A stretch of DNA of 62,058 nucleotides from the IMG/VR virus record IMGVR_UViG_3300025127_000028, positions 1 to 62,058 of that record; one strand, 5' to 3'. Both the position numbers and the translations under genes were made by a program. Origin of the DNA: a virus. Under the pieces are notes generated by a model, which saw only the letters and a list, made by a program, of their open reading frames with translations, searched no databases and was not told the origin of the DNA. Below are positions 1 through 62,058 of this stretch, one piece after another (position 1 is the stretch's first letter; the number at the start of each line of letters is the position of its first letter).

Positions 1-182
1 TGGAGTTTGACATATCACATCGTTACAAAGTGTTACGCGAAGTGATTGATGAGTCCAGCCAGAAAGTTTTGGTATTTGTACCATTCAAACATGCGATTGA
101 TATACTTACAGAAAAACTACGCAAGGATGGTATTACCACAGAGGTAATTCGTGGTGATGTATCTGCGCCCAACCGCACACAG
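1..182. repeat. terminal direct repeat, left copy (contig overlap)
   Basis: Bases 1-182 match 61877-62058 with one substitution: C at 56 against T at 61932. The repeat falls inside one continuous helicase reading frame, as expected for an assembly overlap of a circular or circularly permuted genome. A physical terminal repeat cannot be excluded from sequence alone. The mismatch is synonymous (TCC/TCT, Ser) and suggests strain variation or an assembly error. Confidence 0.95.
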
Positions 183-479
183 ATATTTAAAACTTTTCAA
201 GAAGCACCGAACCCACGGGTGCTTGTCATCCAGCCCCAATCTGCTGCACATGGTGTCACGTTAACAGCAGCGAATACTGTAGTTTGGTGGGGGCCAACCA
301 GTTCTCTAGAAACGTATGCACAGGCTAACGCTCGTGTTCATAGATCAGGGCAGAAACACAAATGCACCGTTGTTCAGCTTCACGGATCACCCGTAGAGAA
401 ACGTGTTTACACACTGTTAGATAACAGAATAGACGTACACACAAAAATGATCGACCTTTATAAAGAACTACTTGACTAA
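1..479 (+). CDS. SNF2-family helicase, C-terminal part (wraps from window end)
   Basis: This is the 3' part of a DEAD-like SNF2 helicase whose 5' part lies at 60817-62058. The 182-base terminal overlap joins the two in frame, giving about 512 residues in total. The segment is helicase lobe 2 (HELICc). It shows the motif V/VI region with QANARVHRSGQ, the arginine-finger signature of SNF2 ATPases, near joined residues 461-471. Such enzymes translocate on DNA using ATP; in phages they sit with replication and recombination genes, as here beside the polymerase, nucleases and primase. The exact role (fork remodelling, recombination or anti-restriction) is not shown by the sequence. The codon frame begins at base 3. 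It ends 51 bases before the next gene. Confidence 0.9.
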   Translation, partial: EFDISHRYKVLREVIDESSQKVLVFVPFKHAIDILTEKLRKDGITTEVIRGDVSAPNRTQIFKTFQEAPNPRVLVIQPQSAAHGVTLTAANTVVWWGPTSSLETYAQANARVHRSGQKHKCTVVQLHGSPVEKRVYTLLDNRIDVHTKMIDLYKELLD

Positions 480-530
480 CACACATACCGTCACTACATT
501 GTATGAAACAATACGTTTAAGGAGAACGGT

Positions 531-923
531 ATGGGCGACATAACCGCAGATAAGCTGACCAAGGCTTACATTAGAATCCGTGAAGAACGGGCGAAGCTGT
601 CGGCAGAATTTAAAGACAAGGATTCTGTTCTCTCTCGTCAATTAGAGAGAATTAAACAAGGACTACTCGACTACTGTAATGCACATAACGTCGAGAGTGT
701 AAGGACTTCCGAAGGATTGTTTTATAGATCTGTAAAGCAAAAGTTTTGGACTAATGATTGGGAGAAGATGCACGAGTTTATTAAAGAGCATCAAGTGCCT
801 GAGTTATTAGAGAAACGTTTGAACCAGACAAATCTTAAACAGTTCTTAGAAGAAAACCCTGAGTCAAAGCCAGAAGGCTTGAATATAGACTCTGAATACT
901 CAATAGCTGTGAGGAAGAAATAA
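531..923 (+). CDS. Gam-like / conserved phage recombination-associated protein
   Basis: A 130-residue protein with a charged N-terminal coiled coil (about residues 8-50) and a C-terminal half that includes ESVRTSEGLFYRSV, a Trp-rich segment and LLEKRLNQTNLKQFLEE. The layout resembles phage proteins loosely grouped with Mu Gam-type nuclease inhibitors, which bind DNA ends and shield them from RecBCD-like nucleases. That assignment rests on recalled pattern similarity and is moderate at best. A good ribosome site (AAGGAGA) lies 7 bases before the ATG. The stop overlaps the next start (TAATG), so it is translationally coupled to an HTH protein and lies one gene before the ssDNA-binding protein, which supports a replication or recombination role. 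Confidence 0.5.
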   Translation: MGDITADKLTKAYIRIREERAKLSAEFKDKDSVLSRQLERIKQGLLDYCNAHNVESVRTSEGLFYRSVKQKFWTNDWEKMHEFIKEHQVPELLEKRLNQTNLKQFLEENPESKPEGLNIDSEYSIAVRKK

Positions 924-1213
924 TGGAACCAAAATATGTGCCTATTGAAGATGTAGCTAAACACTTTAGTGTTTCTGTATCGACAATCCGTGCTTGGGTT
1001 CGTCAGGATCAGATTCCACAGGATACTTACATTCGTGTTGGTAACACCTACAGATTCTGCATTCCTGATATATCAGAAGCACTAACAACGAAGAAGACTG
1101 AGACTGTAGAAGAGCCTGTTGCACAAATGTCCACACAGGAAGAAACAGTAGGGTCTAAGGTGGCAACGGATGAAGATGCTGACCTATTAGAACTACTTGA
1201 CGAAGATCAATAA
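923..1213 (+). CDS. helix-turn-helix DNA-binding protein (excisionase/MerR-like)
   Basis: A 96-residue protein. Residues 5-55 form a winged-helix/HTH_17-type domain (EDVAKHFSVSVSTIRAWVRQ, then a short wing around RVGNTYRF), the fold of excisionases and small MerR-like regulators. The C-terminal 40 residues are acidic and low in complexity (EEPVAQ...DEDADLLELLDEDQ), perhaps for partner binding. It is coupled to the upstream gene by TAATG and followed by the ssDNA-binding protein. No integrase was found, so an excisionase role is unlikely; a regulator or replication accessory role is more probable. It is one candidate to bind the dispersed palindromes described elsewhere in this annotation, though nothing in the sequence proves this. 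Confidence 0.7.
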   Translation: MEPKYVPIEDVAKHFSVSVSTIRAWVRQDQIPQDTYIRVGNTYRFCIPDISEALTTKKTETVEEPVAQMSTQEETVGSKVATDEDADLLELLDEDQ

Positions 1214-1230
1214 GACATCGGGAGAATGAC

Positions 1231-1908
1231 ATGTCTGAAATTGTAAACACAAAATACACTCTAGAAAACGTAGAGGCTATGTGGCCTCGTATTAATCGCA
1301 CCTATAAGTTTGATGCGAAAGAGAAAAAATCTGTACCATGTGATGCGTTTGATGATGGTGCAGCGTACACACTTCAGTTCCGTATGACTGAGGCACAGGC
1401 TAAAGAACTGTATAAGCGTATGAAAACTGCTTATGCTGCGAAACAGGCAGAAAATTCTGAATGGCCTGACAAGTTTCCAATGCCTTTTAAGAAAGATGAT
1501 GATGGGTCATTTACCCACAAAGCAAAACTAAAAGGTGCATATGGAGCGGAAGCTACTCGTAAACCTGCACAATATTCTGCATCTAATAAGAAACTAGACG
1601 ATGATTTCTTGCTGACCAACGGAAGTACAGTTAACATTGCTGTCGTATTTACTCCGTATAATGGGGCGATGGGTGCTGGAGTATCCTTACGCTTAGATGC
1701 GGTGCAGGTTATTGACCTTAAGCCTATGGAAGAACAATCACCGTTTGGTGCGGTAGAGGGTTTTGAAGATAGTCCAAAAGAAGACGACAACCCTTTTGAG
1801 GATGTAACAGTAGATGAACCAAAGAAGGCGGTAAAGAAAACTGCACCTGCTGCACCAGAAAAGGGTAGTGATGATCTAAGTTCTATCATAGACGATTGGG
1901 ACGACTAA
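1231..1908 (+). CDS. single-stranded DNA-binding protein (DUF2815/gp2.5-like)
   Basis: A 225-residue protein with an OB-fold-like N-terminal domain (to about residue 170) of the DUF2815 type found as the ssDNA-binding protein of many phages. The last 50 residues are Lys/Pro/Ala-rich and then strongly acidic, ending DDLSSIIDDWDD. An acidic C-terminal tail with an aromatic residue is the hallmark of SSB and T7 gp2.5 proteins and recruits polymerase and primase-helicase. The ribosome site GGGAGA precedes the ATG. It sits directly before the primase-helicase, as in a replication operon. The family name is recalled; the function is inferred from the acidic tail and context. Confidence 0.72.
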   Translation: MSEIVNTKYTLENVEAMWPRINRTYKFDAKEKKSVPCDAFDDGAAYTLQFRMTEAQAKELYKRMKTAYAAKQAENSEWPDKFPMPFKKDDDGSFTHKAKLKGAYGAEATRKPAQYSASNKKLDDDFLLTNGSTVNIAVVFTPYNGAMGAGVSLRLDAVQVIDLKPMEEQSPFGAVEGFEDSPKEDDNPFEDVTVDEPKKAVKKTAPAAPEKGSDDLSSIIDDWDD

Positions 1909-1920
1909 TAACCAAAAATA

Positions 1921-1971
1921 CTGCGGCTAGGCTATGGCTGAACTGGGTGTGTACCGACACCCTTGCCGCAG
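1921..1971 (+). promoter_or_regulatory. structured leader hairpin before the primase gene
   Basis: Outer arms CTGCGGCTA (1921-1929) and TTGCCGCAG (1963-1971) pair with one mismatch. An inner stem GGGTGT/ACACCC (1945-1950 and 1957-1962) closes a 6-base loop. The element lies between the ssDNA-binding gene and the primase start at 1999. Only a short TTTT follows, so it could be a weak terminator, an attenuator or an mRNA processing structure. Confidence 0.55.
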
Positions 1972-1998
1972 TGCCTCTCGGTTTTGGTGTTAGTTATT

Positions 1999-4809
1999 AT
2001 GGAAACAAGAACTTTTTTAAGGGCAGCACTAGCAAACGAAGGACACTATTGTGTTTTTGCTTCTCGCGCCCATGATGATCGTAGAATACAAAAATTTTAT
2101 GAGTCGATAGATCAGGTAATAGACGCCGCACAAAATATGGATGCGGAAGGTTATGATGCGTACTACGCCCTCGCTACATTCAAAGAAGCAGGGTCACGCA
2201 AAGTAGATAATGTTAAATATTTAAACTCGTTATTTCTTGATCTAGACTGTGGCGCAAGCAAGGACTATGCGACTCAATCAGATGCTATTGGTGCGCTGAA
2301 GCATTTCTGTAAGAGATTGTCCTTACCTAAACCTGTTATGGTAAACTCTGGTCGCGGTGTGCATGTGTACTGGATGTTGAGCGAACCTGTGGGTCTAGAT
2401 GATTGGTTGCCAGTAGCAGAGCGATTGAAAAAACTGTGCGCTGACAACAATTTATTGGCTGATCCTGCGGTCACTGCAGATGCGGCTCGTGTGTTGCGTA
2501 TACCTACAACTCATAATCACAAGGATGACCCTCCTACAGCAGTAAACTTTTTCTTCGAGACTGCTATAAAGCCAGTGGATTTTGATGCGTTTTCTGAACT
2601 ATTAGGCAACAATCCTATACCTGTGCCGAAGCGTTATACTCCTGATGGCAACAATGCAGTCACGACTACACTCAACAGTAATATGGAAAGTACGTTTCGT
2701 GAGATACTACGCAAGACACAACAAGGACGTGGTTGTAAACAGTTACGAAACATAATGGTTAATCAAGAAGAGTGCATCGAACCCATGTGGAGAGCGGGGC
2801 TATCCATAGCTAAGTTCTGTACAGATGCCGATAAAGCTATACATGCAATATCAAAAAAGCATCCAGATTACACAGCAAGCGCTACACAAAAGAAGGTAGA
2901 CCTTATAAAAGGTCCGTACTTGTGCGCTAGATTTGATGAGTATGAGTCAGGTATATGCACCGAATGTCCACATTGGGGCAAGATAAAATCACCTATAACA
3001 TTAGGTAAACGTATACGCGAAGCCACGGACGAGGACAACATTGTTGAGGCTCCAGCCGAGAACCTCCCAAACAACCCCGTAAACCAGTATGTAATCCCTG
3101 CATATCCCCGTCCATACTTCCGTGGTGCAAACGGTGGGGTGTACATCAGGACTGTTAACAGCGATGGAGATCCTGACGAGAAAGTAATATACCATAACGA
3201 CTTATACGTTGTTAGACGACTGCGCGACGTGGAGCTGGGTGAAGCTGTTGTAATGCGATTACATTTGCCTAGAGATGGTGTGCGTGAGTTTACTTTGCCG
3301 CTAACTGCGGTTACTTCTAGAGAAGAGTTCCGAAAATATATGTCCATGCAAGGCGTGGCAGTAACAAAGATGGATGAAATTATGTCGTATACAACAACAT
3401 GGGTGAACGAGCTACAAGCTAACAGCACTGCGGATCAAGCACATAGACAGTTCGGTTGGACTAACGAAGACGGTGGTTCTTTTGTGCTTGGTAATCAGGA
3501 AATATTTAAAGATAAAGTCGAGTTCAATCCACCATCTAATCAGACAGCAGGGTTGTTTGCTTCTTTTGAGCCGCGAGGCACGATGGAGAAATGGAAAGAG
3601 ACCTTAGATTTTTATAATCGTGATGGGTTTGAACTACACCAGTTTGTAGTAGGCACGTCGTTTGGTTCTGCTCTTATGCAGTTCTCACCAATTAAATGTG
3701 CGGCCTTGCATATATACAGCAAGGACTCTGGTGTAGGTAAGACTACCGCCATGGAAGCAGGGGTTTCCGTGTGGGGTAAGCCCGAAGACCTGATTACCAC
3801 AGAGCGTGACACATATAACACCAAGATGAACAGAGGTGAGGTGTATCATAACTTACCGTTATATATGGACGAGTTGACCAACTCACATGGCAGGGAACTT
3901 AGTAACCTTGCATACCAACTTACTGGTGGTAGGCAGCGTGGTCGTATGGCTAGTGGTAGCAATACAGAGCGACATCGGGGTGAGGCTTGGAGTTTGTTAT
4001 CCGTTACCACAGGCAACACCAGTATTGTTGAGCGTATCAGTATTATAAAGGCTATGCCCAAAGCAGAAGCACAGCGCATTTTGGAGTGCCGTGTAAAACG
4101 TATGCACTTTGAAACAAAGGAAGAGACAGATAAATTTTCTGCTGCAATACAAGATAATTACGGACACGCAGGCATAGAATACGTGCAATACCTAATGAAT
4201 AATTTAGAGGACGCAAAGAAACTGTTAGCAGAAGTACAAGCACGGGTGGACGCTGAAGCCAACCTTACTGCTGAAAACAGGTTTTGGTCTGTGCTTATAG
4301 CAGCAACAGTAACAGGACTTATACTTGCAAAACGTGCAGGACTTGTGAACTATAATACTAAGAAAGTATTTAAATGGGGCGTAGAGCAGCTTAAAGAAAA
4401 CAAACGCCAAGTCGAGGACATGAGTGTAGGTGTAGAAGAAGTGCTTAACGATTATATACATGAACACTGGAGTAACGTACTGTGGATCAAGAGTACAGAT
4501 GATTTGCGCAAGCAAAACACAGACGCTGAGTCGGTTGTAATCCCAGAAGCACTACCTAGAGGTAAGCTGGTTGCTCGTTACGAAACAGATTTAAAACGTG
4601 CATATCTAGTGCCAAAGCCATTGAAGGCTTGGTGTGGTGAACAACAGATAAACTATAACTCGTTTGTATACGATCTTAAATCTAAGTTGGGGGCGCGTAA
4701 GTCTAAGATGCGTTTGAGTAAAGGTACGCACATGAACCTACCGCCAACTGATGTAATTATTGTCGATTGTTCAGTGGAGAGGATAGATGGAGAAACGATA
4801 CAAGCGTGA
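1999..4809 (+). CDS. primase-helicase (AEP-like primase + DUF927/SF3-like helicase)
   Basis: A 936-residue replication protein. The N-terminal domain (about 1-220) looks like an archaeo-eukaryotic primase/prim-pol: acidic FLDLDCG at 79-85 and SGRGVHVYW at 117-125, then RVLRIPTTHNHK. A Cys/His cluster (C309, C320, C323, H325) may bind zinc. The C-terminal half is a DUF927-type helicase with Walker A SKDSGVGKTT (G578-K581) and Walker B YMDE (D624, E625). It would unwind DNA and lay primers for the family A polymerase. The ATG at 1999 was chosen over an in-frame TTG at 1963, which lies in the upstream hairpin. The 3' end overlaps the next gene by 23 bases. Confidence 0.87.
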   Translation: METRTFLRAALANEGHYCVFASRAHDDRRIQKFYESIDQVIDAAQNMDAEGYDAYYALATFKEAGSRKVDNVKYLNSLFLDLDCGASKDYATQSDAIGALKHFCKRLSLPKPVMVNSGRGVHVYWMLSEPVGLDDWLPVAERLKKLCADNNLLADPAVTADAARVLRIPTTHNHKDDPPTAVNFFFETAIKPVDFDAFSELLGNNPIPVPKRYTPDGNNAVTTTLNSNMESTFREILRKTQQGRGCKQLRNIMVNQEECIEPMWRAGLSIAKFCTDADKAIHAISKKHPDYTASATQKKVDLIKGPYLCARFDEYESGICTECPHWGKIKSPITLGKRIREATDEDNIVEAPAENLPNNPVNQYVIPAYPRPYFRGANGGVYIRTVNSDGDPDEKVIYHNDLYVVRRLRDVELGEAVVMRLHLPRDGVREFTLPLTAVTSREEFRKYMSMQGVAVTKMDEIMSYTTTWVNELQANSTADQAHRQFGWTNEDGGSFVLGNQEIFKDKVEFNPPSNQTAGLFASFEPRGTMEKWKETLDFYNRDGFELHQFVVGTSFGSALMQFSPIKCAALHIYSKDSGVGKTTAMEAGVSVWGKPEDLITTERDTYNTKMNRGEVYHNLPLYMDELTNSHGRELSNLAYQLTGGRQRGRMASGSNTERHRGEAWSLLSVTTGNTSIVERISIIKAMPKAEAQRILECRVKRMHFETKEETDKFSAAIQDNYGHAGIEYVQYLMNNLEDAKKLLAEVQARVDAEANLTAENRFWSVLIAATVTGLILAKRAGLVNYNTKKVFKWGVEQLKENKRQVEDMSVGVEEVLNDYIHEHWSNVLWIKSTDDLRKQNTDAESVVIPEALPRGKLVARYETDLKRAYLVPKPLKAWCGEQQINYNSFVYDLKSKLGARKSKMRLSKGTHMNLPPTDVIIVDCSVERIDGETIQA

Positions 4810-5014
4810 GTACGTAAGAATAAGTGACAGATGTTGGGGTAGCCTAGAGTTGCGTGATAAAGCACAAAGAGAACAAATGTTCGCGCCGGTTAAATCAAAT
4901 TTACCTAATGATGCATTTGCAGACGATGATCCAGAAGCTGACTATGATATACATAAGAAATATTACCCCCAACCTACGATGGTGTTAGGTCATGCAGGGA
5001 GTTCTGAAGACTGA
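4787..5014 (+). CDS. hypothetical protein (75 aa)
   Basis: A small protein of 75 residues with a basic N-terminus (MEKRYKREYVRISDRCW) and an acidic centre (DDDPEADYD). No domain is recognised. The start lies inside the last 23 bases of the primase-helicase gene, and the stop lies 23 bases inside the following gene, so all three are translationally coupled. This tight packing supports a real gene with a role linked to replication. It could be a primase-helicase accessory factor, but nothing in the sequence shows this. Confidence 0.6.
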   Translation: MEKRYKREYVRISDRCWGSLELRDKAQREQMFAPVKSNLPNDAFADDDPEADYDIHKKYYPQPTMVLGHAGSSED

Positions 5015-5216
5015 TGATCTTAACCCTGATGGAGTACGGGTTGTGGTAAATTGGGATAACATGGTGGTCAGCGCATCTATATTTGTTCCGTGCGTTGACA
5101 CTGACAAGGCTATAAAACAGGTAAAAAATATAGCATTAATAAAGGGTTGGGAGATAGTGACCCGTGTTACAATAGAGAATAATAAATTTGGCTTGCGGGT
5201 TTGGAGAATGACGTGA
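4992..5216 (+). CDS. hypothetical protein (74 aa)
   Basis: A 74-residue protein with alternating beta and helix patterns (GVRVVVNWDNMVVSASIFV, then DTDKAIKQVKNIALIKGW), like a small alpha/beta domain. No family is recognised. It starts inside the previous gene and is the last gene of the plus-strand arm, directly before the convergent terminator. The pattern of Trp and charged residues suggests a folded domain rather than a spurious frame. Confidence 0.6.
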   Translation: MQGVLKTDDLNPDGVRVVVNWDNMVVSASIFVPCVDTDKAIKQVKNIALIKGWEIVTRVTIENNKFGLRVWRMT

Positions 5217-5228
5217 TAACTTGTATAG

Positions 5229-5251
5229 GACAGTTTCCTTCGTTGACTGTC
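5229..5251 (+). terminator. hairpin at end of plus-strand arm
   Basis: GACAGT (5229-5234) and ACTGTC (5246-5251) form a 6-bp stem with an 11-base loop, beginning 12 bases after the last plus-strand stop codon. It precedes the stronger hairpin at 5268 and may form a tandem terminator with it. Confidence 0.45.
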
Positions 5252-5267
5252 GTTCTCCCTTAACTAG

Positions 5268-5294
5268 CCCCTCGCTTCGGCGGGGGGATTCTTT
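5268..5294 (+). terminator. rho-independent terminator with UUCG loop at convergence point
   Basis: CCCCTCGC (5268-5275), loop TTCG (5276-5279), GCGGGGGG (5280-5287), followed by ATTCTTT. The cGCUUCGGCg cap is an exceptionally stable tetraloop. It separates the plus-strand arm ending at 5216 from the minus-strand arm ending at 5293. The stem could also act on minus-strand transcripts, although no U-run follows on that side. Confidence 0.85.
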
Positions 5295-8200
5295 AATCTG
5301 CGATGCCTAAATCCTGCCACAGCGTTATGGTGTCATCATACTCTGCTGCATCTTCCATAAGTTCATTTCGCATACGAGGATTGATTACGATGCCATGATG
5401 CATACGTGAAGTGGTGCGTTGGTGCGCTTTCATAGACTGCTTGAACGATTTATTTGTAATTGCTGTAGATGGGAACCTTTTGTTGTATTTAATTATTTCT
5501 TTCATAATAGCTTCCATTTCGGAAGTATCGCCTTGCCTTGCTGCTACATAATATCTTTTATATAGCTTGCTTTTTTGTTCGCCAGCGGCACGCTCTTTTC
5601 TTTTGATACGTGCATTCTCTTGTAATTGTTTGGTATATTCTGCGGGGGCAAAACCTAGCAACTGCCCGAATACATGCCCTGCTCCAATGTCTCCTACTAT
5701 GGGGTCGCCCCGTAACGTGTTAGCACCTTCTGTAGCAAACCTATAACTTTTTAAGACGTTACGTATAGCTGCTGGTGACATTGCTTCAATACCACGCTCT
5801 ACATTACCGTCTGCTATCATGCCTACACCACGCTCCATGTTTAGCGCGGTTCCCACCACAGGACCACCAACCATTTCAATGGCATCATAAAACAGACTTT
5901 GATCTTTTTGGACTAGGCGATCACGGAAGATAAGATCGGACAGACCCATACGACTTGCTACATCCACACCTAGTAAATAGTTACCAAGTCCACCATAGAA
6001 GCCCTCACCCAAAAACTTACGCATTGTAGTGTCAAAGTCATCTTCGTCTTCATCTCCGAATATAAGGTCTATGACGGAACCAATAGCCCCCATAAGTGGA
6101 ATACCTTGCGCTCCACCTATAATACCTGCCATGCCCACAGTCCCTGCTAACTGTTTACGAGCTACTAATTTATCTGCAGGAGAACCTTTGATTGCTTCCT
6201 TTGATAGTTTGGCAAGGTGATACGTCATGGATATACCAAAACGTTTAAACAAGAACATAACTTTACCAATACCCCTTTGCGCATATCTAGGTGCGCCAGT
6301 AGCGATGGCACCGCCGTTGGTAAGTTCTGTTACATAGATGGCTTTTTCTGCGGCTTCTGTTCTTGCGGCATCGTTTATAGTTTTGCCAGCTTTGCGCATT
6401 GCGCCTAATTCTAAATCATATGCAGTCATCAATGCTACTTGACGGTTCATACGCTCACCGTGGTGGAATATCCATCCAGATACAGCGCCTATCTTTCTCA
6501 TTGGACTATCTATTCTGTCCATGTCCAACATGTCATAAGTTATTGAACGGTTTAACTGCCCCATGCGCCCAGCTACTTCAGCTAGTACCTTATACTCCTT
6601 AACTTCTTTTGGTGTGTTGGGGTCGTCAAAATCATAATTGTCCAGTGATGGTGTAGCGGATGTAGTTTCTTTTATTTTACCATCAGGGCCAATCGTTTCT
6701 GAGGTGCGTTTAAAACCACTATTTTTAAACATGCGCATGGCTCTACCCGTGGCTTTCATAGTTTCAGAGTAACCATACTTACCGCCAAGGTAGGGCATAA
6801 CCACCATCGGTAGTTGTGAGAAGTTAACCACGGCAGAGGATATGTTTGCGCCAAGGGTCATAACAAACCCACCAGTTGTAAGTGCTTGCGCCCAGTTTTC
6901 TACGTTAGGGTTTTTAGCCCAGTCTGCACGTTGATCTAACTCATTAGCCAAAAGAACAGAAGTATCATCATTTTTTTCTACAGTCTTGACATGCTCTTTT
7001 ATTTCTTTCTGCACGGCAGATATTTTTTGTCCGTACTCCATTTGCACAAGCTGTCGTGATAGTGAGCTAGTTCTCTTGCGAAGCGCACCAATGGCATCTC
7101 GCTCAAACCCAAGCGTGCCTTTACGATTTCTAAATGACTGTGCAAATGACCGCTCTGGAAGAGAGTCAAGAAATAACCGCATTATCTGTTCTTTGACTTC
7201 GGCATCTACATTGTTTGTCTGTAATGTCTGAAGCACGTCGTTAACAAATGATGTAGGTGGCGCCTTATCGTAACTGACTTCTGATAGATTAGAGAACGAT
7301 TGAAAGTCTTTAGCCTCTGCATCAGGGTCTGCTTCCATAACCCTTTGCGCTTCTCTTCTATCTGTCTTACTTTCAAACGCTTCAACATAAAACTCCATGT
7401 TACCTGTGCGAGGGTCTCGCGCACTATAGGATAACCAGTACCCGCCACTACGAGTTAACGGGAAGTAAGGCTCAATAACACCGTTGTCGTAGAGAGCATT
7501 GTATACCTCTGCAAACACTTTTTTACGTGTAGGCTCATCAGAAATACCCTCGTCAATCTTGCTTTTAAGTATCCTACCCATCTCGTCATAGAGTTTTTTG
7601 TAGGTATTACGCATAGACTTGTAATGAGCTTGCCCTTCCTCACCAAGTGAGTTCCAATCGTCTTGCATGGCTTTCCATGCGTCTAACTTTTCTCCAGTGT
7701 AATCACTTTTGGGCTTTGAGGGATCAACCTGCTCTAATGTACTGTTGTAGATTACATTATTGAAAGCGTCTAATTTATCTTGATTCTTGCTGCCCCACGC
7801 AGACACTCGTTTGACCACTGGCTCAATCATACTGTTCATCTCAGTAACTTTGCCACTTGCCTCAAACGTCAGTTTTTCTAGTTTAGTTGCCATGGGTATG
7901 CGGGCTTTTGCAACATCGACTAAGGCATTGATTGGTAGCAACCCGAGCATAAAGTTCTTTGCCTTGTCAGGGAATCTATCTGCAAGAACTTCTTTTACAC
8001 GTTTTATGCCAGCAGCATCCCATGTGGGGGTATTCTTAACCATGTTATCAATGATTGCTTTAGCCTTATCTGGCACCATGGTTTGCATGTAAAGTCTGCC
8101 AGCACCACGAGATTCTGGCGCAGGTGCAAGCATGGCTTCAATTAGCTTATCTGCTTGGTTAAGTGCAGAGTCCACAGGCTTTGTCTGCATACCCATGGCA

Positions 8201-11200
8201 CGGCGTAAAACGTTAGCAACAGAATTAAAGAACCTTTGCAATGCGCTGATAGGTTCACCTTTTACGTTTATCTGCGCTAATTTTTGTTGGAACTCTGGGT
8301 TGCTGAATGTCTCCGCTACAAATTCATCTACGTTCTGTGACCCGTATGCAGTGTCTAATGAGTCTTTCACTTCATTAAATAATTTGGTGAGTTGTTTGGT
8401 CAACGGGTGTGACTTGTTAGCCAGTGTCTGTGATGTCGCAGCGTGTGTCATCTCATGCAGAATAGTATGTGGGTTGATACCAGTTTCTGCGTTGAGTGTT
8501 ATTGTGTTGGTCGCGGGGTCAAACATACCAGCCACAGGGTTACCAGATTCATCAGCAACGAACTGCCTTACTTGCACTTTTGTATCGCCAGCAACTTTAG
8601 CCAACGCCCCTGCAAGTTGTGATATACGCCCACTAGGAGATGTAGACTGTATCGCCCGGAGCGCTTCTACTAACTTACCTTGTCTTAACAAGTTACCAAT
8701 CACAGGATGTGTCGGTATGTCGAGACCTACTACAGCGTTCTCGCGTAAATAGTCAGGAAGCAAGTCTAAATCTTCTTGTGTAAACTCAAGAAACTCACTT
8801 TCAGCTTTAGCACGGCGTTCTTGTGCTATATCTTTTTTAATCAGTTTATCTCTTAGCTCTTGTTCTTTTGCTTTCTTACGCTCAGTCTCCACAAAATCTA
8901 CGCTACTATTCTGTCGTCTAATTGAATCTTCTAACGACTGTTGGTGCATTTCAACTAACTTATCTACAGCCGCGTTGGTTTCTGCACTTAAATTTTCTTT
9001 TACCCATTGCCTAGCACGAGTGGCTTCTTTTTTACCTGTATTTGCAAAATACTCCTTTTCGCCCTTACTCATATCCGGTGTGGATCTAAATACATCTTTC
9101 GCAAATACTGTTTCATGCGCTATAACTTCTAACGCATCGTTTGGGTTTTCTTGTTTACTAAAATAAGTTTTTGCGGCTCTAGCTTTTGTTACACTCGCCT
9201 TTTCCCCTGTCTGTTTATCTTTTACTTCAGTCTTTATTAACTCAAGTATTTTAGTGTCATCTGCTTCAGTAGTATTTACATCTAGTGATATAGATTCTGT
9301 GTCACCATCCTTATTTATAAATGTGGCCTTTGGCACTTCCTTAAACTTGCCAGTGTAAAATTTAACGTCCGCTGCTTCTGCTTCGGGAGAAGTCGGGTCT
9401 GCGGCTATTCTTTGTTTTCTTCGTATGTTGGACAGGCTTTTTATTTCTTCTGCAATTAATTTTTGTATTTCTTTTTTAGTTTTAGGTACTTTTTTAGGCA
9501 CAGCTTTCTTTATTGTCGGCTTTTTAGGTGCGGCTTTCTTTGCCTTTGGTTTTGGCTCTGGCTTTGCTTCTGGCTCTACCTGTGGCTGTACCTGTGGCTG
9601 TACCTGTGGCGCAGCTTTTGCCCTTACTGCTTCCTGTGGTCTCTCAATAGCTACCGCTGGTGCTTCAGCAATGGGTTCAACTGTAGGGATGGCAGTGGGT
9701 GTGACCGGCTCTAGTGGAGTTGCGCGGCCTGCTGTTCTTCTTGTAGGAGTTGCGGTTTCTACCTGTGGCGCAGTTTTTTCAGCTAATATATTAGGTAGAT
9801 TATCTTTTAAATTTTTAAAGTCTGGACTTTTCCCAATAACTTTGTTGTCGTTATTTGTGTCTACAGCTTCCCAATCTACACGCTTTCGCACCACTATGCT
9901 GGGTTGGTTTTCTACAACATATTCTGCGTTTTCTGGAGATATACCACCTCTCATATCTCCTGTTTTTGCTGCTTTGGTTTTTCTTAATTTAACAGGTTTC
10001 TCTGTATCTGGCGCAGCTTCTCTAGATGCGAATAAATCGAGCTGCTCATTTATCTTCTCCTTCGTCTCTGGAGATACTTGAGGGTTTGCCGCATGCTCTC
10101 TTAACTGCTGTTGTACTTCAGGCGTGGTAACATCTTTACCTTTAATGCGATTACGGAGAGGCGACGCAGGCTTGATAGCCAAACCATCCATGTCCTCTTC
10201 AGTTACGCTGCGAGTCTGGGCAGCAGTGAGCCTTTCAGGCACAAACGGTACTTCGGTGCGTGGTTTTCTCTCACCTTCTACTACTTGAAATTGTTTAGGT
10301 TTTGCTTCGGGTTCTTCCACTGGTGCAGGACGTTCCGCCCGTTGCACATCTATTGCGCGTTTGATAGTGTTAGTTTCTGACTCGTTAGGTTGTGTATTAG
10401 CGATACCTTGAGCTTCAAGCGCACGGGAAAAATTCTTAGTTAGTGTATCTTCTTGTTTTGTAGGAGTATTTTCAATTACGTCTTGTAATATTGCTGTGCG
10501 TCGTCGTTCTGTGGCTTGCTGTTGTTGTGTGTCTAACTGCCCTGCAATAGTTTCAACGTCGGAAGCCGCACGAGTTTCTTGTTCTTGCCTAAGTTCAGCT
10601 TCTGCTTTGGCATCTTCATCTAGCATAGCCTGTATTTGTGCAGTCTCATCAGCATCAACCATCTCTCGTAGCTGTGCGGACTCTGCTTCTTCAATCATAT
10701 CTGGTTGCACAGCTCTTGGCTGTGGAGTAGTGGGTACTCGTTGGTCAAAAAGATCTAGCTGTGTATCTTGCTCTGGCGCAGTTCCTAACTCGCTATCAGG
10801 GAACAACTCTCCTTGATCAGGTGCAACTACAGGAGCTGTGGGGGCCGTACCAAGGTCTTCACCTGCAAACAACTCACCTTGTGGATCAGGTTCAGCTTGA
10901 TCTGTTGGGGTAGGACTAACACCCCTACGTTTAGTAAGAGCATCAACAAACAGTTGTGTGATAGCTCCAGCACCTGCGCCATACCCTGCGTTTTCTGCTG
11001 TGCCTGCAAGAAGACTGACTTCTTCGTTATATCCAGACTCAACAAGATTCTGAAGTAAGTTTGCTGTAGCTTCTTGTGCGCCTTCAAGTCCACCTGTGGT
11101 AAGAGCATTACCTACACGCTCACTAATGGTCTCTACTTTATCCGGCCCAAGTTTTTCTAAAACCTTACCAACCACAGGTACATCAACAGCTTTGACAAAC

Positions 11201-11829
11201 CTAGTAATAGGTAAAATTTCAAGGATGCCAATAGGGGCAGCTTTTAGTGCGGCAGAAGATCGTTCTTCTTCAGTGGCTCCAGCAGCTCTAGCACGCTCAC
11301 TACCTTCACCAGCAGCGGCACTAACACCAAGCAACCCAGCAACACCTGTGGCAGCGGCAGTAGCGGCGGCGGCGGGCGCAGCATAGGCAGTAAGCGCAGC
11401 AGGCACAGCAATACCAGCAACAGACCCCAATGCCCTTGAAAGGTTATATGTTATAGAGTCTTCGTCTCCACCTTCAGGGCGTATAGCTTCTGCAGTGGCT
11501 TTAATTTTATCTCGTACTGTGTTTTCAGCTTCTTCATCAAGAAGTGCAGCAATACCAAGTGAGGCTGTTTCACCCACATCAATGGCACCAGCACCAAACC
11601 CTTTAGCAATATTTTCAAAAAACCCAGCGTCTTCTTCTTCTTTTTGATTATAGAGCGCATTTATTGAGGCAAGTTGTTTTTCTTCAAGATCTCTTTGGAG
11701 GGCAGCTGTTTCGTTTTCACGGAGTTTGTTTTGCACAATCGCCATGATAGCTTCAGGAGAAGCATCTGCGGGACCACGAACTCTATGCACGACTCCATCT
11801 GCATCTCTTACTTTATGTACAACACTCAT
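5293..11829 (-). CDS. giant virion/ejection polyprotein with zincin motif (2178 aa)
   Basis: The largest gene, the last of the late arm. The N-terminus has the phage motif 'VRGPADASPEAIMAIV' (DxxTPEEI-like), then Ala/Gly-rich helices to about 300, a Pro/Gln/Glu linker with QGELF and QLDLF motifs (317-361, 596-600), and a Lys/Pro/Ala-rich stretch at about 739-785. HEMTH at 1123-1127 with downstream DEFVAE (1166-1171) is a zinc-metallopeptidase signature. The C-terminal third (for example 'EPYFPLTRSGGYWLSY', then a hydrophobic GTVGMAGIIGG segment followed by acidic GDEDEDDFD) resembles phage large polyvalent/PLxRG proteins. Such proteins are packaged, ejected with the DNA and may process themselves or host targets. 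Exact activities are inferred. Confidence 0.75.
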   Translation of the reverse strand: MSVVHKVRDADGVVHRVRGPADASPEAIMAIVQNKLRENETAALQRDLEEKQLASINALYNQKEEEDAGFFENIAKGFGAGAIDVGETASLGIAALLDEEAENTVRDKIKATAEAIRPEGGDEDSITYNLSRALGSVAGIAVPAALTAYAAPAAAATAAATGVAGLLGVSAAAGEGSERARAAGATEEERSSAALKAAPIGILEILPITRFVKAVDVPVVGKVLEKLGPDKVETISERVGNALTTGGLEGAQEATANLLQNLVESGYNEEVSLLAGTAENAGYGAGAGAITQLFVDALTKRRGVSPTPTDQAEPDPQGELFAGEDLGTAPTAPVVAPDQGELFPDSELGTAPEQDTQLDLFDQRVPTTPQPRAVQPDMIEEAESAQLREMVDADETAQIQAMLDEDAKAEAELRQEQETRAASDVETIAGQLDTQQQQATERRRTAILQDVIENTPTKQEDTLTKNFSRALEAQGIANTQPNESETNTIKRAIDVQRAERPAPVEEPEAKPKQFQVVEGERKPRTEVPFVPERLTAAQTRSVTEEDMDGLAIKPASPLRNRIKGKDVTTPEVQQQLREHAANPQVSPETKEKINEQLDLFASREAAPDTEKPVKLRKTKAAKTGDMRGGISPENAEYVVENQPSIVVRKRVDWEAVDTNNDNKVIGKSPDFKNLKDNLPNILAEKTAPQVETATPTRRTAGRATPLEPVTPTAIPTVEPIAEAPAVAIERPQEAVRAKAAPQVQPQVQPQVEPEAKPEPKPKAKKAAPKKPTIKKAVPKKVPKTKKEIQKLIAEEIKSLSNIRRKQRIAADPTSPEAEAADVKFYTGKFKEVPKATFINKDGDTESISLDVNTTEADDTKILELIKTEVKDKQTGEKASVTKARAAKTYFSKQENPNDALEVIAHETVFAKDVFRSTPDMSKGEKEYFANTGKKEATRARQWVKENLSAETNAAVDKLVEMHQQSLEDSIRRQNSSVDFVETERKKAKEQELRDKLIKKDIAQERRAKAESEFLEFTQEDLDLLPDYLRENAVVGLDIPTHPVIGNLLRQGKLVEALRAIQSTSPSGRISQLAGALAKVAGDTKVQVRQFVADESGNPVAGMFDPATNTITLNAETGINPHTILHEMTHAATSQTLANKSHPLTKQLTKLFNEVKDSLDTAYGSQNVDEFVAETFSNPEFQQKLAQINVKGEPISALQRFFNSVANVLRRAMGMQTKPVDSALNQADKLIEAMLAPAPESRGAGRLYMQTMVPDKAKAIIDNMVKNTPTWDAAGIKRVKEVLADRFPDKAKNFMLGLLPINALVDVAKARIPMATKLEKLTFEASGKVTEMNSMIEPVVKRVSAWGSKNQDKLDAFNNVIYNSTLEQVDPSKPKSDYTGEKLDAWKAMQDDWNSLGEEGQAHYKSMRNTYKKLYDEMGRILKSKIDEGISDEPTRKKVFAEVYNALYDNGVIEPYFPLTRSGGYWLSYSARDPRTGNMEFYVEAFESKTDRREAQRVMEADPDAEAKDFQSFSNLSEVSYDKAPPTSFVNDVLQTLQTNNVDAEVKEQIMRLFLDSLPERSFAQSFRNRKGTLGFERDAIGALRKRTSSLSRQLVQMEYGQKISAVQKEIKEHVKTVEKNDDTSVLLANELDQRADWAKNPNVENWAQALTTGGFVMTLGANISSAVVNFSQLPMVVMPYLGGKYGYSETMKATGRAMRMFKNSGFKRTSETIGPDGKIKETTSATPSLDNYDFDDPNTPKEVKEYKVLAEVAGRMGQLNRSITYDMLDMDRIDSPMRKIGAVSGWIFHHGERMNRQVALMTAYDLELGAMRKAGKTINDAARTEAAEKAIYVTELTNGGAIATGAPRYAQRGIGKVMFLFKRFGISMTYHLAKLSKEAIKGSPADKLVARKQLAGTVGMAGIIGGAQGIPLMGAIGSVIDLIFGDEDEDDFDTTMRKFLGEGFYGGLGNYLLGVDVASRMGLSDLIFRDRLVQKDQSLFYDAIEMVGGPVVGTALNMERGVGMIADGNVERGIEAMSPAAIRNVLKSYRFATEGANTLRGDPIVGDIGAGHVFGQLLGFAPAEYTKQLQENARIKRKERAAGEQKSKLYKRYYVAARQGDTSEMEAIMKEIIKYNKRFPSTAITNKSFKQSMKAHQRTTSRMHHGIVINPRMRNELMEDAAEYDDTITLWQDLGIAD

Positions 11830-13703
11830 TAGTCAGTGCCTTCGTAACTTAACCCACTGCTAGGATCTCCATATGTGCCTGCTATTCTGGCCTCAATATC
11901 TTTTGCTCTATCTGCTAGAGGTTTAAGAGATATAATAATAGCAGAGTTCATTTCTTCTCTAAGAGCCTGCACCACAGATTGATCTGTACCCATTGGAAGG
12001 TTTGCAATTCTGTCTTGATATATTTTTTCATATTTACTACGAACATCACCCATATACTTAGCCACTTTTGATAGAGTATCTTCTGCTTTACCACGATCAA
12101 GTTGCTCAATCTTAAGCATGTCAAGCTCTGCTTGGAGGTTCATCTTCCTATCAGAGGTTTCAGCTTCTAAGTTTGCTACTGCAACTTTAACTTCTTGACT
12201 AGCGTTATTTATGGCTGCGTCCAAAGTACGCCTTGCATCTCGATCTTCCGCTTCCATGTTTGCTGTTTCGGCTTGTAGTTTGCTTTTTGCATTATCACTA
12301 AGCATACCTACTTGAGTCCTATTAAACTGTGTCATAGAACTGACGCCAGATCGTACATTTTCGTTTGCAATTTTATATGCTTCTTGTGCGGAAGAGAACG
12401 CTTTTTCTCTAATTCTTTGTTGTTCGTCTTCAAAAGAACGTTCTATACCTTGGCGTCCGAGCAAACGATTACGTTCTGCTAGTTCCTGTTGCGCTCTAAC
12501 ATCGGCTAACCCTTGAGATCCTCCTGCAAAAGAACCCGCTTTAGCTGTACCACGTAAAAATGCGGATAGTTGTTCCTGCTGAAGTTTTTTGGGATCAAGC
12601 TGCCGTGCATCTAAAGCAGCTAGAGCATCTTGTCTTGCTTTTTCTGCAGCTACACGATCAGAACTCATTCCGAGTTTGTCCAACCCATATGCCAAAGCGT
12701 CATCACGCGCTGCTTTTGGATCTTGCTTCATCAGACCTTTTATACCTTTTAAAGTATCGTCGGTTGAGCTAGCGTCTGACATTTTTACGGCATATCCTGC
12801 AGGGTCAAGAAATTTAGTACGTGCTGCTGGCGCGTCTACTTGCCCTAGACCTGAATCTAAAGTATTTATCCCTGCTGCTACTGGCGGCTTTACTGGCGGG
12901 GGTTGCGCGGCTGGCGGCTCATCATCATATTCGTCTCCCATACCAAAAACTGCTTGTGGTGGTGTTTGTCCTCTACCCTGCAAAGCTCCCGTGCCAAGAA
13001 CATTACCTTGCATGCCTTGAGTTAGTACATTCATTTTGCCCCTGTCTTTATAATCACCCCCAACCATTCTTGTTGGACCAGATTTAAGTGCATCAAAACC
13101 TAATGCAGGATTCATAGCTTTAGGATCTCTAGCTATATCTCTAGCTGCGCGTACCTTTTGAGCTTTAGCAGCGTCATCGTCTAAAGTAGCAGGATCTTTA
13201 TATCCCGGTTTACCTAGTATAGCTTGTATCATTTGATATTTTGTTGACTCGTCTATATCAGTTCGCGCACGAATCTCGGCAATTTCGTCTGCTTGTGCTT
13301 GCCCACCCGTTCTAAACCCAACAATACCGCCCTGTGCCATACGTTGCATATTTGGTCTTGGTTGTGCAGCCAGACCCTGTGGTGATCCTGCACTAGCTAT
13401 ACGTTGCATGTTAGCTTGTTGCCTTGCTTGGTTGTTCTTCATTACACCGGCAACGCCTTTTACTATTTCATCTTTTCTTTGACCCACTGCTTTTTGTTCT
13501 AATTGTTGCGCAATAGTTCCGGGCTGTTGCTGCATTCTTAATTGCATATCTCGTGATATTTCATCTCTTTCTTTTGTTATTTGTTCAAGCGCAAGTAAAT
13601 CAGTAAGCTCTTTACTCATCCTACTGCGTTGTTGCAACGCCGCTGGATTGCTACGGTAGGCATCTTTTTTATCTTCAACTAATCGGTCAATACCATAAGA
13701 CAT
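11829..13703 (-). CDS. internal virion/tail-associated protein with GGIVGF motif (624 aa)
   Basis: A 624-residue, Gln/Ala/Arg-rich, largely helical protein. The N-terminal 120 residues are charged coiled coil. NMQRMAQGGIVGFRTGG lies near residue 120-135, a motif also seen in the two upstream neighbours. A Pro-rich centre (PPAAQPPPVKPPVAA) is followed by long coiled coil to about 590. The length and composition fit the internal or ejection proteins of marine podoviruses. The ATG is coupled to the giant downstream gene, whose start directly abuts this stop. No enzymatic motif is seen. Confidence 0.65.
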   Translation of the reverse strand: MSYGIDRLVEDKKDAYRSNPAALQQRSRMSKELTDLLALEQITKERDEISRDMQLRMQQQPGTIAQQLEQKAVGQRKDEIVKGVAGVMKNNQARQQANMQRIASAGSPQGLAAQPRPNMQRMAQGGIVGFRTGGQAQADEIAEIRARTDIDESTKYQMIQAILGKPGYKDPATLDDDAAKAQKVRAARDIARDPKAMNPALGFDALKSGPTRMVGGDYKDRGKMNVLTQGMQGNVLGTGALQGRGQTPPQAVFGMGDEYDDEPPAAQPPPVKPPVAAGINTLDSGLGQVDAPAARTKFLDPAGYAVKMSDASSTDDTLKGIKGLMKQDPKAARDDALAYGLDKLGMSSDRVAAEKARQDALAALDARQLDPKKLQQEQLSAFLRGTAKAGSFAGGSQGLADVRAQQELAERNRLLGRQGIERSFEDEQQRIREKAFSSAQEAYKIANENVRSGVSSMTQFNRTQVGMLSDNAKSKLQAETANMEAEDRDARRTLDAAINNASQEVKVAVANLEAETSDRKMNLQAELDMLKIEQLDRGKAEDTLSKVAKYMGDVRSKYEKIYQDRIANLPMGTDQSVVQALREEMNSAIIISLKPLADRAKDIEARIAGTYGDPSSGLSYEGTD

Positions 13704-13712
13704 AATTAACCC

Positions 13713-14600
13713 CTAACTTGGAAAGAGTGTATTATACAAGTCCATGATACCGCCACCCGCGCTTGTAATTTTGGATAGCGTGCTAGGCTCTGCATAAGTA
13801 TAAGACTGCGTTGCTAATGGTAAACCTTGCAACAATGATTGCATGTATTGCACTTGTTTATATGGAAAATCTCGCTCTTCTTTAAATTGTGCATAATCTG
13901 CGGCAACACCTTCAGACTCAATAGCCCGTTGTGCTGCACCTAAATCTGCCTGCTTAGTTAATGCTGCTAGACCATATGTATTTGCTGCATCTTGTGCTGT
14001 CTGTTGTCTACCTTGTTCTACGTTAAACTGTTGCTGTGCCTTATCAAACGCAGTGGAATACCCGGCACCTGTAATACCAGCAAGATTCTGTAGTAAATTA
14101 CGGCGATTCTCGGCGTCCATAATAGCTTGACGTGACCCACCAAATGCACCTGCTCGTGTTAACCTACCTGCATCTGCCGTGCGTTGGATATCTGATTGAC
14201 GACGTGCTTCATCAATTTGAGGTTGTAGCGCGGCTTGTATGTAGGGGTTCATAAACTTTTGCGCAGTGCCAGCATCAGTAAAGCTGCCCGGAGTAAACGC
14301 CCCCATTTGCCCCGTAGGCACATTCAACCCAGCTATGCCCTGAAATGCTGCTGTTTGCGGCGCAGATGCCCCCGCAGTAAGAGGTCCACCGTACCCTTGG
14401 TATCCCATAGAGCCAAGAGCCTGACCACGACCAAGCATCTCGGTAACGTAAGGGCCAACATAGTTAGAAAGCGCAGATTCTTGCCCAGTTATCTGCCCTA
14501 CAGTAGGGTCTGCAGCTACCGTGGAGGCTACCCCAAGTCCTGTTTGCGCAGCGGTTGAGGTGGGTGTTTGCACGCCTGCTGTGGTGTTTGCTGTTGACAT
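13713..14600 (-). CDS. internal virion/tail-associated protein (295 aa)
   Basis: A 295-residue protein, Ala/Gln/Thr-rich. A low-complexity N-terminus (about 1-100, Thr/Ala/Gly) precedes a helical segment with FMNPYIQAALQPQIDEARRQ and RLTRAGAFGGSRQAI, a combination recalled from structural proteins of uncultured marine phages. It lies in a run of four large virion genes with gaps of about 10 bases. It is probably an ejected core protein. No catalytic motif is visible. Confidence 0.62.
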   Translation of the reverse strand: MSTANTTAGVQTPTSTAAQTGLGVASTVAADPTVGQITGQESALSNYVGPYVTEMLGRGQALGSMGYQGYGGPLTAGASAPQTAAFQGIAGLNVPTGQMGAFTPGSFTDAGTAQKFMNPYIQAALQPQIDEARRQSDIQRTADAGRLTRAGAFGGSRQAIMDAENRRNLLQNLAGITGAGYSTAFDKAQQQFNVEQGRQQTAQDAANTYGLAALTKQADLGAAQRAIESEGVAADYAQFKEERDFPYKQVQYMQSLLQGLPLATQSYTYAEPSTLSKITSAGGGIMDLYNTLFPS

Positions 14601-14611
14601 AACTTATCCTC

Positions 14612-15661
14612 CTATGCCGGTAGGAATTCTTCAGGGTCGATCTCCTTACCCTGTTTGGTACTACCTGTGCGTGCTTTACGTACTCTATCCATCATATCTT
14701 CCAATACTTTAGCACCTGCGTCCGAGTTGCCATTGCCAAGATGACTTACTACGTCTGCTGGTATTACAAACTCACCATCACTAAGTGCTGCTGGCTGCTC
14801 ACCGTCTATCATGGCAGGCTTCTCATCAGCCATACCATCAGTGGCGCCGTCTAGATATTTACCTTCTTTAAGTCCAGCAATACCACCTTCAGCAAATCCT
14901 ATATAACTTAAAGCCTTGCCACCAGCCTCTTTAAGTCTATCTATCTGTTCGCCTATGTCGCCAGTTATATTGCCTAGATCAAACCCTGAACCTTTACCTT
15001 CATTAACATACCCCAAAAACACATTACCTTGAAACATACCCATTTTACCGTTTGGCATTCTACGTGTTTTTATAGGTTTATTAGATTTAAAAGCCGCTTG
15101 TTGTATAGATGTATTCTCTGGAACATTTATTTTACGTCCAGCAGCGTATCCAACGATACCTCCAGAGGCTATTTGTTGTGTGGGTTGAGTAGCTTGAGCA
15201 GCTTGGGCAGCTTTTGCGGCGGCAGCGGCAGCGGCGGCATCTTCAGCGGCACGAATTGGAGCTAGTTGTTGTCCTTGCCTATTTTGTGCAGCTAGGTTTG
15301 CTCTATTCAAAGCTGCTAGTCCAGCAGCCTCTGCTGTAGGATCACCTCCGCTAAAACTAACATCGGTAAAGTATCTCTGCCCACCACTGCCCGGACGGCG
15401 ATCTGGGTCATATGTGTTGGGGACTTGCATACGAGTGGCTGTGTATGTAGGGATTTTACCTTGATACCCACTTGGCCCTCTACCTCCACCACCTCCACCA
15501 AAAAGATCGTATCCAAATATATCAGCAACTTGACCTGCGGCTCCAAGCGCTGCCGATCCTGCGCCGATCATCTTACCATAGTCGTAATCATACCCTACGA
15601 CATCTCCACTTTCATATTCTGGAGTTCTAAAAGGATCTAGAATACTATCAAAAATACTCAT
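14612..15661 (-). CDS. tail/internal virion protein with GGIVGY and DGEFVIPADVV motifs (349 aa)
   Basis: A 349-residue protein. It contains an Ala/Gln-rich coiled segment (about 130-165), SGGIVGYAAG and FAEGGIAGL glycine motifs, and a conserved C-terminal block with SDGEFVIPADVVSHLGNG followed by AGAKVLEDMMDRVRKAR. The C-terminal block recurs in tail proteins of marine phages and may be an interaction or cleavage module. The stop is 11 bases before the next gene and the start is at the stop of the 1615-residue protein, giving tight operon packing. Confidence 0.65.
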   Translation of the reverse strand: MSIFDSILDPFRTPEYESGDVVGYDYDYGKMIGAGSAALGAAGQVADIFGYDLFGGGGGGRGPSGYQGKIPTYTATRMQVPNTYDPDRRPGSGGQRYFTDVSFSGGDPTAEAAGLAALNRANLAAQNRQGQQLAPIRAAEDAAAAAAAAKAAQAAQATQPTQQIASGGIVGYAAGRKINVPENTSIQQAAFKSNKPIKTRRMPNGKMGMFQGNVFLGYVNEGKGSGFDLGNITGDIGEQIDRLKEAGGKALSYIGFAEGGIAGLKEGKYLDGATDGMADEKPAMIDGEQPAALSDGEFVIPADVVSHLGNGNSDAGAKVLEDMMDRVRKARTGSTKQGKEIDPEEFLPA

Positions 15662-18600
15662 TATTTGCCCCCAATGAGCCGTAATAGCTCTTCATTAGCA
15701 TCAACGACTCCACCCTGTGCATACGGAGACCTGTAGAATGCGTCCTGCCCAGAGTCTCTAAAAATACTTGCAAAGTCATAAGGATCGCCAATTTCAGCCA
15801 CAGGTTGCGATTTTACCTGCGTTATCCTACCTGCATCTTCCGCTATCATACTCTGCAAATCCCTAACATTACGTTTTTTAGCTTCATCTTCTACTTGTTG
15901 GGCTATTTGCATTTGCGCATCTATTTGTTGTTGTGTTTGAGCATCTAACTGCGCTTGCATTTGCGTTTGAGCATCCATTTGTGCCTGTGTTTGCGCATCT
16001 ATTTGTGCAAATATCCCTGTAGCAGGTTGAAAATTTGAATCTTGCGCAAAGGCAACGTCTTGGCCTTGTAGTGCATTATTTAACAGGTTCTGATCGTTTA
16101 TGTCAACAATACCATCGCCTGTAACGTCATATCCTAACTGTTCATCTGTAAATTTAAATGTACTAGGGTCGGTGAGAGCTTCTTGTTGTGCTATAAGGTC
16201 GGCAACAAAGTCTATATCTACGTCAGTAACCTCGGTTGCAGGTTTGCCAATAATCTCTGCTATAGACTGAATATTAACATCAAGTCCTGCAACATCAGTA
16301 GCAATATCTCCAACCTGATCACCAAGTGTATCAACACCCCCTAGTTTTTCGCTAAGTTGTCCAACATCATATCTTAACGCGTTATACTGCGCTGCGGGCA
16401 ATGCCTCTTTGAGTCGTGCATCTAGTTCTTCTTGGTTATATTGCCCAACCAGTGCGTCCACATCTTCTGGTCTTACATCAGGCAAACCAGCTTTTTTATA
16501 GGCTTCTTGAACTTCTGTGGCGTCCACCATAAAGGGATCAGCCGTTTCTATAACTTCTTTTAATGTATCTGTTTGCAACCCCTGTCTAACAAACTGATCA
16601 ACAAAATTATCTGGTAGTTTACTAACATCAAATCCTTCGCCTTCCAGTTCTGCTATTACTTCTTTTTCAGTAGTCAGTCTATCTTCAGCATAAGTTGTTA
16701 TAGCCTGTTGTTGTTCAGTTTCGTTTACCTGCGCTACAAAAGTATTAATTTCATCTTCTGTTGGGTTGTACCCAAGGTCATCAAGATACTGTTTGGCTTC
16801 TTCGTAGGTTGTAGCCTGCTCATCGAACACACCAGTCTGCAGATTCTGTGTTTCTTGCGCTTCATCTTTTTGTCCTACATAATCTGCGGCCTGTTGTTCT
16901 GTAAGTGTCACACCCTCTGCAGCGGCTGCATCAATTATTTCTTGAGAATCCAGATATCTAGGGTCTACAAAATTATCTACTAAGGCTGCTAAATCTGCAT
17001 CAGCGTTGGCACCGGTAAAGCCAGTAAGCTCGTCTTTTGTAAACTGATACGGTATGTTATTTTCTGTAACATAAGTTGCCGCTGCCTGTTCGGCCTCACC
17101 CGTGCTGGTATAATCTGTGTCAAATACTTGGTTTAAGATGTTTGACTGTACGGTGTTGTCGGATACGCCAAGATCGTTAAGCTGTTGTGTAACACCTGCT
17201 GCGTCTAACCCACCCTCATTCTGTACGACCTTACGCACTTCAGGATTAAACATAATCATTGCATTTGATACTACGTCACCTGTTGCGGCGCCTCCATATA
17301 TAGAACCTGCAACCGTACCGCCAGACAGTGCGCCAAGCACGGAGTTACTAACCACGTTGCCTACAACATCTCGTGTAGGATCTAACTGATACAGCTGTGA
17401 CTCTAGATAAGCTTGCGGCAGTCCTTCTTCTACAGCCTCTTGAGCGGTTTCTTTTGCTACGACATCAAAGGCTTCCGAGAAATTTTTACCACGTTTGCCG
17501 TTAAATATTGCCTTTTCAAAATCGTTGCCGCCTACACCCATAGTAGCAACAGTAGTAACTGCAGCGATTGTACCTGCAGTTATGGCCTTATCTAGTGCAT
17601 ATTCTTGTGCTTCTGCATCGGACATACCTGATTTAAGTGCTGTAGCATAAGCGTCATCATACGCACCGCCAGCCGTGCCACCAAAAGACTCTGATACATC
17701 CAGTACCCCCGCAGTTCCAATAGCGGCACGCTGACTCATCTTTTGTGCAAACTCTTCTCCAGCTTGCTTTAGCCCTGCTTTAACTACGTTAGCTGTACCA
17801 CCACTGGCTATTAGCACAGGAATTTCCTGTAGAAGTTCTTTTGCTATATACTCGGATGCAAAAGTGCCGGGATTAGCCATGGCTGCGCCACCGATAGCTT
17901 TAATTGTATTCCACGCTTTAGCAAACGTGGAGAGCGGCGTGCCGTCTGGGTTGGTAAGTAATTTACCATCTTTATCAAAATTAGCCTTACCGATAGTTTC
18001 TTGAATTTCCGCAGCGGCAGCTTTGTATTCTTCTGTTTTCATATCGCCAGCCATAGCGATAAGATTTTTTGCAGTTTTGCCTAGTGGAGTAGACTCTGGA
18101 TTAATGCCTGCAAGAAGCACCAGATTATTCATGCTATCAAGCAGCTCCCCGCCAGCATCAAGAACTACACCTGCAGTGTTTTTACCAAAATCGCTGCTAG
18201 CAATACTCTGTGCTGTTTCGGTGTTGGCTATGTAGGTAGCTACGTTCTTGGCAAACTCGTATTGCTGCATTAGGCCAGTTACACCTGCCTCTACTGCTTT
18301 ATCTACTGCGTCAGAACTAACGTTTGCAAGTGTATCTAAATATGAACCGGCGTTTGTTTCTTTTAAGGTTTGTAGTGGGGCATATATTGTTAATTCCGAC
18401 ATAGGTTTTCCATCTGAACCTATATTCAAATAGTTACCTTGCATATCTACTGTAGCTTCTCCCAGACCATCTGGATGAGCTACTTTTCTAACTAATGTGC
18501 CGTGTTTACTATCCCACTTAGGTATATTAAATTTAAGAGATACGTCCTCCCAATTCAGTAACCCTTCAGCATTAGTTGATACTCCTGCTTTACCAGTAAG

Positions 18601-20508
18601 AATGTCAAAATCGCTTACGTTATCGGGTTTGGTAATTGCCTGCACTTCATCTTTTTGTCCTTTTAGTGCAGCATTTGTAATTTTAATTTTTTCATCATTT
18701 GGTAGTTCATCATAACTAGATACTTCATACGCATCTAAAAGGTTTTGGAGTTGTTCTGGTGGCGTCACTTTAGGATTTTCAACTAAACTTTTACCAATGC
18801 TGTCTCTAAAAGTAGTGGCAATAGCGGCAGAACCATTTTCAATATCTTTTAACGACTGCAAGTTGCCTTCGCCATAAGCTAATGTTTGTTCTCGTAGAGA
18901 TTTAATTTGTGCAGGTGAAAGGTCTGTAATACTTAGCCCCAACACCTCAAGAGTGCCGTTCATAGAAGAGGCTAGTGCATTATCTAAAACTTGTTCGTAT
19001 TGAACAGCATTAACGGGCAAGTCGTTGTCCTTGCCTTCAGTAAGCCAGTGAAAACGCGCTTCATCGTCATCTAAATCACTTAAACCATTGACTTGTTTGT
19101 ACTCTTCAACATTAAACGAATCGTCAGTCATTGCTCGCACGTAGGCTTTCTGCGTAGCATTATCGACTTCGATCATTACATCGTCTAATTGGTCGGAACT
19201 AGATACAAGCTCATTCTTAAGATCTTGATATACTGCAGAATCAGCTTCAATGGCTGCAAATTGATCATCAATACTTTCTTTTAATGGGTCAGCAGCAGGT
19301 TTGAATACATCATTGTAGTATGTATCTACCTCTTTAGCGTAATCGTTAAACTGTTGCACCTTTGCGTTATATGAATCTACTAACCCGCTGTACGCGCTAC
19401 TATTTGGATCTGTGGCTTGTAAAGTTGCTCTAGCAGCATCTATTTCTGCTTTTAACTCATCTCGTGTATTTATTCTGTTTTGTAGCTCTCCAACATACCC
19501 ATTGTATGTTTGCACATCTTTACGGTACGCTTCATTTGCGGCATCAATCTTATTGGCTTGCGCTTCGGCCTTTTGATAATCACCAGTGACTTTATCAATA
19601 GTATTTTTTACGGTTTTATCAATAACCTTGTTAAGTTCTTGCGTCCCGTAGGCATTTATAGTTGCATATAAAGCATCAGATGCATCAGCTCCAGAGAATG
19701 TCGCATTGGCTACGTTTTGTACTGACGATGTAATTAAAGCAATCTGCCCATCTGTTAATGAGTCATCAGCATCTACAAAGCCTTTTACTGTTTCCGTAGT
19801 AACTTTACCTTTGATTACCGCATTCATAATAGTGGCACCAGTTACATCTTGCCCACTAAGAGCTGCGGTTAAAGTGTCTTCTACTATGTTTTTAACCACA
19901 GGATTTTGATCTAAGAAACTTTGTGTTTGCCCTACAGGTCCGGGGTCTCCAACGCCGCCGGGATCTCCTACTGCAGCTACAGTACTTCCACTTTTACCCC
20001 CAGATATTTGTTCATCAATATAACCAAGCCCTGCCTGCACACCCGCCTGCACACCACCCGTAACAAAGGCTTTGACAGGATCTTCTCCTCTTACTACCGC
20101 AGAAGCAGCACTTCCTGTTCCAGCACCAATAATTGACGCTGCGGTTGCACTGGCTCCCGCTGATGACGCGGCTTGCGCACCATATTTAGCTCCATACCCC
20201 GCTGCCTGCCCAGCCACATATGCTTTAGCGGAAGCCTCAAGAATGTCACCAAGATCTCCTCCTTGTATTGCTGTGTCTGCGCCCGACACCAAGGGTAACG
20301 CCCACCACTGACCAGACAGGGCGGCGGCAGTGTACGCAATAGCTCGTAGGGGGTCATCTAAAACAGCATCTACAACATCATTGACAGTATCAACAACTGG
20401 AACAACTATCTCGTCAAGAACCCAGTCACCTACATCACTGACAGTATCGCCAACCCACTTAACCGCTTTCTTAACGGCTTTTTTAGCTTTTTTCCACGGC
20501 TTACCCAT
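15661..20508 (-). CDS. large internal virion protein with dockerin-like calcium motif (1615 aa)
   Basis: A 1615-residue structural protein. The N-terminus is strongly basic and amphipathic (MGKPWKKAKKAVKKAVKWVG), then acidic and hydrophobic, as if made to meet a membrane. Ala/Gly-rich and coiled-coil regions follow. Residues of roughly 1150-1420 hold degenerate repeats of about 40-50 residues with a 'LGYNPTEDEINTFVAQ' pattern. D1461-V-T-G-D1465-G-I-V-D-I-N-D1472 fits a dockerin/EF-type calcium loop. A Gln/Ala repeat (QAQLDAQTQQQIDAQ) follows, and the C-terminus has AQGGVVDANEELLRLIGGK. It is likely an ejected or tail-core protein rather than a siphovirus tape measure. Functions are inferred from size, position and pattern. 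Confidence 0.68.
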   Translation of the reverse strand: MGKPWKKAKKAVKKAVKWVGDTVSDVGDWVLDEIVVPVVDTVNDVVDAVLDDPLRAIAYTAAALSGQWWALPLVSGADTAIQGGDLGDILEASAKAYVAGQAAGYGAKYGAQAASSAGASATAASIIGAGTGSAASAVVRGEDPVKAFVTGGVQAGVQAGLGYIDEQISGGKSGSTVAAVGDPGGVGDPGPVGQTQSFLDQNPVVKNIVEDTLTAALSGQDVTGATIMNAVIKGKVTTETVKGFVDADDSLTDGQIALITSSVQNVANATFSGADASDALYATINAYGTQELNKVIDKTVKNTIDKVTGDYQKAEAQANKIDAANEAYRKDVQTYNGYVGELQNRINTRDELKAEIDAARATLQATDPNSSAYSGLVDSYNAKVQQFNDYAKEVDTYYNDVFKPAADPLKESIDDQFAAIEADSAVYQDLKNELVSSSDQLDDVMIEVDNATQKAYVRAMTDDSFNVEEYKQVNGLSDLDDDEARFHWLTEGKDNDLPVNAVQYEQVLDNALASSMNGTLEVLGLSITDLSPAQIKSLREQTLAYGEGNLQSLKDIENGSAAIATTFRDSIGKSLVENPKVTPPEQLQNLLDAYEVSSYDELPNDEKIKITNAALKGQKDEVQAITKPDNVSDFDILTGKAGVSTNAEGLLNWEDVSLKFNIPKWDSKHGTLVRKVAHPDGLGEATVDMQGNYLNIGSDGKPMSELTIYAPLQTLKETNAGSYLDTLANVSSDAVDKAVEAGVTGLMQQYEFAKNVATYIANTETAQSIASSDFGKNTAGVVLDAGGELLDSMNNLVLLAGINPESTPLGKTAKNLIAMAGDMKTEEYKAAAAEIQETIGKANFDKDGKLLTNPDGTPLSTFAKAWNTIKAIGGAAMANPGTFASEYIAKELLQEIPVLIASGGTANVVKAGLKQAGEEFAQKMSQRAAIGTAGVLDVSESFGGTAGGAYDDAYATALKSGMSDAEAQEYALDKAITAGTIAAVTTVATMGVGGNDFEKAIFNGKRGKNFSEAFDVVAKETAQEAVEEGLPQAYLESQLYQLDPTRDVVGNVVSNSVLGALSGGTVAGSIYGGAATGDVVSNAMIMFNPEVRKVVQNEGGLDAAGVTQQLNDLGVSDNTVQSNILNQVFDTDYTSTGEAEQAAATYVTENNIPYQFTKDELTGFTGANADADLAALVDNFVDPRYLDSQEIIDAAAAEGVTLTEQQAADYVGQKDEAQETQNLQTGVFDEQATTYEEAKQYLDDLGYNPTEDEINTFVAQVNETEQQQAITTYAEDRLTTEKEVIAELEGEGFDVSKLPDNFVDQFVRQGLQTDTLKEVIETADPFMVDATEVQEAYKKAGLPDVRPEDVDALVGQYNQEELDARLKEALPAAQYNALRYDVGQLSEKLGGVDTLGDQVGDIATDVAGLDVNIQSIAEIIGKPATEVTDVDIDFVADLIAQQEALTDPSTFKFTDEQLGYDVTGDGIVDINDQNLLNNALQGQDVAFAQDSNFQPATGIFAQIDAQTQAQMDAQTQMQAQLDAQTQQQIDAQMQIAQQVEDEAKKRNVRDLQSMIAEDAGRITQVKSQPVAEIGDPYDFASIFRDSGQDAFYRSPYAQGGVVDANEELLRLIGGK

Positions 20509-20512
20509 AATG

Positions 20513-20974
20513 TTACCTTATAAGCTCTTCGCCAAGTTTTACATAAATTATGTACTCATCATCTTCTGTTACACCAATATACAATGCTGAATCTTCTGTT
20601 TTACGCAAACGTTTTTGCAGTATTTTCATAGCAGGTAATAACGTGTCATCTGCAAGGTCAGTGCTGTAATGTGTTACATTTTTTTCTTGTAGGTATTGTA
20701 GGTACTTAACAGAGTTATCAATAAAATTACGTCCAGTATCTATGTTAAATGCCCGACCTGCCATTTTATTCTTATTGTCTCCTTTCCCGCTATGAGCTAA
20801 AAACACTGTATTACCAATTTGTACAGTATCCGCGTTTTCCATAGCGCCCTCTGCTACAACAGATAACATTTGTGCCTGTATAGGTGGGTCATCCTCATCC
20901 TGTAATTGCTCTAGACTACGAATAATTATTTGAGGAATATCAAGTTCTTGTTGTTTACTATCTACTGTTTCCAT
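20513..20974 (-). CDS. conserved phage protein, unknown (153 aa)
   Basis: A 153-residue acidic protein. The central block has GNTVFLAHSGKG, then GRAFNIDTGRNFIDNSVKYL and NVTHYSTDLADDTLL, and the C-terminus has a beta-rich YIGVTEDDEYIIYVKLGEE. The pattern resembles small core or acetyltransferase-like virion proteins of T7-related marine phages, but no acetyl-CoA site can be pointed to. It follows the acyl carrier protein gene by 7 bases, so a functional link is possible. Confidence 0.55.
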   Translation of the reverse strand: METVDSKQQELDIPQIIIRSLEQLQDEDDPPIQAQMLSVVAEGAMENADTVQIGNTVFLAHSGKGDNKNKMAGRAFNIDTGRNFIDNSVKYLQYLQEKNVTHYSTDLADDTLLPAMKILQKRLRKTEDSALYIGVTEDDEYIIYVKLGEELIR

Positions 20975-20981
20975 ACTGCCC

Positions 20982-21260
20982 TCATGCTACTGCTGCTAAG
21001 ACGGCTTCTTCAGATTCAACATCTTTAGTTTTGTGCTTATTAATGTATGTTTGTAAGTCAGTTAAACTAGTCATTGGCATACCATCAATTTTTTCTTCTG
21101 ATATACCAAATACATCTGCAAGCAATGAACTAATAAGCATACAATCTAGACTATCTATATTTAACTCCTCCATTGTATCGTTAAGAGAAGTAGCCAATGC
21201 CTCTGGTTCTTTATATTTTGCCTCTGTTAACGTTATATTAAATATTTTTACAAAATCCAT
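20982..21260 (-). CDS. acyl carrier protein-like (92 aa)
   Basis: A 92-residue protein of the size and pattern of an acyl carrier protein. LNIDSLDCMLISSLLADVFG carries the DSL phosphopantetheine site, with Ser37 as the predicted attachment residue. It is followed by 'GISEEKIDGMPMTSLTDLQTYI', matching ACP helices II-IV. Carrier proteins hold acyl chains as thioesters for fatty-acid synthesis or acyl transfer. No synthase or phosphopantetheinyl transferase gene is seen nearby, so host enzymes would be required. GGAGG lies upstream of the ATG. It sits among tail genes and overlaps the stop of the upstream gene by one base. Late expression with virion genes suggests lipid or tail modification, or remodelling of host lipid metabolism; this is inference. 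Confidence 0.75.
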   Translation of the reverse strand: MDFVKIFNITLTEAKYKEPEALATSLNDTMEELNIDSLDCMLISSLLADVFGISEEKIDGMPMTSLTDLQTYINKHKTKDVESEEAVLAAVA

Positions 21261-21583
21261 TAACTAACCTCCAACAAACTTGCTACAACATGTAATCTGT
21301 TTGCAGTAGCTGCAGTAACTTTTATTATTTCACCAGTTTCTACTACAAGAGGAGCTGTCAATAGTTCTACTGTATTGTTTGCACTAACAGCTTTAGTTTT
21401 AAATATACTAAACACAGCATCGGAAGTGTTAGTGATTGTAATTGTTATAGTATCTGCATTGCCAGAATCTTCAGACACGAGTATGGATTTTATAATACCT
21501 GTAGTAAGTGCCGGTGCGGTGTATAACGTAGTCGCATTAGTTGTAGTAAGATCCACTTTTGCATTTTTATATACGTTTGCCAT
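21260..21583 (-). CDS. small beta-rich structural protein (107 aa)
   Basis: A beta-strand-rich protein (TTNATTLYTAPALTTGIIKS, then alternating hydrophobic strands) of the type found as small fibre, spike or decoration proteins. The ATG at 21583 (MANVYKNAK) was preferred to an upstream in-frame start because it overlaps the stop of the preceding gene as TAATG. The role is not proven; its position beside the nozzle gene suggests the tail. Confidence 0.6.
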   Translation of the reverse strand: MANVYKNAKVDLTTTNATTLYTAPALTTGIIKSILVSEDSGNADTITITITNTSDAVFSIFKTKAVSANNTVELLTAPLVVETGEIIKVTAATANRLHVVASLLEVS

Positions 21584-21786
21584 TACCCTATAAACCACCC
21601 TACAGCGTCTGATTGATCAGATGTATTTGCATTCCTTATAGCTGTATCTAACTGACTAAAATATAAACGAAGAACGTTATTAAATTGTTCAAATTGTTGT
21701 CTATCATACTCTTCTGGTGCATACGGTAACGCTGGAGCGCGAAACGGAATATCATATCTTGTTGAATCAACTCCACGAGTAGGCAT
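21583..21786 (-). CDS. small conserved tail-region protein (67 aa)
   Basis: A 67-residue protein, MPTRGVDSTRYDIPFRAP then PEEYDRQQFEQFNNVLRLYFSQLD, with an extended N-terminus and one long amphipathic helix. Overlaps on both sides couple it to the nozzle protein and the small beta-rich protein. Such short proteins are common next to nozzle genes in marine podoviruses and may plug or stabilise the tail. No domain is recognised. Confidence 0.55.
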   Translation of the reverse strand: MPTRGVDSTRYDIPFRAPALPYAPEEYDRQQFEQFNNVLRLYFSQLDTAIRNANTSDQSDAVGWFIG

Positions 21787-23642
21787 TAGCGCCTCCCATC
21801 AGGACGCATGTCCAGTCTTGGTGCGCCAAGCTGCCAAGTAACGCCCTCTGCAGAGGATTCTATCCGCATAGATAATTGTCTACCTCGCACTCTTACATTT
21901 ATTTGATCTGTAAATACCTCGACAGGAGAAGAAGCAGTGCGAGTAACTGTAGCGTTGTTTACCCCACCTACAGAAGGAGTAGAATGTATACCAGACCCAG
22001 AATTACGTAATGGTTTCAATGTCATGGTAACGACTGGACTAGTTGCTGTAGAACCATCAAAACTTACATCAGGTATTACTCTGTTTACGTGCATAAATTT
22101 GTGGCCGTCATCAAGATCAAATTCGGAAGATTCTATATATGCAGATATAGCAGCAGTGCTTGTGCCTTGATTGTCATCTATACCGCTCTCATGGTCCACC
22201 AAGTTGTTGTCGTAAGTTGCTGCTAACGGGCTATCACGTAGTCCAGAATCAAGCCAAGCAGTTCTAGCCAGAGTTCCATAATACCATATATCCTCTAAAT
22301 AATTGTATATTACGTATTTATCTATATTTGTTGCGCTCGTTGAACAATAGAACCACCAAGCTTCATGGAATGATTCATTTGTCCCTGCAAAAACTTGTGA
22401 ATATTGTTCTGTGTTAAAATCATTAAATACATACTTACGAACATCACATTTTAATGGTGCAGTTCGCCCATCATATTTATAAAATTTATCTTTACCCATC
22501 CAATAAGCAACACCATTAGCATAAGCCACAGCATTTTGAGATGATATGGATATATTTTCTCCAACAATAGATGCAGTCCACACGGCAGGGGCGCCTACAT
22601 ACTGTAATGAGTATAAAGAAGAGTCGGTCCATACAAGAACTTCCTGTCTAGACTGAGAAGCCGCTACTATTTTTGTACCTCTTGATAAACGTAAGCTACC
22701 AGCTTGGTTTGTGGCTGACGGTGTCCAATTTGTAGCATCTTCTTGATCAGACCACCTAAGTAATGTTGGATCTAATCCGCTGCTACCTATTTCGTTTGTA
22801 CCAAAACAAAATACAAATCTGCTTATATCAGACACTAATATTAAATTTTGCACCGTTGGAACGTCAGAAGCACCGCTACGACTGGACAATAAAACTGCGC
22901 GTGTCTCTACGCCATTTGTAGCATCCCAGTAATACACGCCACCACCTCTATGCCCGAGTATTAAATCCTCACCAAAGTTTGATTGTGACCAGAAACGTAT
23001 TTCTGTTGTAGATGACACACCAACACCCCAAGCACCTTGCCCCCACGATCCAGCACCCCAACCAGTTATAGGGATTGCAAAAGCATTACCTACATTTATC
23101 TGGTAAGCTGCAGATACTGAAGAACCTCCTCCAGTAGCACTAGAAGTAGCATTAGATGAAGCAGTTATGGTGTAAGTATTTGCAGCAGAAATAGCTGTTA
23201 AGCTAACAACAAACTCTCCATTTAAATCCAAGCCACCCACAGTAGATACGTTACTAAACGTAACATAGTCACCATTTTTATATCCACCGTTAGCATCTGT
23301 TACAGTCACAGTGGCAGAACCAGAAGTTGTAGTGAATGGGTTACTTAAAGTTACGGTGCTGCGTAAAGGTGTTACATCGTTATAGACCCCCACATTTTCT
23401 ATATAAAATTTAAGATGCGTGCCTATACCTATTAAATTTTGTTCTCCTAGAGTAACCCAGTTGTGTAGGGATCTAGCTACTCCAAGAAACGTAGCCGTTG
23501 ATATTTGTTGCCACCCACCTATTTTTTCTGGTAAACCCTGCCTAAATCTTATTTTGTCACCATCATAATAGCCACCCTCAGTAGAATAACGAGTTCCTTC
23601 ACGGTTTATACCAGCTTTTAAAGCTATTTTTTGCAGTGGCAT
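21786..23642 (-). CDS. tail nozzle / DNA stabilisation protein (P22 gp10 / T7 gp12-like, 618 aa)
   Basis: A 618-residue protein that starts MPLQKIALKAGINREGTRY and continues with Trp- and Gly-rich beta repeats (ITGWGAGSWGQGAWG) and several short 'W-x-D' blades. This fits the beta-propeller nozzle that closes the podovirus tail and retains DNA (P22 gp10, T7 gp12 type). Acidic loops are plentiful. The stop overlaps the next start. It lies just downstream of the lysozyme gene. The family is inferred from recalled marine podovirus homologues and beta-propeller character. Confidence 0.68.
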   Translation of the reverse strand: MPLQKIALKAGINREGTRYSTEGGYYDGDKIRFRQGLPEKIGGWQQISTATFLGVARSLHNWVTLGEQNLIGIGTHLKFYIENVGVYNDVTPLRSTVTLSNPFTTTSGSATVTVTDANGGYKNGDYVTFSNVSTVGGLDLNGEFVVSLTAISAANTYTITASSNATSSATGGGSSVSAAYQINVGNAFAIPITGWGAGSWGQGAWGVGVSSTTEIRFWSQSNFGEDLILGHRGGGVYYWDATNGVETRAVLLSSRSGASDVPTVQNLILVSDISRFVFCFGTNEIGSSGLDPTLLRWSDQEDATNWTPSATNQAGSLRLSRGTKIVAASQSRQEVLVWTDSSLYSLQYVGAPAVWTASIVGENISISSQNAVAYANGVAYWMGKDKFYKYDGRTAPLKCDVRKYVFNDFNTEQYSQVFAGTNESFHEAWWFYCSTSATNIDKYVIYNYLEDIWYYGTLARTAWLDSGLRDSPLAATYDNNLVDHESGIDDNQGTSTAAISAYIESSEFDLDDGHKFMHVNRVIPDVSFDGSTATSPVVTMTLKPLRNSGSGIHSTPSVGGVNNATVTRTASSPVEVFTDQINVRVRGRQLSMRIESSAEGVTWQLGAPRLDMRPDGRR

Positions 23643-23645
23643 GGT

Positions 23646-24095
23646 TTAACCCTCCGATAGCGCTCTCATTCTATCAACTAATCTTCTAGCACGATTAGGC
23701 ACTTGAGTATACCATCTAGAATCAACCATCTCATCTGCGGCTTTGTTCCAGTCTCTAGCGTCCACACCAGCTTTCATACCCTTAAATTTGGAGAGACGCG
23801 GCCTTCCCATATTAAACATCATATTGCAAATAATATGCTGTGCCTCTTCAGGTAGGTCATCAAAGTCCTCGTAAAGAACTTTACACTCGTCAATCGTCAC
23901 CGCCATATCAAGCGCGAATAACTTTCGTACACGTTCTTGCTCAACAACCGTACCCACGGGTTTGCCGTGTTCTTCATCAGACTCAAGAATTAGGTGACCA
24001 ATTCCACAAGTTGGTAAATTTAGATGATCTAAATATATCTCGTATTTGCATCCTTCGTCTTCCGCGATCTCTTCGCGTAGTCTATCTTTATTCAT
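23646..24095 (-). CDS. endolysin, T4-type lysozyme (GH24)
   Basis: A 149-residue GH24 muramidase that cleaves the glycan backbone of peptidoglycan for lysis. The catalytic triad is in standard spacing: E14-G-x5-Y-x-D23-x5-T29-x-G-x-G-H, in IAEDEGCKYEIYLDHLNLPT. The rest, including NMMFNMGRPRLSKFKGM and RDWNKAADEM...W, matches the family C-terminal lobe. No signal peptide is present, so export would need the holin. The start overlaps the upstream gene by 8 bases. The position two genes after a holin supports the lysis role. Confidence 0.93.
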   Translation of the reverse strand: MNKDRLREEIAEDEGCKYEIYLDHLNLPTCGIGHLILESDEEHGKPVGTVVEQERVRKLFALDMAVTIDECKVLYEDFDDLPEEAQHIICNMMFNMGRPRLSKFKGMKAGVDARDWNKAADEMVDSRWYTQVPNRARRLVDRMRALSEG

Positions 24096-24408
24096 CTTTA
24101 GACTCCGAAAAATAATTAGCTACTGTCTCCATTAATTCTTTTTTAGTCTTGCGTCTGTCTAATTCTATGTCGTGTTCTCGCATTAGAGCTTCTAATTCCA
24201 GTTTAGACATATTTTTAAAATTAGGAGTGGTAGGTTTCTCAACAACTACCTTCTCTACTTGTTCAATGACTTCAACGCCCACTATTTCTTCAGCTTTTTC
24301 TTTGCTGTAAGTAGCTGTATCGTACCATCTTCCATCACTATGACATATTTTATAAACAGGGTTATTGTTTAAATCCATTCCTGCAGGGATCATTTTTAAA
24401 TCAGCCAT
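24088..24408 (-). CDS. small protein with HeH/SAP-like domain (106 aa)
   Basis: A 106-residue protein. The C-terminal MSKLELEALMREHDIELD plus RRKTKKELMETVANYF is a helix-extended-helix (HeH/LEM/SAP-like) fold, which usually binds DNA or acts as a peptide adaptor. The N-terminal half contains a Trp/Tyr-rich stretch (SDGRWYDTATYSKEKAEEIV). It lies between holin and lysozyme and overlaps the latter by 8 bases. Similar small HeH proteins appear in phage structural or lysis modules; the role here is unknown. Confidence 0.6.
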   Translation of the reverse strand: MADLKMIPAGMDLNNNPVYKICHSDGRWYDTATYSKEKAEEIVGVEVIEQVEKVVVEKPTTPNFKNMSKLELEALMREHDIELDRRKTKKELMETVANYFSESKDE

Positions 24409-24419
24409 TTATATCTCCT

Positions 24420-24797
24420 TTATTTTTTAAATCCTTTTATCCCTCGTATTCCGAAGGACGCTCCTATTGAGGCATACATTGCCCACTGAAACCACTCTGG
24501 GGTGCGAGAAAGAGCATCAAACCCACGCTCTACAAAAGGTTGCAAAGGCGGGATGAAGCACATCCCAATAATAACAATAAAAAGAATAGTCCATGCCTCA
24601 TCTTTCCATGAATTATCAGAGGCTTGCGCCATTATTTTTTCCCAACCAGCCTCGTGTGTAGCTGCTGTAACCATGACTTGAGCCTCTGCTTCAGCCCTAG
24701 CTTTTGCTACCGCACCTTTAGCTTTGGTCTGCTCAACTTTTGATTCCATCCACGACCCAGCTAAATTAGCTATTGGTCCTATAAGTGCCTGTATCAT
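24420..24797 (-). CDS. holin, GTA_holin_3TM-like (125 aa)
   Basis: A 125-residue membrane protein. A charged Ala-rich helix (about 15-60) is followed by SWKDEAWTILFIVIIGMCFI and a second hydrophobic span near the C-terminus (WAMYASIGASFGIRGI), with a basic tail. This matches the GTA_holin_3TM family known from gene transfer agents and marine phages. It would permeabilise the inner membrane to release the lysozyme. It overlaps the upstream gene by 4 bases. Confidence 0.8.
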   Translation of the reverse strand: MIQALIGPIANLAGSWMESKVEQTKAKGAVAKARAEAEAQVMVTAATHEAGWEKIMAQASDNSWKDEAWTILFIVIIGMCFIPPLQPFVERGFDALSRTPEWFQWAMYASIGASFGIRGIKGFKK

Positions 24798-25012
24798 TCT
24801 ACTATCCTCACGATATAATTTGAGCCATCGTCATTTTTCTCAATCACAACTGTTTTATTTTCACACGCGTATCTAACCGCAGTAGATTTCTTATATAGGT
24901 TTCTCTCTATTTTTCGTTTGGTTTTGAGGCATTTGCTGATTTTTTCAAACGCTGTATGCTCTGCAATATCACCGCCCATATAGAGTATCAATGTGATTGT
25001 TTCAGTTACCAC
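24794..25012 (-). CDS. hypothetical protein (72 aa)
   Basis: A 72-residue basic protein with a hydrophobic N-terminus (MVTETITLILYMGG), a Lys/Arg-rich centre (KCLKTKRKIERNLYKKS) and a C-terminal beta hairpin (KTVVIEKNDDGSNYIVRIVE). Overlaps on both sides place it firmly in the lysis and membrane operon. No family is recognised. A lysis regulator is possible but unsupported. Confidence 0.5.
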   Translation of the reverse strand: MVTETITLILYMGGDIAEHTAFEKISKCLKTKRKIERNLYKKSTAVRYACENKTVVIEKNDDGSNYIVRIVE

Positions 25013-25406
25013 GTTGTCCGTTCCTCATTTTTTCTATCTGTTCTTCAATATTAGTTAATCGTTTCTCATAAAAATCTAATGTTAGTTTTTGTTGTTGGTC
25101 ATGTGGCGCACGACCTTCATCTATTTGCTCTTGTAGTTTAGCAAGCTGCTCAGACAAATGTTCGATCAGCATAAATTGCTCACTGTCTGCTGGCAAAGCA
25201 CCCATTTCTCCTCTAGGCCATTTAATTCTAAAATCTGTGTTTTGACCCAAATCTGCTTCCATCAATATAATTTTGTTTTCTATTGTATTTAATCTTTCTA
25301 TGATCCCAAAATATGCCCATGTGCCAATAGCGGCTCCAACTACCATCGCAATGAGATTGCGTATAGGCATGGATAGTTCAGTGTTTTCATTTAACTTGGT
25401 AGCCAT
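25002..25406 (-). CDS. membrane-anchored coiled-coil protein (spanin-like?) (134 aa)
   Basis: A 134-residue protein with one N-terminal transmembrane helix (PIRNLIAMVVGAAIGTWAYF, about 14-33) and then long coiled coil (ERLNTIENKIILMEADL; EHLSEQLAKLQEQIDEGR; FYEKRLTNIEEQIEKM). This topology resembles inner-membrane spanins, but no partner lipoprotein was identified. It could also be a virion membrane protein. It lies between the holin and the EF-hand membrane protein, in the lysis region. Confidence 0.55.
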   Translation of the reverse strand: MATKLNENTELSMPIRNLIAMVVGAAIGTWAYFGIIERLNTIENKIILMEADLGQNTDFRIKWPRGEMGALPADSEQFMLIEHLSEQLAKLQEQIDEGRAPHDQQQKLTLDFYEKRLTNIEEQIEKMRNGQRGN

Positions 25407-25409
25407 CGT

Positions 25410-25478
25410 TTATCCAAACAAATACCCGCCAATAAAACTAAACATCCATAAAGTTATTATTATTTCTTTGACATCCAT
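25410..25478 (-). CDS. candidate transmembrane microprotein (22 aa)
   Basis: A 22-codon frame encodes MDVKEIIITLWMFSFIGGYLFG, essentially one transmembrane helix. The ATG lies inside the end of the EF-hand gene, preceded by a GGGAATGAG-like site. The stop lies 3 bases before the next start, so it fills what would otherwise be a gap in the operon. Such tiny membrane peptides are known as lysis modulators. It rests on position and hydrophobicity only. Confidence 0.38.
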   Translation of the reverse strand: MDVKEIIITLWMFSFIGGYLFG

Positions 25479-25780
25479 GCACTCATTCCCATATACGCTC
25501 CAACTATACCCGCGCCGGATAAAAATATTAAATCGGTAACAGCTGAAAGCCCCGCTAACTTTTCTGCGCTACATAGTGGCGACGCTAAAAATACGGCATA
25601 CAACCCCATAAATATTAAAGTATAACGAGCCATCCGCAGCTGTGCTAAATCTTTTCTTAATTGTGTTTCAGTTTTCTTTATTTCTTTAACGTGACTAAGT
25701 TCTTCATCACTTACAATACCATCTCCATCCTCATCATATTCGGTATATACGCTACCTTCTTGCAATTTTTTTTGTGTCAT
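25460..25780 (-). CDS. membrane protein with canonical EF-hand loop (106 aa)
   Basis: A 106-residue protein. Residues 16-27 (D-E-D-G-D-G-I-V-S-D-E-E) are a perfect EF-hand calcium loop, with ligands at D16, D18, D20 and E27. A charged helix follows, then two hydrophobic spans (YTLIFMGLYAVFLASPL and LIFLSGAGIVGAYMGMSAW). Both the EF-hand and two-TM holin-like parts recur in marine phage proteins. It sits in the lysis and membrane operon and overlaps the upstream gene by 4 bases. Calcium-dependent lysis timing or membrane attachment is a hypothesis. Confidence 0.72.
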   Translation of the reverse strand: MTQKKLQEGSVYTEYDEDGDGIVSDEELSHVKEIKKTETQLRKDLAQLRMARYTLIFMGLYAVFLASPLCSAEKLAGLSAVTDLIFLSGAGIVGAYMGMSAWMSKK

Positions 25781-26286
25781 ATTACCACCTCAACACTACG
25801 CGCTATTGTCATAAACATGACAACAAAGAAAAACACAGCTACCAAGAGTACACCGAAGATAATTGCACACGCTTTAATTGTCTCTGCCATTTCTTGTTGC
25901 CTACGAGCCGCTTCAATTTGCGCTTTTTTAATCGCTTCTTTTTGCTCACGCAGTTTCTGATTATGATGATTGAGAATCTCCTGCCATGTGCTAGGTTGGT
26001 CTGCTGGCTTGGGCCAACGCATATTAATCATCGTAGCAATTTCTTGCATTTGCTCATTAAGTTTCTTAGCTTCAAGAACCGCATCAATCGAACTGCGAAT
26101 GTTGATGTCACCGACGCCAGCTTGTTTGTTACGTTCTTCATTGAGCTTTTTCTGCGCCGAGAATAACGTACCGATTTGGTCTGAAATATCTGCAACAGAT
26201 TGAACATCATTTATCCTAGCCTTTATAAACCCTATGGCATTCGATGCCGCCGTAACTGCAGCAATGGCTGTGGTTATAGGTTCCAT
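25777..26286 (-). CDS. coiled-coil protein with C-terminal membrane anchor (169 aa)
   Basis: A 169-residue protein: a long helical region (about 25-135, with KKLNEERNKQ and KLNEQMQEIATMINMRW), then a basic stretch and one strong transmembrane helix at the C-terminus (IFGVLLVAVFFFVVMFMTIA). It is tail-anchored with the bulk in the cytoplasm. It overlaps the genes on both sides. A structural or lysis role is plausible. No family is recognised. Confidence 0.55.
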   Translation of the reverse strand: MEPITTAIAAVTAASNAIGFIKARINDVQSVADISDQIGTLFSAQKKLNEERNKQAGVGDINIRSSIDAVLEAKKLNEQMQEIATMINMRWPKPADQPSTWQEILNHHNQKLREQKEAIKKAQIEAARRQQEMAETIKACAIIFGVLLVAVFFFVVMFMTIARSVEVVI

Positions 26287-26849
26287 TAGATTGCATCGGG
26301 CCAGTCATTAATCGGAGCATTACCCGTTGGCTTACCATCACTGTCAACAGGAACATCGTATAAGGCCATAAACGCAGCAAGATCACTTGCATTAGTTATA
26401 GCTGTTTCTATGTTATTACTGGCTGTACGAACAGCCGCTCTGTAAGTTGTAACAGTTGATGGAACAGAGTAAGACTCAACTTCCGTTGCTTTAATAACTT
26501 GCCAATCGTATGGCGCAAGCTGACCAGCCGCTTGAGCTTTCGCTGTTTCAATAGCTAGGGTTTTTAAGCCTTTAGTTACAAGCTGCTTACCATCAATGTC
26601 GAGGATTGCTTTGCCGTCTTCATCGACTGCATTCACATCTGTCAGTGATCGAGGTATTAACTCTCCATCAGCATCACGCCCCCAATAAAAGCGGTTGTCA
26701 TGTGCCGCCACTTCGTCTTCCCAAGTAAGACCAATCGCAGCTTTCTCATCTGCGCTTAGATTGTTCCAAACAGCAGGATACTGTGTGCCGTTGTTATCGA
26801 CCCACGCCTTGCCAACTCGTATGATTCGACCTGAGTATTTCCACGGCAT
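26286..26849 (-). CDS. tail fibre assembly/associated protein (187 aa)
   Basis: A 187-residue protein. The N-terminus has MPWKYSGRIIRVGKAW and QYPAVWNNLSADEKAAIGLTW, and the C-terminus is a helical region with NNIETAITNASDLAAFMALYDV. This resembles phage tail-fibre assembly chaperones (DUF4376-like and related), which help fold or trimerise the adjacent fibre. The gene directly follows the 1177-residue fibre gene, which supports that reading. The family assignment is moderate. Confidence 0.58.
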   Translation of the reverse strand: MPWKYSGRIIRVGKAWVDNNGTQYPAVWNNLSADEKAAIGLTWEDEVAAHDNRFYWGRDADGELIPRSLTDVNAVDEDGKAILDIDGKQLVTKGLKTLAIETAKAQAAGQLAPYDWQVIKATEVESYSVPSTVTTYRAAVRTASNNIETAITNASDLAAFMALYDVPVDSDGKPTGNAPINDWPDAI

Positions 26850-26860
26850 TTTATATTCTC

Positions 26861-29800
26861 CTATCGGGCATTACTAAATTTAACAGGTTGGTCAGCAAAG
26901 GCTAAGTAGATAAAAGTTTTGCCTGATGCGTTATAACCACCAGATGTATTTCTATGTTTTACACCGTTCGACAAGAAATCCATAAATGTGCTTGATACAT
27001 CTGCACCATTAGAACTAGCTCTAAGCCTTTGTGTTACTACATTATCAGTGTCACGTGTGCTATCCCATATTTCCCAATGCTCACCTGCGTCAGTTATGTT
27101 TTTTATCATAATCCAAGCTGGCCTGAATCCTGTGTGAATAAATGGCCCGTCCGAATTTCCGTTTCCAACGTAGGAGCCAACTTTTGAGTAGCCTTCGACT
27201 GAGTGAAAACAATATGCTATATGGTCTTTTCCTGATTGATTACTAGCAACACTCGTACCCACAGAAAATACACTTGATGTTGGAGCCGTGTCGTTCCACG
27301 CAGAATTATCATCTGCTGCCGCGTTTGTAGACTCTAAGTGTATATAGTCTGTTTCAGCATCACTAGCAATTCCAGCATGATAAACAAGCCAAAGTCCAGC
27401 ACCATTTTCTCTGTTTTTAACAATTAACATTTCCGGCGCAGAATTTAATCCATGAGCGATAGTGGCATTAGAGCCAGACCCCTCGTAACTAACAATACTG
27501 AAACCAGCCGTTGTGTTTACCCGACCAGAGCTATCAATCGTGCCAACGCTTGTTGCTGAAGCATCGTTGCTGAACGCTGTAGCAGCCAGCCAATGCCACA
27601 TCACATATGTTCTACTAAAAGCATCATTTGTTGTAGATATACCACCTAATAAAGTTATATCATTAGTGCTTTGAGAAACTACGACTGTTGAATCTGTTTC
27701 CGCATCAGTAGTGTTAGATTCTAATTTTCGACCAAATTTTGCACTGCTTGAAGAGTGCAATCTTACAGAGTCAAATAAATTGTGGTCAATTCCCGCAGTT
27801 GTTCTTTCTTTAAACCATAAAAAATCTGCTTGAAAATTTGTGGTTATTGTTTGATTAGAAGCTGAACCAGCGTAAGTAATTGTATCAAAATGCTCAGTGC
27901 CATCAATAATGTCTACATCGGGCAAGTTCTGAGAACAAAGAGCAAGGAACCCACTTGGAGGTGCGTACTGAAATGATCCGTGACCGTTGCCATCAGCGTT
28001 ACTGTTAGCCGTAGCTTTTGCACCAGAAAAAGAACTGTCCTGTCCAAAATTAATTCTTACATCCCCTGATGTGCCAGTATACATTCCAATAAAGGGAACT
28101 ACCCCACCGCCAGTTTGAGTAACCCAATCTGCGTCAAATGTTGCTTGTGGATTTGAACCAGCGGCAGGATTACCACTATTAATATAAGTCCCATTAACTG
28201 AAATAAATGCTTTGCCATTATCAGCATCAATAGCAAACCCAAGAACAGTCTCTGAGGTTTGGGCTGATACCCCAGTCGCATCAGTCGATGTCCAAGCTGG
28301 TGTTCTAAAACTTGTGGCGTTAGTGATGTACAAAAATTTATCACTGGAACCTGTTGCACCAGAGTTGGCAAAACTATCTTTTACTCGTGCTAACCCTGCT
28401 TCTGGATTACTACCAGCAGTGTAGTATACTTCATAATACCATTTTCCAGAGGACATCGCCATATTACCAATAGCGGCTCTGTCATTAGATGTCTGTGTAA
28501 ATTTAGTATTTCCTTCTGACAGTACGACGGCTGCGGGTGAATTTAGTGGGTTAAAAGTAGCAAAATTATTCGTGGGAACATCAGGCACACTATCCCGATA
28601 GTCTAGGTTCACAGGTGCAAAGTGATTGCCGTTGCTTGTTACATCTTTAAAAAACGCAGCGTCCCGTGTATCGGCAAACGCCATGTATAATACAGTTGTG
28701 CCATTATCTGAATAGTAACCATTATCGTTAAAGGTGTTACCGCTGAACACCATGTTTGCGTTGGTAGTTTCTGTGCCATTAGCAATATTTGGAGAAACAG
28801 ATTGCAGTCCAGTATTGGCTGGCTGGCGAGTGTTATCAAAAAGCCCCCAAGAACTAGAGTTAGTTCGTTTTAGCAAAACAAAAGCTGGCTCAAACCCTAC
28901 ATCAATGGCTTGTGAACCACCATTTCCTGTGAAGCTGCCAAATTTAGAATAGCCAGATACTTCTGACCAAACATATGCCACATAATCGTCTCCACTAGCA
29001 TTTACATCATTAACTGTTGCTACTGTAAAAACAGTTGATGTTGGCTCTGTATCATTAAAAACATTTGAATTGGTCTGTTCACCTACATTAGAGTTTAATC
29101 GAACATATTTAGTCGCACCAAGTGAAGTATGATAAACATTAAACCAAGTTGCAGTGCTTCTATTTTTTATTATCATCCATTTTGGTGTCGCACCTAAACC
29201 ATGTGCAACAGTTCCTATAGAACCTGTGCCTGTGTAAGTAAGCACACTAAAACCTTTGGATGTATTTGCCGACAACTTAGTTGCTGGTATTGTACCAGCC
29301 AATGCTGACCCAAGATTGCTGCCATCTATTTTAACGGAACCCGCTGTTGGGGTTGCCCCTGCACCAGCACTGTTTGTGGCTGTTGGTTCTCCACCAGCTT
29401 CCCAGCACCATGCAACATGCGGTTCGCCATCTCTGTTAATGTCATTACCACCGCCCATCGTCCAACCATCAGCATCGTGGCTCTGCACACCATAAGTTCC
29501 ACTATCTTGGCCCGGATCAGTTGAGGATGTTTCCAACCATTCTTGATCGCCTCTAGCGTAATCAAAAAATACAAAGTTGGTAGATGCGTTTGTTCGATTG
29601 CCAATCCATATAAGAGCTGGCTCAAAACCCAGACCAGATATGCTTTGACCATCTGCCCCAGAGCCGTTGTTTCCTCTGTATGTAACAGCATTAAACCCCT
29701 CAGAAACAACGTCATCTTTGAAGGTCAGGTGAAAACCGTTGGTTCCAAATGTCAGGCCGCTGGTATCTTTTGGCGTCCAGATGCCATTCTTAGTCTCGCC

Positions 29801-30394
29801 AAAGCTGGCGGGTGTCAGGGCTGTTCCGTCAATCAGGTTTACCTCTGCTATATAACCATCAAAATATTGAGAATCAGTATGGGCGGGTGCGCCTAAACGA
29901 TGCAATACCGCTCCATTAATTTGACCATCGTGATTTTGTGTAGGGTTTGTATCAGTGGAAAAACTAGTTTCTTCAACACCATTAACATATAATCTTAGTC
30001 TATCTCCAGCAGTGCCGGATGTGGTATCTTGTACATAAAGTATATGATACCACGCATTTACATCCCTAAAAACACGATTAGTAACAAGTCGTCCAGTAAT
30101 ACTGTCAGACCCATCGGTAAGAAATATGACATCTAATCGGTCACTATTATCAAACCTAATTGTATGGCTATCATTACCGCCATCACCTTCAGCAGTAAAT
30201 AGATTTTGATAAGAACCTAAAGTACAGCGTTTTACCCACGCACTCCAAGTCAAGGTTTTTCGATTACTATCAGAAGCAGGGGTTCTTTTTAGGTACTGAG
30301 CATCGTCATCATTAAACTTTATCGACTGATCAAGCAGTAGCCTGTAAAAGCCTGTGCTTACTTCACCTGCGCCTTGTCCTTTAATTAAAGACAT
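26861..30394 (-). CDS. receptor-binding tail fibre with LamG-like, SPRY and repeated domains (1177 aa)
   Basis: A 1177-residue adhesin. Residues 45-190 form a concanavalin A/LamG-like lectin domain (KTLTWSAWVKR, then RLRLYVNGVEE, FDGYIAEVNLIDG). Modules of about 100-200 residues recur at roughly 233-345, 380-575, 840-940 and 963-1170, each with GF-S-V-L/Y-TGTG, AHGLGATPKWMIIKNR and VAY-W patterns. A SPRY-like domain lies at 620-815 (SSGKWYYEVYYTAG, LGFAIDADNGKAFISVNGTY). Lectin and SPRY folds are usual in phage fibres that bind host surface glycans. It is followed by a putative assembly protein. Repeats make this gene a likely site of host-range variation. Confidence 0.82.
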   Translation of the reverse strand: MSLIKGQGAGEVSTGFYRLLLDQSIKFNDDDAQYLKRTPASDSNRKTLTWSAWVKRCTLGSYQNLFTAEGDGGNDSHTIRFDNSDRLDVIFLTDGSDSITGRLVTNRVFRDVNAWYHILYVQDTTSGTAGDRLRLYVNGVEETSFSTDTNPTQNHDGQINGAVLHRLGAPAHTDSQYFDGYIAEVNLIDGTALTPASFGETKNGIWTPKDTSGLTFGTNGFHLTFKDDVVSEGFNAVTYRGNNGSGADGQSISGLGFEPALIWIGNRTNASTNFVFFDYARGDQEWLETSSTDPGQDSGTYGVQSHDADGWTMGGGNDINRDGEPHVAWCWEAGGEPTATNSAGAGATPTAGSVKIDGSNLGSALAGTIPATKLSANTSKGFSVLTYTGTGSIGTVAHGLGATPKWMIIKNRSTATWFNVYHTSLGATKYVRLNSNVGEQTNSNVFNDTEPTSTVFTVATVNDVNASGDDYVAYVWSEVSGYSKFGSFTGNGGSQAIDVGFEPAFVLLKRTNSSSWGLFDNTRQPANTGLQSVSPNIANGTETTNANMVFSGNTFNDNGYYSDNGTTVLYMAFADTRDAAFFKDVTSNGNHFAPVNLDYRDSVPDVPTNNFATFNPLNSPAAVVLSEGNTKFTQTSNDRAAIGNMAMSSGKWYYEVYYTAGSNPEAGLARVKDSFANSGATGSSDKFLYITNATSFRTPAWTSTDATGVSAQTSETVLGFAIDADNGKAFISVNGTYINSGNPAAGSNPQATFDADWVTQTGGGVVPFIGMYTGTSGDVRINFGQDSSFSGAKATANSNADGNGHGSFQYAPPSGFLALCSQNLPDVDIIDGTEHFDTITYAGSASNQTITTNFQADFLWFKERTTAGIDHNLFDSVRLHSSSSAKFGRKLESNTTDAETDSTVVVSQSTNDITLLGGISTTNDAFSRTYVMWHWLAATAFSNDASATSVGTIDSSGRVNTTAGFSIVSYEGSGSNATIAHGLNSAPEMLIVKNRENGAGLWLVYHAGIASDAETDYIHLESTNAAADDNSAWNDTAPTSSVFSVGTSVASNQSGKDHIAYCFHSVEGYSKVGSYVGNGNSDGPFIHTGFRPAWIMIKNITDAGEHWEIWDSTRDTDNVVTQRLRASSNGADVSSTFMDFLSNGVKHRNTSGGYNASGKTFIYLAFADQPVKFSNAR

Positions 30395-30403
30395 ATGTAA
30401 TCC

Positions 30404-32827
30404 TTATGTCAAAGCTGCCGAAGCAGATACTAAGATAGTGTTGTTACCAGATGCTGCGCTGCAGTAGTAAGCCAGATGATATGTTCCACTAGCAGATATG
30501 GTAGTCAATACATCTGCGTTTATCGCTACATCAGCGTGGGCCGATATTGTATGGTTGCTACCGTTAATAAACATGATGTTACCACTTTGCCCTGCTGCTG
30601 CATTAGTAAAGGTCAAGGTAAGGTTCCCGGCAGTGGTACATTTAAAGTCGTTGCCTACCGCCAAGTCAAAGCTGCCATCGTTGTCAGTGGTTACATGACC
30701 AACTGCTCTTCCGCTAACTCCCACATCATCATTCATAGTAAATATGGTTGTGCCTGTTGCGATTGAGGCTACGGTCGCATCTGCATCGTTTTTAATCGTA
30801 ACGTCTGTGCTAGAGCCTTGCCCCGTTAGGATAAGTCCTTCAGCAGAAGTGTAGCCTATAGCAGCGTTATCCCCTGCAGCAGTATCTGCACTAGGTTCAA
30901 ACGTGGTTGCAGCCATCATTAAGTTACAAGTCAGGCTTGTATCAGCAGCGTGTGTAAGTGTTACATCACTATCCGCACCAAACTTTAGTACGGCACTATC
31001 TGACAACAACATGACATCATCACCAAACACCGCATCCTTAACAACAGACAAGCCACCATCAGTTTGTAGAGAACCATCAGTTGTGCTTGTTGCCTCAGTC
31101 GTATCGTCTGTCTTTAAGATACCCCCAACGGTGGTTGCTCCTGATATGTCTACTGCACCGTTGATATCAATCAGGGTTGAGTTCAACTCGATTTCATCGT
31201 CAGCGTTTATATCCAAATCACCATCAGCCGGAGAACCAATGTTAATTGCAGAGTCGCGGAACTGAACTACGCTTGCTGCATTGAGTAACAAACCAGTGTC
31301 CGCAACGTGAGTCAGGGTCACATCCTGATCGTTACCAAACTGTATTGTACCACCGTCTGCAAGAAACAGGTCACTGAACTCTGCAGATGCAGTTCCAAGA
31401 GTTGCCCCATCTGCACTGGCAGGAACAATAGACGTACCTACAGTCGCTGTATTTAGGACAGGACTAGTAAGCGTCTTGTTTGTTAGTGTGTCTGTTGATA
31501 TAAGGGAAACAAGAGTGGAGCTACTTCCTGCTGGGAGTAACATAGTGTTTGTTACAGCGGCGGAGTGAGGTTGTGATGCTAGTGTTTGTCCGTGACTGTT
31601 GCTCTCACAATTAAATACTATTCTACCGGAGTTGGTGTTGCCTCGTACTACGACTGTGCCTGTGCCGTTAGGAGCCAGATCAATCGTGGCATTGGATGTG
31701 GTAACAATATCGTTACCATTCATATCGAGATTACCACCAAGCTGCGGAGTGCTATCCTCAACTACGTTAGCTATAGCGCCTGAAGTTGCAAGACCGGCAA
31801 CTATAGTGCTTCTTGCAATCTTTTTTAGTCCGCCACCTGAAGTATCTACTGCAAGAAACACGTCGTCATTTGCTACTGTAGATATCTCTGATAAATCACC
31901 GACAGCTTTTTCTTCATAGCTAGTGCCATCTGCAATAAGTAATTTACTGGCTGTATTATCAGGCATACGTAACTGTCCGCCCAAAGTTACGTTACCTGTA
32001 AGTGTGGATGTGCCTGAAACGTCTAAGTTACCGTTCAAATCAACAGTTGTAGTGGTTATCTCAACTTCAGTGTCTGCATCAATATCAAGCTGCCCATCAG
32101 CGCTAGAATTTATGAATATAGCTGAATCTCTAAATAATATTTTTTTATCAGTAGCAACCAGCATGTCTTCTGCAAGGCCGTCAATGTAAGCCGAGCCATC
32201 AATGTATATGTCTTTCCACTCTTTAGAAGCGCTACCTAGATCATACGCGCCGTCATCGTCTGGAATAATATTGGAATCTACTTCACCACCAAAAACAATA
32301 TTATCAGTGTTTGCATCACCAAGAGTTATTGTGCCGCCGTTGAACGTGGTTGTTCCTGTTACTGTGGCATTACCAGCTACAGTCAGATTGCCACCTATAT
32401 CAAAATTACCTGCAACGCGGTTAACGGCTTCAACTACATTTGTGCCATCGCAATATACAAAACAAGTTTCTCCAGCTGTAATAGCGACACCAGTTCCTGA
32501 TGATGTCTTAACAGTTACAGTCTGTGCTGTGCCATTTTTTACTATGAATGTTTTACTAAGAGTTGGCACAATTACCGTAGCTGCGCCAGACAACGATGTG
32601 CTTGTGTCCGTAAGGTTCAGTATAGCGTTTCTTGATTCCGCTGTTGTACCATTAGCTGTAGATAATGTGGCTGAGTTAGTACTCCAAGTATTAATAGTTG
32701 CGGTGCCAGCTATGGCTTCCTCTACCATCTTGGTAATGTTATCGTTTACAACATTACCCCAACTACCACTCAACTCACCCTGAGTGGGTAATGCTATCTT
32801 TAATAGGGTGCTGTATTGTGTTGCCAT
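30404..32827 (-). CDS. tail fibre/collar protein with beta-repeat architecture (807 aa)
   Basis: An 807-residue Thr/Ser/Gly/Asp-rich protein. The N-terminus (MATQYSTLLKIALPTQGELS then GSWGNVVNDNITKMVEEA) is the type that fixes fibres to the podovirus tail. The rest is repeats: DLGSASKEWKDIYIDGSAYI and LGTASAEFSDLFLADGGTIQ, plus two copies of a D-S/Q-DVTLTH-ADT block. These fit a trimeric beta fibre shaft. No sugar-cleaving active site is seen. It is next to the 1177-residue adhesin, which may sit at its tip. Confidence 0.75.
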   Translation of the reverse strand: MATQYSTLLKIALPTQGELSGSWGNVVNDNITKMVEEAIAGTATINTWSTNSATLSTANGTTAESRNAILNLTDTSTSLSGAATVIVPTLSKTFIVKNGTAQTVTVKTSSGTGVAITAGETCFVYCDGTNVVEAVNRVAGNFDIGGNLTVAGNATVTGTTTFNGGTITLGDANTDNIVFGGEVDSNIIPDDDGAYDLGSASKEWKDIYIDGSAYIDGLAEDMLVATDKKILFRDSAIFINSSADGQLDIDADTEVEITTTTVDLNGNLDVSGTSTLTGNVTLGGQLRMPDNTASKLLIADGTSYEEKAVGDLSEISTVANDDVFLAVDTSGGGLKKIARSTIVAGLATSGAIANVVEDSTPQLGGNLDMNGNDIVTTSNATIDLAPNGTGTVVVRGNTNSGRIVFNCESNSHGQTLASQPHSAAVTNTMLLPAGSSSTLVSLISTDTLTNKTLTSPVLNTATVGTSIVPASADGATLGTASAEFSDLFLADGGTIQFGNDQDVTLTHVADTGLLLNAASVVQFRDSAINIGSPADGDLDINADDEIELNSTLIDINGAVDISGATTVGGILKTDDTTEATSTTDGSLQTDGGLSVVKDAVFGDDVMLLSDSAVLKFGADSDVTLTHAADTSLTCNLMMAATTFEPSADTAAGDNAAIGYTSAEGLILTGQGSSTDVTIKNDADATVASIATGTTIFTMNDDVGVSGRAVGHVTTDNDGSFDLAVGNDFKCTTAGNLTLTFTNAAAGQSGNIMFINGSNHTISAHADVAINADVLTTISASGTYHLAYYCSAASGNNTILVSASAALT

Positions 32828-32840
32828 CTGTGAGTCCTCA

Positions 32841-33272
32841 CTAATCTATACGAATTAAAGCATTTGTTTTATCTGCTGTTGGAAATTGAATAACAAAATC
32901 TGCAGAACTTGTCTGCTTATCTTCTCCAAAATCAATCACCGCTATCGCGGGGTTACCTGTCGCAGACTTGTAAATCAACGCTCCTCTAGCAGTAATAGAA
33001 GAAGAACTCCAAGTCGTATCAGCAAAGTCCAAGAACACTGTGGTTCCTGACGCTGCGGGATTGGCAGCTATAGTAAGTGTATTACCTCCTGCTGTGTATC
33101 CAGTTCCACTGACCTCATTAGTAGTTGTATACGCAGTGGTAGTAGCATCTAGAGTAGCACTGGATGTATATAAAGCAATCTTAAATGTTTGTGAAGTATT
33201 GCTACTAAAATCCATCTCTCCATCTAAAAGAGCTATTTTAAACGACGTACATAATGTTTGAGTTAAAGCCAT
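32841..33272 (-). CDS. small structural protein (143 aa)
   Basis: A 143-residue beta-rich protein (LTQTLCTSFKIALLDGEMDF, then SQTFKIALYTSSATLDATT, and a C-terminal VIQFPTADKTNALIRID). It is of the type seen as small phage structural proteins between adaptor and fibre genes. It probably folds as a beta sandwich and may be a tail or fibre-base component. No enzymatic motif is seen. Confidence 0.6.
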   Translation of the reverse strand: MALTQTLCTSFKIALLDGEMDFSSNTSQTFKIALYTSSATLDATTTAYTTTNEVSGTGYTAGGNTLTIAANPAASGTTVFLDFADTTWSSSSITARGALIYKSATGNPAIAVIDFGEDKQTSSADFVIQFPTADKTNALIRID

Positions 33273-33281
33273 AACATATCC

Positions 33282-33926
33282 TTAAGCTACCGGCGTACGA
33301 GCTTGCCCAGAACGGTAGTAATCTTGTCGTAATTTACCATCTCCAGTGCGTTGTAGTAATCCAATAGCTTGTAAGTATCGTTTTTCATACATAGCAACCA
33401 TATCAGGCTCACCTTTCATAAACCGAATAGCTTCCATAAGTGTGCCGTTAAGAAGTGCAGTATCAAAGTTATCTCCTAAATATGTACCGCCAGCTGTCAC
33501 TATGGATGTAGGATACTTAGCGTATATATGTTCAATCTCATAATTTTGATCTGGGGTTGGAGCTAACATTAGCTTTACGATAGATCCTCCAGTGCTATGG
33601 TATGCGTAGAACTTAGGTAGTCCATACTTTGCGCTGGTGTTTACAGGGTAAGCGTCACGTAGGAAATTAACGTCTTTATTTAACAAATAGTGGGTAGTGC
33701 TACTACTAATCACAGCTAGGCTGTAGGTATATAAATACCCGTCTGGAGTAGTATACAACTTGTTAGTGGCAGTTAAAGGCCCGCTATCTACATTACGCAT
33801 GGCTGGTAGTTCAACAGAGTTAAATATTAACTGTTCTGCCTGCTGTGCAAATAACTCGTGTTGACCCGACGTAAACGTCTGTTCACAGATATCCTCAACA
33901 TTTGCCTTTAAATTAGTGTAGTTCAT
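33282..33926 (-). CDS. phage adaptor / head-tail connector protein (214 aa)
   Basis: A 214-residue protein. 'MNYTNLKANVEDICEQTFTS', QQAEQLIFNSVELPAMRN, YLLNKDVNFLRDAYP and the C-terminal FMKGEPDMVAMYEKRY with GKLRQDYYRSGQ form a pattern recalled from phage adaptor proteins of marine podoviruses. Such proteins sit below the portal and join the tail. Its position downstream of other connector genes agrees. It is separated from its neighbours by 3-9 bases. Confidence 0.75.
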   Translation of the reverse strand: MNYTNLKANVEDICEQTFTSGQHELFAQQAEQLIFNSVELPAMRNVDSGPLTATNKLYTTPDGYLYTYSLAVISSSTTHYLLNKDVNFLRDAYPVNTSAKYGLPKFYAYHSTGGSIVKLMLAPTPDQNYEIEHIYAKYPTSIVTAGGTYLGDNFDTALLNGTLMEAIRFMKGEPDMVAMYEKRYLQAIGLLQRTGDGKLRQDYYRSGQARTPVA

Positions 33927-33929
33927 AAC

Positions 33930-34151
33930 TTACCCCATAGGACCGCGAGCCATAAGTCCCTTAGTTGCTGCACCTGTACCGCGTATTTTGATGCCGCCTT
34001 TGGCTGCACCTTTGGATTTTACAGAGCCGCCATTGCTGTACTTTTTAGCTAGTGTTGGACTCATCTTTTCTTGCACCGCTTCTGGTAGCATAGAAAAACC
34101 TTTTTTGCTTGGTGGTGTTTTCACTTGCTTACCCATGTTTGATCTGTTCAT
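33930..34151 (-). CDS. small basic Gly/Lys-rich protein (73 aa)
   Basis: A 73-residue strongly basic protein with GGSVKSKGAAKGGIKIRGTG and a Gly/Ala-rich end. It is one of six small basic proteins in this stretch (33930-37385). No domain is recognised. DNA packing or virion assembly is possible. The gene lies between a putative zinc-binding protein and the adaptor. Confidence 0.55.
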   Translation of the reverse strand: MNRSNMGKQVKTPPSKKGFSMLPEAVQEKMSPTLAKKYSNGGSVKSKGAAKGGIKIRGTGAATKGLMARGPMG

Positions 34152-34160
34152 TTTACTCTC

Positions 34161-34487
34161 CTACGAAGTTGTTACTGTGACTGAACCTACAGATGCGGTC
34201 ATTACGAACTGTAATTTATTATCTAACGACCCTGAATATCTAAACGCTCTGCTTTCCTTGTACCCCACAAAATCTGGTCTAGGATCTCTTATTGCTTGTG
34301 GATCATCAACTGGGTGCATACCTAATTGGTTTTGTGGATGATCGTGATCAAAACACTCAAAACATGCCTTTATGTTAGTATCATTACCTCTTCTTATTAT
34401 ATTACGCAACTCACGTAGTTTATAACGAAATCCGCATATATCACATTCAGCTATTGCTCGTTTTGTTGATGCAAACCTATTTGACAT
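34161..34487 (-). CDS. zinc-ribbon-like small protein (108 aa)
   Basis: A 108-residue protein. C15-x2-C18 in ECDICGFRYKLREL and a second pair in KACFECFDHDHP suggest a treble-clef or zinc-ribbon fold. The C-terminus is beta-rich (LQFVMTASVGSVTVTTS). It lies between the two connector-type genes, so a role in the neck or head completion is plausible. The function is not otherwise indicated. Confidence 0.6.
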   Translation of the reverse strand: MSNRFASTKRAIAECDICGFRYKLRELRNIIRRGNDTNIKACFECFDHDHPQNQLGMHPVDDPQAIRDPRPDFVGYKESRAFRYSGSLDNKLQFVMTASVGSVTVTTS

Positions 34488-34489
34488 AA

Positions 34490-35170
34490 TTAAATCCTAG
34501 CAATCCTTGGCACATATCGTTCAGAAGTTTTTTCTCTATCTTCACCTGCAGCTAAATTGTACTGCTCATCATACGCGACCTTTAGCATTTGAGTTCTATC
34601 TGCAAGTTCTGGCACTTTCATAGAGATGTGATATGCCAGCCCTGCTACCAGACACGGTAGGAAACGATATACAACATCTGCTGTCTCTACTCCGTTACCA
34701 GCGTCTTCTATTCTTCTCATTCTAAAATACACAAACGTATAACTAGTGTCGGGAACGGGCCATAGATTTATTCTAGGTGTAGCTAACCGCTCTACAAATA
34801 CCTGTATTGGCCTGCCAGATGTTAACTTGTTAGGGATGGATGCGTAAGTGCTAACACCAATACGACTTATAGTAAGATCAGATTGAGTTGCGGAATTACC
34901 TGCGTTAGTACGGATTACATGGTCAAGAAGGTCTACAGTATCCGCAGGTAGACTATATTGCGCTGTGCCTTCAGTAATAGAGATCGTACCGCTATCAATA
35001 GTCCACATGTTGATGCCACGATTCTGCCACTCGATAGTCATCAAATTCATGGATCTACGGGCAGTACGAAGGTCGTAGCCTGACCGCATCTCACGTCCAG
35101 CACGCTCCCACGCTTCTTCAGCGATTTCAGTGAAATCCATATCAAATGCGGTAGTGCCTGACGTAGCCAT
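34490..35170 (-). CDS. head-tail connector / tail tubular A-like protein (226 aa)
   Basis: A 226-residue protein. The N-terminal helices (FTEIAEEAWERAGREMRSGY, RTARRSMNLMTIEWQNRG) and the beta block INMWTIDSGTISITEGTAQY resemble P22 gp4 / T7 gp11-type adaptors that extend the portal. The C-terminus is helical (FLPCLVAGLAYHISMKVPE, LKVAYDEQYNLA) and ends basic. It precedes the other adaptor gene, as in many podoviruses. Confidence is from recalled pattern and position. Confidence 0.75.
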   Translation of the reverse strand: MATSGTTAFDMDFTEIAEEAWERAGREMRSGYDLRTARRSMNLMTIEWQNRGINMWTIDSGTISITEGTAQYSLPADTVDLLDHVIRTNAGNSATQSDLTISRIGVSTYASIPNKLTSGRPIQVFVERLATPRINLWPVPDTSYTFVYFRMRRIEDAGNGVETADVVYRFLPCLVAGLAYHISMKVPELADRTQMLKVAYDEQYNLAAGEDREKTSERYVPRIARI

Positions 35171-35452
35171 TTATTTCTTCCTCTTCCGGCGAGCTGCTTC
35201 TACTCTCCTTGGCTTTCCTGCTGGTTGCCCAAGTCTTTTCTTTTGGTTAATACGTTTTCTTTTCTCAGAGGCCGACATTTCTCCTGAAGTTTTAGGGGTT
35301 TTGGAAGAAACACGTTTGGAAGGACGGCAATAAGGAGTTCCGCGTTTTTCACCCTTTTGTCTGCCACATGCCTTGCCAGTGCGTACATCTTTCCAATCCT
35401 CTTTAAACCAGCGTTTTAACGCCAATCCTTTTTTGGTTTTACGTACAGCCAT
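35171..35452 (-). CDS. basic protein, DUF5872-like (93 aa)
   Basis: A 93-residue very basic protein. GLALKRWFKEDWKDVRTGKA, CGRQKGEKRGTPYCRPSKRV and KTPKTSGEMSASEKRKR match the DUF5872-type pattern recalled from viruses and phages. Two conserved Cys may bind a metal. The stop directly abuts the connector gene start. The function of the family is unknown. It belongs to the basic-protein cluster. Confidence 0.62.
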   Translation of the reverse strand: MAVRKTKKGLALKRWFKEDWKDVRTGKACGRQKGEKRGTPYCRPSKRVSSKTPKTSGEMSASEKRKRINQKKRLGQPAGKPRRVEAARRKRKK

Positions 35453-35458
35453 GATGCC

Positions 35459-35722
35459 TCACACATACTTCGTAACTTTACGACGGTTAACTATACCACA
35501 ACCTCTAGCTATATTGCCGTTACTAGCAGGTCTCTTTCTCTTACGTCTAGCAAGACCCCCACCATTAAGCTGTACAACACCTCCAGCGGCTTTCTTTTTA
35601 CTTTTGTTACCGTAATTAGCAGCACCAACCTTTCGGCATTTAGCAATGGCTCCTGAAGCATACGCTGATGGAAAAACTTTATAACGAGCCTTAACCTTAT
35701 GATAACAAGCGTCTTTAGGCAT
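35459..35722 (-). CDS. basic Cys-containing conserved phage protein (87 aa)
   Basis: An 87-residue basic protein. The N-terminal block with CYHKVKARYKVFPSAYASGA then IAKCRKVG is conserved in marine phages and giant viruses as far as recalled. The C-terminus is Gly/Arg/Lys-rich (GGVVQLNGGGLARRKRKRPA). It overlaps the upstream gene by 8 bases. The role is unknown; its strong charge suggests nucleic acid binding. Confidence 0.58.
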   Translation of the reverse strand: MPKDACYHKVKARYKVFPSAYASGAIAKCRKVGAANYGNKSKKKAAGGVVQLNGGGLARRKRKRPASNGNIARGCGIVNRRKVTKYV

Positions 35723-36014
35723 TTTTTCTAGCCCTCCTTATGCTTTCTTTTCCTCGTCGAAAAATATTTGCAACTTCGGTTTTACCCATAACCTTGGCTC
35801 TTTGCTCACCCACTGTAAGTATCTGTATTTTTCTAGCAAAAGGTTTATTTACCTTCTTTACCTTTGCTACTGTAGCTCTAGCATCAGAAGGAGTGGCGAA
35901 CTTTATACCTACAGTATCTTTAGGATTCTCGTCAGTATAAAGTCTACGACCACTACCTTTTGGCTTTTTTCCAGTACCAACTTTTGGGTCTTTACGTTTT
36001 GTCACTATCTTCAC
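35715..36014 (-). CDS. basic conserved phage protein (99 aa)
   Basis: A 99-residue basic protein with 'KVGTGKKPKGSGRRLYTDEN', VGIKFATPSDARATVAKVKK and QILTVGEQRAKVMGK. This recurring marine-phage pattern is of unknown function. Translation starts with GTG at 36014, overlapping the stop of the upstream repeat gene. The alpha/beta centre suggests a folded domain with basic ends. Confidence 0.6.
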   Translation of the reverse strand: MKIVTKRKDPKVGTGKKPKGSGRRLYTDENPKDTVGIKFATPSDARATVAKVKKVNKPFARKIQILTVGEQRAKVMGKTEVANIFRRGKESIRRARKNA

Positions 36015-36418
36015 GAACCCTTCATAGTAACCATTTTACCGGAACGAAAACCTCTAACTGCTATACCGTTACCACGAAGTTTACCGCCTCTGGACATACC
36101 TTTTTTCTTCATGGCTCCACCCATGGCGTAGCCCTTTTTCATCATGCCACCTCTGGCCATACCTTTTTTAGCCATACCACCTTTGGCCATGCCTTTTTTC
36201 TTCATCATACCACCAGCAGCCATGCCTTTTTTCTTCATAGCTCCGCCCATCTTATAACCTTTTTTCTTCATCATACCGCCAGCTTTTTTACCATTCTTCT
36301 TCATCATACCTTTAACTGGACCGACAGGAATATCTAAAACGCCTCCTTTCTCTTTTGGCTTTTTACCTTTCATAAGGTCTTTAAGGGCTGCTAGTCTTTT
36401 ATCTTTCATACTACTCAT
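36011..36418 (-). CDS. Lys/Met/Gly tandem-repeat basic protein (about 135 aa)
   Basis: After a short N-terminus (MSSMKDKRLAALKDLMKGKK), residues of about 40-120 are degenerate repeats of 8-12 residues built on GGMMKKKGM, GGAMKKKGY and KGGMAKKGMARGG. The protein is almost free of acidic residues in this part. The start at 36418 (ATGAGTAG overlap with the upstream stop at 36411) is preferred to an in-frame start about 120 bases upstream, which would lie deep inside the neighbouring gene. Repeats of this kind occur in marine phage virion genes. The function is unknown; DNA or nucleocapsid binding is a guess. Confidence 0.62.
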   Translation of the reverse strand: MSSMKDKRLAALKDLMKGKKPKEKGGVLDIPVGPVKGMMKKNGKKAGGMMKKKGYKMGGAMKKKGMAAGGMMKKKGMAKGGMAKKGMARGGMMKKGYAMGGAMKKKGMSRGGKLRGNGIAVRGFRSGKMVTMKGS

Positions 36419-37094
36419 CAGATTCGTCCTTATACAAATTGTTGAACACTCGGTTAGTATCCCACACATAATCCACATCTTCTTTTGAATTGTAGATATG
36501 TTGGTTTGGTTTGAAGTCTGGAGCGCCTTCGCCCGTCTCAAACCACGCAGGATGCGTAACCCGCACCCGATTATTAGGTAACGCTACCATATTACCTGTA
36601 AACTCGCCAGCATCTAACAATTCAAGCACATGGCTTTGTTTGTGTTGTGCTGGATCATCTGCGACCTCGCTGTCTGTGTAATCTACAGTAAAGTAATATT
36701 TAGCAGGGTAGAACTCACCGTCTACTTTTGCCATCCAAGGCGCTGGTGATGCTCTTTCAATCTTATATACGGAATGATAATGGGACATACAGTCCCAAGG
36801 TTGCGCTATATAAGGCGGTAACTCTGTGGGCCATTCTTCGTATGGCACATCAGCTACAAGGGCTGTGAGCGGCATCCTAGCCCACATAGCACCACCATGC
36901 ACGTTAGGCTCATCGGTATCATCCGACTCACACCCTGTGAAGATAACTTGAAAACTAAGAGTGCGGTTAGGCATGGTAGTTACAGCAACGACCATGGCAT
37001 GAAGGAAATCGCCATGATACTCCATTAAGTTCTTAGTATATTCTCTACGAACCCAAGCTTTGAAGTATGGTATATTGGACTGTAAATATGGCAT
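36411..37094 (-). CDS. conserved protein of head/neck region (227 aa)
   Basis: A 227-residue acidic protein with many aromatics (YFKAWVRREYTKNLMEYHGD, GAMWARMPLTALVADVPYEE, QPWDCMSHYHSVYKIERAS). The sequence looks like a folded globular domain. It is set among small basic proteins and could neutralise or chaperone them. No family is named with confidence. It ends one base before the DUF6321-like gene upstream begins. Confidence 0.58.
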   Translation of the reverse strand: MPYLQSNIPYFKAWVRREYTKNLMEYHGDFLHAMVVAVTTMPNRTLSFQVIFTGCESDDTDEPNVHGGAMWARMPLTALVADVPYEEWPTELPPYIAQPWDCMSHYHSVYKIERASPAPWMAKVDGEFYPAKYYFTVDYTDSEVADDPAQHKQSHVLELLDAGEFTGNMVALPNNRVRVTHPAWFETGEGAPDFKPNQHIYNSKEDVDYVWDTNRVFNNLYKDESDE

Positions 37095-37385
37095 CTAGCA
37101 TTTCCATCTTTTCCTTGCTTGCCGTAATCTAGAATTAGGATCTTTAGCAGCCTTCGGAAATTTTTTCATTTGCCCCGCACTACGAGCGCAATATGACTTG
37201 CGCCGTTTTGCGGCTTTGCTACCAGCTTTTACTTTACCAGTAACTGCGGTTTTTAACTTGCTGCCGGGATTGTCTCTACGATATTTGGCAACACCTTTTT
37301 TAGTCATGCCAGCACCAGACTTAGTGGGGCGCTTATGTCCTCCACCAATAGTGTGGCCTTTCATTGTGCCTTTACGCCTAGCCAT
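37095..37385 (-). CDS. basic protein, DUF6321-like (96 aa)
   Basis: A 96-residue very basic protein. MTKKGVAKYRRDNPGSKLKT, KAAKRRKSYCARSAG and a C-terminal NSRLRQARKRWKC match the DUF6321-like pattern recalled from marine phages. Two Cys are conserved (C66 and the C-terminal Cys). The likely role is DNA binding or a virion component; this is not proven. It overlaps the upstream gene's 3' end by 8 bases. Confidence 0.66.
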   Translation of the reverse strand: MARRKGTMKGHTIGGGHKRPTKSGAGMTKKGVAKYRRDNPGSKLKTAVTGKVKAGSKAAKRRKSYCARSAGQMKKFPKAAKDPNSRLRQARKRWKC

Positions 37386-37983
37386 GGAAGAACGTCATCA
37401 TATCTATGGTAGCTATCGTATATTTAACTGACATACCGTCTTCAAACAGAACACCATCAGCAGGTATTGTTCTATCTAAAGTGGTGTTGTCCGTTCCGAT
37501 AGTACGAGATTTAAATAACGCAGAACCGTCTTCTGGAGTGTTATTAAAGAACTCTACAGTTCCTGCAGTGCCACCAGATACTATGGAGAAACCTTTTAGA
37601 CGAACTCTGTTGCCACCATTAATGGCTTCTGCGCAAAGGTCGCCCGACCCTACTTTTATGTTAGCAGCATACTGTGCTGAACACTCTACGGCAGATACTG
37701 TAAGAAATAGTTTAGTTCCTGCAACGGTAGCTGCACTACCAGTAGAAGTTATGACTTCTGTCATGGCGTTACCAAAAACATCTGTACCTGTAATTGTACA
37801 AGTTTTTGCATTATCACCTGTGCCAGTAGTGGTTACAGTAACGTTTCTAGCACCTCCACCGGCAAAGGTAGTGTTTGCCATTGTAGCACTAGTGTTTGGC
37901 CTTGCAGCGGTTACTAAGCGATCATCATCTGACGCATTCTCATCGCTAATAAACTTAGCTTTTATGTCTGAGCTATGACCCAT
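37378..37983 (-). CDS. structural (head/decoration-like) protein (201 aa)
   Basis: A 201-residue Thr/Gly/Ala-rich beta protein (NTTFAGGGARNVTVTTTGTG; ITGTDVFGNAMTEVITSTGS) with late-virion composition. The ATG at 37983 (MGHSSDIKAKF) has AAGGAG seven bases upstream and is preferred to an in-frame ATG 15 bases earlier. A hairpin lies just upstream. It is probably a head decoration or neck component. No family can be named. Confidence 0.65.
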   Translation of the reverse strand: MGHSSDIKAKFISDENASDDDRLVTAARPNTSATMANTTFAGGGARNVTVTTTGTGDNAKTCTITGTDVFGNAMTEVITSTGSAATVAGTKLFLTVSAVECSAQYAANIKVGSGDLCAEAINGGNRVRLKGFSIVSGGTAGTVEFFNNTPEDGSALFKSRTIGTDNTTLDRTIPADGVLFEDGMSVKYTIATIDMMTFFHG

Positions 37984-37989
37984 ATCAAT

Positions 37990-38023
37990 CTCCTTCAAGA
38001 AAGGAGAGGGGTATCCCCCTCTC
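37990..38023 (-). terminator. hairpin between structural genes (partial terminator)
   Basis: GAGAGGGG (38004-38011) pairs with CCCCTCTC (38016-38023), and on the minus strand a CTTTCTT tract follows. It sits between the stop of the 244-residue protein (38032) and the next ribosome site, so it likely lowers expression downstream rather than ending it. Confidence 0.6.
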
Positions 38024-38031
38024 TGTTAATA

Positions 38032-38766
38032 TTAGCCATTAGCATAGTCAAAAGCTGCACCGTGGATTTTAATCAATATTTTTCCTGCGGTATAAGCTGC
38101 CTCTGTTGCATCTCCTGATGTCAGATATAGATACTTTTTGCTCAGAGCTGCTAGTGTAGCCCCACCATCTGCTTCCGCATAGAACCCAAGTGTCAAATCT
38201 CCATTGTTTAGAAGAACAGTCCCACTTGTAACGGCTGCATTTTCAGCAGTTGTACCTGTTGCAGAACAAACAAGATTGATATCTGGATCACCGCCAGTTG
38301 GAACCTCAAGACAAGCAAACTCTATTAGGTATGGTATACCGTTCACTGCGCTTGTGAGTTCTGCAATATACGCATTTGCTGCACCGCCATCAGTACCAAT
38401 AACGTCATCGGCTGAACCACCAGATGCTAGACCGCCATGCAGATCAATAAGAATCGTAGTAACGATGTCTCCACCAATCTTGTTGATGAACGTGTTAATC
38501 GCTGCATCAGCAATACCAGAACCATGTGCGTTGGGGGTAACATTGAAGATTGTAGCTGCAGTGCCTAAACTAGCATTGTTTGCGCCAGTGGTTGTTCCTG
38601 CTGCAACAATATTGTCTCTACCAGATGTAGCGACTTTTTGAACTTCAAGAACGCCATCGCTACTAGCGTTTAATTGTTCTGTAAAAGTTCCCAAAGTGGA
38701 GCTTTTAGTTACAACTTTAAAGCCATTTTCGGAGCGCACTGCACCGTTAAAAGTAGTATTAGCCAT
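38032..38766 (-). CDS. structural protein, possible decoration protein (244 aa)
   Basis: A 244-residue protein: MANTTFNGAVRSENGFKVVT then Ala/Gly/Thr-rich beta strands and helices (GSGIADAAINTFINKIGGDI, ALSKKYLYLTSGDATEAAY). The composition is typical of abundant capsid-associated proteins. It lies immediately downstream of the major capsid gene but behind its own terminator and promoter-like sequence, with a strong ribosome site (CAGGAGA), so high expression is likely. No homologue is named. Confidence 0.66.
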   Translation of the reverse strand: MANTTFNGAVRSENGFKVVTKSSTLGTFTEQLNASSDGVLEVQKVATSGRDNIVAAGTTTGANNASLGTAATIFNVTPNAHGSGIADAAINTFINKIGGDIVTTILIDLHGGLASGGSADDVIGTDGGAANAYIAELTSAVNGIPYLIEFACLEVPTGGDPDINLVCSATGTTAENAAVTSGTVLLNNGDLTLGFYAEADGGATLAALSKKYLYLTSGDATEAAYTAGKILIKIHGAAFDYANG

Positions 38767-38823
38767 GTCTATCTCCTGTCGTGGCTAGTGTCAGCCACAG
38801 TATGCGGCTGTCAGGAATAAGGT

Positions 38824-38852
38824 ATAGTATATGAAAAAGAAGGGAGTGGCAA
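38824..38852 (-). promoter_or_regulatory. candidate late promoter after the capsid gene
   Basis: On the minus strand, TTGCCA (38847-38852) and TACTAT (38824-38829) are spaced by 17 bases, a sigma70-like match of 5/6 and 4/6. The -35 lies inside the capsid-gene terminator stem. Downstream there are small stems (TGGCT/AGCCA) before the start at 38766. Confidence 0.4.
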
Positions 38853-38863
38853 GCCACCCCCCT
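38831..38863 (-). terminator. terminator after the major capsid gene
   Basis: GGGAGTGGC (38842-38850) pairs with GCCACCCCC (38853-38861), with one mismatch and a 2-base loop. On the minus strand TTCTTTTT follows. It ends the transcript after the capsid gene, partly or fully. Confidence 0.7.
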
Positions 38864-38872
38864 CTAATATGC

Positions 38873-39781
38873 TTATGCTCCGGGTGAACCGAAGATGCCC
38901 AACGGATCGGACACACCGAATGAGTAACGCTCACGGGCTTTGTACCGACTGTTGCCAGTATCAAAATCAGCATCCATAGAGGTAGCCATTGGGCTACGTG
39001 TGAAATGCTTCAGACCGTTAGGAACGTCAGTCAGAAGGAAGAACGCATCAGTATCTGTTAGATAATGATTGATTGTGTAACCTTCTGGGACAGAACCATT
39101 ATTGCGAAGTGCATTCAGGTCATTGTCGGCTGTACCCACACGTCCTTCAGTCTCCAGCAAACGAGTTGCCACAAACTGTAGGTTCGGTGGGATGACCAGT
39201 TTACGAGGCTTTGCTGCGATCAACAGGCCACGCTCATCAGTCCAACCTGCAATCTGAATAACGGCGGCTTCAAGTGAAGTCTCGTTAAGGTCAGCTGCGG
39301 TTGCAGGCTCATTAGAGTTAGTACCACCATTAACAAGTGGATGGTCAGTAGCACAAAGCTCCTTACCGTCACCGTATGTAGTGCTACTAGAAAAGGCATT
39401 ATTAAGAATAGTCGCTGCCTTAACTTGTTTTGTGTACGCCATAGCACGAGCGAGAGCTTTAGTGTAACGAGCAGACAGAGAATCGTAGAGGTTGTCCTCG
39501 ATTGCTTCTTCCGTGATGCTGAAACCCATTGCAACGGTCTCGTGTGAATAGCGTGCGGTGAATGCCTCTTGTGCATTGTCATACTCGATGGCAGAGCCTT
39601 CGTTTTTGACTGGTGCTGCTGAGAAGCCAGATAGTTTTGTCTCCTCTTCAAAAGAGCGATCAGAAGTCTCTGTTTCAAAGATCTCTGCGTGTTCTTCACC
39701 ATATTTTGCGTACTCCAATCCGAACAAAGCGTTCAGGCCGGGAAGGAGTTCTTTAAGTAGTTGTGCGCGTGAAATAGCCAT
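38873..39781 (-). CDS. major capsid protein (HK97-fold, 302 aa)
   Basis: A 302-residue protein with the pattern of the Mu gpT-like/HK97-fold major head subunit: FETETSDRSFEEETKLSGFS (N-arm), VAMGFSITEEAIEDNLYDSL (spine helix), a P-domain segment with 'TDHPLVNGGTNSNE', RKLVIPPNLQFVATRLLETE, and a C-terminal GVSDPLGIFG. It lies between head protein genes and after the scaffold, in the usual order. GGAGGGG precedes the ATG. A terminator follows it, as expected for the most abundant transcript. Confidence 0.85.
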   Translation of the reverse strand: MAISRAQLLKELLPGLNALFGLEYAKYGEEHAEIFETETSDRSFEEETKLSGFSAAPVKNEGSAIEYDNAQEAFTARYSHETVAMGFSITEEAIEDNLYDSLSARYTKALARAMAYTKQVKAATILNNAFSSSTTYGDGKELCATDHPLVNGGTNSNEPATAADLNETSLEAAVIQIAGWTDERGLLIAAKPRKLVIPPNLQFVATRLLETEGRVGTADNDLNALRNNGSVPEGYTINHYLTDTDAFFLLTDVPNGLKHFTRSPMATSMDADFDTGNSRYKARERYSFGVSDPLGIFGSPGA

Positions 39782-39794
39782 TGTCTACCCCTCC

Positions 39795-40427
39795 TTATAC
39801 GCCAGCGGTTTGTTGATAACGTTGATAACCTTGGGTAAGTTTAACAATAAACTCAACAAAATTACCATCGCTGTTCTTAGTATCAGGGACAACATCAACA
39901 ACAGTAATCGGCAAGATTGTCGCTACGTTGTTAATGAAAACACCCATACGGCTGTTACCTGACGCTGTTACACCAGTGTTAAGCACAAGCTCCGCATTAC
40001 AGGAGATTGAGTTAGCGCGGCTAACAAATGCAGGGAGTAGTCCACCAGTTGCGCCATCAGCAGACGCGCTAGTGCAGTTTACTACCTTAAACAGTACGTT
40101 TGGATCGTCACATACATACGCTTCAATATCAGAAGCTACAATACTTCCGGGATAGCTCTGACGAAAGGTTAGTTGATTTGTGTTTGGGTCTGTATAACTA
40201 CAACCCATAAACACGCCAATAACACCAGCTACTACAGAAGTGTCATTCTGTAATGTGGTGATAATGATAGTACCATCGTTCTTGTACTGCACCACATCTC
40301 CATAAAAGAGAGCCGTGCCGTAGTTTGAAGCAATGGGGATCTTACGTGTTGCGCCCGAATAATTATGGCCCCCAATCATTCCGATTGGACGAAGACCATA
40401 TGGGGCATCAATGGTAGGATATGCCAT
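39795..40427 (-). CDS. head protein, decoration-like (210 aa)
   Basis: A 210-residue beta-rich protein: MAYPTIDAPYGLRPIGMIGG, SNYGTALFYGDVVQYKNDGT and GVFINNVATILPITVVDV. Such proteins lie directly upstream of the capsid gene in marine podoviruses and are usually head decoration or stabilising subunits. The Gly/Asn/Thr-rich strands fit. The ribosome site GGAGAT precedes the ATG. Confidence 0.68.
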   Translation of the reverse strand: MAYPTIDAPYGLRPIGMIGGHNYSGATRKIPIASNYGTALFYGDVVQYKNDGTIIITTLQNDTSVVAGVIGVFMGCSYTDPNTNQLTFRQSYPGSIVASDIEAYVCDDPNVLFKVVNCTSASADGATGGLLPAFVSRANSISCNAELVLNTGVTASGNSRMGVFINNVATILPITVVDVVPDTKNSDGNFVEFIVKLTQGYQRYQQTAGV

Positions 40428-40458
40428 CTATTTATCTCCAGATAACAAAGGTTTAATG

Positions 40459-40908
40459 TTACCCCCCAGATCCAAAAGTAACTTTTGACTTCCGCTCATG
40501 GAAAAGCGGCATCCGGGGATCGTTTTCTCTCATAAGGTTGTTATCAACTGAGTCAATCTGACCCCGCGTCTGTTGTTCGTAATACGCGGTGCGCTCATCA
40601 ATCAGTTCTTGTGGAGCTTTACAAAGAATTAGACCTCCGATTACGACATTATCTTTGAATTTTTCATTCTCAATAGTGACCATTGTAATCTCTGGATGAT
40701 CTGTAGCTTTTACAGGCTCCCAACCTTCACGAAATTTAGAGGAAACATTGGTGGCGTCAGTTTGCCCCTGCGTGGCGACTCTAATCCAACGAAATGCGTA
40801 ACCCGGCTCAGGATTCGGTGAGGGCAGTGTCTCTGGTCTTTGCCAAGCTCTAGTACGGGTCGTTTTTTCATGGGTGGTCTCTTCACGTTTAATACGATTT
40901 TCAGCCAT
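40459..40908 (-). CDS. head-module protein (149 aa)
   Basis: A 149-residue protein, basic at the N-terminus (NRIKREETTHEKTTRTRAWQ), then GYAFRWIRVATQGQTDATNV and ENEKFKDNVVIGGLILCKAP. It recurs beside scaffold and capsid genes in marine phages as far as recalled. It may be a second scaffold or a packaged core protein. The start overlaps the scaffold stop (TAATG). Confidence 0.62.
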   Translation of the reverse strand: MAENRIKREETTHEKTTRTRAWQRPETLPSPNPEPGYAFRWIRVATQGQTDATNVSSKFREGWEPVKATDHPEITMVTIENEKFKDNVVIGGLILCKAPQELIDERTAYYEQQTRGQIDSVDNNLMRENDPRMPLFHERKSKVTFGSGG

Positions 40909-41921
40909 TAGTTCTTCCTCATTTCTTCTGCAACCTTTTGGGCGTATAGTTCTAAGGGTACTCCGAGTCGTTTAGCTATAGACACTTGTGTTTGCGTTAG
41001 CGTTACTTTCTTTGGCGCTGCGCTCCGCGTTGCGGGTGCAACCACATTTGCCTGTTTCTTAGGCTTCTCGACTTCTATTTCAGCATCCTCGAAACTATCG
41101 GGGAATACTTGGCGCATACGAGAATCAATTTTCTCGTAGTATTCGTCGCTTCCGATGGCAACGCCATCTTTCTGAAGCTTTGCGTGCAACCCCATTGCTA
41201 GAGCGGTCATTTCATCGTCTGACCCGAACCATGAATTAGCTGCTGCCCATTCATTAGCCCGTGTATCTACCGGTGGAGCGGTTTCTGTTGGTAAGTTAAC
41301 AGGAGTTTCTTCCTCCTGTAAAGCGGGAAGTTTTAAATTATTTAACCTATCGGCCTTAATCTTGGCAGATGTTAGGCTTTCTTGTGCTTCAACAACTGCC
41401 TCTGCGTCTCCAGACTCATACGCTACCTTATATTTAGCTTTGGCCTGTTCTAGCTCGCCTGTAGCAGATCGTTTAGCTTGCTCAAGCATAGTTGATTGAT
41501 TCTTACCAACCGTGCCTTTTAATTCTTTGTTTTCATCCACCAGCTTTTTAGCAAACGCTTCTAACTCTTGTCTTTCGCGGAGAGCTGTTTCTTTTGCTCG
41601 CCTCTCGTCGTGATAGCCTTTACTAAAATGCTTTATCCTATTCTTTACCTTATCAGAGTATTCTTCAAGTTCTTCATCAGTGATATCAGCTGGTGGCTCA
41701 GAGACTTTACGCCCTCTATCAGCTTTTGGCGTATCATCAACAACTTCAATCTCAAGTCCGTGATTAGGAGTGTCACTTTTACTCTCAGGTTTTGGAGCAG
41801 GCTCTGCAGATTTTTTACCAGATAAGTCAATTTCAACAGCACTGGAACTCTCCACTTCTATGTCTGGTTTATTTTCCTTCTCATCAGGAAACTCATACTC
41901 TACTTTCTGAAACGCCATCAT
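40908..41921 (-). CDS. scaffolding protein (337 aa)
   Basis: A 337-residue acidic, mostly helical protein. Residues 1-90 are disordered and charged, 90-185 are coiled coil (ADITDEELEEYSDKVKNRIK, KETALRERQELEAFAKKLVD), and the C-terminal end has a basic helix (TLTQTQVSIAKRLGVPLELY). The size, composition and place between portal and capsid genes fit an internal scaffold that directs head assembly. It may be removed by exit or proteolysis; no protease gene is clear nearby. Confidence 0.75.
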   Translation of the reverse strand: MMAFQKVEYEFPDEKENKPDIEVESSSAVEIDLSGKKSAEPAPKPESKSDTPNHGLEIEVVDDTPKADRGRKVSEPPADITDEELEEYSDKVKNRIKHFSKGYHDERRAKETALRERQELEAFAKKLVDENKELKGTVGKNQSTMLEQAKRSATGELEQAKAKYKVAYESGDAEAVVEAQESLTSAKIKADRLNNLKLPALQEEETPVNLPTETAPPVDTRANEWAAANSWFGSDDEMTALAMGLHAKLQKDGVAIGSDEYYEKIDSRMRQVFPDSFEDAEIEVEKPKKQANVVAPATRSAAPKKVTLTQTQVSIAKRLGVPLELYAQKVAEEMRKN

Positions 41922-41927
41922 GGACTC

Positions 41928-42311
41928 CTATACTTTGCAAATTCCACGAGGGTCAGGAATAACTGCCTCAACAGAATCGTCATTCATTAAACGGAACTCT
42001 TTGCCGTTTACCTTAAAACGAGTGCCGGTGTTCATACGAAACATTACATAGTCACCAACTTTACACCATGCGCCTGTGGGGAATCTATCTTTATCGGCAT
42101 AGGCAGCTTCGCCCATATCAATAACCACACCCATAATCGACATGATATATTCTTTGCGTTTCTCATCATCAGTTTTAAGTAAACTACTACCTTCATAAGT
42201 ATCACTTACGTCGGGCAATGCTACCAACAAACGATACCCACAAGGTTTAGGTAATTGTGCGTCCCAATCTTCATCAGGAGTGATTTTTTCAATTGCTTCA
42301 GCCATCGTCAT
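41928..42311 (-). CDS. GroES-like co-chaperonin (127 aa)
   Basis: A 127-residue protein with the GroES/Cpn10 core: P-x-GYRLLVALPDV, a mobile-loop-like acidic stretch (DTYEGSSLLKTDDEKRKE), MGVVIDMGEAAYADKDRFPT, WCKVGDYVMFRMNTGTRFKV and VNGKEFRLMNDDSVEAVI. Cpn10 caps GroEL rings; phage versions (as T4 gp31) adapt host GroEL to fold the capsid protein. Its place between portal and scaffold genes supports this. ATG at 42311 or 42305 could start it. The frame overlaps the upstream gene by 14 bases. Confidence 0.82.
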   Translation of the reverse strand: MTMAEAIEKITPDEDWDAQLPKPCGYRLLVALPDVSDTYEGSSLLKTDDEKRKEYIMSIMGVVIDMGEAAYADKDRFPTGAWCKVGDYVMFRMNTGTRFKVNGKEFRLMNDDSVEAVIPDPRGICKV

Positions 42312-42495
42312 CTTCCATATAATTGCGCGAGAGGTCTTCTATATAATTCTTGCAGGCATCTAGACCCCGTATCATACCTGTTATTTCCTTATACTGGGCA
42401 AAGTCTTTTGCTCCGCCCCCTCCAAGAAACTGTAATGCAGAGGATTTATCCTCGTCTAATTTATCAATCAGCACGTCAAAGACGGTTTTAGCCAT
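42298..42495 (-). CDS. small head-module protein (65 aa)
   Basis: A 65-residue protein: KTVFDVLIDKLDEDKSSALQ, then a Gly loop (FLGGGGAKDF) and helix (YKEITGMIRGLDACKNYI). It recurs between portal and co-chaperonin genes in related marine phages as far as recalled. The helix-loop-helix pattern suggests a small assembly factor. The role is unknown. Confidence 0.6.
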   Translation of the reverse strand: MAKTVFDVLIDKLDEDKSSALQFLGGGGAKDFAQYKEITGMIRGLDACKNYIEDLSRNYMEDDDG

Positions 42496-42497
42496 AA

Positions 42498-44954
42498 TTA
42501 ATCTTTCTTAGTTGTAGCTAGTTTAGCTATTTCCAGTTCTGTTTTAGTTCTGCTAGCTTGTTTATCTGCCCGCATTTTTACGCCAGCTTTTTTAGCGTCT
42601 ATACCAACTTCTAACGTTTCAAGTTCAAGTCGTTGTTCTTCAAGTTTTGCATCAGCAATATCTTTTACAAGTTTGCGTTTCTGCTCTTCTTGTTTGATCT
42701 GTATATCAGCAGCGTCTTTCTGTGCCTTACGTTGTTCTTCTGCCTGTCTGATCTGCAGTTCAGCTTGTTTCATTTGAATGATAGGATCTTGTTGCTGCTG
42801 CTGTGCCTGTTTCTGTGCGGCTGCTTGCTGATTTGCCTGTGTAAGTTGCTTACCAGCTTCTGAAACAACCCGTGCAAGCTGCACTTCGATATCTTCTGGA
42901 AGCTCCTCGTTTGGTGCTGGTAGTGGCGCACCAAGTTTTTCTTCGATATCCTTGCGGTACTTAAACCCAAGATGCTCTGCAATATGGGCTTGCAGGGATG
43001 CCATTATCTGTTGTGCTTGTGGGTTCTGCCCGATCATACCCATGACCGATGGGTCTTGCATAAACGCCATGTGGGCGCCGATGTGTGCCTCGTGATCTTG
43101 ATAGATAAACGCCTTCATAGGCTTACCAATAAGTGCGTTCATGTTTTCACTGACAGGATCTGCGGGCTTCATATCGTCCTTTATAGGAACAAGTTTGTCT
43201 GCGTTCTTTACTCCAAGAACTTCAATCATCTGTCTGTGTAGCTGTGGCAGGTCGTAAATCTGCGGTGCCTGAGATGACATTTGCAGGACAGCCTGATACT
43301 GAACAACCCGCTGTGCCATGGTAGAACTATTAGGATCACTAACGGGGATAACATCCACCATCATGTAATCAGCTTGTCGAGCAGATACTTCTCCTCTAAC
43401 AGGCTGATACGAATACTCGGCTGGCGCGTATTCTGCCATCAAAGCCTTAAGAAGCTTGAACTCCTGCTTCATAGCATAGTGAACACGGGCTTGTACTGCA
43501 GCCATCGGCTTTAGTGTACGCTCCAAAAGCGCCAGCGTTGTGCCTACTGGAGCATTAGCTGACATATCAGATATGTTCATATCGCTAATAGCGCCCAGTC
43601 TGCGGCCTTCGTTAGTGATTTTATCTAGCAATGCTAGAAGCGTCTGAGATGGTTCCTTGTACGGCAGAGGCATAATGTTGTCACGAATACTACCTGACGG
43701 CACATCCACATCTTTAAACTCTCCCGGCTCAATAGGAACGTCATCCCCCTTGATACGCAGCCCACGGGACTTCAGTCCGCCGGGCAAATTAGCGAGCGTA
43801 CCGGCATCGACAAGTTGGCGTATCAAGGAGGTTCCTGCTCGTGCATACCCACCAATAATGTGGACAAGCCCAAGACCATAAAAGCCAAACCCCGGTACAT
43901 ATGGATAATGTACAAAGTGCTGGCGTTTCAGTTTGAGCGGATCTTCAGGGTTCCAGTTACGTCTGATCGCAAGGACTTCTCCTGATCCACGCTCTATAGT
44001 TACTACATAAGGTTTAGCGATCTCTTCTTCAGAATCGTCAAACCCTTCAACCACAAGGTCAGCATGTACTTCGTACAATGCATACCGATCATCGTCAGTT
44101 AGAGAATACCCACCTTCTTCAGCCTTACGTATCTCAATATCAGAATGATAAGGCTCTGGCTCGTTAAGGTCTATGTCACGATAGAACCCAGCCACCTGTA
44201 ATTTTTTAAGTTCGTTCTTTGTCTTACGCATAACATGCGTGACACGTTCCGCAGTCTCAATGTGTGCTGCGCTATATGGCACAATACAGTCTTCCGCAGG
44301 TATAAACAACGCAACCTGACGCCCTACATTAGGGTCGTGGTATACTTTCTTGAACGCTGAACCACCTAACCCCAAGCTATATAATAACCTCTCATGCTCT
44401 GGGCGATACTCAACCATATTCTCGGTAAGCTCGTAGTTCATATCTGCTTTTACACGAGCTGCAGCTTCAGTCTTCTCTTTAGTCTCTTCACCTAGAATCT
44501 TTGTTTTTACCGGTCCAAGGGCGGGGAATGTCTCACTCATAGTCTCGGCTTGGAATCTGATTGCGGCTTCTGCCAGCACTGTAGAATACACACCACATGC
44601 GCCTTCCCAAGGATCTGTGCGCTCTTCATACTTAAACCCTAGAACATCCAGACCGTCTACAAACGTATCTGCCCATTCTTTACGACTATCAATATCGGAA
44701 TCTATTAGTCCTATTAGCTCGTCAGCTAATAAAGCACGCTGACTATCATCCATGGCTTCTGCCAGATTACCGTCGAATGACATATCGCCCGATTCCTGAC
44801 CGGGAATAATAGTTATCTCTACACTACCATCATCTAGTGTAACCATTTCTGGATCGACAATCTCAATCTCCAGATCTGGCTGTGGCATCTCACCTTCTGG
44901 TAGTCCTTCATCCACACCTGTTGGAGCTTGGTATAATCCCTTTTCAACTGCCAT
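42498..44954 (-). CDS. portal protein (818 aa)
   Basis: An 818-residue portal of the large podovirus type: ELIGLIDSDIDSRKEWADTF and LGFKYEERTDPWEGACGVYS, then GSAFKKVYHDPNVGRQVALF, the wing and stem regions with LVDAGTLANLPGGLKSRGLR and GAISDMNISDMSANAPVGTT, and a long Gln/Lys/Glu-rich C-terminal barrel-like helix (about 675-800). It forms the dodecameric DNA channel of the head. It follows the large terminase by 11 bases. The size and Gln-rich barrel match P22-like portals. Confidence 0.85.
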   Translation of the reverse strand: MAVEKGLYQAPTGVDEGLPEGEMPQPDLEIEIVDPEMVTLDDGSVEITIIPGQESGDMSFDGNLAEAMDDSQRALLADELIGLIDSDIDSRKEWADTFVDGLDVLGFKYEERTDPWEGACGVYSTVLAEAAIRFQAETMSETFPALGPVKTKILGEETKEKTEAAARVKADMNYELTENMVEYRPEHERLLYSLGLGGSAFKKVYHDPNVGRQVALFIPAEDCIVPYSAAHIETAERVTHVMRKTKNELKKLQVAGFYRDIDLNEPEPYHSDIEIRKAEEGGYSLTDDDRYALYEVHADLVVEGFDDSEEEIAKPYVVTIERGSGEVLAIRRNWNPEDPLKLKRQHFVHYPYVPGFGFYGLGLVHIIGGYARAGTSLIRQLVDAGTLANLPGGLKSRGLRIKGDDVPIEPGEFKDVDVPSGSIRDNIMPLPYKEPSQTLLALLDKITNEGRRLGAISDMNISDMSANAPVGTTLALLERTLKPMAAVQARVHYAMKQEFKLLKALMAEYAPAEYSYQPVRGEVSARQADYMMVDVIPVSDPNSSTMAQRVVQYQAVLQMSSQAPQIYDLPQLHRQMIEVLGVKNADKLVPIKDDMKPADPVSENMNALIGKPMKAFIYQDHEAHIGAHMAFMQDPSVMGMIGQNPQAQQIMASLQAHIAEHLGFKYRKDIEEKLGAPLPAPNEELPEDIEVQLARVVSEAGKQLTQANQQAAAQKQAQQQQQDPIIQMKQAELQIRQAEEQRKAQKDAADIQIKQEEQKRKLVKDIADAKLEEQRLELETLEVGIDAKKAGVKMRADKQASRTKTELEIAKLATTKKD

Positions 44955-44965
44955 AATATTAACCC

Positions 44966-46522
44966 CTAATAGTATCCGCCACTACGTCGTTTAAAGTACC
45001 GTTGTTCTTCAGGTTCATCACTAGGTAGACGTATAAAGCCCCCCTGACGGAATCTCATAAGGGCCATAACTGTCGAATCAACTAAGTCATCATGGCTCAT
45101 AAACGGGAATCCTGCAATCTCTTCTATAACTTCTTCTGCCCAACGGGTCTCTGGAACCCAACATAAGCCCGATGCTACAATATCAGATACGGAATTTAGA
45201 CGGGCCAACTTATCTCCTGAACCTCTATGTGGGGTATACTCCTGTACAGGCAAACCTGACCTGCGCATTTCTTGGTATAGGGCCGTACCAGAACTTTTTT
45301 TCTCAACGATAAACGCGTCTGGCTCCCAATCTTCGTATTCTTCCATGGCAAGCTGTTTAAGCTCTGGGAACTCCATACGCTTTTTTATGCTGTTTAGCAA
45401 TATAATATTATAATTGTTCTCTTCTTCATTCAAAAACACACCCCATGTCGTCAATGCTGTGTAATCAGCACGGTTGTGTGCTTCTGCTGCCGCATCCAAA
45501 GACATGATAACATACTCACAATCGGGCGGACGTTCTTGTTTCCATATACCCCACCAGTCACGTTTGATAAGAGCGGCCTCTTCTGCGGTAGGTTGTTGCT
45601 GGTATTGCGCATTCCATTGAAACGCAGGCATAGATGCCTTGGTGCGTAGTAGCGCGTTAAGGTCAAAAAACTCAGGCCATAACGGTTTCTGTTCTGACTT
45701 CTTGGTTTTCTTATTTATTATATCGAGTATGGCTGGAAACTCTACCACATCATATTGATCAGCTCGATCATTCTGCCCCATGTCTCTGACAACCCGCCCT
45801 GTCAGATCATCCATGTGCCATCTGGTTTGTATGATAGCCACACGACCTCCCGGCATTAATCGTGTACGCGCTCCGAAGGTGAACCACTCATATGCTTTTT
45901 CAAAGACTTCAAAGTTTCCGTTAATGACATCTTGTTCGGAATGGGGATCGTCAACGAGCAAGAGGTCAGCACCGCGACCAGCAATAGAGGAACCAATACC
46001 GCACGCATAATACTCACCTCCTGCATTAGTATTCCAGCGACCAGCAGACTTGGAATCTATTGCTAGTTTCACTGTAGGGAATATAGAGCTATACTCTTCA
46101 GTAGATATAAGATTACGTACCTTACGTCCAAAGTCCACCGCCAGATCGGTGGTGTGTGACACCATCATAACCTTCTTATTAGGGTTCCTACCCAGAAACC
46201 AAGCCGGAAAGAATATGGAAACAAGCTGCGATTTACCGTGTCTGGGGGGTATGTTGACACAAATACGGTCTTTTTTACCCTCTGCGATGTCCATAAGCAT
46301 GTTTGCAAGCATTCTATGGTGTTTTCCGACGATATAATCAGGCTGCATACGCTTACAGAACTCAATCAGGTCGTCATAAGCCGCTTTATTGGTCTTTCTG
46401 GTGCTTAATTCGTCAACAAGACGGTCGATCTCTACAATTTCGTCCTCAGTGTACTGATCCAAGTTGCCCAACATCTGTTGAACTTCTTCTTCAGTGAAAT
46501 CTACCGCCAATTCAGATGTCAC
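44966..46522 (-). CDS. terminase large subunit (518 aa)
   Basis: A 518-residue DNA packaging motor. Walker A is PPRHGKSQ at 92-99 and Walker B is LLLVDD at 187-192, with coupling-motif-like MMVSHTTDL near 120. The C-terminal RNase H-like nuclease begins with IMSLDAAAEAHNRADYTA (catalytic Asp) and has later acidic residues (SHDDLVDSTVMAL). Cleavage at genome ends and ATP-driven translocation are the known roles. The start overlaps the upstream gene by 4 bases. Confidence 0.93.
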   Translation of the reverse strand: MTSELAVDFTEEEVQQMLGNLDQYTEDEIVEIDRLVDELSTRKTNKAAYDDLIEFCKRMQPDYIVGKHHRMLANMLMDIAEGKKDRICVNIPPRHGKSQLVSIFFPAWFLGRNPNKKVMMVSHTTDLAVDFGRKVRNLISTEEYSSIFPTVKLAIDSKSAGRWNTNAGGEYYACGIGSSIAGRGADLLLVDDPHSEQDVINGNFEVFEKAYEWFTFGARTRLMPGGRVAIIQTRWHMDDLTGRVVRDMGQNDRADQYDVVEFPAILDIINKKTKKSEQKPLWPEFFDLNALLRTKASMPAFQWNAQYQQQPTAEEAALIKRDWWGIWKQERPPDCEYVIMSLDAAAEAHNRADYTALTTWGVFLNEEENNYNIILLNSIKKRMEFPELKQLAMEEYEDWEPDAFIVEKKSSGTALYQEMRRSGLPVQEYTPHRGSGDKLARLNSVSDIVASGLCWVPETRWAEEVIEEIAGFPFMSHDDLVDSTVMALMRFRQGGFIRLPSDEPEEQRYFKRRSGGYY

Positions 46523-46749
46523 GACATCTCACCTTTAGGTTTTTTAAGATCTTCGGGTAGTTTAGCAAGCTCACAACTGGTTATAAGCTTGTAATTTTTG
46601 TTTCTTTCTCTCCATACCCAGTTTTTAGCCATGGAATCACATTCTTTTTGAGTCATAAGCACATCTAGAACAACATTATTGCCTACATATACCCATTCTT
46701 CTTCTGCGGTGAACCCCCATACACTTACAACAAGTAAAAAAACCTTCAT
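46519..46749 (-). CDS. small exported-type protein in terminase operon (76 aa)
   Basis: A 76-residue protein with a hydrophobic N-terminal stretch like a signal peptide or membrane anchor (MKVFLLVVSVWGFTAEEE), then WVYVGNNVVLDVLMTQKECD and a second Cys (ITSCELAKLP), suggesting a disulphide in the periplasm. It sits between the two terminase genes and overlaps both by 4 bases. Its position is hard to explain by packaging; superinfection exclusion or a lysis accessory function are possible. Confidence 0.6.
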   Translation of the reverse strand: MKVFLLVVSVWGFTAEEEWVYVGNNVVLDVLMTQKECDSMAKNWVWRERNKNYKLITSCELAKLPEDLKKPKGEMS

Positions 46750-47342
46750 TTTTCATTCTCCAGTCCTAACTCAGCGTCAACATCCAGAGATTCACCATCA
46801 ATAACGATGGCATCTTGTATTTTTTCCTCTGGTGTACTGAGTTTTTGTAGTTTCTCCCGTAATTTAGCTCGTAAATCGTCGGTGGATTGATGCGTTATGG
46901 TCACTTCGGACTTCTCTGCAAACAATCCAACGTCAGATATCTTACCCAACAGCTCTAATGCGCGCATACGTACACGAGGATCTGGGTTTTCTGTCTCTAA
47001 CAGTAACTTGTTAGTCACAAGGTGGCGTATATGTAATGAACTTTTGACTACTGACTGCCCAAACTCCTGAAGAATATTGTTTGTAAGTATCAGAGAGGCG
47101 GGTGTCAGCGTTGCTATCTTTTTATCAGTAACCTTTTTGGAGGTAGCTTCAGGATCATCTGCATATGCTGTGACTAATTTAGCTGCGATATCCTTGTCTT
47201 CCTTGGTAGGTTCTACATCTAACCCATGGTCAGCAAGTTCCTTGGCAGTTTCACTAGCTGCATCTGTGCGTTGGCTTAGATCTACGAATGGGGACTCGTC
47301 AGGAATCGCCACGCCTAGTTCAGGTTCTACCAATATACTCAT
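46746..47342 (-). CDS. terminase small subunit (198 aa)
   Basis: A 198-residue protein, first gene of the late arm. The helical core (PASLILTNNILQEFGQSVVK, DPRVRMRALELLGKISDVGL) and the tail with TDDLRAKLREKLQKLSTPEE match terminase small-subunit-like proteins of marine phages. It would recognise the packaging site, probably in or near the structured upstream region. It directly precedes the large subunit cluster. Start at 47342. Confidence 0.72.
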   Translation of the reverse strand: MSILVEPELGVAIPDESPFVDLSQRTDAASETAKELADHGLDVEPTKEDKDIAAKLVTAYADDPEATSKKVTDKKIATLTPASLILTNNILQEFGQSVVKSSLHIRHLVTNKLLLETENPDPRVRMRALELLGKISDVGLFAEKSEVTITHQSTDDLRAKLREKLQKLSTPEEKIQDAIVIDGESLDVDAELGLENEK

Positions 47343-47369
47343 ATCTTTTCGCAGGTTATTAACCGTAAC

Positions 47370-47436
47370 GGGTGAGGGGGATTGCCGATTCAGACTATCT
47401 TTTGTTGACAGCGCAAGACGCCTGATCCCCTCACCC
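47370..47436 (-). repeat. inverted repeat in terminase leader
   Basis: GGGTGAGGGG (47370-47379) and CCCCTCACCC (47427-47436) are perfect 10-bp arms with a 47-base loop. The right arm ends about where the candidate minus-strand promoter would start transcription, so the arms would lie at the 5' end of the late mRNA. Confidence 0.6.
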
Positions 47437-47443
47437 TTATCAA

Positions 47444-47472
47444 TCTATACACAATAATTATTTTTTATGCAA
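47444..47472 (-). promoter_or_regulatory. candidate late promoter for terminase operon
   Basis: On the minus strand TTGCAT (47467-47472), a 17-base AT-rich spacer and TATAGA (47444-47449). The match to sigma70 is weak to moderate (3/6 and 4/6), but spacing and position before the terminase genes fit. Confidence 0.35.
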
Positions 47473-47600
47473 GTAGGTTGGGACTCCTACCGGGGGGTGT
47501 TCCTGTGTGAGAGGGGGTGGGGGGTCCAAACTGAGAAAATACCGATTAGTTCGTGGAAATTAGTAATATATAGATGTGTATGTAACTAACAACACATAAC

Positions 47601-47621
47601 GGGTCATAGGGGGCGGGTGGG
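47601..47621 (+). other. G-quadruplex-forming motif
   Basis: GGG-N5-GGGGG-N1-GGG-N1-GGG fits the canonical four-tract G4 rule, in an otherwise AT-rich genome. Additional G-runs at 47492-47497, 47513-47517 and 47519-47524 lie nearby. It may affect the switch between arms or packaging. Confidence 0.55.
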
Positions 47622-47665
47622 TCAACGATATGCCAGATTTAGCCATTACCTGCCATAGAACTAAA

Positions 47666-47685
47666 TGTTAGTGTATACACTAACA
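47666..47685. repeat. 20-bp perfect palindrome (dispersed family, copy 1)
   Basis: TGTTAGTGTATACACTAACA is a perfect 20-bp palindrome. It shares arms GTTAGTG/CACTAAC with nine other copies in the plus arm but has a 4-base TATA centre. It lies 113 bases upstream of the gene at 47799, at the divergent region. Confidence 0.85.
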
Positions 47686-47798
47686 AATAATAACACGTTT
47701 ACAATCTATCTATATCAAAACACGTTAGGATGTGCCATATTACAACCATCGAAGGGACATACCGTTCCTTCACTAGCGACATAAGAAAGGAATTCATT

Positions 47799-48323
47799 AT
47801 GTCTAATTTCGTAAACGCTAAGTTGGCTAGCGCAATCGCCAACGCAGTCTCAGCGACCACCAAGTCGCTACGTGCAACTCAAACAGCCATTGACTTGTTC
47901 GTGGCCGATGGTTGGAAGTCTACTGACTTGATCTCGCCGAAAGGCAAAGACAGCAAGTCTACTGCCAGCGAAGAAAAGTTCGCCGAACTCAACGCGGCAA
48001 TCGTTGCTGGCTTTACGGCCACCACTCAAAAGCTTTTGGAGACTAACACCAAAACGCTAACTGAGACCGGCAAGGCTAACAAGCGATACTGGCAACAGCA
48101 GATTGGCGCTAGACGCAACGACTTCAAGACTGCTCTATCCAAGCGTGAAGATGCGAAGAACGGCGGCGCTAATACCAAGCGGTCTGATGCGCAACGTATC
48201 GCCGACAATCTCAACGACTGCTCTAAGGTTATTGAGAATTCGGAAGGCATCAACGGCGTTGATCTGATCAAACTGGCCGAGGCGATCAAGACTGCCAAGT
48301 CTGTCTTACACGCTAAGTTCTAA
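47799..48323 (+). CDS. conserved phage protein, unknown (174 aa)
   Basis: The first gene of the plus arm, about 174 residues from the ATG at 47799 (MSNFVNAKLASAIANAVSAT), preceded by AAGAAAGGAATTC. An in-frame start 69 bases earlier lacks such a site. The protein is helical, Ala/Lys/Thr-rich, with KANKRYWQQQIGARRNDFKT in the middle. By eye the codon use is GC-richer than in the late genes. It is followed by its own terminator, so it is a single-gene unit probably made early and in quantity. No family is recognised; a host-takeover or DNA-binding role is possible. Confidence 0.7.
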   Translation: MSNFVNAKLASAIANAVSATTKSLRATQTAIDLFVADGWKSTDLISPKGKDSKSTASEEKFAELNAAIVAGFTATTQKLLETNTKTLTETGKANKRYWQQQIGARRNDFKTALSKREDAKNGGANTKRSDAQRIADNLNDCSKVIENSEGINGVDLIKLAEAIKTAKSVLHAKF

Positions 48324-48331
48324 TCATACTA

Positions 48332-48362
48332 GGCAGGGATTTATTCCCTGCCTTTTCTTTTA
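48332..48362 (+). terminator. rho-independent terminator, left twin
   Basis: GGCAGGGA (48332-48339), loop TTTAT, TCCCTGCC (48345-48352), then TTTTCTTTT. It ends the gene at 47799-48323. A near-identical hairpin is at 48740. Confidence 0.9.
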
Positions 48363-48378
48363 CGAAAGGTAACAAGTT

Positions 48379-48558
48379 ATGACTGGTTTATATTTGAATG
48401 GTGAGCCGATGATCTGGATGTCGGTTACTGAAGATGAGTTTGGGGATCTGCGTTTTGTGGCATCGCCTGAGTTTAACGATTACTTAACTACAGTTTCGGT
48501 TGCGCATCAACATATGGTTGACCGCACTATACCGGCTGACTATTGGGAGAAAAGATAA
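48379..48558 (+). CDS. small hypothetical protein (59 aa)
   Basis: A 59-residue frame from ATG 48379, preceded by CGAAAGGTAAC: MTGLYLNGEPMIWMSVTEDE followed by FGDLRFVASPEFNDY and a helical end. The stop overlaps the next start as TAATG. It is part of a two-gene unit placed between twin terminators. No domain is recognised. The coupling and ribosome site support a real gene. Confidence 0.6.
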   Translation: MTGLYLNGEPMIWMSVTEDEFGDLRFVASPEFNDYLTTVSVAHQHMVDRTIPADYWEKR

Positions 48559-48734
48559 TGAAAGTTTGGGGATATATCATTGTGGTGTTTGGTATGCTGT
48601 TCTTTTTGGCTGGTGTATCAATAGAAGAAAACATACGCAGCCCATGGCCTTGGATATGGGTTGCTATTCACGTCATTTGGATAATGGTTTCGATGGCTGT
48701 TATGGGCATCGGATATCTAATGACAAGACGTTAA
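48558..48734 (+). CDS. two-span membrane protein (58 aa)
   Basis: A 58-residue protein with two hydrophobic helices (GYIIVVFGMLFFLAGVSI and WVAIHVIWIMVSMAVMGIGY) and a basic C-terminus (LMTRR). The ATG at 48558 overlaps the upstream stop. It is probably an inner-membrane protein. Superinfection exclusion or membrane takeover is possible; the sequence alone does not say. Confidence 0.65.
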   Translation: MKVWGYIIVVFGMLFFLAGVSIEENIRSPWPWIWVAIHVIWIMVSMAVMGIGYLMTRR

Positions 48735-48739
48735 GATCA

Positions 48740-48768
48740 GGCAGGGATTTATTTCCCTGCCTTTTTTT
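48740..48768 (+). terminator. rho-independent terminator, right twin
   Basis: GGCAGGGA (48740-48747), loop TTTATT, TCCCTGCC (48754-48761), then seven T. The stem is identical to that at 48332. Together they bracket the two-gene unit 48379-48734. Confidence 0.92.
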
Positions 48769-48780
48769 GTGCCTACGAAA

Positions 48781-48881
48781 CCAGTTCTCGGAGTAGCGTT
48801 GAGCCATCACACGCATGATTACACGTTTATGTTAGTGACACACTAACACGTTGATACCAGTTCTCGGAGCCGCGTTGAGCC
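48781..48881 (+). repeat. 25-bp direct repeat pair
   Basis: The 25 bases at 48781-48805 (CCAGTTCTCGGAG...GTTGAGCC) recur at 48857-48881 with two mismatches, a 76-base period. The palindrome at 48831 lies between. Located just before the iterons. Confidence 0.8.
48831..48847. repeat. palindrome family, copy 2
   Basis: GTTAGTGACACACTAAC: 7-bp arms around ACA, with flanking T/A extending the arms to 8. It lies in the non-coding region before the iterons. Confidence 0.85.
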
Positions 48882-48882
48882 T

Positions 48883-49235
48883 AATGTTCTAATGTTCTTT
48901 ATAATGTTCCGTAATGTTCGTTTTTTTAGACCGCTTTGAGAACATTATGTTTTCGTGTCGGTTTGTGACAACGCATGATAAGCAATAGAGTTTCTTCCCT
49001 ATCAGCTTTTATCTATTCTTCTATTTTTATATAGTTTTATTTTTTAGTAGTGTAATGTTCGTTTTTTCAAATAATGCTTAGTCTTGTTAGTGACTCACTA
49101 ACACGTCAACACGAATGTTCTCATCTCTGAGAGGGCGCCGACGCGGATGTCCAAAACCCTCAAAAAACGAACAATAGAACATTCCTGTTTTTCCAATGCG
49201 TTACACGCCCCCACCACAGAACATTACAGAACATT
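48883..49235. repeat. iteron region, candidate replication origin
   Basis: AATGTTC occurs on the plus strand at 48883, 48891, 48903, 48913, 49054 and 49114, and as GAACATT at 48940, 49177, 49219 and 49229; eight of ten are TAATGTTC. An AT-rich tract lies at about 49005-49052. The GTAATGTTCGTTTTTT block occurs twice (48911, 49052). No gene is seen in 48769-49367. Iterons plus an AT-rich segment and a nearby strong promoter fit a replication origin. A regulatory array is the alternative. Confidence 0.65.
49086..49102. repeat. palindrome family, copy 3
   Basis: GTTAGTGACTCACTAAC with ACT centre; contains GACTC (a GANTC site). It lies within the iteron region. Confidence 0.85.
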
Positions 49236-49282
49236 ACAGTACACTACACAGATACACACAATACAACACGTTTCCACATCAT

Positions 49283-49311
49283 TTGACATTGCTGATAATA
49301 TTTGCTATAAT
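49283..49311 (+). promoter_or_regulatory. strong sigma70 promoter, extended -10
   Basis: TTGACA (49283-49288), 17-base spacer, TATAAT (49306-49311), both exact consensus, with TGC before the -10. It drives the operon starting at 49368/49450. Transcription would begin near 49318. Confidence 0.92.
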
Positions 49312-49317
49312 ATAAGG

Positions 49318-49336
49318 ACAGTCAGAGTTTGACTGT
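49318..49336 (+). promoter_or_regulatory. hairpin/operator at transcription start
   Basis: ACAGTCA (49318-49324), loop GAGTT, TGACTGT (49330-49336), followed by TTTA. It falls exactly at the predicted start, as an operator half-site pair or a 5' mRNA hairpin. Confidence 0.65.
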
Positions 49337-49367
49337 TTTACAACCTGTTGTCATGAAAGGACACATT

Positions 49368-49433
49368 ATGCAAAACGTAACCACAAACCAAAATGTTAGT
49401 GACACACTAACCACAGTTTACGGAATTCCGTAA
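49368..49433 (+). CDS. candidate leader peptide (21 aa)
   Basis: MQNVTTNQNVSDTLTTVYGI plus Pro: 21 residues, ATG preceded by AAAGGACACATT. The frame contains palindrome copy 4 and the whole first TTTACGG palindrome; the stop is inside it. It is the first frame after the strong promoter, as for an attenuation leader, although it may be just a short spurious frame. Confidence 0.45.
   Translation: MQNVTTNQNVSDTLTTVYGIP
49395..49411. repeat. palindrome family, copy 4
   Basis: GTTAGTGACACACTAAC with ACA centre, inside the leader frame and upstream of the gene at 49450. Confidence 0.85.
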
Positions 49434-49434
49434 A
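49417..49434. repeat. second palindrome, copy A
   Basis: TTTACGGAATTCCGTAAA is an 18-bp perfect palindrome. A second exact copy is at 49688. It lies six bases after palindrome copy 4. Confidence 0.85.
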
Positions 49435-49449
49435 GAAAGAGAGAGACCA

Positions 49450-49638
49450 ATGAAGAACTACGCACACATAAAAGACCCCAAGCAGCAGCGCATCGCCATG
49501 TTGCTTGACCACCTCAAGCATCTGGATGACCTCGGCTGGACACAGCCGTCACACTCATATGCAGAGGACATTGCTACAGCTGTAGCAGAGACCATCAAAG
49601 AACTGACCGCTCTCGGTCATGTTCACACAACACACTAA
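49450..49638 (+). CDS. hypothetical protein (62 aa)
   Basis: A 62-residue His-rich helical protein (KQQRIAMLLDHLKHLDDLGW, AEDIATAVAETIKELTALGH). It is preceded by AGAAAGAGAGAGACC. The first full gene of the early operon. No domain is recognised. Confidence 0.6.
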   Translation: MKNYAHIKDPKQQRIAMLLDHLKHLDDLGWTQPSHSYAEDIATAVAETIKELTALGHVHTTH

Positions 49639-49661
49639 AACTTGTCACACAGGAGAACGAC

Positions 49662-50582
49662 ATGACACAGATTACCTCAACCGAAACTTTACGGAATTCC
49701 GTAAACCCTGCACCATCTACACCAAGCATTGGATCATCTGCCATGCTATGTGAGTTATCCATCTCAACATGGACAGGACGCAAGAAAGATCGCAAAGCAT
49801 CAGAAGATGTTACCGATGCAAACTTTGCGGCATCCGGTGTTGCCTCTGTACACAAGAAGCTACTCGCTGATTGCCAAGAACTTGTTGCAGTACAGAAGTT
49901 CACAGCTAACAGCCGCAACATGCACTACGCTATGACAATGCCGTGGTCTGACACAGGCTTGCGTCTTTTGCCAACGGCTCAATACTTCAAGTATCATCAA
50001 GCAATGACTGACATACAGAACGAGTATGACAGGCTTGTTAACACGTTTCTACAAGGTTACGAATGGGAGATCACCCAAGCATCCGCAAAGCTAGGTGACT
50101 TGTTCAATCGTGACGAGTATCCATCAATCGACAGCTTACGCAACAAGTTTGGGTTCCGCTTGTCGTATATTCCACTGCCTGACGCTGGTGATTTTCGTAT
50201 CGACATTGGCAATGAAGCAACGGAACAAGTCAAGGATCACTACCAATCCTACTACTCGACACAGCTAAACAACGCAATGAATGACGTGTGGCAACGCACC
50301 CACAAGGCGTTATCTGCTATGTCCGAGCGACTCGACTACACACCATCCGAGGACAAGAAAGTATTCCGCGACACGCTCGTGACCAACGTCCTTGACATGG
50401 TAGAACTTCTTAACGTGTGTAACGTATCGGGCGACAGCCAGATGAACGCGGCACGTATGAAACTTGAAGATGCACTACGCGGTGTCAATGCTGATGCACT
50501 GCGCGAGGATGCTCACCTGCGGTCAGAGACTAAGCGTACCGTGGATGAGGTCATCAAATCACTACCATCAATCGGCATGTAA
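49662..50582 (+). CDS. DUF3150-like protein (306 aa)
   Basis: A 306-residue protein. 'LSISTWTGRKKDRKASEDV' near the N-terminus, then VHKKLLADCQELVAVQKF, YDRLVNTFLQGYEWEITQAS and SLRNKFGFRLSYIPLPDA follow the DUF3150 layout as recalled from plasmids and integrative elements, where it sits beside CobS/CobT-like ATPase and VWA genes, just as here. The function is unknown in all settings. Its N-terminal codons contain the second TTTACGG palindrome. It is followed by palindrome copy 5. The family name is a recall, not a search result. Confidence 0.62.
   Translation: MTQITSTETLRNSVNPAPSTPSIGSSAMLCELSISTWTGRKKDRKASEDVTDANFAASGVASVHKKLLADCQELVAVQKFTANSRNMHYAMTMPWSDTGLRLLPTAQYFKYHQAMTDIQNEYDRLVNTFLQGYEWEITQASAKLGDLFNRDEYPSIDSLRNKFGFRLSYIPLPDAGDFRIDIGNEATEQVKDHYQSYYSTQLNNAMNDVWQRTHKALSAMSERLDYTPSEDKKVFRDTLVTNVLDMVELLNVCNVSGDSQMNAARMKLEDALRGVNADALREDAHLRSETKRTVDEVIKSLPSIGM
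49688..49705. repeat. second palindrome, copy B
   Basis: TTTACGGAATTCCGTAAA, identical to 49417-49434, but here inside codons 10-15 of the DUF3150-like gene. Confidence 0.85.
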
Positions 50583-50585
50583 CTT

Positions 50586-50602
50586 GTTAGTGACACACTA
50601 AC
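50586..50602. repeat. palindrome family, copy 5
   Basis: GTTAGTGACACACTAAC, in the gap just upstream of the AAA+ ATPase gene. Confidence 0.85.
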
Positions 50603-50628
50603 ACAACTTAGAAAGAATGGAGTTTATT

Positions 50629-51723
50629 ATGAACACAGCAACAGCAATGTATGCACTGGGTCTTGACCAAGTAGCCAATGCTATTCTCAAGACAGGACAC
50701 AAACGCACCATGCTCATCCAAGGTGACATGGGTACTGGCAAGTCATCACTACTACCTGTGATCGGCAAAGAGAAGCCCGACCACATCTTGTGCTACTTCG
50801 ATTGCACGACCAAGGACTTGGGTGACATCACCATACCCAACATTGCCAAGATGGATGATGGCACAGGCTATGTGACGTATCTCACTAATGAAGAATTGGG
50901 TGCGCACAACCACACGCCTGTCGTCCTGATGATTGACGAGTTCGGCAAGTCCAACCCAGCAGTCAAGAACGCACTGTTACGTCTTATACTGGAGCGCAAG
51001 ATCGGTAGCTACACACTGCACCCTGACAGCATTATCTTTGCCACGACTAACAAAGGCTCTGAGGGTGTCGGTGACTTGCTACCACCACACGCACGTAATC
51101 GCATGACTGTAGTACAAACACGCAAACCCACTAACATGGAATGGATTGAATGGGGGATTAACAATGACATCGACCACACGTTACTTGGCTGGGCAAAAGA
51201 CAACCCGCAAATTTTCTACTCGTTTGAGGACATCAAAGACCCAGACGACAATCCATACATCTTCCATCCCAAGCAGAACAGAGCCGCGTTTGTTACACCA
51301 CGCTCGTTGGAGGCGGCAAGCGACATACTCAAAGTACGAGATGGATTAGATGACCAGACCACAACAGCTATGCTCATGGGTACTATCGGTGAGCGTGGCG
51401 CGATGGACTTGATGGCGTTTGTCAAGCTGGCTGACCAGCTACCGAGTGCCGAGTCTATCAAACAGGAACCCAAGACTGCCAAGATACCGACCAGTGCCGC
51501 AGGTGTGTGTATGATTGTGTATCGCACACTAGCATCTTTGGAGAGAGACTGGATTGATCCATGGATGGATTACCTTGTTCGCCTCGACAAAGAAGCACAG
51601 GGTATGTTTGCCAACGGAGTGCGCGCACCCAAGTATGCCAAGCAGTCACTTGTTATGACAAACAAGAAGTTCACACAATGGGCGATGGACAACAACTACA
51701 TGTTCGCGGCTGACAAGAAATAG
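50629..51723 (+). CDS. MoxR/CobS-type AAA+ ATPase (364 aa)
   Basis: A 364-residue ATPase. Walker A GDMGTGKS at 32-39, Walker B VVLMIDEF at 98-105, sensor 1 IIFATTN (Asn141) and HARNRM (R156/R158) as likely arginine finger. This is the helix-2-insert AAA+ group with MoxR and CobS, whose members work as chaperones with VWA-domain partners to insert metals or remodel proteins. The VWA partner is the next gene. ATG 50629 has TGGAGT at 6-7 bases; a start 12 bases earlier lacks a good site. It ends in palindrome copy 6. Confidence 0.85.
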   Translation: MNTATAMYALGLDQVANAILKTGHKRTMLIQGDMGTGKSSLLPVIGKEKPDHILCYFDCTTKDLGDITIPNIAKMDDGTGYVTYLTNEELGAHNHTPVVLMIDEFGKSNPAVKNALLRLILERKIGSYTLHPDSIIFATTNKGSEGVGDLLPPHARNRMTVVQTRKPTNMEWIEWGINNDIDHTLLGWAKDNPQIFYSFEDIKDPDDNPYIFHPKQNRAAFVTPRSLEAASDILKVRDGLDDQTTTAMLMGTIGERGAMDLMAFVKLADQLPSAESIKQEPKTAKIPTSAAGVCMIVYRTLASLERDWIDPWMDYLVRLDKEAQGMFANGVRAPKYAKQSLVMTNKKFTQWAMDNNYMFAADKK

Positions 51724-51739
51724 TTAGTGACTCACTAAC
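51723..51739. repeat. palindrome family, copy 6
   Basis: GTTAGTGACTCACTAAC, starting at the last base of the ATPase stop codon, upstream of the VWA gene. Contains GACTC. Confidence 0.85.
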
Positions 51740-51747
51740 ATCTTATG

Positions 51748-51769
51748 GGGTGGGGCATGTGCCTCACCC
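51748..51769 (+). promoter_or_regulatory. hairpin before the VWA gene
   Basis: GGGTGGGGC (51748-51756), loop ATGT, GCCTCACCC (51761-51769), 9 bp with one G-T. No U-run follows; it is 15 bases before the ATG. It may stabilise or process the mRNA. Confidence 0.6.
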
Positions 51770-51784
51770 AGAAAGGACAGACCA

Positions 51785-53011
51785 ATGCTTGCTATTGGAA
51801 AACAACTGACTACCGAGCAACGGCTCAACAAATGTGTCATCGACATCATGGGTCACCCCAAGTATGTCGCACTCGCTGGCATACTGATGATCGGTGAGAA
51901 GCGTATCTGCGACAGCACACAGACAGCGTATACCAACGGACGTGACGAGGTGTATGGGCGTGGGTTCGCGGATCAGTGCAACGATCCAGAGTTCCGCTAT
52001 CTCATACTGCATGAGTGCTATCACAAGCTGTATCAACATCTCAAGACTTGGAAGCACCTATGGGATGAGAACCCACAGCTTGCCAACATGGCGATGGACT
52101 TCGTTATCAACCTCAAGATTTCTGATGACAACAAGGACGGCTTCGCAACCATGACAGGCCCACTCACAGTAGGTTGTTATGATGAGAAGTATCGTGGTAT
52201 GGACACAGCCCAAGTATTCAATCTGCTCAAGCAAGACACAACGCCACAAGATGGTTCTAGTGCCGGGGACGGTAGCGGTAATGGTACGCAGGGTAACGCG
52301 TCACCACAAGGCTTCGACGAGCATGACTTCGAGGGCGCACAAGAACTATCTCCAGCCGAGCAACAGGAGCTAGCGCGAGACATTGACGAGGCAGTGCGTC
52401 AGGGTGCGTTGATCGCTGGCAAGATGGGGTCAGGTGGTGACCGTGACTTGCAGGACTTGCTTCAACCACAAGTCGATTGGCGTGAGGTCATGCGTGACTT
52501 CATCACCACCACATGCACAGGCAATGACTATTCAACATGGAAGCGACCCAACAGGCGTTACATTGGCATGGGTCACTATCTGCCGAGTGGTATCTCCGAG
52601 CGTGTTGACGAGTTGGTGATTGCCACTGACATGTCAGGGTCTATCGGTGACAGGGAAGTTAGTGTTGCACTAACAGAAATCAAATCAATCGCTGACACCA
52701 TACACCCAGAAGCAGTACGCCTATTGTATTGGGATACGAAAGTATGTCAGGACGAGAAGTACGACATGCACGAACTCGATACGATGGTGACATCAACCAG
52801 ACCCAAGGGTGGCGGTGGCACTTACGTTGAGTGTGTGCCAGCGTACATGACCGACAAGAACATCACACCACAAGCTGTTATCGTGATTACCGATGGCTAC
52901 GTTGGGTCGTGGGGTCAGTGGTCATGCCCAGTGTTGTGGGTCATCATCGACAACAAAAGTGCAAAGCCCGACTGTGGCATTACAGTCCACGTAAAATCAG
53001 GAGATATGTAA
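51785..53011 (+). CDS. VWA-domain protein with HExxH N-terminal domain (DUF2201-like, 408 aa)
   Basis: A 408-residue protein. The N-terminal domain has H76-E-C-Y-H80, a zincin-type metal site as in the putative metallopeptidase half of DUF2201 proteins. A Gly/Ser/Asp/Gln linker runs at 155-205. The C-terminal VWA domain keeps a full metal-ion adhesion site: D283-x-S285-x-S287, T347 in GGGGT, and D371 in ITDG. It likely binds the AAA+ ATPase encoded just upstream, as in MoxR-VWA pairs that remodel targets. The substrate is unknown. Palindrome copy 7 lies within the VWA codons. Confidence 0.82.
   Translation: MLAIGKQLTTEQRLNKCVIDIMGHPKYVALAGILMIGEKRICDSTQTAYTNGRDEVYGRGFADQCNDPEFRYLILHECYHKLYQHLKTWKHLWDENPQLANMAMDFVINLKISDDNKDGFATMTGPLTVGCYDEKYRGMDTAQVFNLLKQDTTPQDGSSAGDGSGNGTQGNASPQGFDEHDFEGAQELSPAEQQELARDIDEAVRQGALIAGKMGSGGDRDLQDLLQPQVDWREVMRDFITTTCTGNDYSTWKRPNRRYIGMGHYLPSGISERVDELVIATDMSGSIGDREVSVALTEIKSIADTIHPEAVRLLYWDTKVCQDEKYDMHELDTMVTSTRPKGGGGTYVECVPAYMTDKNITPQAVIVITDGYVGSWGQWSCPVLWVIIDNKSAKPDCGITVHVKSGDM
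52658..52674. repeat. palindrome family, copy 7 (intragenic)
   Basis: GTTAGTGTTGCACTAAC with TTG centre; arms conserved although inside VWA codons just after the MIDAS motif. Confidence 0.8.
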
Positions 53012-53012
53012 G

Positions 53013-53489
53013 ATGGGATACCGTAGCGATGTAGTCATTGCAGTAGCAATGGGCAGTAAAGAAGATATGGATGAACTCATGTCTGTGTATGCACTCAACA
53101 TGTATGTGCAGAAAGAAGACCTCATACCATCATGGGAGATCGGTGAGTATGAGGACGCATGGGTTGCCATGTACACAGTAGAACAAGTTAAGTGGTATGA
53201 GGACTATGATGATGTCAAAGGGTTTGAAGCACTGCCCAAACTTGCTGAGACATTCTGGGCTGAACGCAACATGCCATACGCGTACAGATTTATACGTATT
53301 GGAGAGGAGGACAACGACATACAGATCTCATGCAACGAGAGTGACTGTGGTGGTCAGGATGACGTGCAGGGTAGCCGCTTGGCTGACACGCTTGCTGACG
53401 CACTATACATATCAAGACAGATCAACAACGAAGTAGAGTTTGCTAACGACAATGTTAGTGACTCACTAACACAGAAGGGAACAGACTAA
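53013..53489 (+). CDS. 'GYRSDV'-type conserved phage protein (158 aa)
   Basis: A 158-residue acidic protein. MGYRSDVVIAVAMGSKEDMD is a recognisable N-terminal signature of proteins found in many phages and bacteria, with unknown function. The body is alpha/beta with an acidic centre. The C-terminal SDSLT is encoded by palindrome copy 8. The start follows the VWA stop by one base and the stop overlaps the next start (TAATG). Confidence 0.65.
   Translation: MGYRSDVVIAVAMGSKEDMDELMSVYALNMYVQKEDLIPSWEIGEYEDAWVAMYTVEQVKWYEDYDDVKGFEALPKLAETFWAERNMPYAYRFIRIGEEDNDIQISCNESDCGGQDDVQGSRLADTLADALYISRQINNEVEFANDNVSDSLTQKGTD
53454..53470. repeat. palindrome family, copy 8
   Basis: GTTAGTGACTCACTAAC inside the last codons of the 158-residue gene and 19 bases upstream of the next start. 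Contains GACTC. Confidence 0.85.
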
Positions 53490-54469
53490 TGGCTATGTCA
53501 TACGAAAGAATATCATCATTCGCAGAGGTAGAGGCTATCTACAATAACACCAAACCTATGCGTGGTAGAAACAAGGGTAAGGATGTACGCCCGATCGCTG
53601 ACAGGTCGCGTGACCATGAGCGTGTAAAGAAGATATCATCCAACTGCTATCTGTTGATGAACGGTGGCTACTATGATGACGTGTTCAAGTGGTATTTCTA
53701 CCATGGAAGTGGAAGAAACGCTCCTAATCCGACACAAGCAGAAATGGTGGCACTAGCACCGATCTGTTGGAAGCGTCACAAGGATGGCACTGAGACTATC
53801 ACCATACGCAACGGCATTGGCAACGGTGCGCATGTGAGTCACTACTCGTTTCTTGAGAGGATGTTACCACGCACCATGAGGTTCATCATACAGAACGGCA
53901 AGCAGTACGTGTCTGCAAACAGTGGGCAACATTACCTACCCAAATGTATGTATGTGCCGCGTCATGTGTATGAAGTTGATGCAATTCGCAGTCGTTGGAA
54001 CTCATGGATGCGAGTAACGGATGATGGTTCGTCACTGACATTCTTCCGTGATGGTGACAGGTTCACGTTGGCTAGTAGCGAGCGCGATGCACCCAAGCCG
54101 CCACGTATCTTGGTCAACAAGAAGCAGAAGGCCAAGTACAAGGATGCCATGACAGGTTACCTTGAGTGGATCAGTGCCATGGCTCCGATGTTGCAGGTCG
54201 ATGATTGGCAGTATCGCAGTGGTATGGCTAGGCAGATACGTGAGTTTCACAACGAGAGTGGATACTACCACAAGATACCGCCCAAGCTAATGCGTGACAT
54301 TGTTATGAAACAGAACCATCCGCTACGTCTAGCCATGGCTGTTGACTTTGTGTCAAATTATGGTACGATACGTGACATTCAGTCACAAGCTGATGTAAAA
54401 CAAGTTAGGACAGAGTTCAATCGGTGGATCAACAAGCACTGTGGTTTCACCAAGACAGTGAAAGGATAA
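53489..54469 (+). CDS. unknown protein of the ATPase-VWA operon (326 aa)
   Basis: A 326-residue basic, aromatic-rich protein (SSNCYLLMNGGYYDDVFKWY, then LVNKKQKAKYKDAMTGYLEW). No family is recognised. It keeps the codon style of its neighbours and is coupled to the upstream gene. It may be a substrate or partner of the ATPase-VWA pair; this is only inferred from operon position. Confidence 0.6.
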   Translation: MAMSYERISSFAEVEAIYNNTKPMRGRNKGKDVRPIADRSRDHERVKKISSNCYLLMNGGYYDDVFKWYFYHGSGRNAPNPTQAEMVALAPICWKRHKDGTETITIRNGIGNGAHVSHYSFLERMLPRTMRFIIQNGKQYVSANSGQHYLPKCMYVPRHVYEVDAIRSRWNSWMRVTDDGSSLTFFRDGDRFTLASSERDAPKPPRILVNKKQKAKYKDAMTGYLEWISAMAPMLQVDDWQYRSGMARQIREFHNESGYYHKIPPKLMRDIVMKQNHPLRLAMAVDFVSNYGTIRDIQSQADVKQVRTEFNRWINKHCGFTKTVKG

Positions 54470-54473
54470 GAAG

Positions 54474-55334
54474 ATGGGTTTAGATTTCAATGATGTAATG
54501 GTTGCTGACTTAGAAAAGACAGATGAAACTGGGATGCCTAGCAACCTATGTTTGTTCAAGACAAAGGTGAGCGAGGCGTTCCGTGGTGTGTCGTTTGCAA
54601 AGATGGGGGGTAATCGGCTTTGGGTGTATTACCCTGACGAGCCGTACCCCATGGGGTATATCGGGTATGGTGACTTTCGCACTGAGGTTGTTGGTGACGA
54701 TCAGTACATGGTGGGTTCGCGCACCATAACCAACGACAAGTATGGCAGTTACCAAGACCAGCACAACATGAAGATGACTGTCAATTTGGAGACGGCCATA
54801 CGCAACGCTAAACGTTTTCTCCGTAACTTCTCACCACAAGAGATGGCAAGGTCTAAGTTGAACACGGTGTGTAATCAGTCACAGGACAGTCTGGGCAACG
54901 CTAGCACAGAGTATCGTAACAAGATGCGTGAGTTGTTTGACCATGAGAGCAGTCGGTCTAACAAGATGCTGACCGAGTTGCGTAACCTTGTGGACACAGG
55001 CCATGAGTTTGTCGATGCGGCGTTTGGCTCTGAACTACATGCCATGTTTGAGTTACTGGACAACCAGAAAGAACTAAAGGACAAGCCCATACACATGTAC
55101 TTTGTCCGTGTGTTTGAGAAGTTCGGCAAGCAGACATTCGATGTGGGTACGGTAGATAACGTGCAGAAGGGGCGTTGGCATGCTGAACTGAGCAATGAGT
55201 TCAAGAGGTACACTGACGACTTACCAGAAGAAATCATGGGCAAGCTATCGGTGCTGACCATGGTGGAAAATGACAGCTACGTTGACGATGTGGGTTACCG
55301 CGCCGCAGAGGGGATGTTCTATGTCGTTAGATAA
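54474..55334 (+). CDS. unknown protein of the ATPase-VWA operon (286 aa)
   Basis: A 286-residue protein with an N-terminal beta part (RLWVYYPDEPYPMGYIGYGD) and helical centre (ETAIRNAKRFLRNFSPQEMA, KMRELFDHESSRSNKMLTEL). No family is recognised. It follows the 326-residue gene by 4 bases and overlaps the next start by 14 bases. Confidence 0.6.
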   Translation: MGLDFNDVMVADLEKTDETGMPSNLCLFKTKVSEAFRGVSFAKMGGNRLWVYYPDEPYPMGYIGYGDFRTEVVGDDQYMVGSRTITNDKYGSYQDQHNMKMTVNLETAIRNAKRFLRNFSPQEMARSKLNTVCNQSQDSLGNASTEYRNKMRELFDHESSRSNKMLTELRNLVDTGHEFVDAAFGSELHAMFELLDNQKELKDKPIHMYFVRVFEKFGKQTFDVGTVDNVQKGRWHAELSNEFKRYTDDLPEEIMGKLSVLTMVENDSYVDDVGYRAAEGMFYVVR

Positions 55335-55788
55335 TGACACGTTATACCGTGTTTCGTTAGACCCTATCAAGAATACCGTCCAAATATCATGTATTGGTAT
55401 GGATAGGGTTGACAACTCATTGGATGACACTTACCTTAGTGTAGATGACTTACCACAGTGGGTGCAGGAGAGGATCGCGTTGTTGATGATGACCGATCCT
55501 ACCCCACCCACAGTAGATGTAGAAGGTGTTGGACGCAGAATAGATCAGTACACCTTCTGGATATGTGACAAGAAAGGTTGGGAGATGAACTTTTGTATTG
55601 CTCGTTATAACAACGGTCAGGATGATTATGACTGGTCTTTGAGCAAATACGGTTATCCTGATGGTGCATACCACCAGATGAATCCCAATAAGCCGCTTGT
55701 AGAGGTTAGAAGAAAAAGACTGCGTAGGCAAAGGGTAAGAGATTTGCAAGCAATGATGCATAAACATGTTAGTGACTCACTAACATAA
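55321..55788 (+). CDS. unknown protein (155 aa)
   Basis: About 155 residues from ATG 55321 (MSLDNDTLYRVSLDPIKN), with AGAGGGG upstream, which is preferred to a start 51 bases earlier. The centre is beta-rich (FWICDKKGWEMNFCIARYNN), and the C-terminus is basic (RRKRLRRQRVRDLQA) ending in SDSLT, encoded by palindrome copy 9. No family is recognised. Confidence 0.6.
   Translation: MSLDNDTLYRVSLDPIKNTVQISCIGMDRVDNSLDDTYLSVDDLPQWVQERIALLMMTDPTPPTVDVEGVGRRIDQYTFWICDKKGWEMNFCIARYNNGQDDYDWSLSKYGYPDGAYHQMNPNKPLVEVRRKRLRRQRVRDLQAMMHKHVSDSLT
55768..55784. repeat. palindrome family, copy 9
   Basis: GTTAGTGACTCACTAAC inside the last codons of the 155-residue gene. Contains GACTC. Confidence 0.85.
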
Positions 55789-55794
55789 ATGAAG

Positions 55795-55822
55795 ACGAGG
55801 GGTGGATCAAACCACCTCTCGT
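55795..55822 (+). promoter_or_regulatory. intercistronic hairpin
   Basis: ACGAGGGGTGG (55795-55805), loop ATCAAA, CCACCTCTCGT (55812-55822), 11 bp with one wobble. No U-run follows. It lies 28 bases upstream of the VRR-NUC gene. Confidence 0.6.
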
Positions 55823-55850
55823 TGATGCCAGTTCCAACGGAGATAAACAC

Positions 55851-56153
55851 ATGGCTATGACGCCCGAAGCGAAAGTAAAGAAGAAAGTGGTAGCGGTACT
55901 CAAAAACTTGGGTGCGTATTACTTCTATCCAGTTACGGGTGGTTATGGTCACAGTGGTGTACCAGACATAGTAGGATGTTATCAGGGAATGTTCTTTGGC
56001 ATTGAGTGTAAGGCTGGCAAGAATAAACCCACACCATTACAGCAGTTAGCACTGGATAATATTTCCAAGCAGGGTGGCCTCGCATTAGTGATCAACGAGG
56101 CAAACATCGGTGAGGTAGTTGAGAGCCTCAACCAGATACCGTTTGGACGGTAA
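55851..56153 (+). CDS. VRR-NUC domain nuclease (100 aa)
   Basis: A 100-residue stand-alone VRR-NUC nuclease of the PD-(D/E)xK superfamily: GVPDIVGCYQGMFFGIECKA with D39, E52 and K54 as the catalytic core and a later Gln (Q64). Phage members act on branched DNA or flaps in replication and recombination. GGAGATAAACAC precedes the ATG. It links the unknown operon to the replication genes. Confidence 0.88.
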   Translation: MAMTPEAKVKKKVVAVLKNLGAYYFYPVTGGYGHSGVPDIVGCYQGMFFGIECKAGKNKPTPLQQLALDNISKQGGLALVINEANIGEVVESLNQIPFGR

Positions 56154-56226
56154 GCAGTGAGTGCCGTAATTAACCACTGCAATGAGGGCGGTCGAACGTT
56201 ATCCTTTCTATAGACTGTGACCTCAA

Positions 56227-56259
56227 GGGGGGAGGGTTAGCCTCCTCTATCTTCCCCCC
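56227..56259 (+). promoter_or_regulatory. GC-rich hairpin in 129-base gap
   Basis: GGGGGGA (56227-56233) pairs with TCCCCCC (56253-56259), with an inner GAGG/CCTC stem. It may be a weak terminator or mRNA processing site between two operons; no U-run follows on this strand. Confidence 0.6.
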
Positions 56260-56282
56260 GACTTTAACTAGATAACGAGAGA

Positions 56283-57092
56283 ATGATGGCAAGTATATCA
56301 AAAAGACGCAAAGAGGTTCTGGCAGAGTACGGTGTTCTCACTGAGAGGGAAGTAGTCGCTCGTCAAGAGAAGGCGAAAAAGCAGCATCTAAGAAATATTA
56401 ATAGGAATGAGAGGAAGAGAGTCGCTAGTCAAGAGAAGGCAAGGAAGCGGTGTCTAAGAGAGATTAATAAGTTTGACTCGGACAACACAGGGCTACCTGT
56501 CCACTCGCCAATACGATATAAAAAAGATTGGGAAGAACAAAAAATTGCTAGGGCTTTAAGAGATAAGCCAAAGTTAAATCTGACTGACGAAGATCGTAAG
56601 GCACGTAAAAAAGCTAGCGAAGATAAAAAGCAAAAAGAGATGAAGCTAAGTTGTCTGGGGATGTTATCAGCCGCTGGAGCAAAGAAGTTTACACGCGATG
56701 CACCGTCACTCGTTGAGTATGGTGACAGCTGGGCGTATTTTAACGGACTAGAGGGCGGCATTGAGGAGAACCACCACAACAAAGTTTCACCTTTTGATTA
56801 TGTACACACTAACTTGATAGAGGAAAACCCTGTTACTGGCGCATTAGTCTGGCATGGTCAGGTATGTTCTATATGCACAGAGCCGCCCAAAGATTTGGGT
56901 GAGGTAATGCTGGCACAGTATGGGCTGACAGAATTTATATGTGTCGATTGTGGTAAGTTCATGGAGCATAAAGGCACAGGCATGAGGGGGTACATATCAG
57001 GTGCTGCGAACGATAGTTTACGTCATAAGGCAAAGAAACCCACAACAATTTACAAGCACCACTTAGCAAAAGAGGATGAAGAAGATGAATGA
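56283..57092 (+). CDS. basic coiled-coil protein with C-terminal zinc-ribbon (269 aa)
   Basis: A 269-residue protein. The N-terminal 65 residues hold two similar basic units (RQEKAKKQHLRNINR and SQEKARKRCLREINK). A middle basic helix (DRKARKKASEDKKQKEMKLS) follows. Four Cys in CSICTEPP and FICVDCG (about 205-235) fit a zinc ribbon. No family is recognised; DNA binding is likely. The ATG at 56283 is followed by a second at 56286. Confidence 0.6.
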   Translation: MMASISKRRKEVLAEYGVLTEREVVARQEKAKKQHLRNINRNERKRVASQEKARKRCLREINKFDSDNTGLPVHSPIRYKKDWEEQKIARALRDKPKLNLTDEDRKARKKASEDKKQKEMKLSCLGMLSAAGAKKFTRDAPSLVEYGDSWAYFNGLEGGIEENHHNKVSPFDYVHTNLIEENPVTGALVWHGQVCSICTEPPKDLGEVMLAQYGLTEFICVDCGKFMEHKGTGMRGYISGAANDSLRHKAKKPTTIYKHHLAKEDEEDE

Positions 57093-57315
57093 GAATAAAA
57101 TAATGACTGATAACAAGTTAATTATTGATGGCAACGAGTATCTGTACGAGGAATTGAAAGATGATCAGAAGTATGCCGTGACGCAGATTAAAAACTTAAA
57201 CTCAAAGATTAATAATGCAGAGTTTGAGATAAACCAACTAAAAGCGGCAGTGCAGCATTTTCATCTGGCATTGTCTTTATCAATGAAACAGGAAGGAGAG
57301 GTTGGAGATGATTGA
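57085..57315 (+). CDS. small coiled-coil protein, DUF6447-like (76 aa)
   Basis: About 76 residues. LIIDGNEYLYEELKDDQKYA followed by a coiled coil (INNAEFEINQLKAAVQHF) resembles the DUF6447-type phage proteins of unknown function. ATG 57085 has GAGG nine bases upstream; ATGs at 57076 and 57103 are alternatives. It overlaps the genes on both sides by 8 bases. Confidence 0.55.
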   Translation: MNENKIMTDNKLIIDGNEYLYEELKDDQKYAVTQIKNLNSKINNAEFEINQLKAAVQHFHLALSLSMKQEGEVGDD

Positions 57316-57505
57316 GTATGGGGATGGTAGCTTTCAAAGAGCCATAGACAATAACCAATGCCCCAGATGCATGACCGCAGTAGACTATAGTGCAGGGGTT
57401 GCTACGTGTTTCGTATGCAACTTAAAAATATCTGGTGAGGGTATACAAAAACAAAAAGACCCGAACCAGTTGGAATTACCTTTTAACGAAAACAATGGAG
57501 AATAA
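57308..57505 (+). CDS. zinc-ribbon protein with clamp-like QLELPF motif (65 aa)
   Basis: Residues CPRC and CFVC form a zinc ribbon (about 18-40). The C-terminus holds NQLELPFNEN, where QLELPF matches the QLxLxF consensus of sliding-clamp-binding peptides. ATG 57308 (MIEYGDGSF) has AAGGAG nine bases upstream and is better than a TTG at 57302. It lies just before the HTH-DUF6378 and polymerase genes. It may tether to the host clamp; not tested here. Confidence 0.65.
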   Translation: MIEYGDGSFQRAIDNNQCPRCMTAVDYSAGVATCFVCNLKISGEGIQKQKDPNQLELPFNENNGE

Positions 57506-57506
57506 G

Positions 57507-62058: not shown

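Follow-up and report, generated by a model that had tools for sequence, protein, structure and literature searches.

An acyl carrier protein gene among the virion genes of a podovirus-like phage, paired with a ketosynthase gene in most relatives

Among the virion genes of the virus record IMGVR_UViG_3300025127_000028, which was analyzed over its entire length of 62,058 bases (the window), a small open reading frame encodes a product resembling an acyl carrier protein (ACP), which raises the question of what a phage would do with an acyl carrier while its particles are being built. A sequence-only reading of this DNA had proposed three functions, namely the diversion of host fatty-acid flux, the supply of acyl groups to a virion protein, and binding to the partners of host ACP. 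The open reading frame is real and lies on the minus strand, which that reading had not given, and the product carries Ser37 in the motif IDSLD, as described there. The gene has an ATG start downstream of a GGAGG site, and the stop of the 112-residue gene upstream overlaps its start (Table 1). The virion genes of the window include a terminase (phrog_38), a portal (phrog_1216), a capsid protein and very large proteins that are ejection-type by position; judged by this gene content, the operon is a podovirus-like phage setting. The gene context supports the late virion-operon setting claimed for the ACP, and the earlier placement inside the tail gene cluster is correct as to the operon and better worded as a position between the tail hub/stabilization protein and the ejection-type proteins.

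Table 1. Features surrounding the ACP gene of the window
Feature	Position	Strand	Evidence or remark
Acyl carrier protein (ACP), 92 aa	20982..21260	(-)	ORF, profiles, alignment, AlphaFold
Ser37 codon (AGT)	21150..21152	(-)	Ser in all 44 aligned family members
p153, 153-aa GNAT-fold protein	20513..20974	(-)	Structure prediction; after ACP or ACP-KS
7-bp ACP-p153 gap, site of the ~370-aa ketosynthase (KS) gene in relatives	20975..20981	(-)	
112-aa small protein upstream of ACP	21260..21598	(-)	Weak Ig-like match; phrog_1276
67-aa small protein	21583..21786	(-)	
Tail hub / 'phage stabilisation protein'	21786..23642	(-)	phrog_3287
1615-aa large protein	15661..20508	(-)	Ejection-type by position

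Other features of the record were also noted. Its two ends (positions 1-182 and 61877-62058) form a direct repeat of nearly identical sequence, about 182 bases long, such as a complete phage contig, whether circular or terminally redundant, would be expected to have. A 2178-residue protein (5293-11829, minus strand) containing the Large polyvalent protein associated domain LPD39 (E 9.8e-13) is encoded at the far end of the virion operon. Two SU10-type adaptor proteins are encoded on the minus strand at 33282-33926 and 34490-35170 (E 1e-13 and 1e-12), possibly representing a duplicated head-tail adaptor. A 127-residue protein resembling GroES-type co-chaperonins (41928-42311, minus strand) lies between the portal and the scaffold-position genes, and a 'chaperonin 10 kd subunit' occupies the same slot in the GenBank record MW202545.1.

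Alignment, profile searches and structure prediction indicate that the 92-residue product is a genuine ACP, as had been proposed. The family, collected by iteration through neighbors and profiles, comprises 165 matches in the fetched loci, and the relatives in a non-redundant set (n = 44) share 24-72% identity with the window ACP; the homologues of loci L003 and L004, at 72% identity, have the same location and keep the motif DSLD. The only invariant positions in the alignment of the 44 members are F7, D36, S37 and D39, and DSLA replaces DSLD in one of the 165 family motifs. Serine codons of both the AGN and the TCN class are present at the Ser37 site across the family. This serine opens helix II and is the predicted phosphopantetheine site.

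A profile built from 12 members matches ACPs in the PDB at E 3.4e-5, and all of the matches listed are ACPs or the corresponding mitochondrial/complex I proteins. The profile of all 44 members gives E. coli AcpP 26.4 bits, as compared with at most 9.6 bits for 2000 shuffles, and matches only the ACP gene when run on the window. Single sequences score lower: the window protein alone reaches E 0.042 and 14.5 bits against Pfam PP-binding (PF00550; cut-off 20.8) and E 1.6e-4, under the curated cut-off, against the NCBIfam ACP model, and the L003 protein reaches 19.0 bits against PF00550. The L128 protein passes that cut-off with 21.4 bits, and a PP-binding match is found in 14 of the 44 family members.

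The structure of the window ACP was predicted with AlphaFold, with one row from an annotated record left out of the input alignment. The model (pLDDT 85) contains helices at residues 3-13, 37-51, 55-60 and 66-76, which is a four-helix ACP fold with the serine at the N-terminus of helix II. The comparison with ACP folds that had been suggested as a check thus reveals the ACP helix order together with an additional C-terminal helix (84-91), a segment conserved throughout the family. A Foldseek search with the model returned almost only ACPs among the matches listed, with probabilities up to 0.99 and E-values of 0.055 or higher, a modest level that is to be expected of so small a fold.

A major difference from AcpP is found in helix II. 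The residue five positions after the serine, corresponding to Glu41 of AcpP, is hydrophobic (L, M, F, V or I) in 46/46 ACP members, and the charge of helix II is -2.1 on average in the family and -2 in the window, as compared with -5 in AcpP, so that an acidic helix II of the AcpP type, including Glu41, is not found in the phage ACP family. The missing Glu41 and the less acidic helix suggest that these proteins are specialized for a phage partner and not for the enzymes of host fatty-acid synthesis, and this specialization favors a dedicated late-step acyl carrier over a diversion of host lipid flux. The weakly acidic helix could also be poorly recognized by host AcpS, which is a point against the explanation preferred below. 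The phage records tested yielded no phosphopantetheinyl transferase, FabD-type acyltransferase or SDR reductase family, and activation and loading of the ACP would consequently depend on the host. Families of 2OG oxygenases were also absent from the phage records searched.

At least 151 relatives of p153 are present in IMG/VR, and many of them are preceded by an ACP-like gene and then a gene for a protein of approximately 370 residues, which is a FabF-like ketosynthase (KS). The late cassette therefore has the order ACP, KS and GNAT-fold p153, directly upstream of the large ejection-type proteins, and wherever the sequence of a relative with the ACP extends far enough, p153 comes after ACP or ACP-KS. 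Among 208 sequences, consisting of 207 fetched loci (the best 80 loci per scan) and the window, ACP-KS-p153 is present in 135, ACP-KS with p153 not found in 12, ACP-p153 in 13 and p153 alone in 38, counts that include overlapping copies of a single contig and are not unbiased. None of the 208 sequences contains a KS without an ACP. Both genes occur in 147 of the fetched loci, which represent 103 distinct pairs, and the ACP stop and the KS start overlap by four bases in 129 of the 147. The earlier statement that no synthase is nearby is true of the window and misleading for the group, since a ketosynthase nearly always follows the ACP in relatives.

The KS matches Ketoacyl-synt_C (1.6e-16) and ketoacyl-synt (1.5e-10) in Pfam, and its best solved match in a PDB profile search is FabF 4ddo (E 1.4e-25). 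Residues C132, H270, K298, H303 and E312 are invariant in 35/35 KS sequences, with a spacing that matches C163, H303, K335, H340 and E349 of FabF; the Cys-His-His-Lys active site of the relatives' KS is, as judged from these residues, intact. The cassette is also carried by MW202545.1, which is from a spring metagenome. A scan of 84,980 genomes yielded one close match to the KS, with 52% identity, on a 37.6-kb contig of a Balneolaceae MAG (L208), which indicates that the phage KS is nearly confined to phages; this match is possibly a hint to the host or possibly a binning error.

No PF00109 match is present in the window, and no PF02801 match in the KS-less relatives L001, L003, L004, L098 and L099. 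The ACP is retained without the KS in the window, in L098-L100 and in L058/L120. The latter two loci contain an open micro-ORF of 28 codons between ACP and p153 (L058, 2198-2284; L120, 5303-5389), the product of which matches KS residues 247-266 with 75-79% identity across 19-20 residues, and this is a direct trace of a KS deletion in which the ACP was kept. In the tree of p153, ACP and KS are present together in both deep clades, and ACP-only rows appear in three separate places, formed by the window with L003 and L004, by L099 and by L058. The clade of the window is nested together with lineages lacking both genes (group of four: bootstrap 97, SH-aLRT 86), as observed in the sister lineage L015 and its neighbors. 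The KS was lost at least two times, probably three, with the ACP kept. Most likely, the ancestral form of the window ACP was one half of an ACP-KS pair, and the KS was lost and the ACP kept in this lineage; re-acquisition of the ACP in the window clade is a possible alternative. The dN/dS values are approximately 0.09-0.11 for the window ACP against L003/L004 and 0.145 for the L058/L120 pair. The window ACP is under strong purifying selection, and the low values in the KS-less clades indicate that the ACP is still functional without a phage KS.

The gene next to the ACP had been described as that of a small unknown protein; it does adjoin the ACP, and its product, p153, is confidently predicted to have a GNAT (N-acyl/acetyltransferase) fold. 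The AlphaFold model (pLDDT 96) matches many GNAT structures with probability 1.00 and E-values of about 1e-3, and the matches among viral predicted structures are uncharacterized phage proteins, an 'Internal virion protein A' and a DUF2824 protein. The acyl-CoA loop R/Q-x-x-G-x-G/A is missing after strand 4, where p153 reads N-x-D-T-x-x-N. Residues S6, G54, N55, T56 and D79 are invariant, also where the ACP is missing, and the occurrence of p153 with these same residues in the 38 loci without ACP or KS indicates that it need not have an ACP. Precedents for GNATs that use acyl-ACP exist in LuxI-type synthases, N-acyl amino acid synthases and HlyC-type acyltransferases, and we infer by analogy that the ACP and p153 may be coupled.

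The reading that we tentatively prefer, with a probability of roughly 0.45, is that the gene encodes a dedicated phage ACP, ancestrally one half of an ACP-KS pair, that acts as an acyl donor or partner in virion assembly. A host 4'-phosphopantetheinyl transferase of the AcpS/Sfp type would convert Ser37 to the holo form and host fatty-acid enzymes would load an acyl chain, which the phage KS of the relatives would extend by a carbon unit. The acyl-ACP would then serve as an acyl donor, or as an acyl-bearing assembly partner, for a neighboring protein during virion assembly. The most plausible recipients may be p153 and the large ejection proteins whose genes come next; proteins that must enter host membranes might, for instance, be acylated in this way. 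Of the three functions proposed earlier, the supply of acyl groups to a phage or virion protein appears to fit best. A general diversion of host fatty-acid flux appears to be a poorer fit, as the recognition helix has no glutamate at the position of AcpP residue 41. Points against the preferred reading, besides the weakly acidic helix II, are the loci in which p153 is present with neither ACP nor KS, the missing acyl-CoA loop of p153, and the score of the single window protein below the Pfam cut-off.

The foremost rival is an auxiliary metabolic module, in which the ACP, joined by the KS in relatives, would change fatty-acid synthesis in the host late in infection without a specific virion target, with effects on chain length, unsaturation, membrane supply or the timing of lysis. 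That the KS has retained the complete catalytic set of FabF is consistent with such a module, as are the metabolic annotations of other phage ACP genes (PMC5463345, PMC10152775, PMC3037559). However, the cassette always lies in one virion slot adjoining p153, helix II of the ACP lacks the glutamate that docks host fatty-acid enzymes, and the ACP persists after loss of the KS, which leave this explanation with a rather low probability. A narrower form of the acyl-donor proposal, in which ACP and KS constitute a minimal acyl-building module and a phage-specific acyl or beta-ketoacyl group is put on the ejection proteins, possibly via p153, to let them work in host membranes, is of low probability.

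A structural role, in which acyl-ACP binds and stabilizes a phage assembly protein with no acyl transfer, would resemble the LYR-bound ACP of mitochondria and the MukB-bound AcpP. The retention of the ACP in the KS-less window, L098-L100 and L058/L120, the conservation of the C-terminal extra segment across the family, and the existence of bound forms of this kind among solved ACPs argue for such a role; nevertheless, it appears unlikely, as it would by itself leave the catalytically intact KS of most relatives unexplained and no LYR-type partner was identified. The gene could also be the decaying remnant of an ACP-KS cassette with no present function in the window phage, as the loss of the KS and the lack of both genes in L015 and its neighbors might suggest, but a dN/dS of about 0.1 and an intact DSLD in the KS-less clade make this very improbable. 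Finally, an ACP-resembling tail assembly chaperone of the Phage_TAC_7 kind (PF10109), to which the window protein has a sub-threshold Pfam match (E 0.005), was rejected as extremely improbable, since the match scores 17.3 bits against a cut-off of 25 and occurs in 1/44 members as compared with 14 for PP-binding, the ACP fold and the invariant serine oppose it, and the podovirus-like virion genes give no reason to expect a long-tail chaperone.

Until now, phage ACPs have been recorded one at a time and regarded as metabolic accessories; the ACP described here has a fixed virion slot, is accompanied by a phage ketosynthase in most relatives, and persists where that synthase has been deleted. These observations suggest that the phages of a little-known group manage acyl groups of their own during virion construction. 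Whether some short-tailed phages attach acyl groups to virion or ejection proteins, or rely on acyl-ACP as a factor in assembly, is now a testable question, and an acyl module for ejection proteins, if true, would represent a previously undescribed system of virion lipidation. The PHROGs families matched by the KS (phrog_35856) and, weakly, by the ACP (phrog_28189) are both listed with unknown function, and the cassette thus gives names to dark phage proteins.

In comparison with AcpP (PF00550, TIGR00517), the phage ACP shares the D-S-L serine that opens helix II, the order of helices I-IV, an acidic protein and profile matches, and differs in the absence of Glu41, the additional conserved C-terminal segment, the sub-threshold scores of single sequences and the location in a phage virion operon. 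The KS of the relatives resembles FabF/KAS II (TIGR03150, PF00109/PF02801) in its Cys-His-Lys-His-Glu set, with TIGR03150 matched at E 2e-31, whereas it has approximately 370 residues with a shortened N-terminal part and its score is 109 bits against the FabF equivalog cut-off of 494. The slot of p153 between the tail hub and the ejection genes is that of the T7 gp13 / P22 gp14 class; in contrast to these proteins, p153 has no recognizable acetyl-CoA loop and is preceded by ACP and KS in many relatives.

Two cyanophages carry an ACP (T4-GC457) plus an ACP synthase (ACPS, T4-GC500) (PMC3037559), and ACP genes with a metabolic annotation are reported as ORF32 of Erythrobacter phage R6L (PMC5463345) and ORF117 of Vibrio phage R16F (PMC10152775). 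As far as the accessible parts of these reports go, the known phage ACPs are isolated metabolic annotations, and none is said to form an ACP-KS-GNAT cassette within the virion operon of a podovirus. Predicted Rhodobacteraceae prophages are reported to contain fabG-acpP-fabF, in the normal bacterial gene order (PMC8224337). The weak tblastn ACP matches in Proteus phage 10 and Ruegeria phage V10 are not ACP loci by context, and no ACP of the window kind was found in the podoviruses DSL-LC04, HTVC023P, MinM2 and CRP-901, which share the tail hub. The open-licence papers searched contain no description of an ACP-KS-GNAT cassette fixed among podovirus virion genes. The ACP and KS families are already known, and it is the virion setting and the pairing that are new.

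Follow-up and report, generated by a model that had tools for sequence, protein, structure and literature searches.

A conserved iteron array of an uncultivated tailed phage is a probable replication origin coupled to an early promoter

Results and discussion

Genome context and organization of the iteron gap

The window (the whole stretch of DNA analyzed, IMG/VR virus record IMGVR_UViG_3300025127_000028) has a length of 62,058 bases, and its ends share a 182-base overlap with one mismatch. Since the ends overlap and a helicase gene spans their joint, the map circularizes to about 61.9 kb. The window is a tailed marine phage, with genes for terminase, portal, major head protein, family-A DNA polymerase, exonuclease, helicase, and a Gp2.5-like SSB; its TerL shares 46% identity with that of Pelagibacter phage HTVC027P and 45% with that of HTVC023P. 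According to the ORF list, the genes presumed to be early (replication) point rightward and extend from 47.7 kb across the joint to 5.2 kb, and those presumed to be late (structural) point leftward, from 47.3 to 5.3 kb. The iteron gap sits close to this divergence, and the only ORFs listed within it are one of 61 aa (49147-49332) and the end of one starting with TTG (48500-48796). The operon to its right is headed by a conserved trio of DUF3150, MoxR-like ATPase, and VWA/DUF2201 genes (49662-53011), which is also present in Planktothrix phage Pag-Yong1 (23-29% identical); Rhizobium phage RHph_TM3_14A carries annotated ATPase-domain and metallopeptidase-domain genes. A possible 21-codon leader ORF (49368-49433), noticed by eye just past the promoter, runs through GTTAGTG and TTTACGG palindromes. 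No match was obtained when positions 46500-52000 were compared at the DNA level with named phages, when 48301-49700 were compared with plasmids, or when 47301-50000 were scanned against Rfam at gathering scores. A host search, in which genome contigs were scanned for the ATPase, returned 36 pattern-matching stretches, none of them encoding a relative.

The features of the locus are listed in Table 1. As the initial annotation had described, ten exact copies of AATGTTC/GAACATT lie within 353 bases (48883-49235), eight of them extendable to TAATGTTC, and the copies flank an AT-rich tract; the two palindromes of a dispersed family (GTTAGTG-N3-CACTAAC) and the consensus promoter that it had placed in and after the gap were also found. 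The 25-bp direct repeat that it reported corresponds to a pair of 29-nt copies, 90% identical. In the whole window the heptamer occurs 15 times, which is not unusual (shuffle mean 10.3; 15 reached in 13 of 100 shuffles). Its clustering is: in 400 Markov shuffles of the window the best 7-mer cluster per 353 bp held 3 to 5 copies (words with fewer than three different letters omitted), compared with the ten observed. The gap also contains the five most AT-rich 60-bp segments of the record (83% A+T), with starts at 49007-49016. The order of the iterons is ++++- left of the AT center and ++--- right of it, the two arms being imperfect mirror images, and degenerate 10-bp units ending in ACA continue, by eye, from the right arm to the -35 box. 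The locus thus combines a compact, non-coding group of short repeats with an adjoining candidate unwinding element that is AT-rich in sequence composition, as is the case in iteron origins.

Table 1. Features of the iteron gap and the candidate initiator gene (window coordinates)
Feature	Position	Strand	Basis or remark
Candidate initiator, 948-aa PrimPol (AEP) + DUF927 MCM-like helicase + C-terminal winged-helix-like domain	1963..4809	+	
Intrinsic-terminator-like inverted repeat with T run, closing the upstream rightward unit	48739..48768	+	Sequence, repeat search
29-nt direct repeat, copy 1, GAWACCAGTTCTCGGAG..GCGTTGAGCC	48777..48805	+	Repeat search; related blocks in relatives by eye
Palindrome GTTAGTG-ACA-CACTAAC, dispersed family	48831..48847	.	
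29-nt direct repeat, copy 2	48853..48881	+	Repeat search
Left arm, four forward iterons TAATGTTC at 48882, 48890, 48902, and 48912	48882..48919	+	
Reverse iteron within left arm	48940..48947	-	
AT-rich tract, presumed DNA unwinding element	49007..49075	.	Most AT-rich 60-bp segments of the record
Forward iteron, right edge of AT tract	49053..49060	+	
Palindrome GTTAGTG-ACT-CACTAAC, dispersed family	49086..49102	.	
Forward iteron GAATGTTC	49113..49120	+	
Right-arm reverse iteron	49177..49184	-	One-mismatch copy TATTGTTC just before, 49169-49176
13-mer TCCAATGCGTTAC, window form of the conserved ATCAAGGACTTGC-like element	49192..49204	+	
Right arm, two reverse iterons 10 bp apart, GAACATTACA units	49219..49236	-	
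Sigma-70 promoter TTGACA-17-TATAAT, presumed early operon	49283..49311	+	-35 box 54 bp from last iteron core

The array is conserved among relatives

Absence of the repeats from relatives had been named by the initial annotation as evidence that would speak against an origin. The cluster was instead found to be kept upstream of the same operon, together with its layout. Relatives were taken from IMG/VR as the best 80 of 297 matches to the neighboring ATPase, and the words AATGTTC, AAAGTTC, AATATTC, TGTTCCA, and AGTTCCA were counted within 480 bp upstream of the operon. At least five words were present in 56 of 65 loci (the window and 64 of these best 80 matches) and in two of five further loci (L050, L060, L068, L070, and L077), which gives 58 of 70 for the window and its relatives among the best 80 of 297. 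The other 11 of the 80 loci, with at most 1.1 kb upstream, were not counted; L010 and L015, which belong to them, gave none. Mononucleotide shuffles of the 65 regions reached five words in 0.09% of cases. The first copy is forward in 53 of the 56 clusters, the last copy is reverse in 51, and every cluster holds a 60-bp tract of 73-90% A+T. Clades differ in the iteron word, with the layout unchanged.

Twelve of the 70 loci remained below five words, those of the first set of 65 being L025, L030, L031, L037, L038, L057, L064, L066, and L079. Five of the twelve have four copies and five have a short or incomplete flank, whereas L079 shows, by eye, a similar layout with GTTACCA-like variant words. 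The remaining one, L077, is a true miss, with no iteron cluster in the 6 kb upstream and an ATPase 74% identical; its origin may have moved. This miss counts against the origin reading, as do the imperfect arms.

The 13-mer ATCAAGGACTTGC and its variants are present in 46 of 61 loci, in 38 of these 46 at 129-184 bp to the right of the AT center. Its density is 1.22 per kb inside the origin region vs 0.038 per kb elsewhere (32-fold), for a pattern drawn up after inspecting some of the same loci and with the rest of the loci as the control. The exact 17-bp iteron pair, scanned in IMG/VR, occurred in at least 119 stretches, 80 of which were tested. Among the 80 listed, 64 carry a cluster of at least five words, and family genes were found in 61 of these 64, the other three being contigs of 1-3 kb; 13 have neither a cluster nor a family gene, and three have family genes with fewer than five words. 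Some of these contigs are shared with the ATPase-retrieved set. The iteron array is thus tied to this phage family.

Helical phasing and promoter register

Removal of near-duplicates left 36 of the 56 loci, with 303 same-strand distances between iteron cores of up to 65 bp. Of these, 277 fall at 8-12, 20-22, 30-32, 40-43, 50-53, or 60-63 bp, and the vector strength is 0.69 at a period of 10.5 bp, 0.60 at 10 bp, and 0.62 at 11 bp, compared with 0.06 at 9 bp (other periods served as the control). Since iterons of the same strand are phased at about 10.5 bp, the bound protein probably sits on one face of the helix.

The promoter shares this regularity. In 27 of the 36 dereplicated loci a TTGAC[AT] box is found no more than 130 bp from the last iteron core, against a background of 5.9% of the window's 126-bp stretches containing such a box. 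The distance is exactly 34, 44, 54, 64, or 74 bp in 22 of these 27; a stricter full-promoter pattern was found in 33 of the 56 loci. The recurrence of the promoter at regular distances in many relatives makes a regulatory role likely in addition to origin function, and the iteron origin is probably coupled to the early promoter. The register between the -35 box and the iterons may reflect contact with RNA polymerase, or it may be a mere relic of a fixed distance, the outer iterons having decayed by 10-bp units.

The same observations bear on the main rival to an origin, a purely regulatory array at which a phage regulator in register with RNA polymerase would switch the early operon, replication starting elsewhere. 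A consensus promoter directly after the array, the recurrence of the TTGAC[AT] box at 10-bp steps well above its background, the full-promoter pattern in more than half of the loci, and a -35 box in register with the iterons would all be expected of it. Nevertheless, a simple operator would not need as many as ten sites, arranged as two arms about the AT extreme of the genome, and in the window the -35 and -10 boxes are free of exact iterons. Moreover, a similar layout with another word occurs in Pseudomonas phage Rollin, which encodes a distant PrimPol-helicase, and the dispersed palindromes, with a covarying protein of their own, are a better candidate for a regulatory system. An array devoted to transcription control alone is thus considered unlikely.

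Dispersed palindromes and their covarying protein

Nine exact copies of GTTAGTG-N3-CACTAAC were found in the window, all between 48831 and 60804. In 11 of 14 genomes or contigs compared (the window, G001-G006, and G009-G012), there is an own set of 4-10 identical palindromes each, located in the early region as judged by position; the same comparison found none in G007, G008, and G014. The types include GTTAGTG-N3, GTTAGGG-N3, GTTATAC-N3, TGTAGTG-N3, TTTACGG-N4, and TTTAGGG-N4, with GTTAGTC-N4 and TTCGGGC-N4 in other loci, and the type switches between close relatives, for example between the window and G009. Two exact TTTACGGAATTCCGTAAA palindromes (49417-49434 and 49688-49705), of a type present ten times in G009, are perhaps the relic of such a switch in a GTTAGTG-type genome. 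By eye, the 29-nt GATACCAGTTC..GCGTTGAGCC block often stands close behind a palindrome, forming a composite unit left of the iterons, and relatives also show blocks of this kind near palindromes.

Immediately to the left of the putative origin lies the gene (47730-48323, start probably 47799) for an all-helical protein that evolves fast and varies with the palindrome type. For example, QQQIGARRNDFK occurs with GTTAGTG and QQQIGSKLKDLR with GTTAGGG, the counterparts being GQKVGTWISTRK with TTTACGG and QAKIGSVMKDIK with TTTAGGG. At an ATPase similarity of 0.90-0.97, the mean similarity of this protein is 0.67 between genomes of the same type (n = 64 pairs) vs 0.11 between those of different types (n = 16), pairs that are not independent of each other. 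A nearest-neighbor test of palindrome type did not discriminate, this protein giving 39 of 47 correct assignments and the ATPase by itself 37 of 47, but the comparison at equal ATPase similarity does. Its model is all-helical with a mean pLDDT of 87.6, with no PDB match at E up to 0.001 and no clear Pfam or PHROG relative. The covariation suggests that it is possibly a palindrome-binding regulator.

Iterons and palindromes that cluster close together would also fit a centromere-like or other structural site serving an episomal state, such as partition or the anchoring of a superhelical domain. However, no match to a partition family (Pfam, PHROGs) was found among the proteins scanned, a subset of the gene products, and we give this explanation almost no credence.

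A PrimPol-DUF927 helicase as candidate initiator

The candidate initiator gene lies about 14.6 kb downstream of the array on the closed map. Its product contains a DUF927 domain (E = 2.3e-26) and a PrimPol match below its cut-off, and phmmer related it to SaPIbov1 Rep (8tch, E = 1.2e-15) and SCCmec Cch (5dgk, E = 1.8e-7). An AlphaFold2 model was built from 41 sequences (mean pLDDT 80, pTM 0.45, the latter making domain placement uncertain), for which Foldseek returned the same two structures, SaPIbov1 Rep and Cch, as the top two. In VIA-align 2 comparisons, model residues 378-940 matched Cch with Z 29.3 (rmsd 16.1, 475 residues) and SaPIbov1 Rep with Z 26.0 (rmsd 18.3, 441 residues), the next-best match having Z 18.6. 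Shifts between domains probably account for the high rmsd. The N-terminal part aligned with S-2L PrimPol (Z 18.6, rmsd 2.6) and RepB' primase (Z 14.0, rmsd 3.3). Around residues 859-935, strands, two helices, and two strands are predicted, a winged-helix-like order.

In PMC7581432, the C-terminal domain of SaPI Rep is described as recognizing the origin iterons, and Cch as a relative of SaPIbov1 Rep that contains DUF927. The C-terminal winged helices of primase-helicases, DUF927 ones included, have been proposed to act in origin recognition (PMC5862659). The PrimPol-DUF927 helicase is the most likely protein to bind the iterons, and would do so via its C-terminal winged-helix-like domain. When the iteron word was compared with the helicase C-terminal domain in 19 proteins, one clear switch with both sides on a contig was found (G011), and covariation is therefore too thin to name the iteron-binding protein; the iterons could instead be bound by another protein of the replication module, for example the HTH protein 923-1213. 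The phage encodes an initiator helicase of the SaPI Rep kind, but the array is located about 14.6 kb upstream of its gene instead of directly downstream, and a single AATGTTC (4876) occurs within 8 kb after the gene. This distance counts against the origin reading, SaPI origins being placed directly downstream of rep (PMC7581432).

In two contrasts the iteron word follows the replication module

Two relatives offer informative contrasts. G003 holds nine AATGTTC words and a PrimPol-helicase 68% identical, with a TerL of 48% and no match to the TerS-like gene (46746-47342). In G011, TerL is 81% and the PrimPol-helicase 47% identical, and the words are mainly TGTTCCA. In both comparisons the iteron word tracks the PrimPol-helicase and not the terminase, and a replication site is therefore favored over a packaging site. 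These contrasts do not single out the binding protein.

A packaging (pac) site read by the small terminase had to be considered, repeated hexamers being its target at the pac site of phage P1; in favor of it, the large terminase gene starts 2.4 kb to the left of the array, and the two arms surround a center. However, G003 keeps AATGTTC with a distant TerL and G011, with a close one, does not. Furthermore, no comparable cluster was found in the examined parts of HTVC027P (50.0 of 57.6 kb), HTVC023P (30.0 of 60.9 kb), and DSL-LC04 (50.0 of 61.5 kb), whose best 7-mer clusters in 450 bp have 5, 5, and 6 copies, respectively. In these three phages TerL is 45-46% identical, and primase and helicase are separate. 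A pac site is consequently very improbable.

Among named phages, PrimPol-helicase relatives were found in 18 records, the best being that of Rollin (30% identical). Rollin resembles the window in having iterons, eight in number, in an unannotated gap, near positions 260-680 of OR577172, around its most AT-rich tract (50 of 61 kb examined), and differs in the word, which is TATGCAA/TTGCATA instead of AATGTTC. In RHph_TM3_14A (PrimPol-helicase 24% identical; 48.9 of 60.9 kb examined), the AT extremes fall in the gap upstream of the early genes and the repeats are weak, with 5 copies of the best word. The gap left of the late genes of Pag-Yong1 (L206) contains a cluster of nine GTCATAC words, from position 41225, and no PrimPol-helicase homolog was detected in 50.0 of the phage's 65.0 kb. 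It was counted neither for nor against in this comparison, since the array is there and no PrimPol-helicase was detected; together with the weak repeats of RHph_TM3_14A, it belongs to the observations that weigh against the origin reading.

A probable iteron origin at the edge of the early promoter

The candidate replication origin proposed in the initial annotation is supported by the conserved cluster and layout, the AT extreme, and an encoded helicase of the kind used at iteron origins. We consider it very likely that the gap at 48.88-49.28 kb is an iteron replication origin, served most likely by the phage's PrimPol-DUF927 helicase and with an early promoter at its right edge. What was observed directly, namely the layout, its conservation, the helical phasing, the helicase with its fold relationship, and their co-occurrence, is consistent with this reading.

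The GC skew of the window and of 13 relatives, fragments among them, which the initial annotation had suggested as a check, was dropped as support for the origin. Its extremes track gene orientation, the cumulative minimum of the window lying at 51,305, 2.1 kb to the right of the array, and it is therefore uninformative about the origin.

From these elements we infer a model of origin activity, covering the binding protein, melting, fork direction, and promoter effect. The initiator helicase would bind the iterons through its C-terminal winged-helix-like domain and assemble in helical register on both arms. It would then melt the AT tract and load itself onto the two strands, and its PrimPol domain would prime synthesis by the phage family-A DNA polymerase. 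Because the right arm runs into the early promoter, binding of the initiator would probably also modulate early transcription. A more far-reaching version, which we put forward tentatively and think somewhat doubtful, is that helicase stacked in register from the right arm to the -35 box would both open the origin and throttle or fire the early promoter. The amount of initiator would then flip the phage from early transcription to replication, and iteron word and C-terminal winged helix would have co-evolved, each phage lineage reaching a specificity of its own.

Comparison with known systems and implications

Iteron origins with initiator helicases are already known. SaPI iterons flank an AT-rich stretch, and in phage P4 the alpha protein binds iterons at an ori with an AT-rich stretch, the iteron sequence and helicase family of P4 differing from those described here. 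The SaPI ori/Rep system (SaPIbov1 Rep, PDB 8tch) shares with the phage a related MCM-like initiator helicase and an iteron origin. In the phage, however, the helicase is fused to PrimPol and belongs to a large tailed phage, the array is far from the initiator gene, unlike the SaPI origin next to rep (PMC7581432), and it is in register with a promoter. P4 alpha combines primase and initiator helicase in one protein (PMC7145576), as is the case here. SCCmec Cch is the best structural match to the phage helicase, and Cch2 binds direct repeats, three iterons, via its C-terminal domain (PMC7581432). Cch and Cch2 come from a different element, and no PrimPol fusion is described for them in the relevant passages of that paper, whereas the phage helicase is PrimPol-fused. 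In the PrimQH and All3500 families a primase is followed by DUF927, and the C-terminal winged helix of PrimQH was proposed to recognize the origin; the corresponding part of PMC5862659 gives no cis sites, whereas a cis element is proposed here.

What sets this large tailed phage apart is the fusion to PrimPol, the distance of about 14.6 kb between array and initiator gene, the two arms around an AT tract, and the promoter register. To our knowledge, the origins of uncultivated marine phages have rarely been located, and no account of this origin was found by title or abstract opening among the literature matches listed. A family-wide layout of iteron arms, AT tract, 13-mer, and promoter is predicted here along with a named initiator candidate, and the idea can therefore be tested in an isolate such as Rollin. 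The iteron variants AATGTTC, AAAGTTC, AATATTC, TGTTCCA, GTTACCA (L079, by eye), and TATGCAA (Rollin) constitute a natural series for studying winged-helix specificity. If true, our interpretation would extend SaPI/SCCmec-type initiator helicases, in PrimPol-fused form, to large tailed phages, and would provide a cis site for a class of primase-helicases whose origin recognition was merely proposed.
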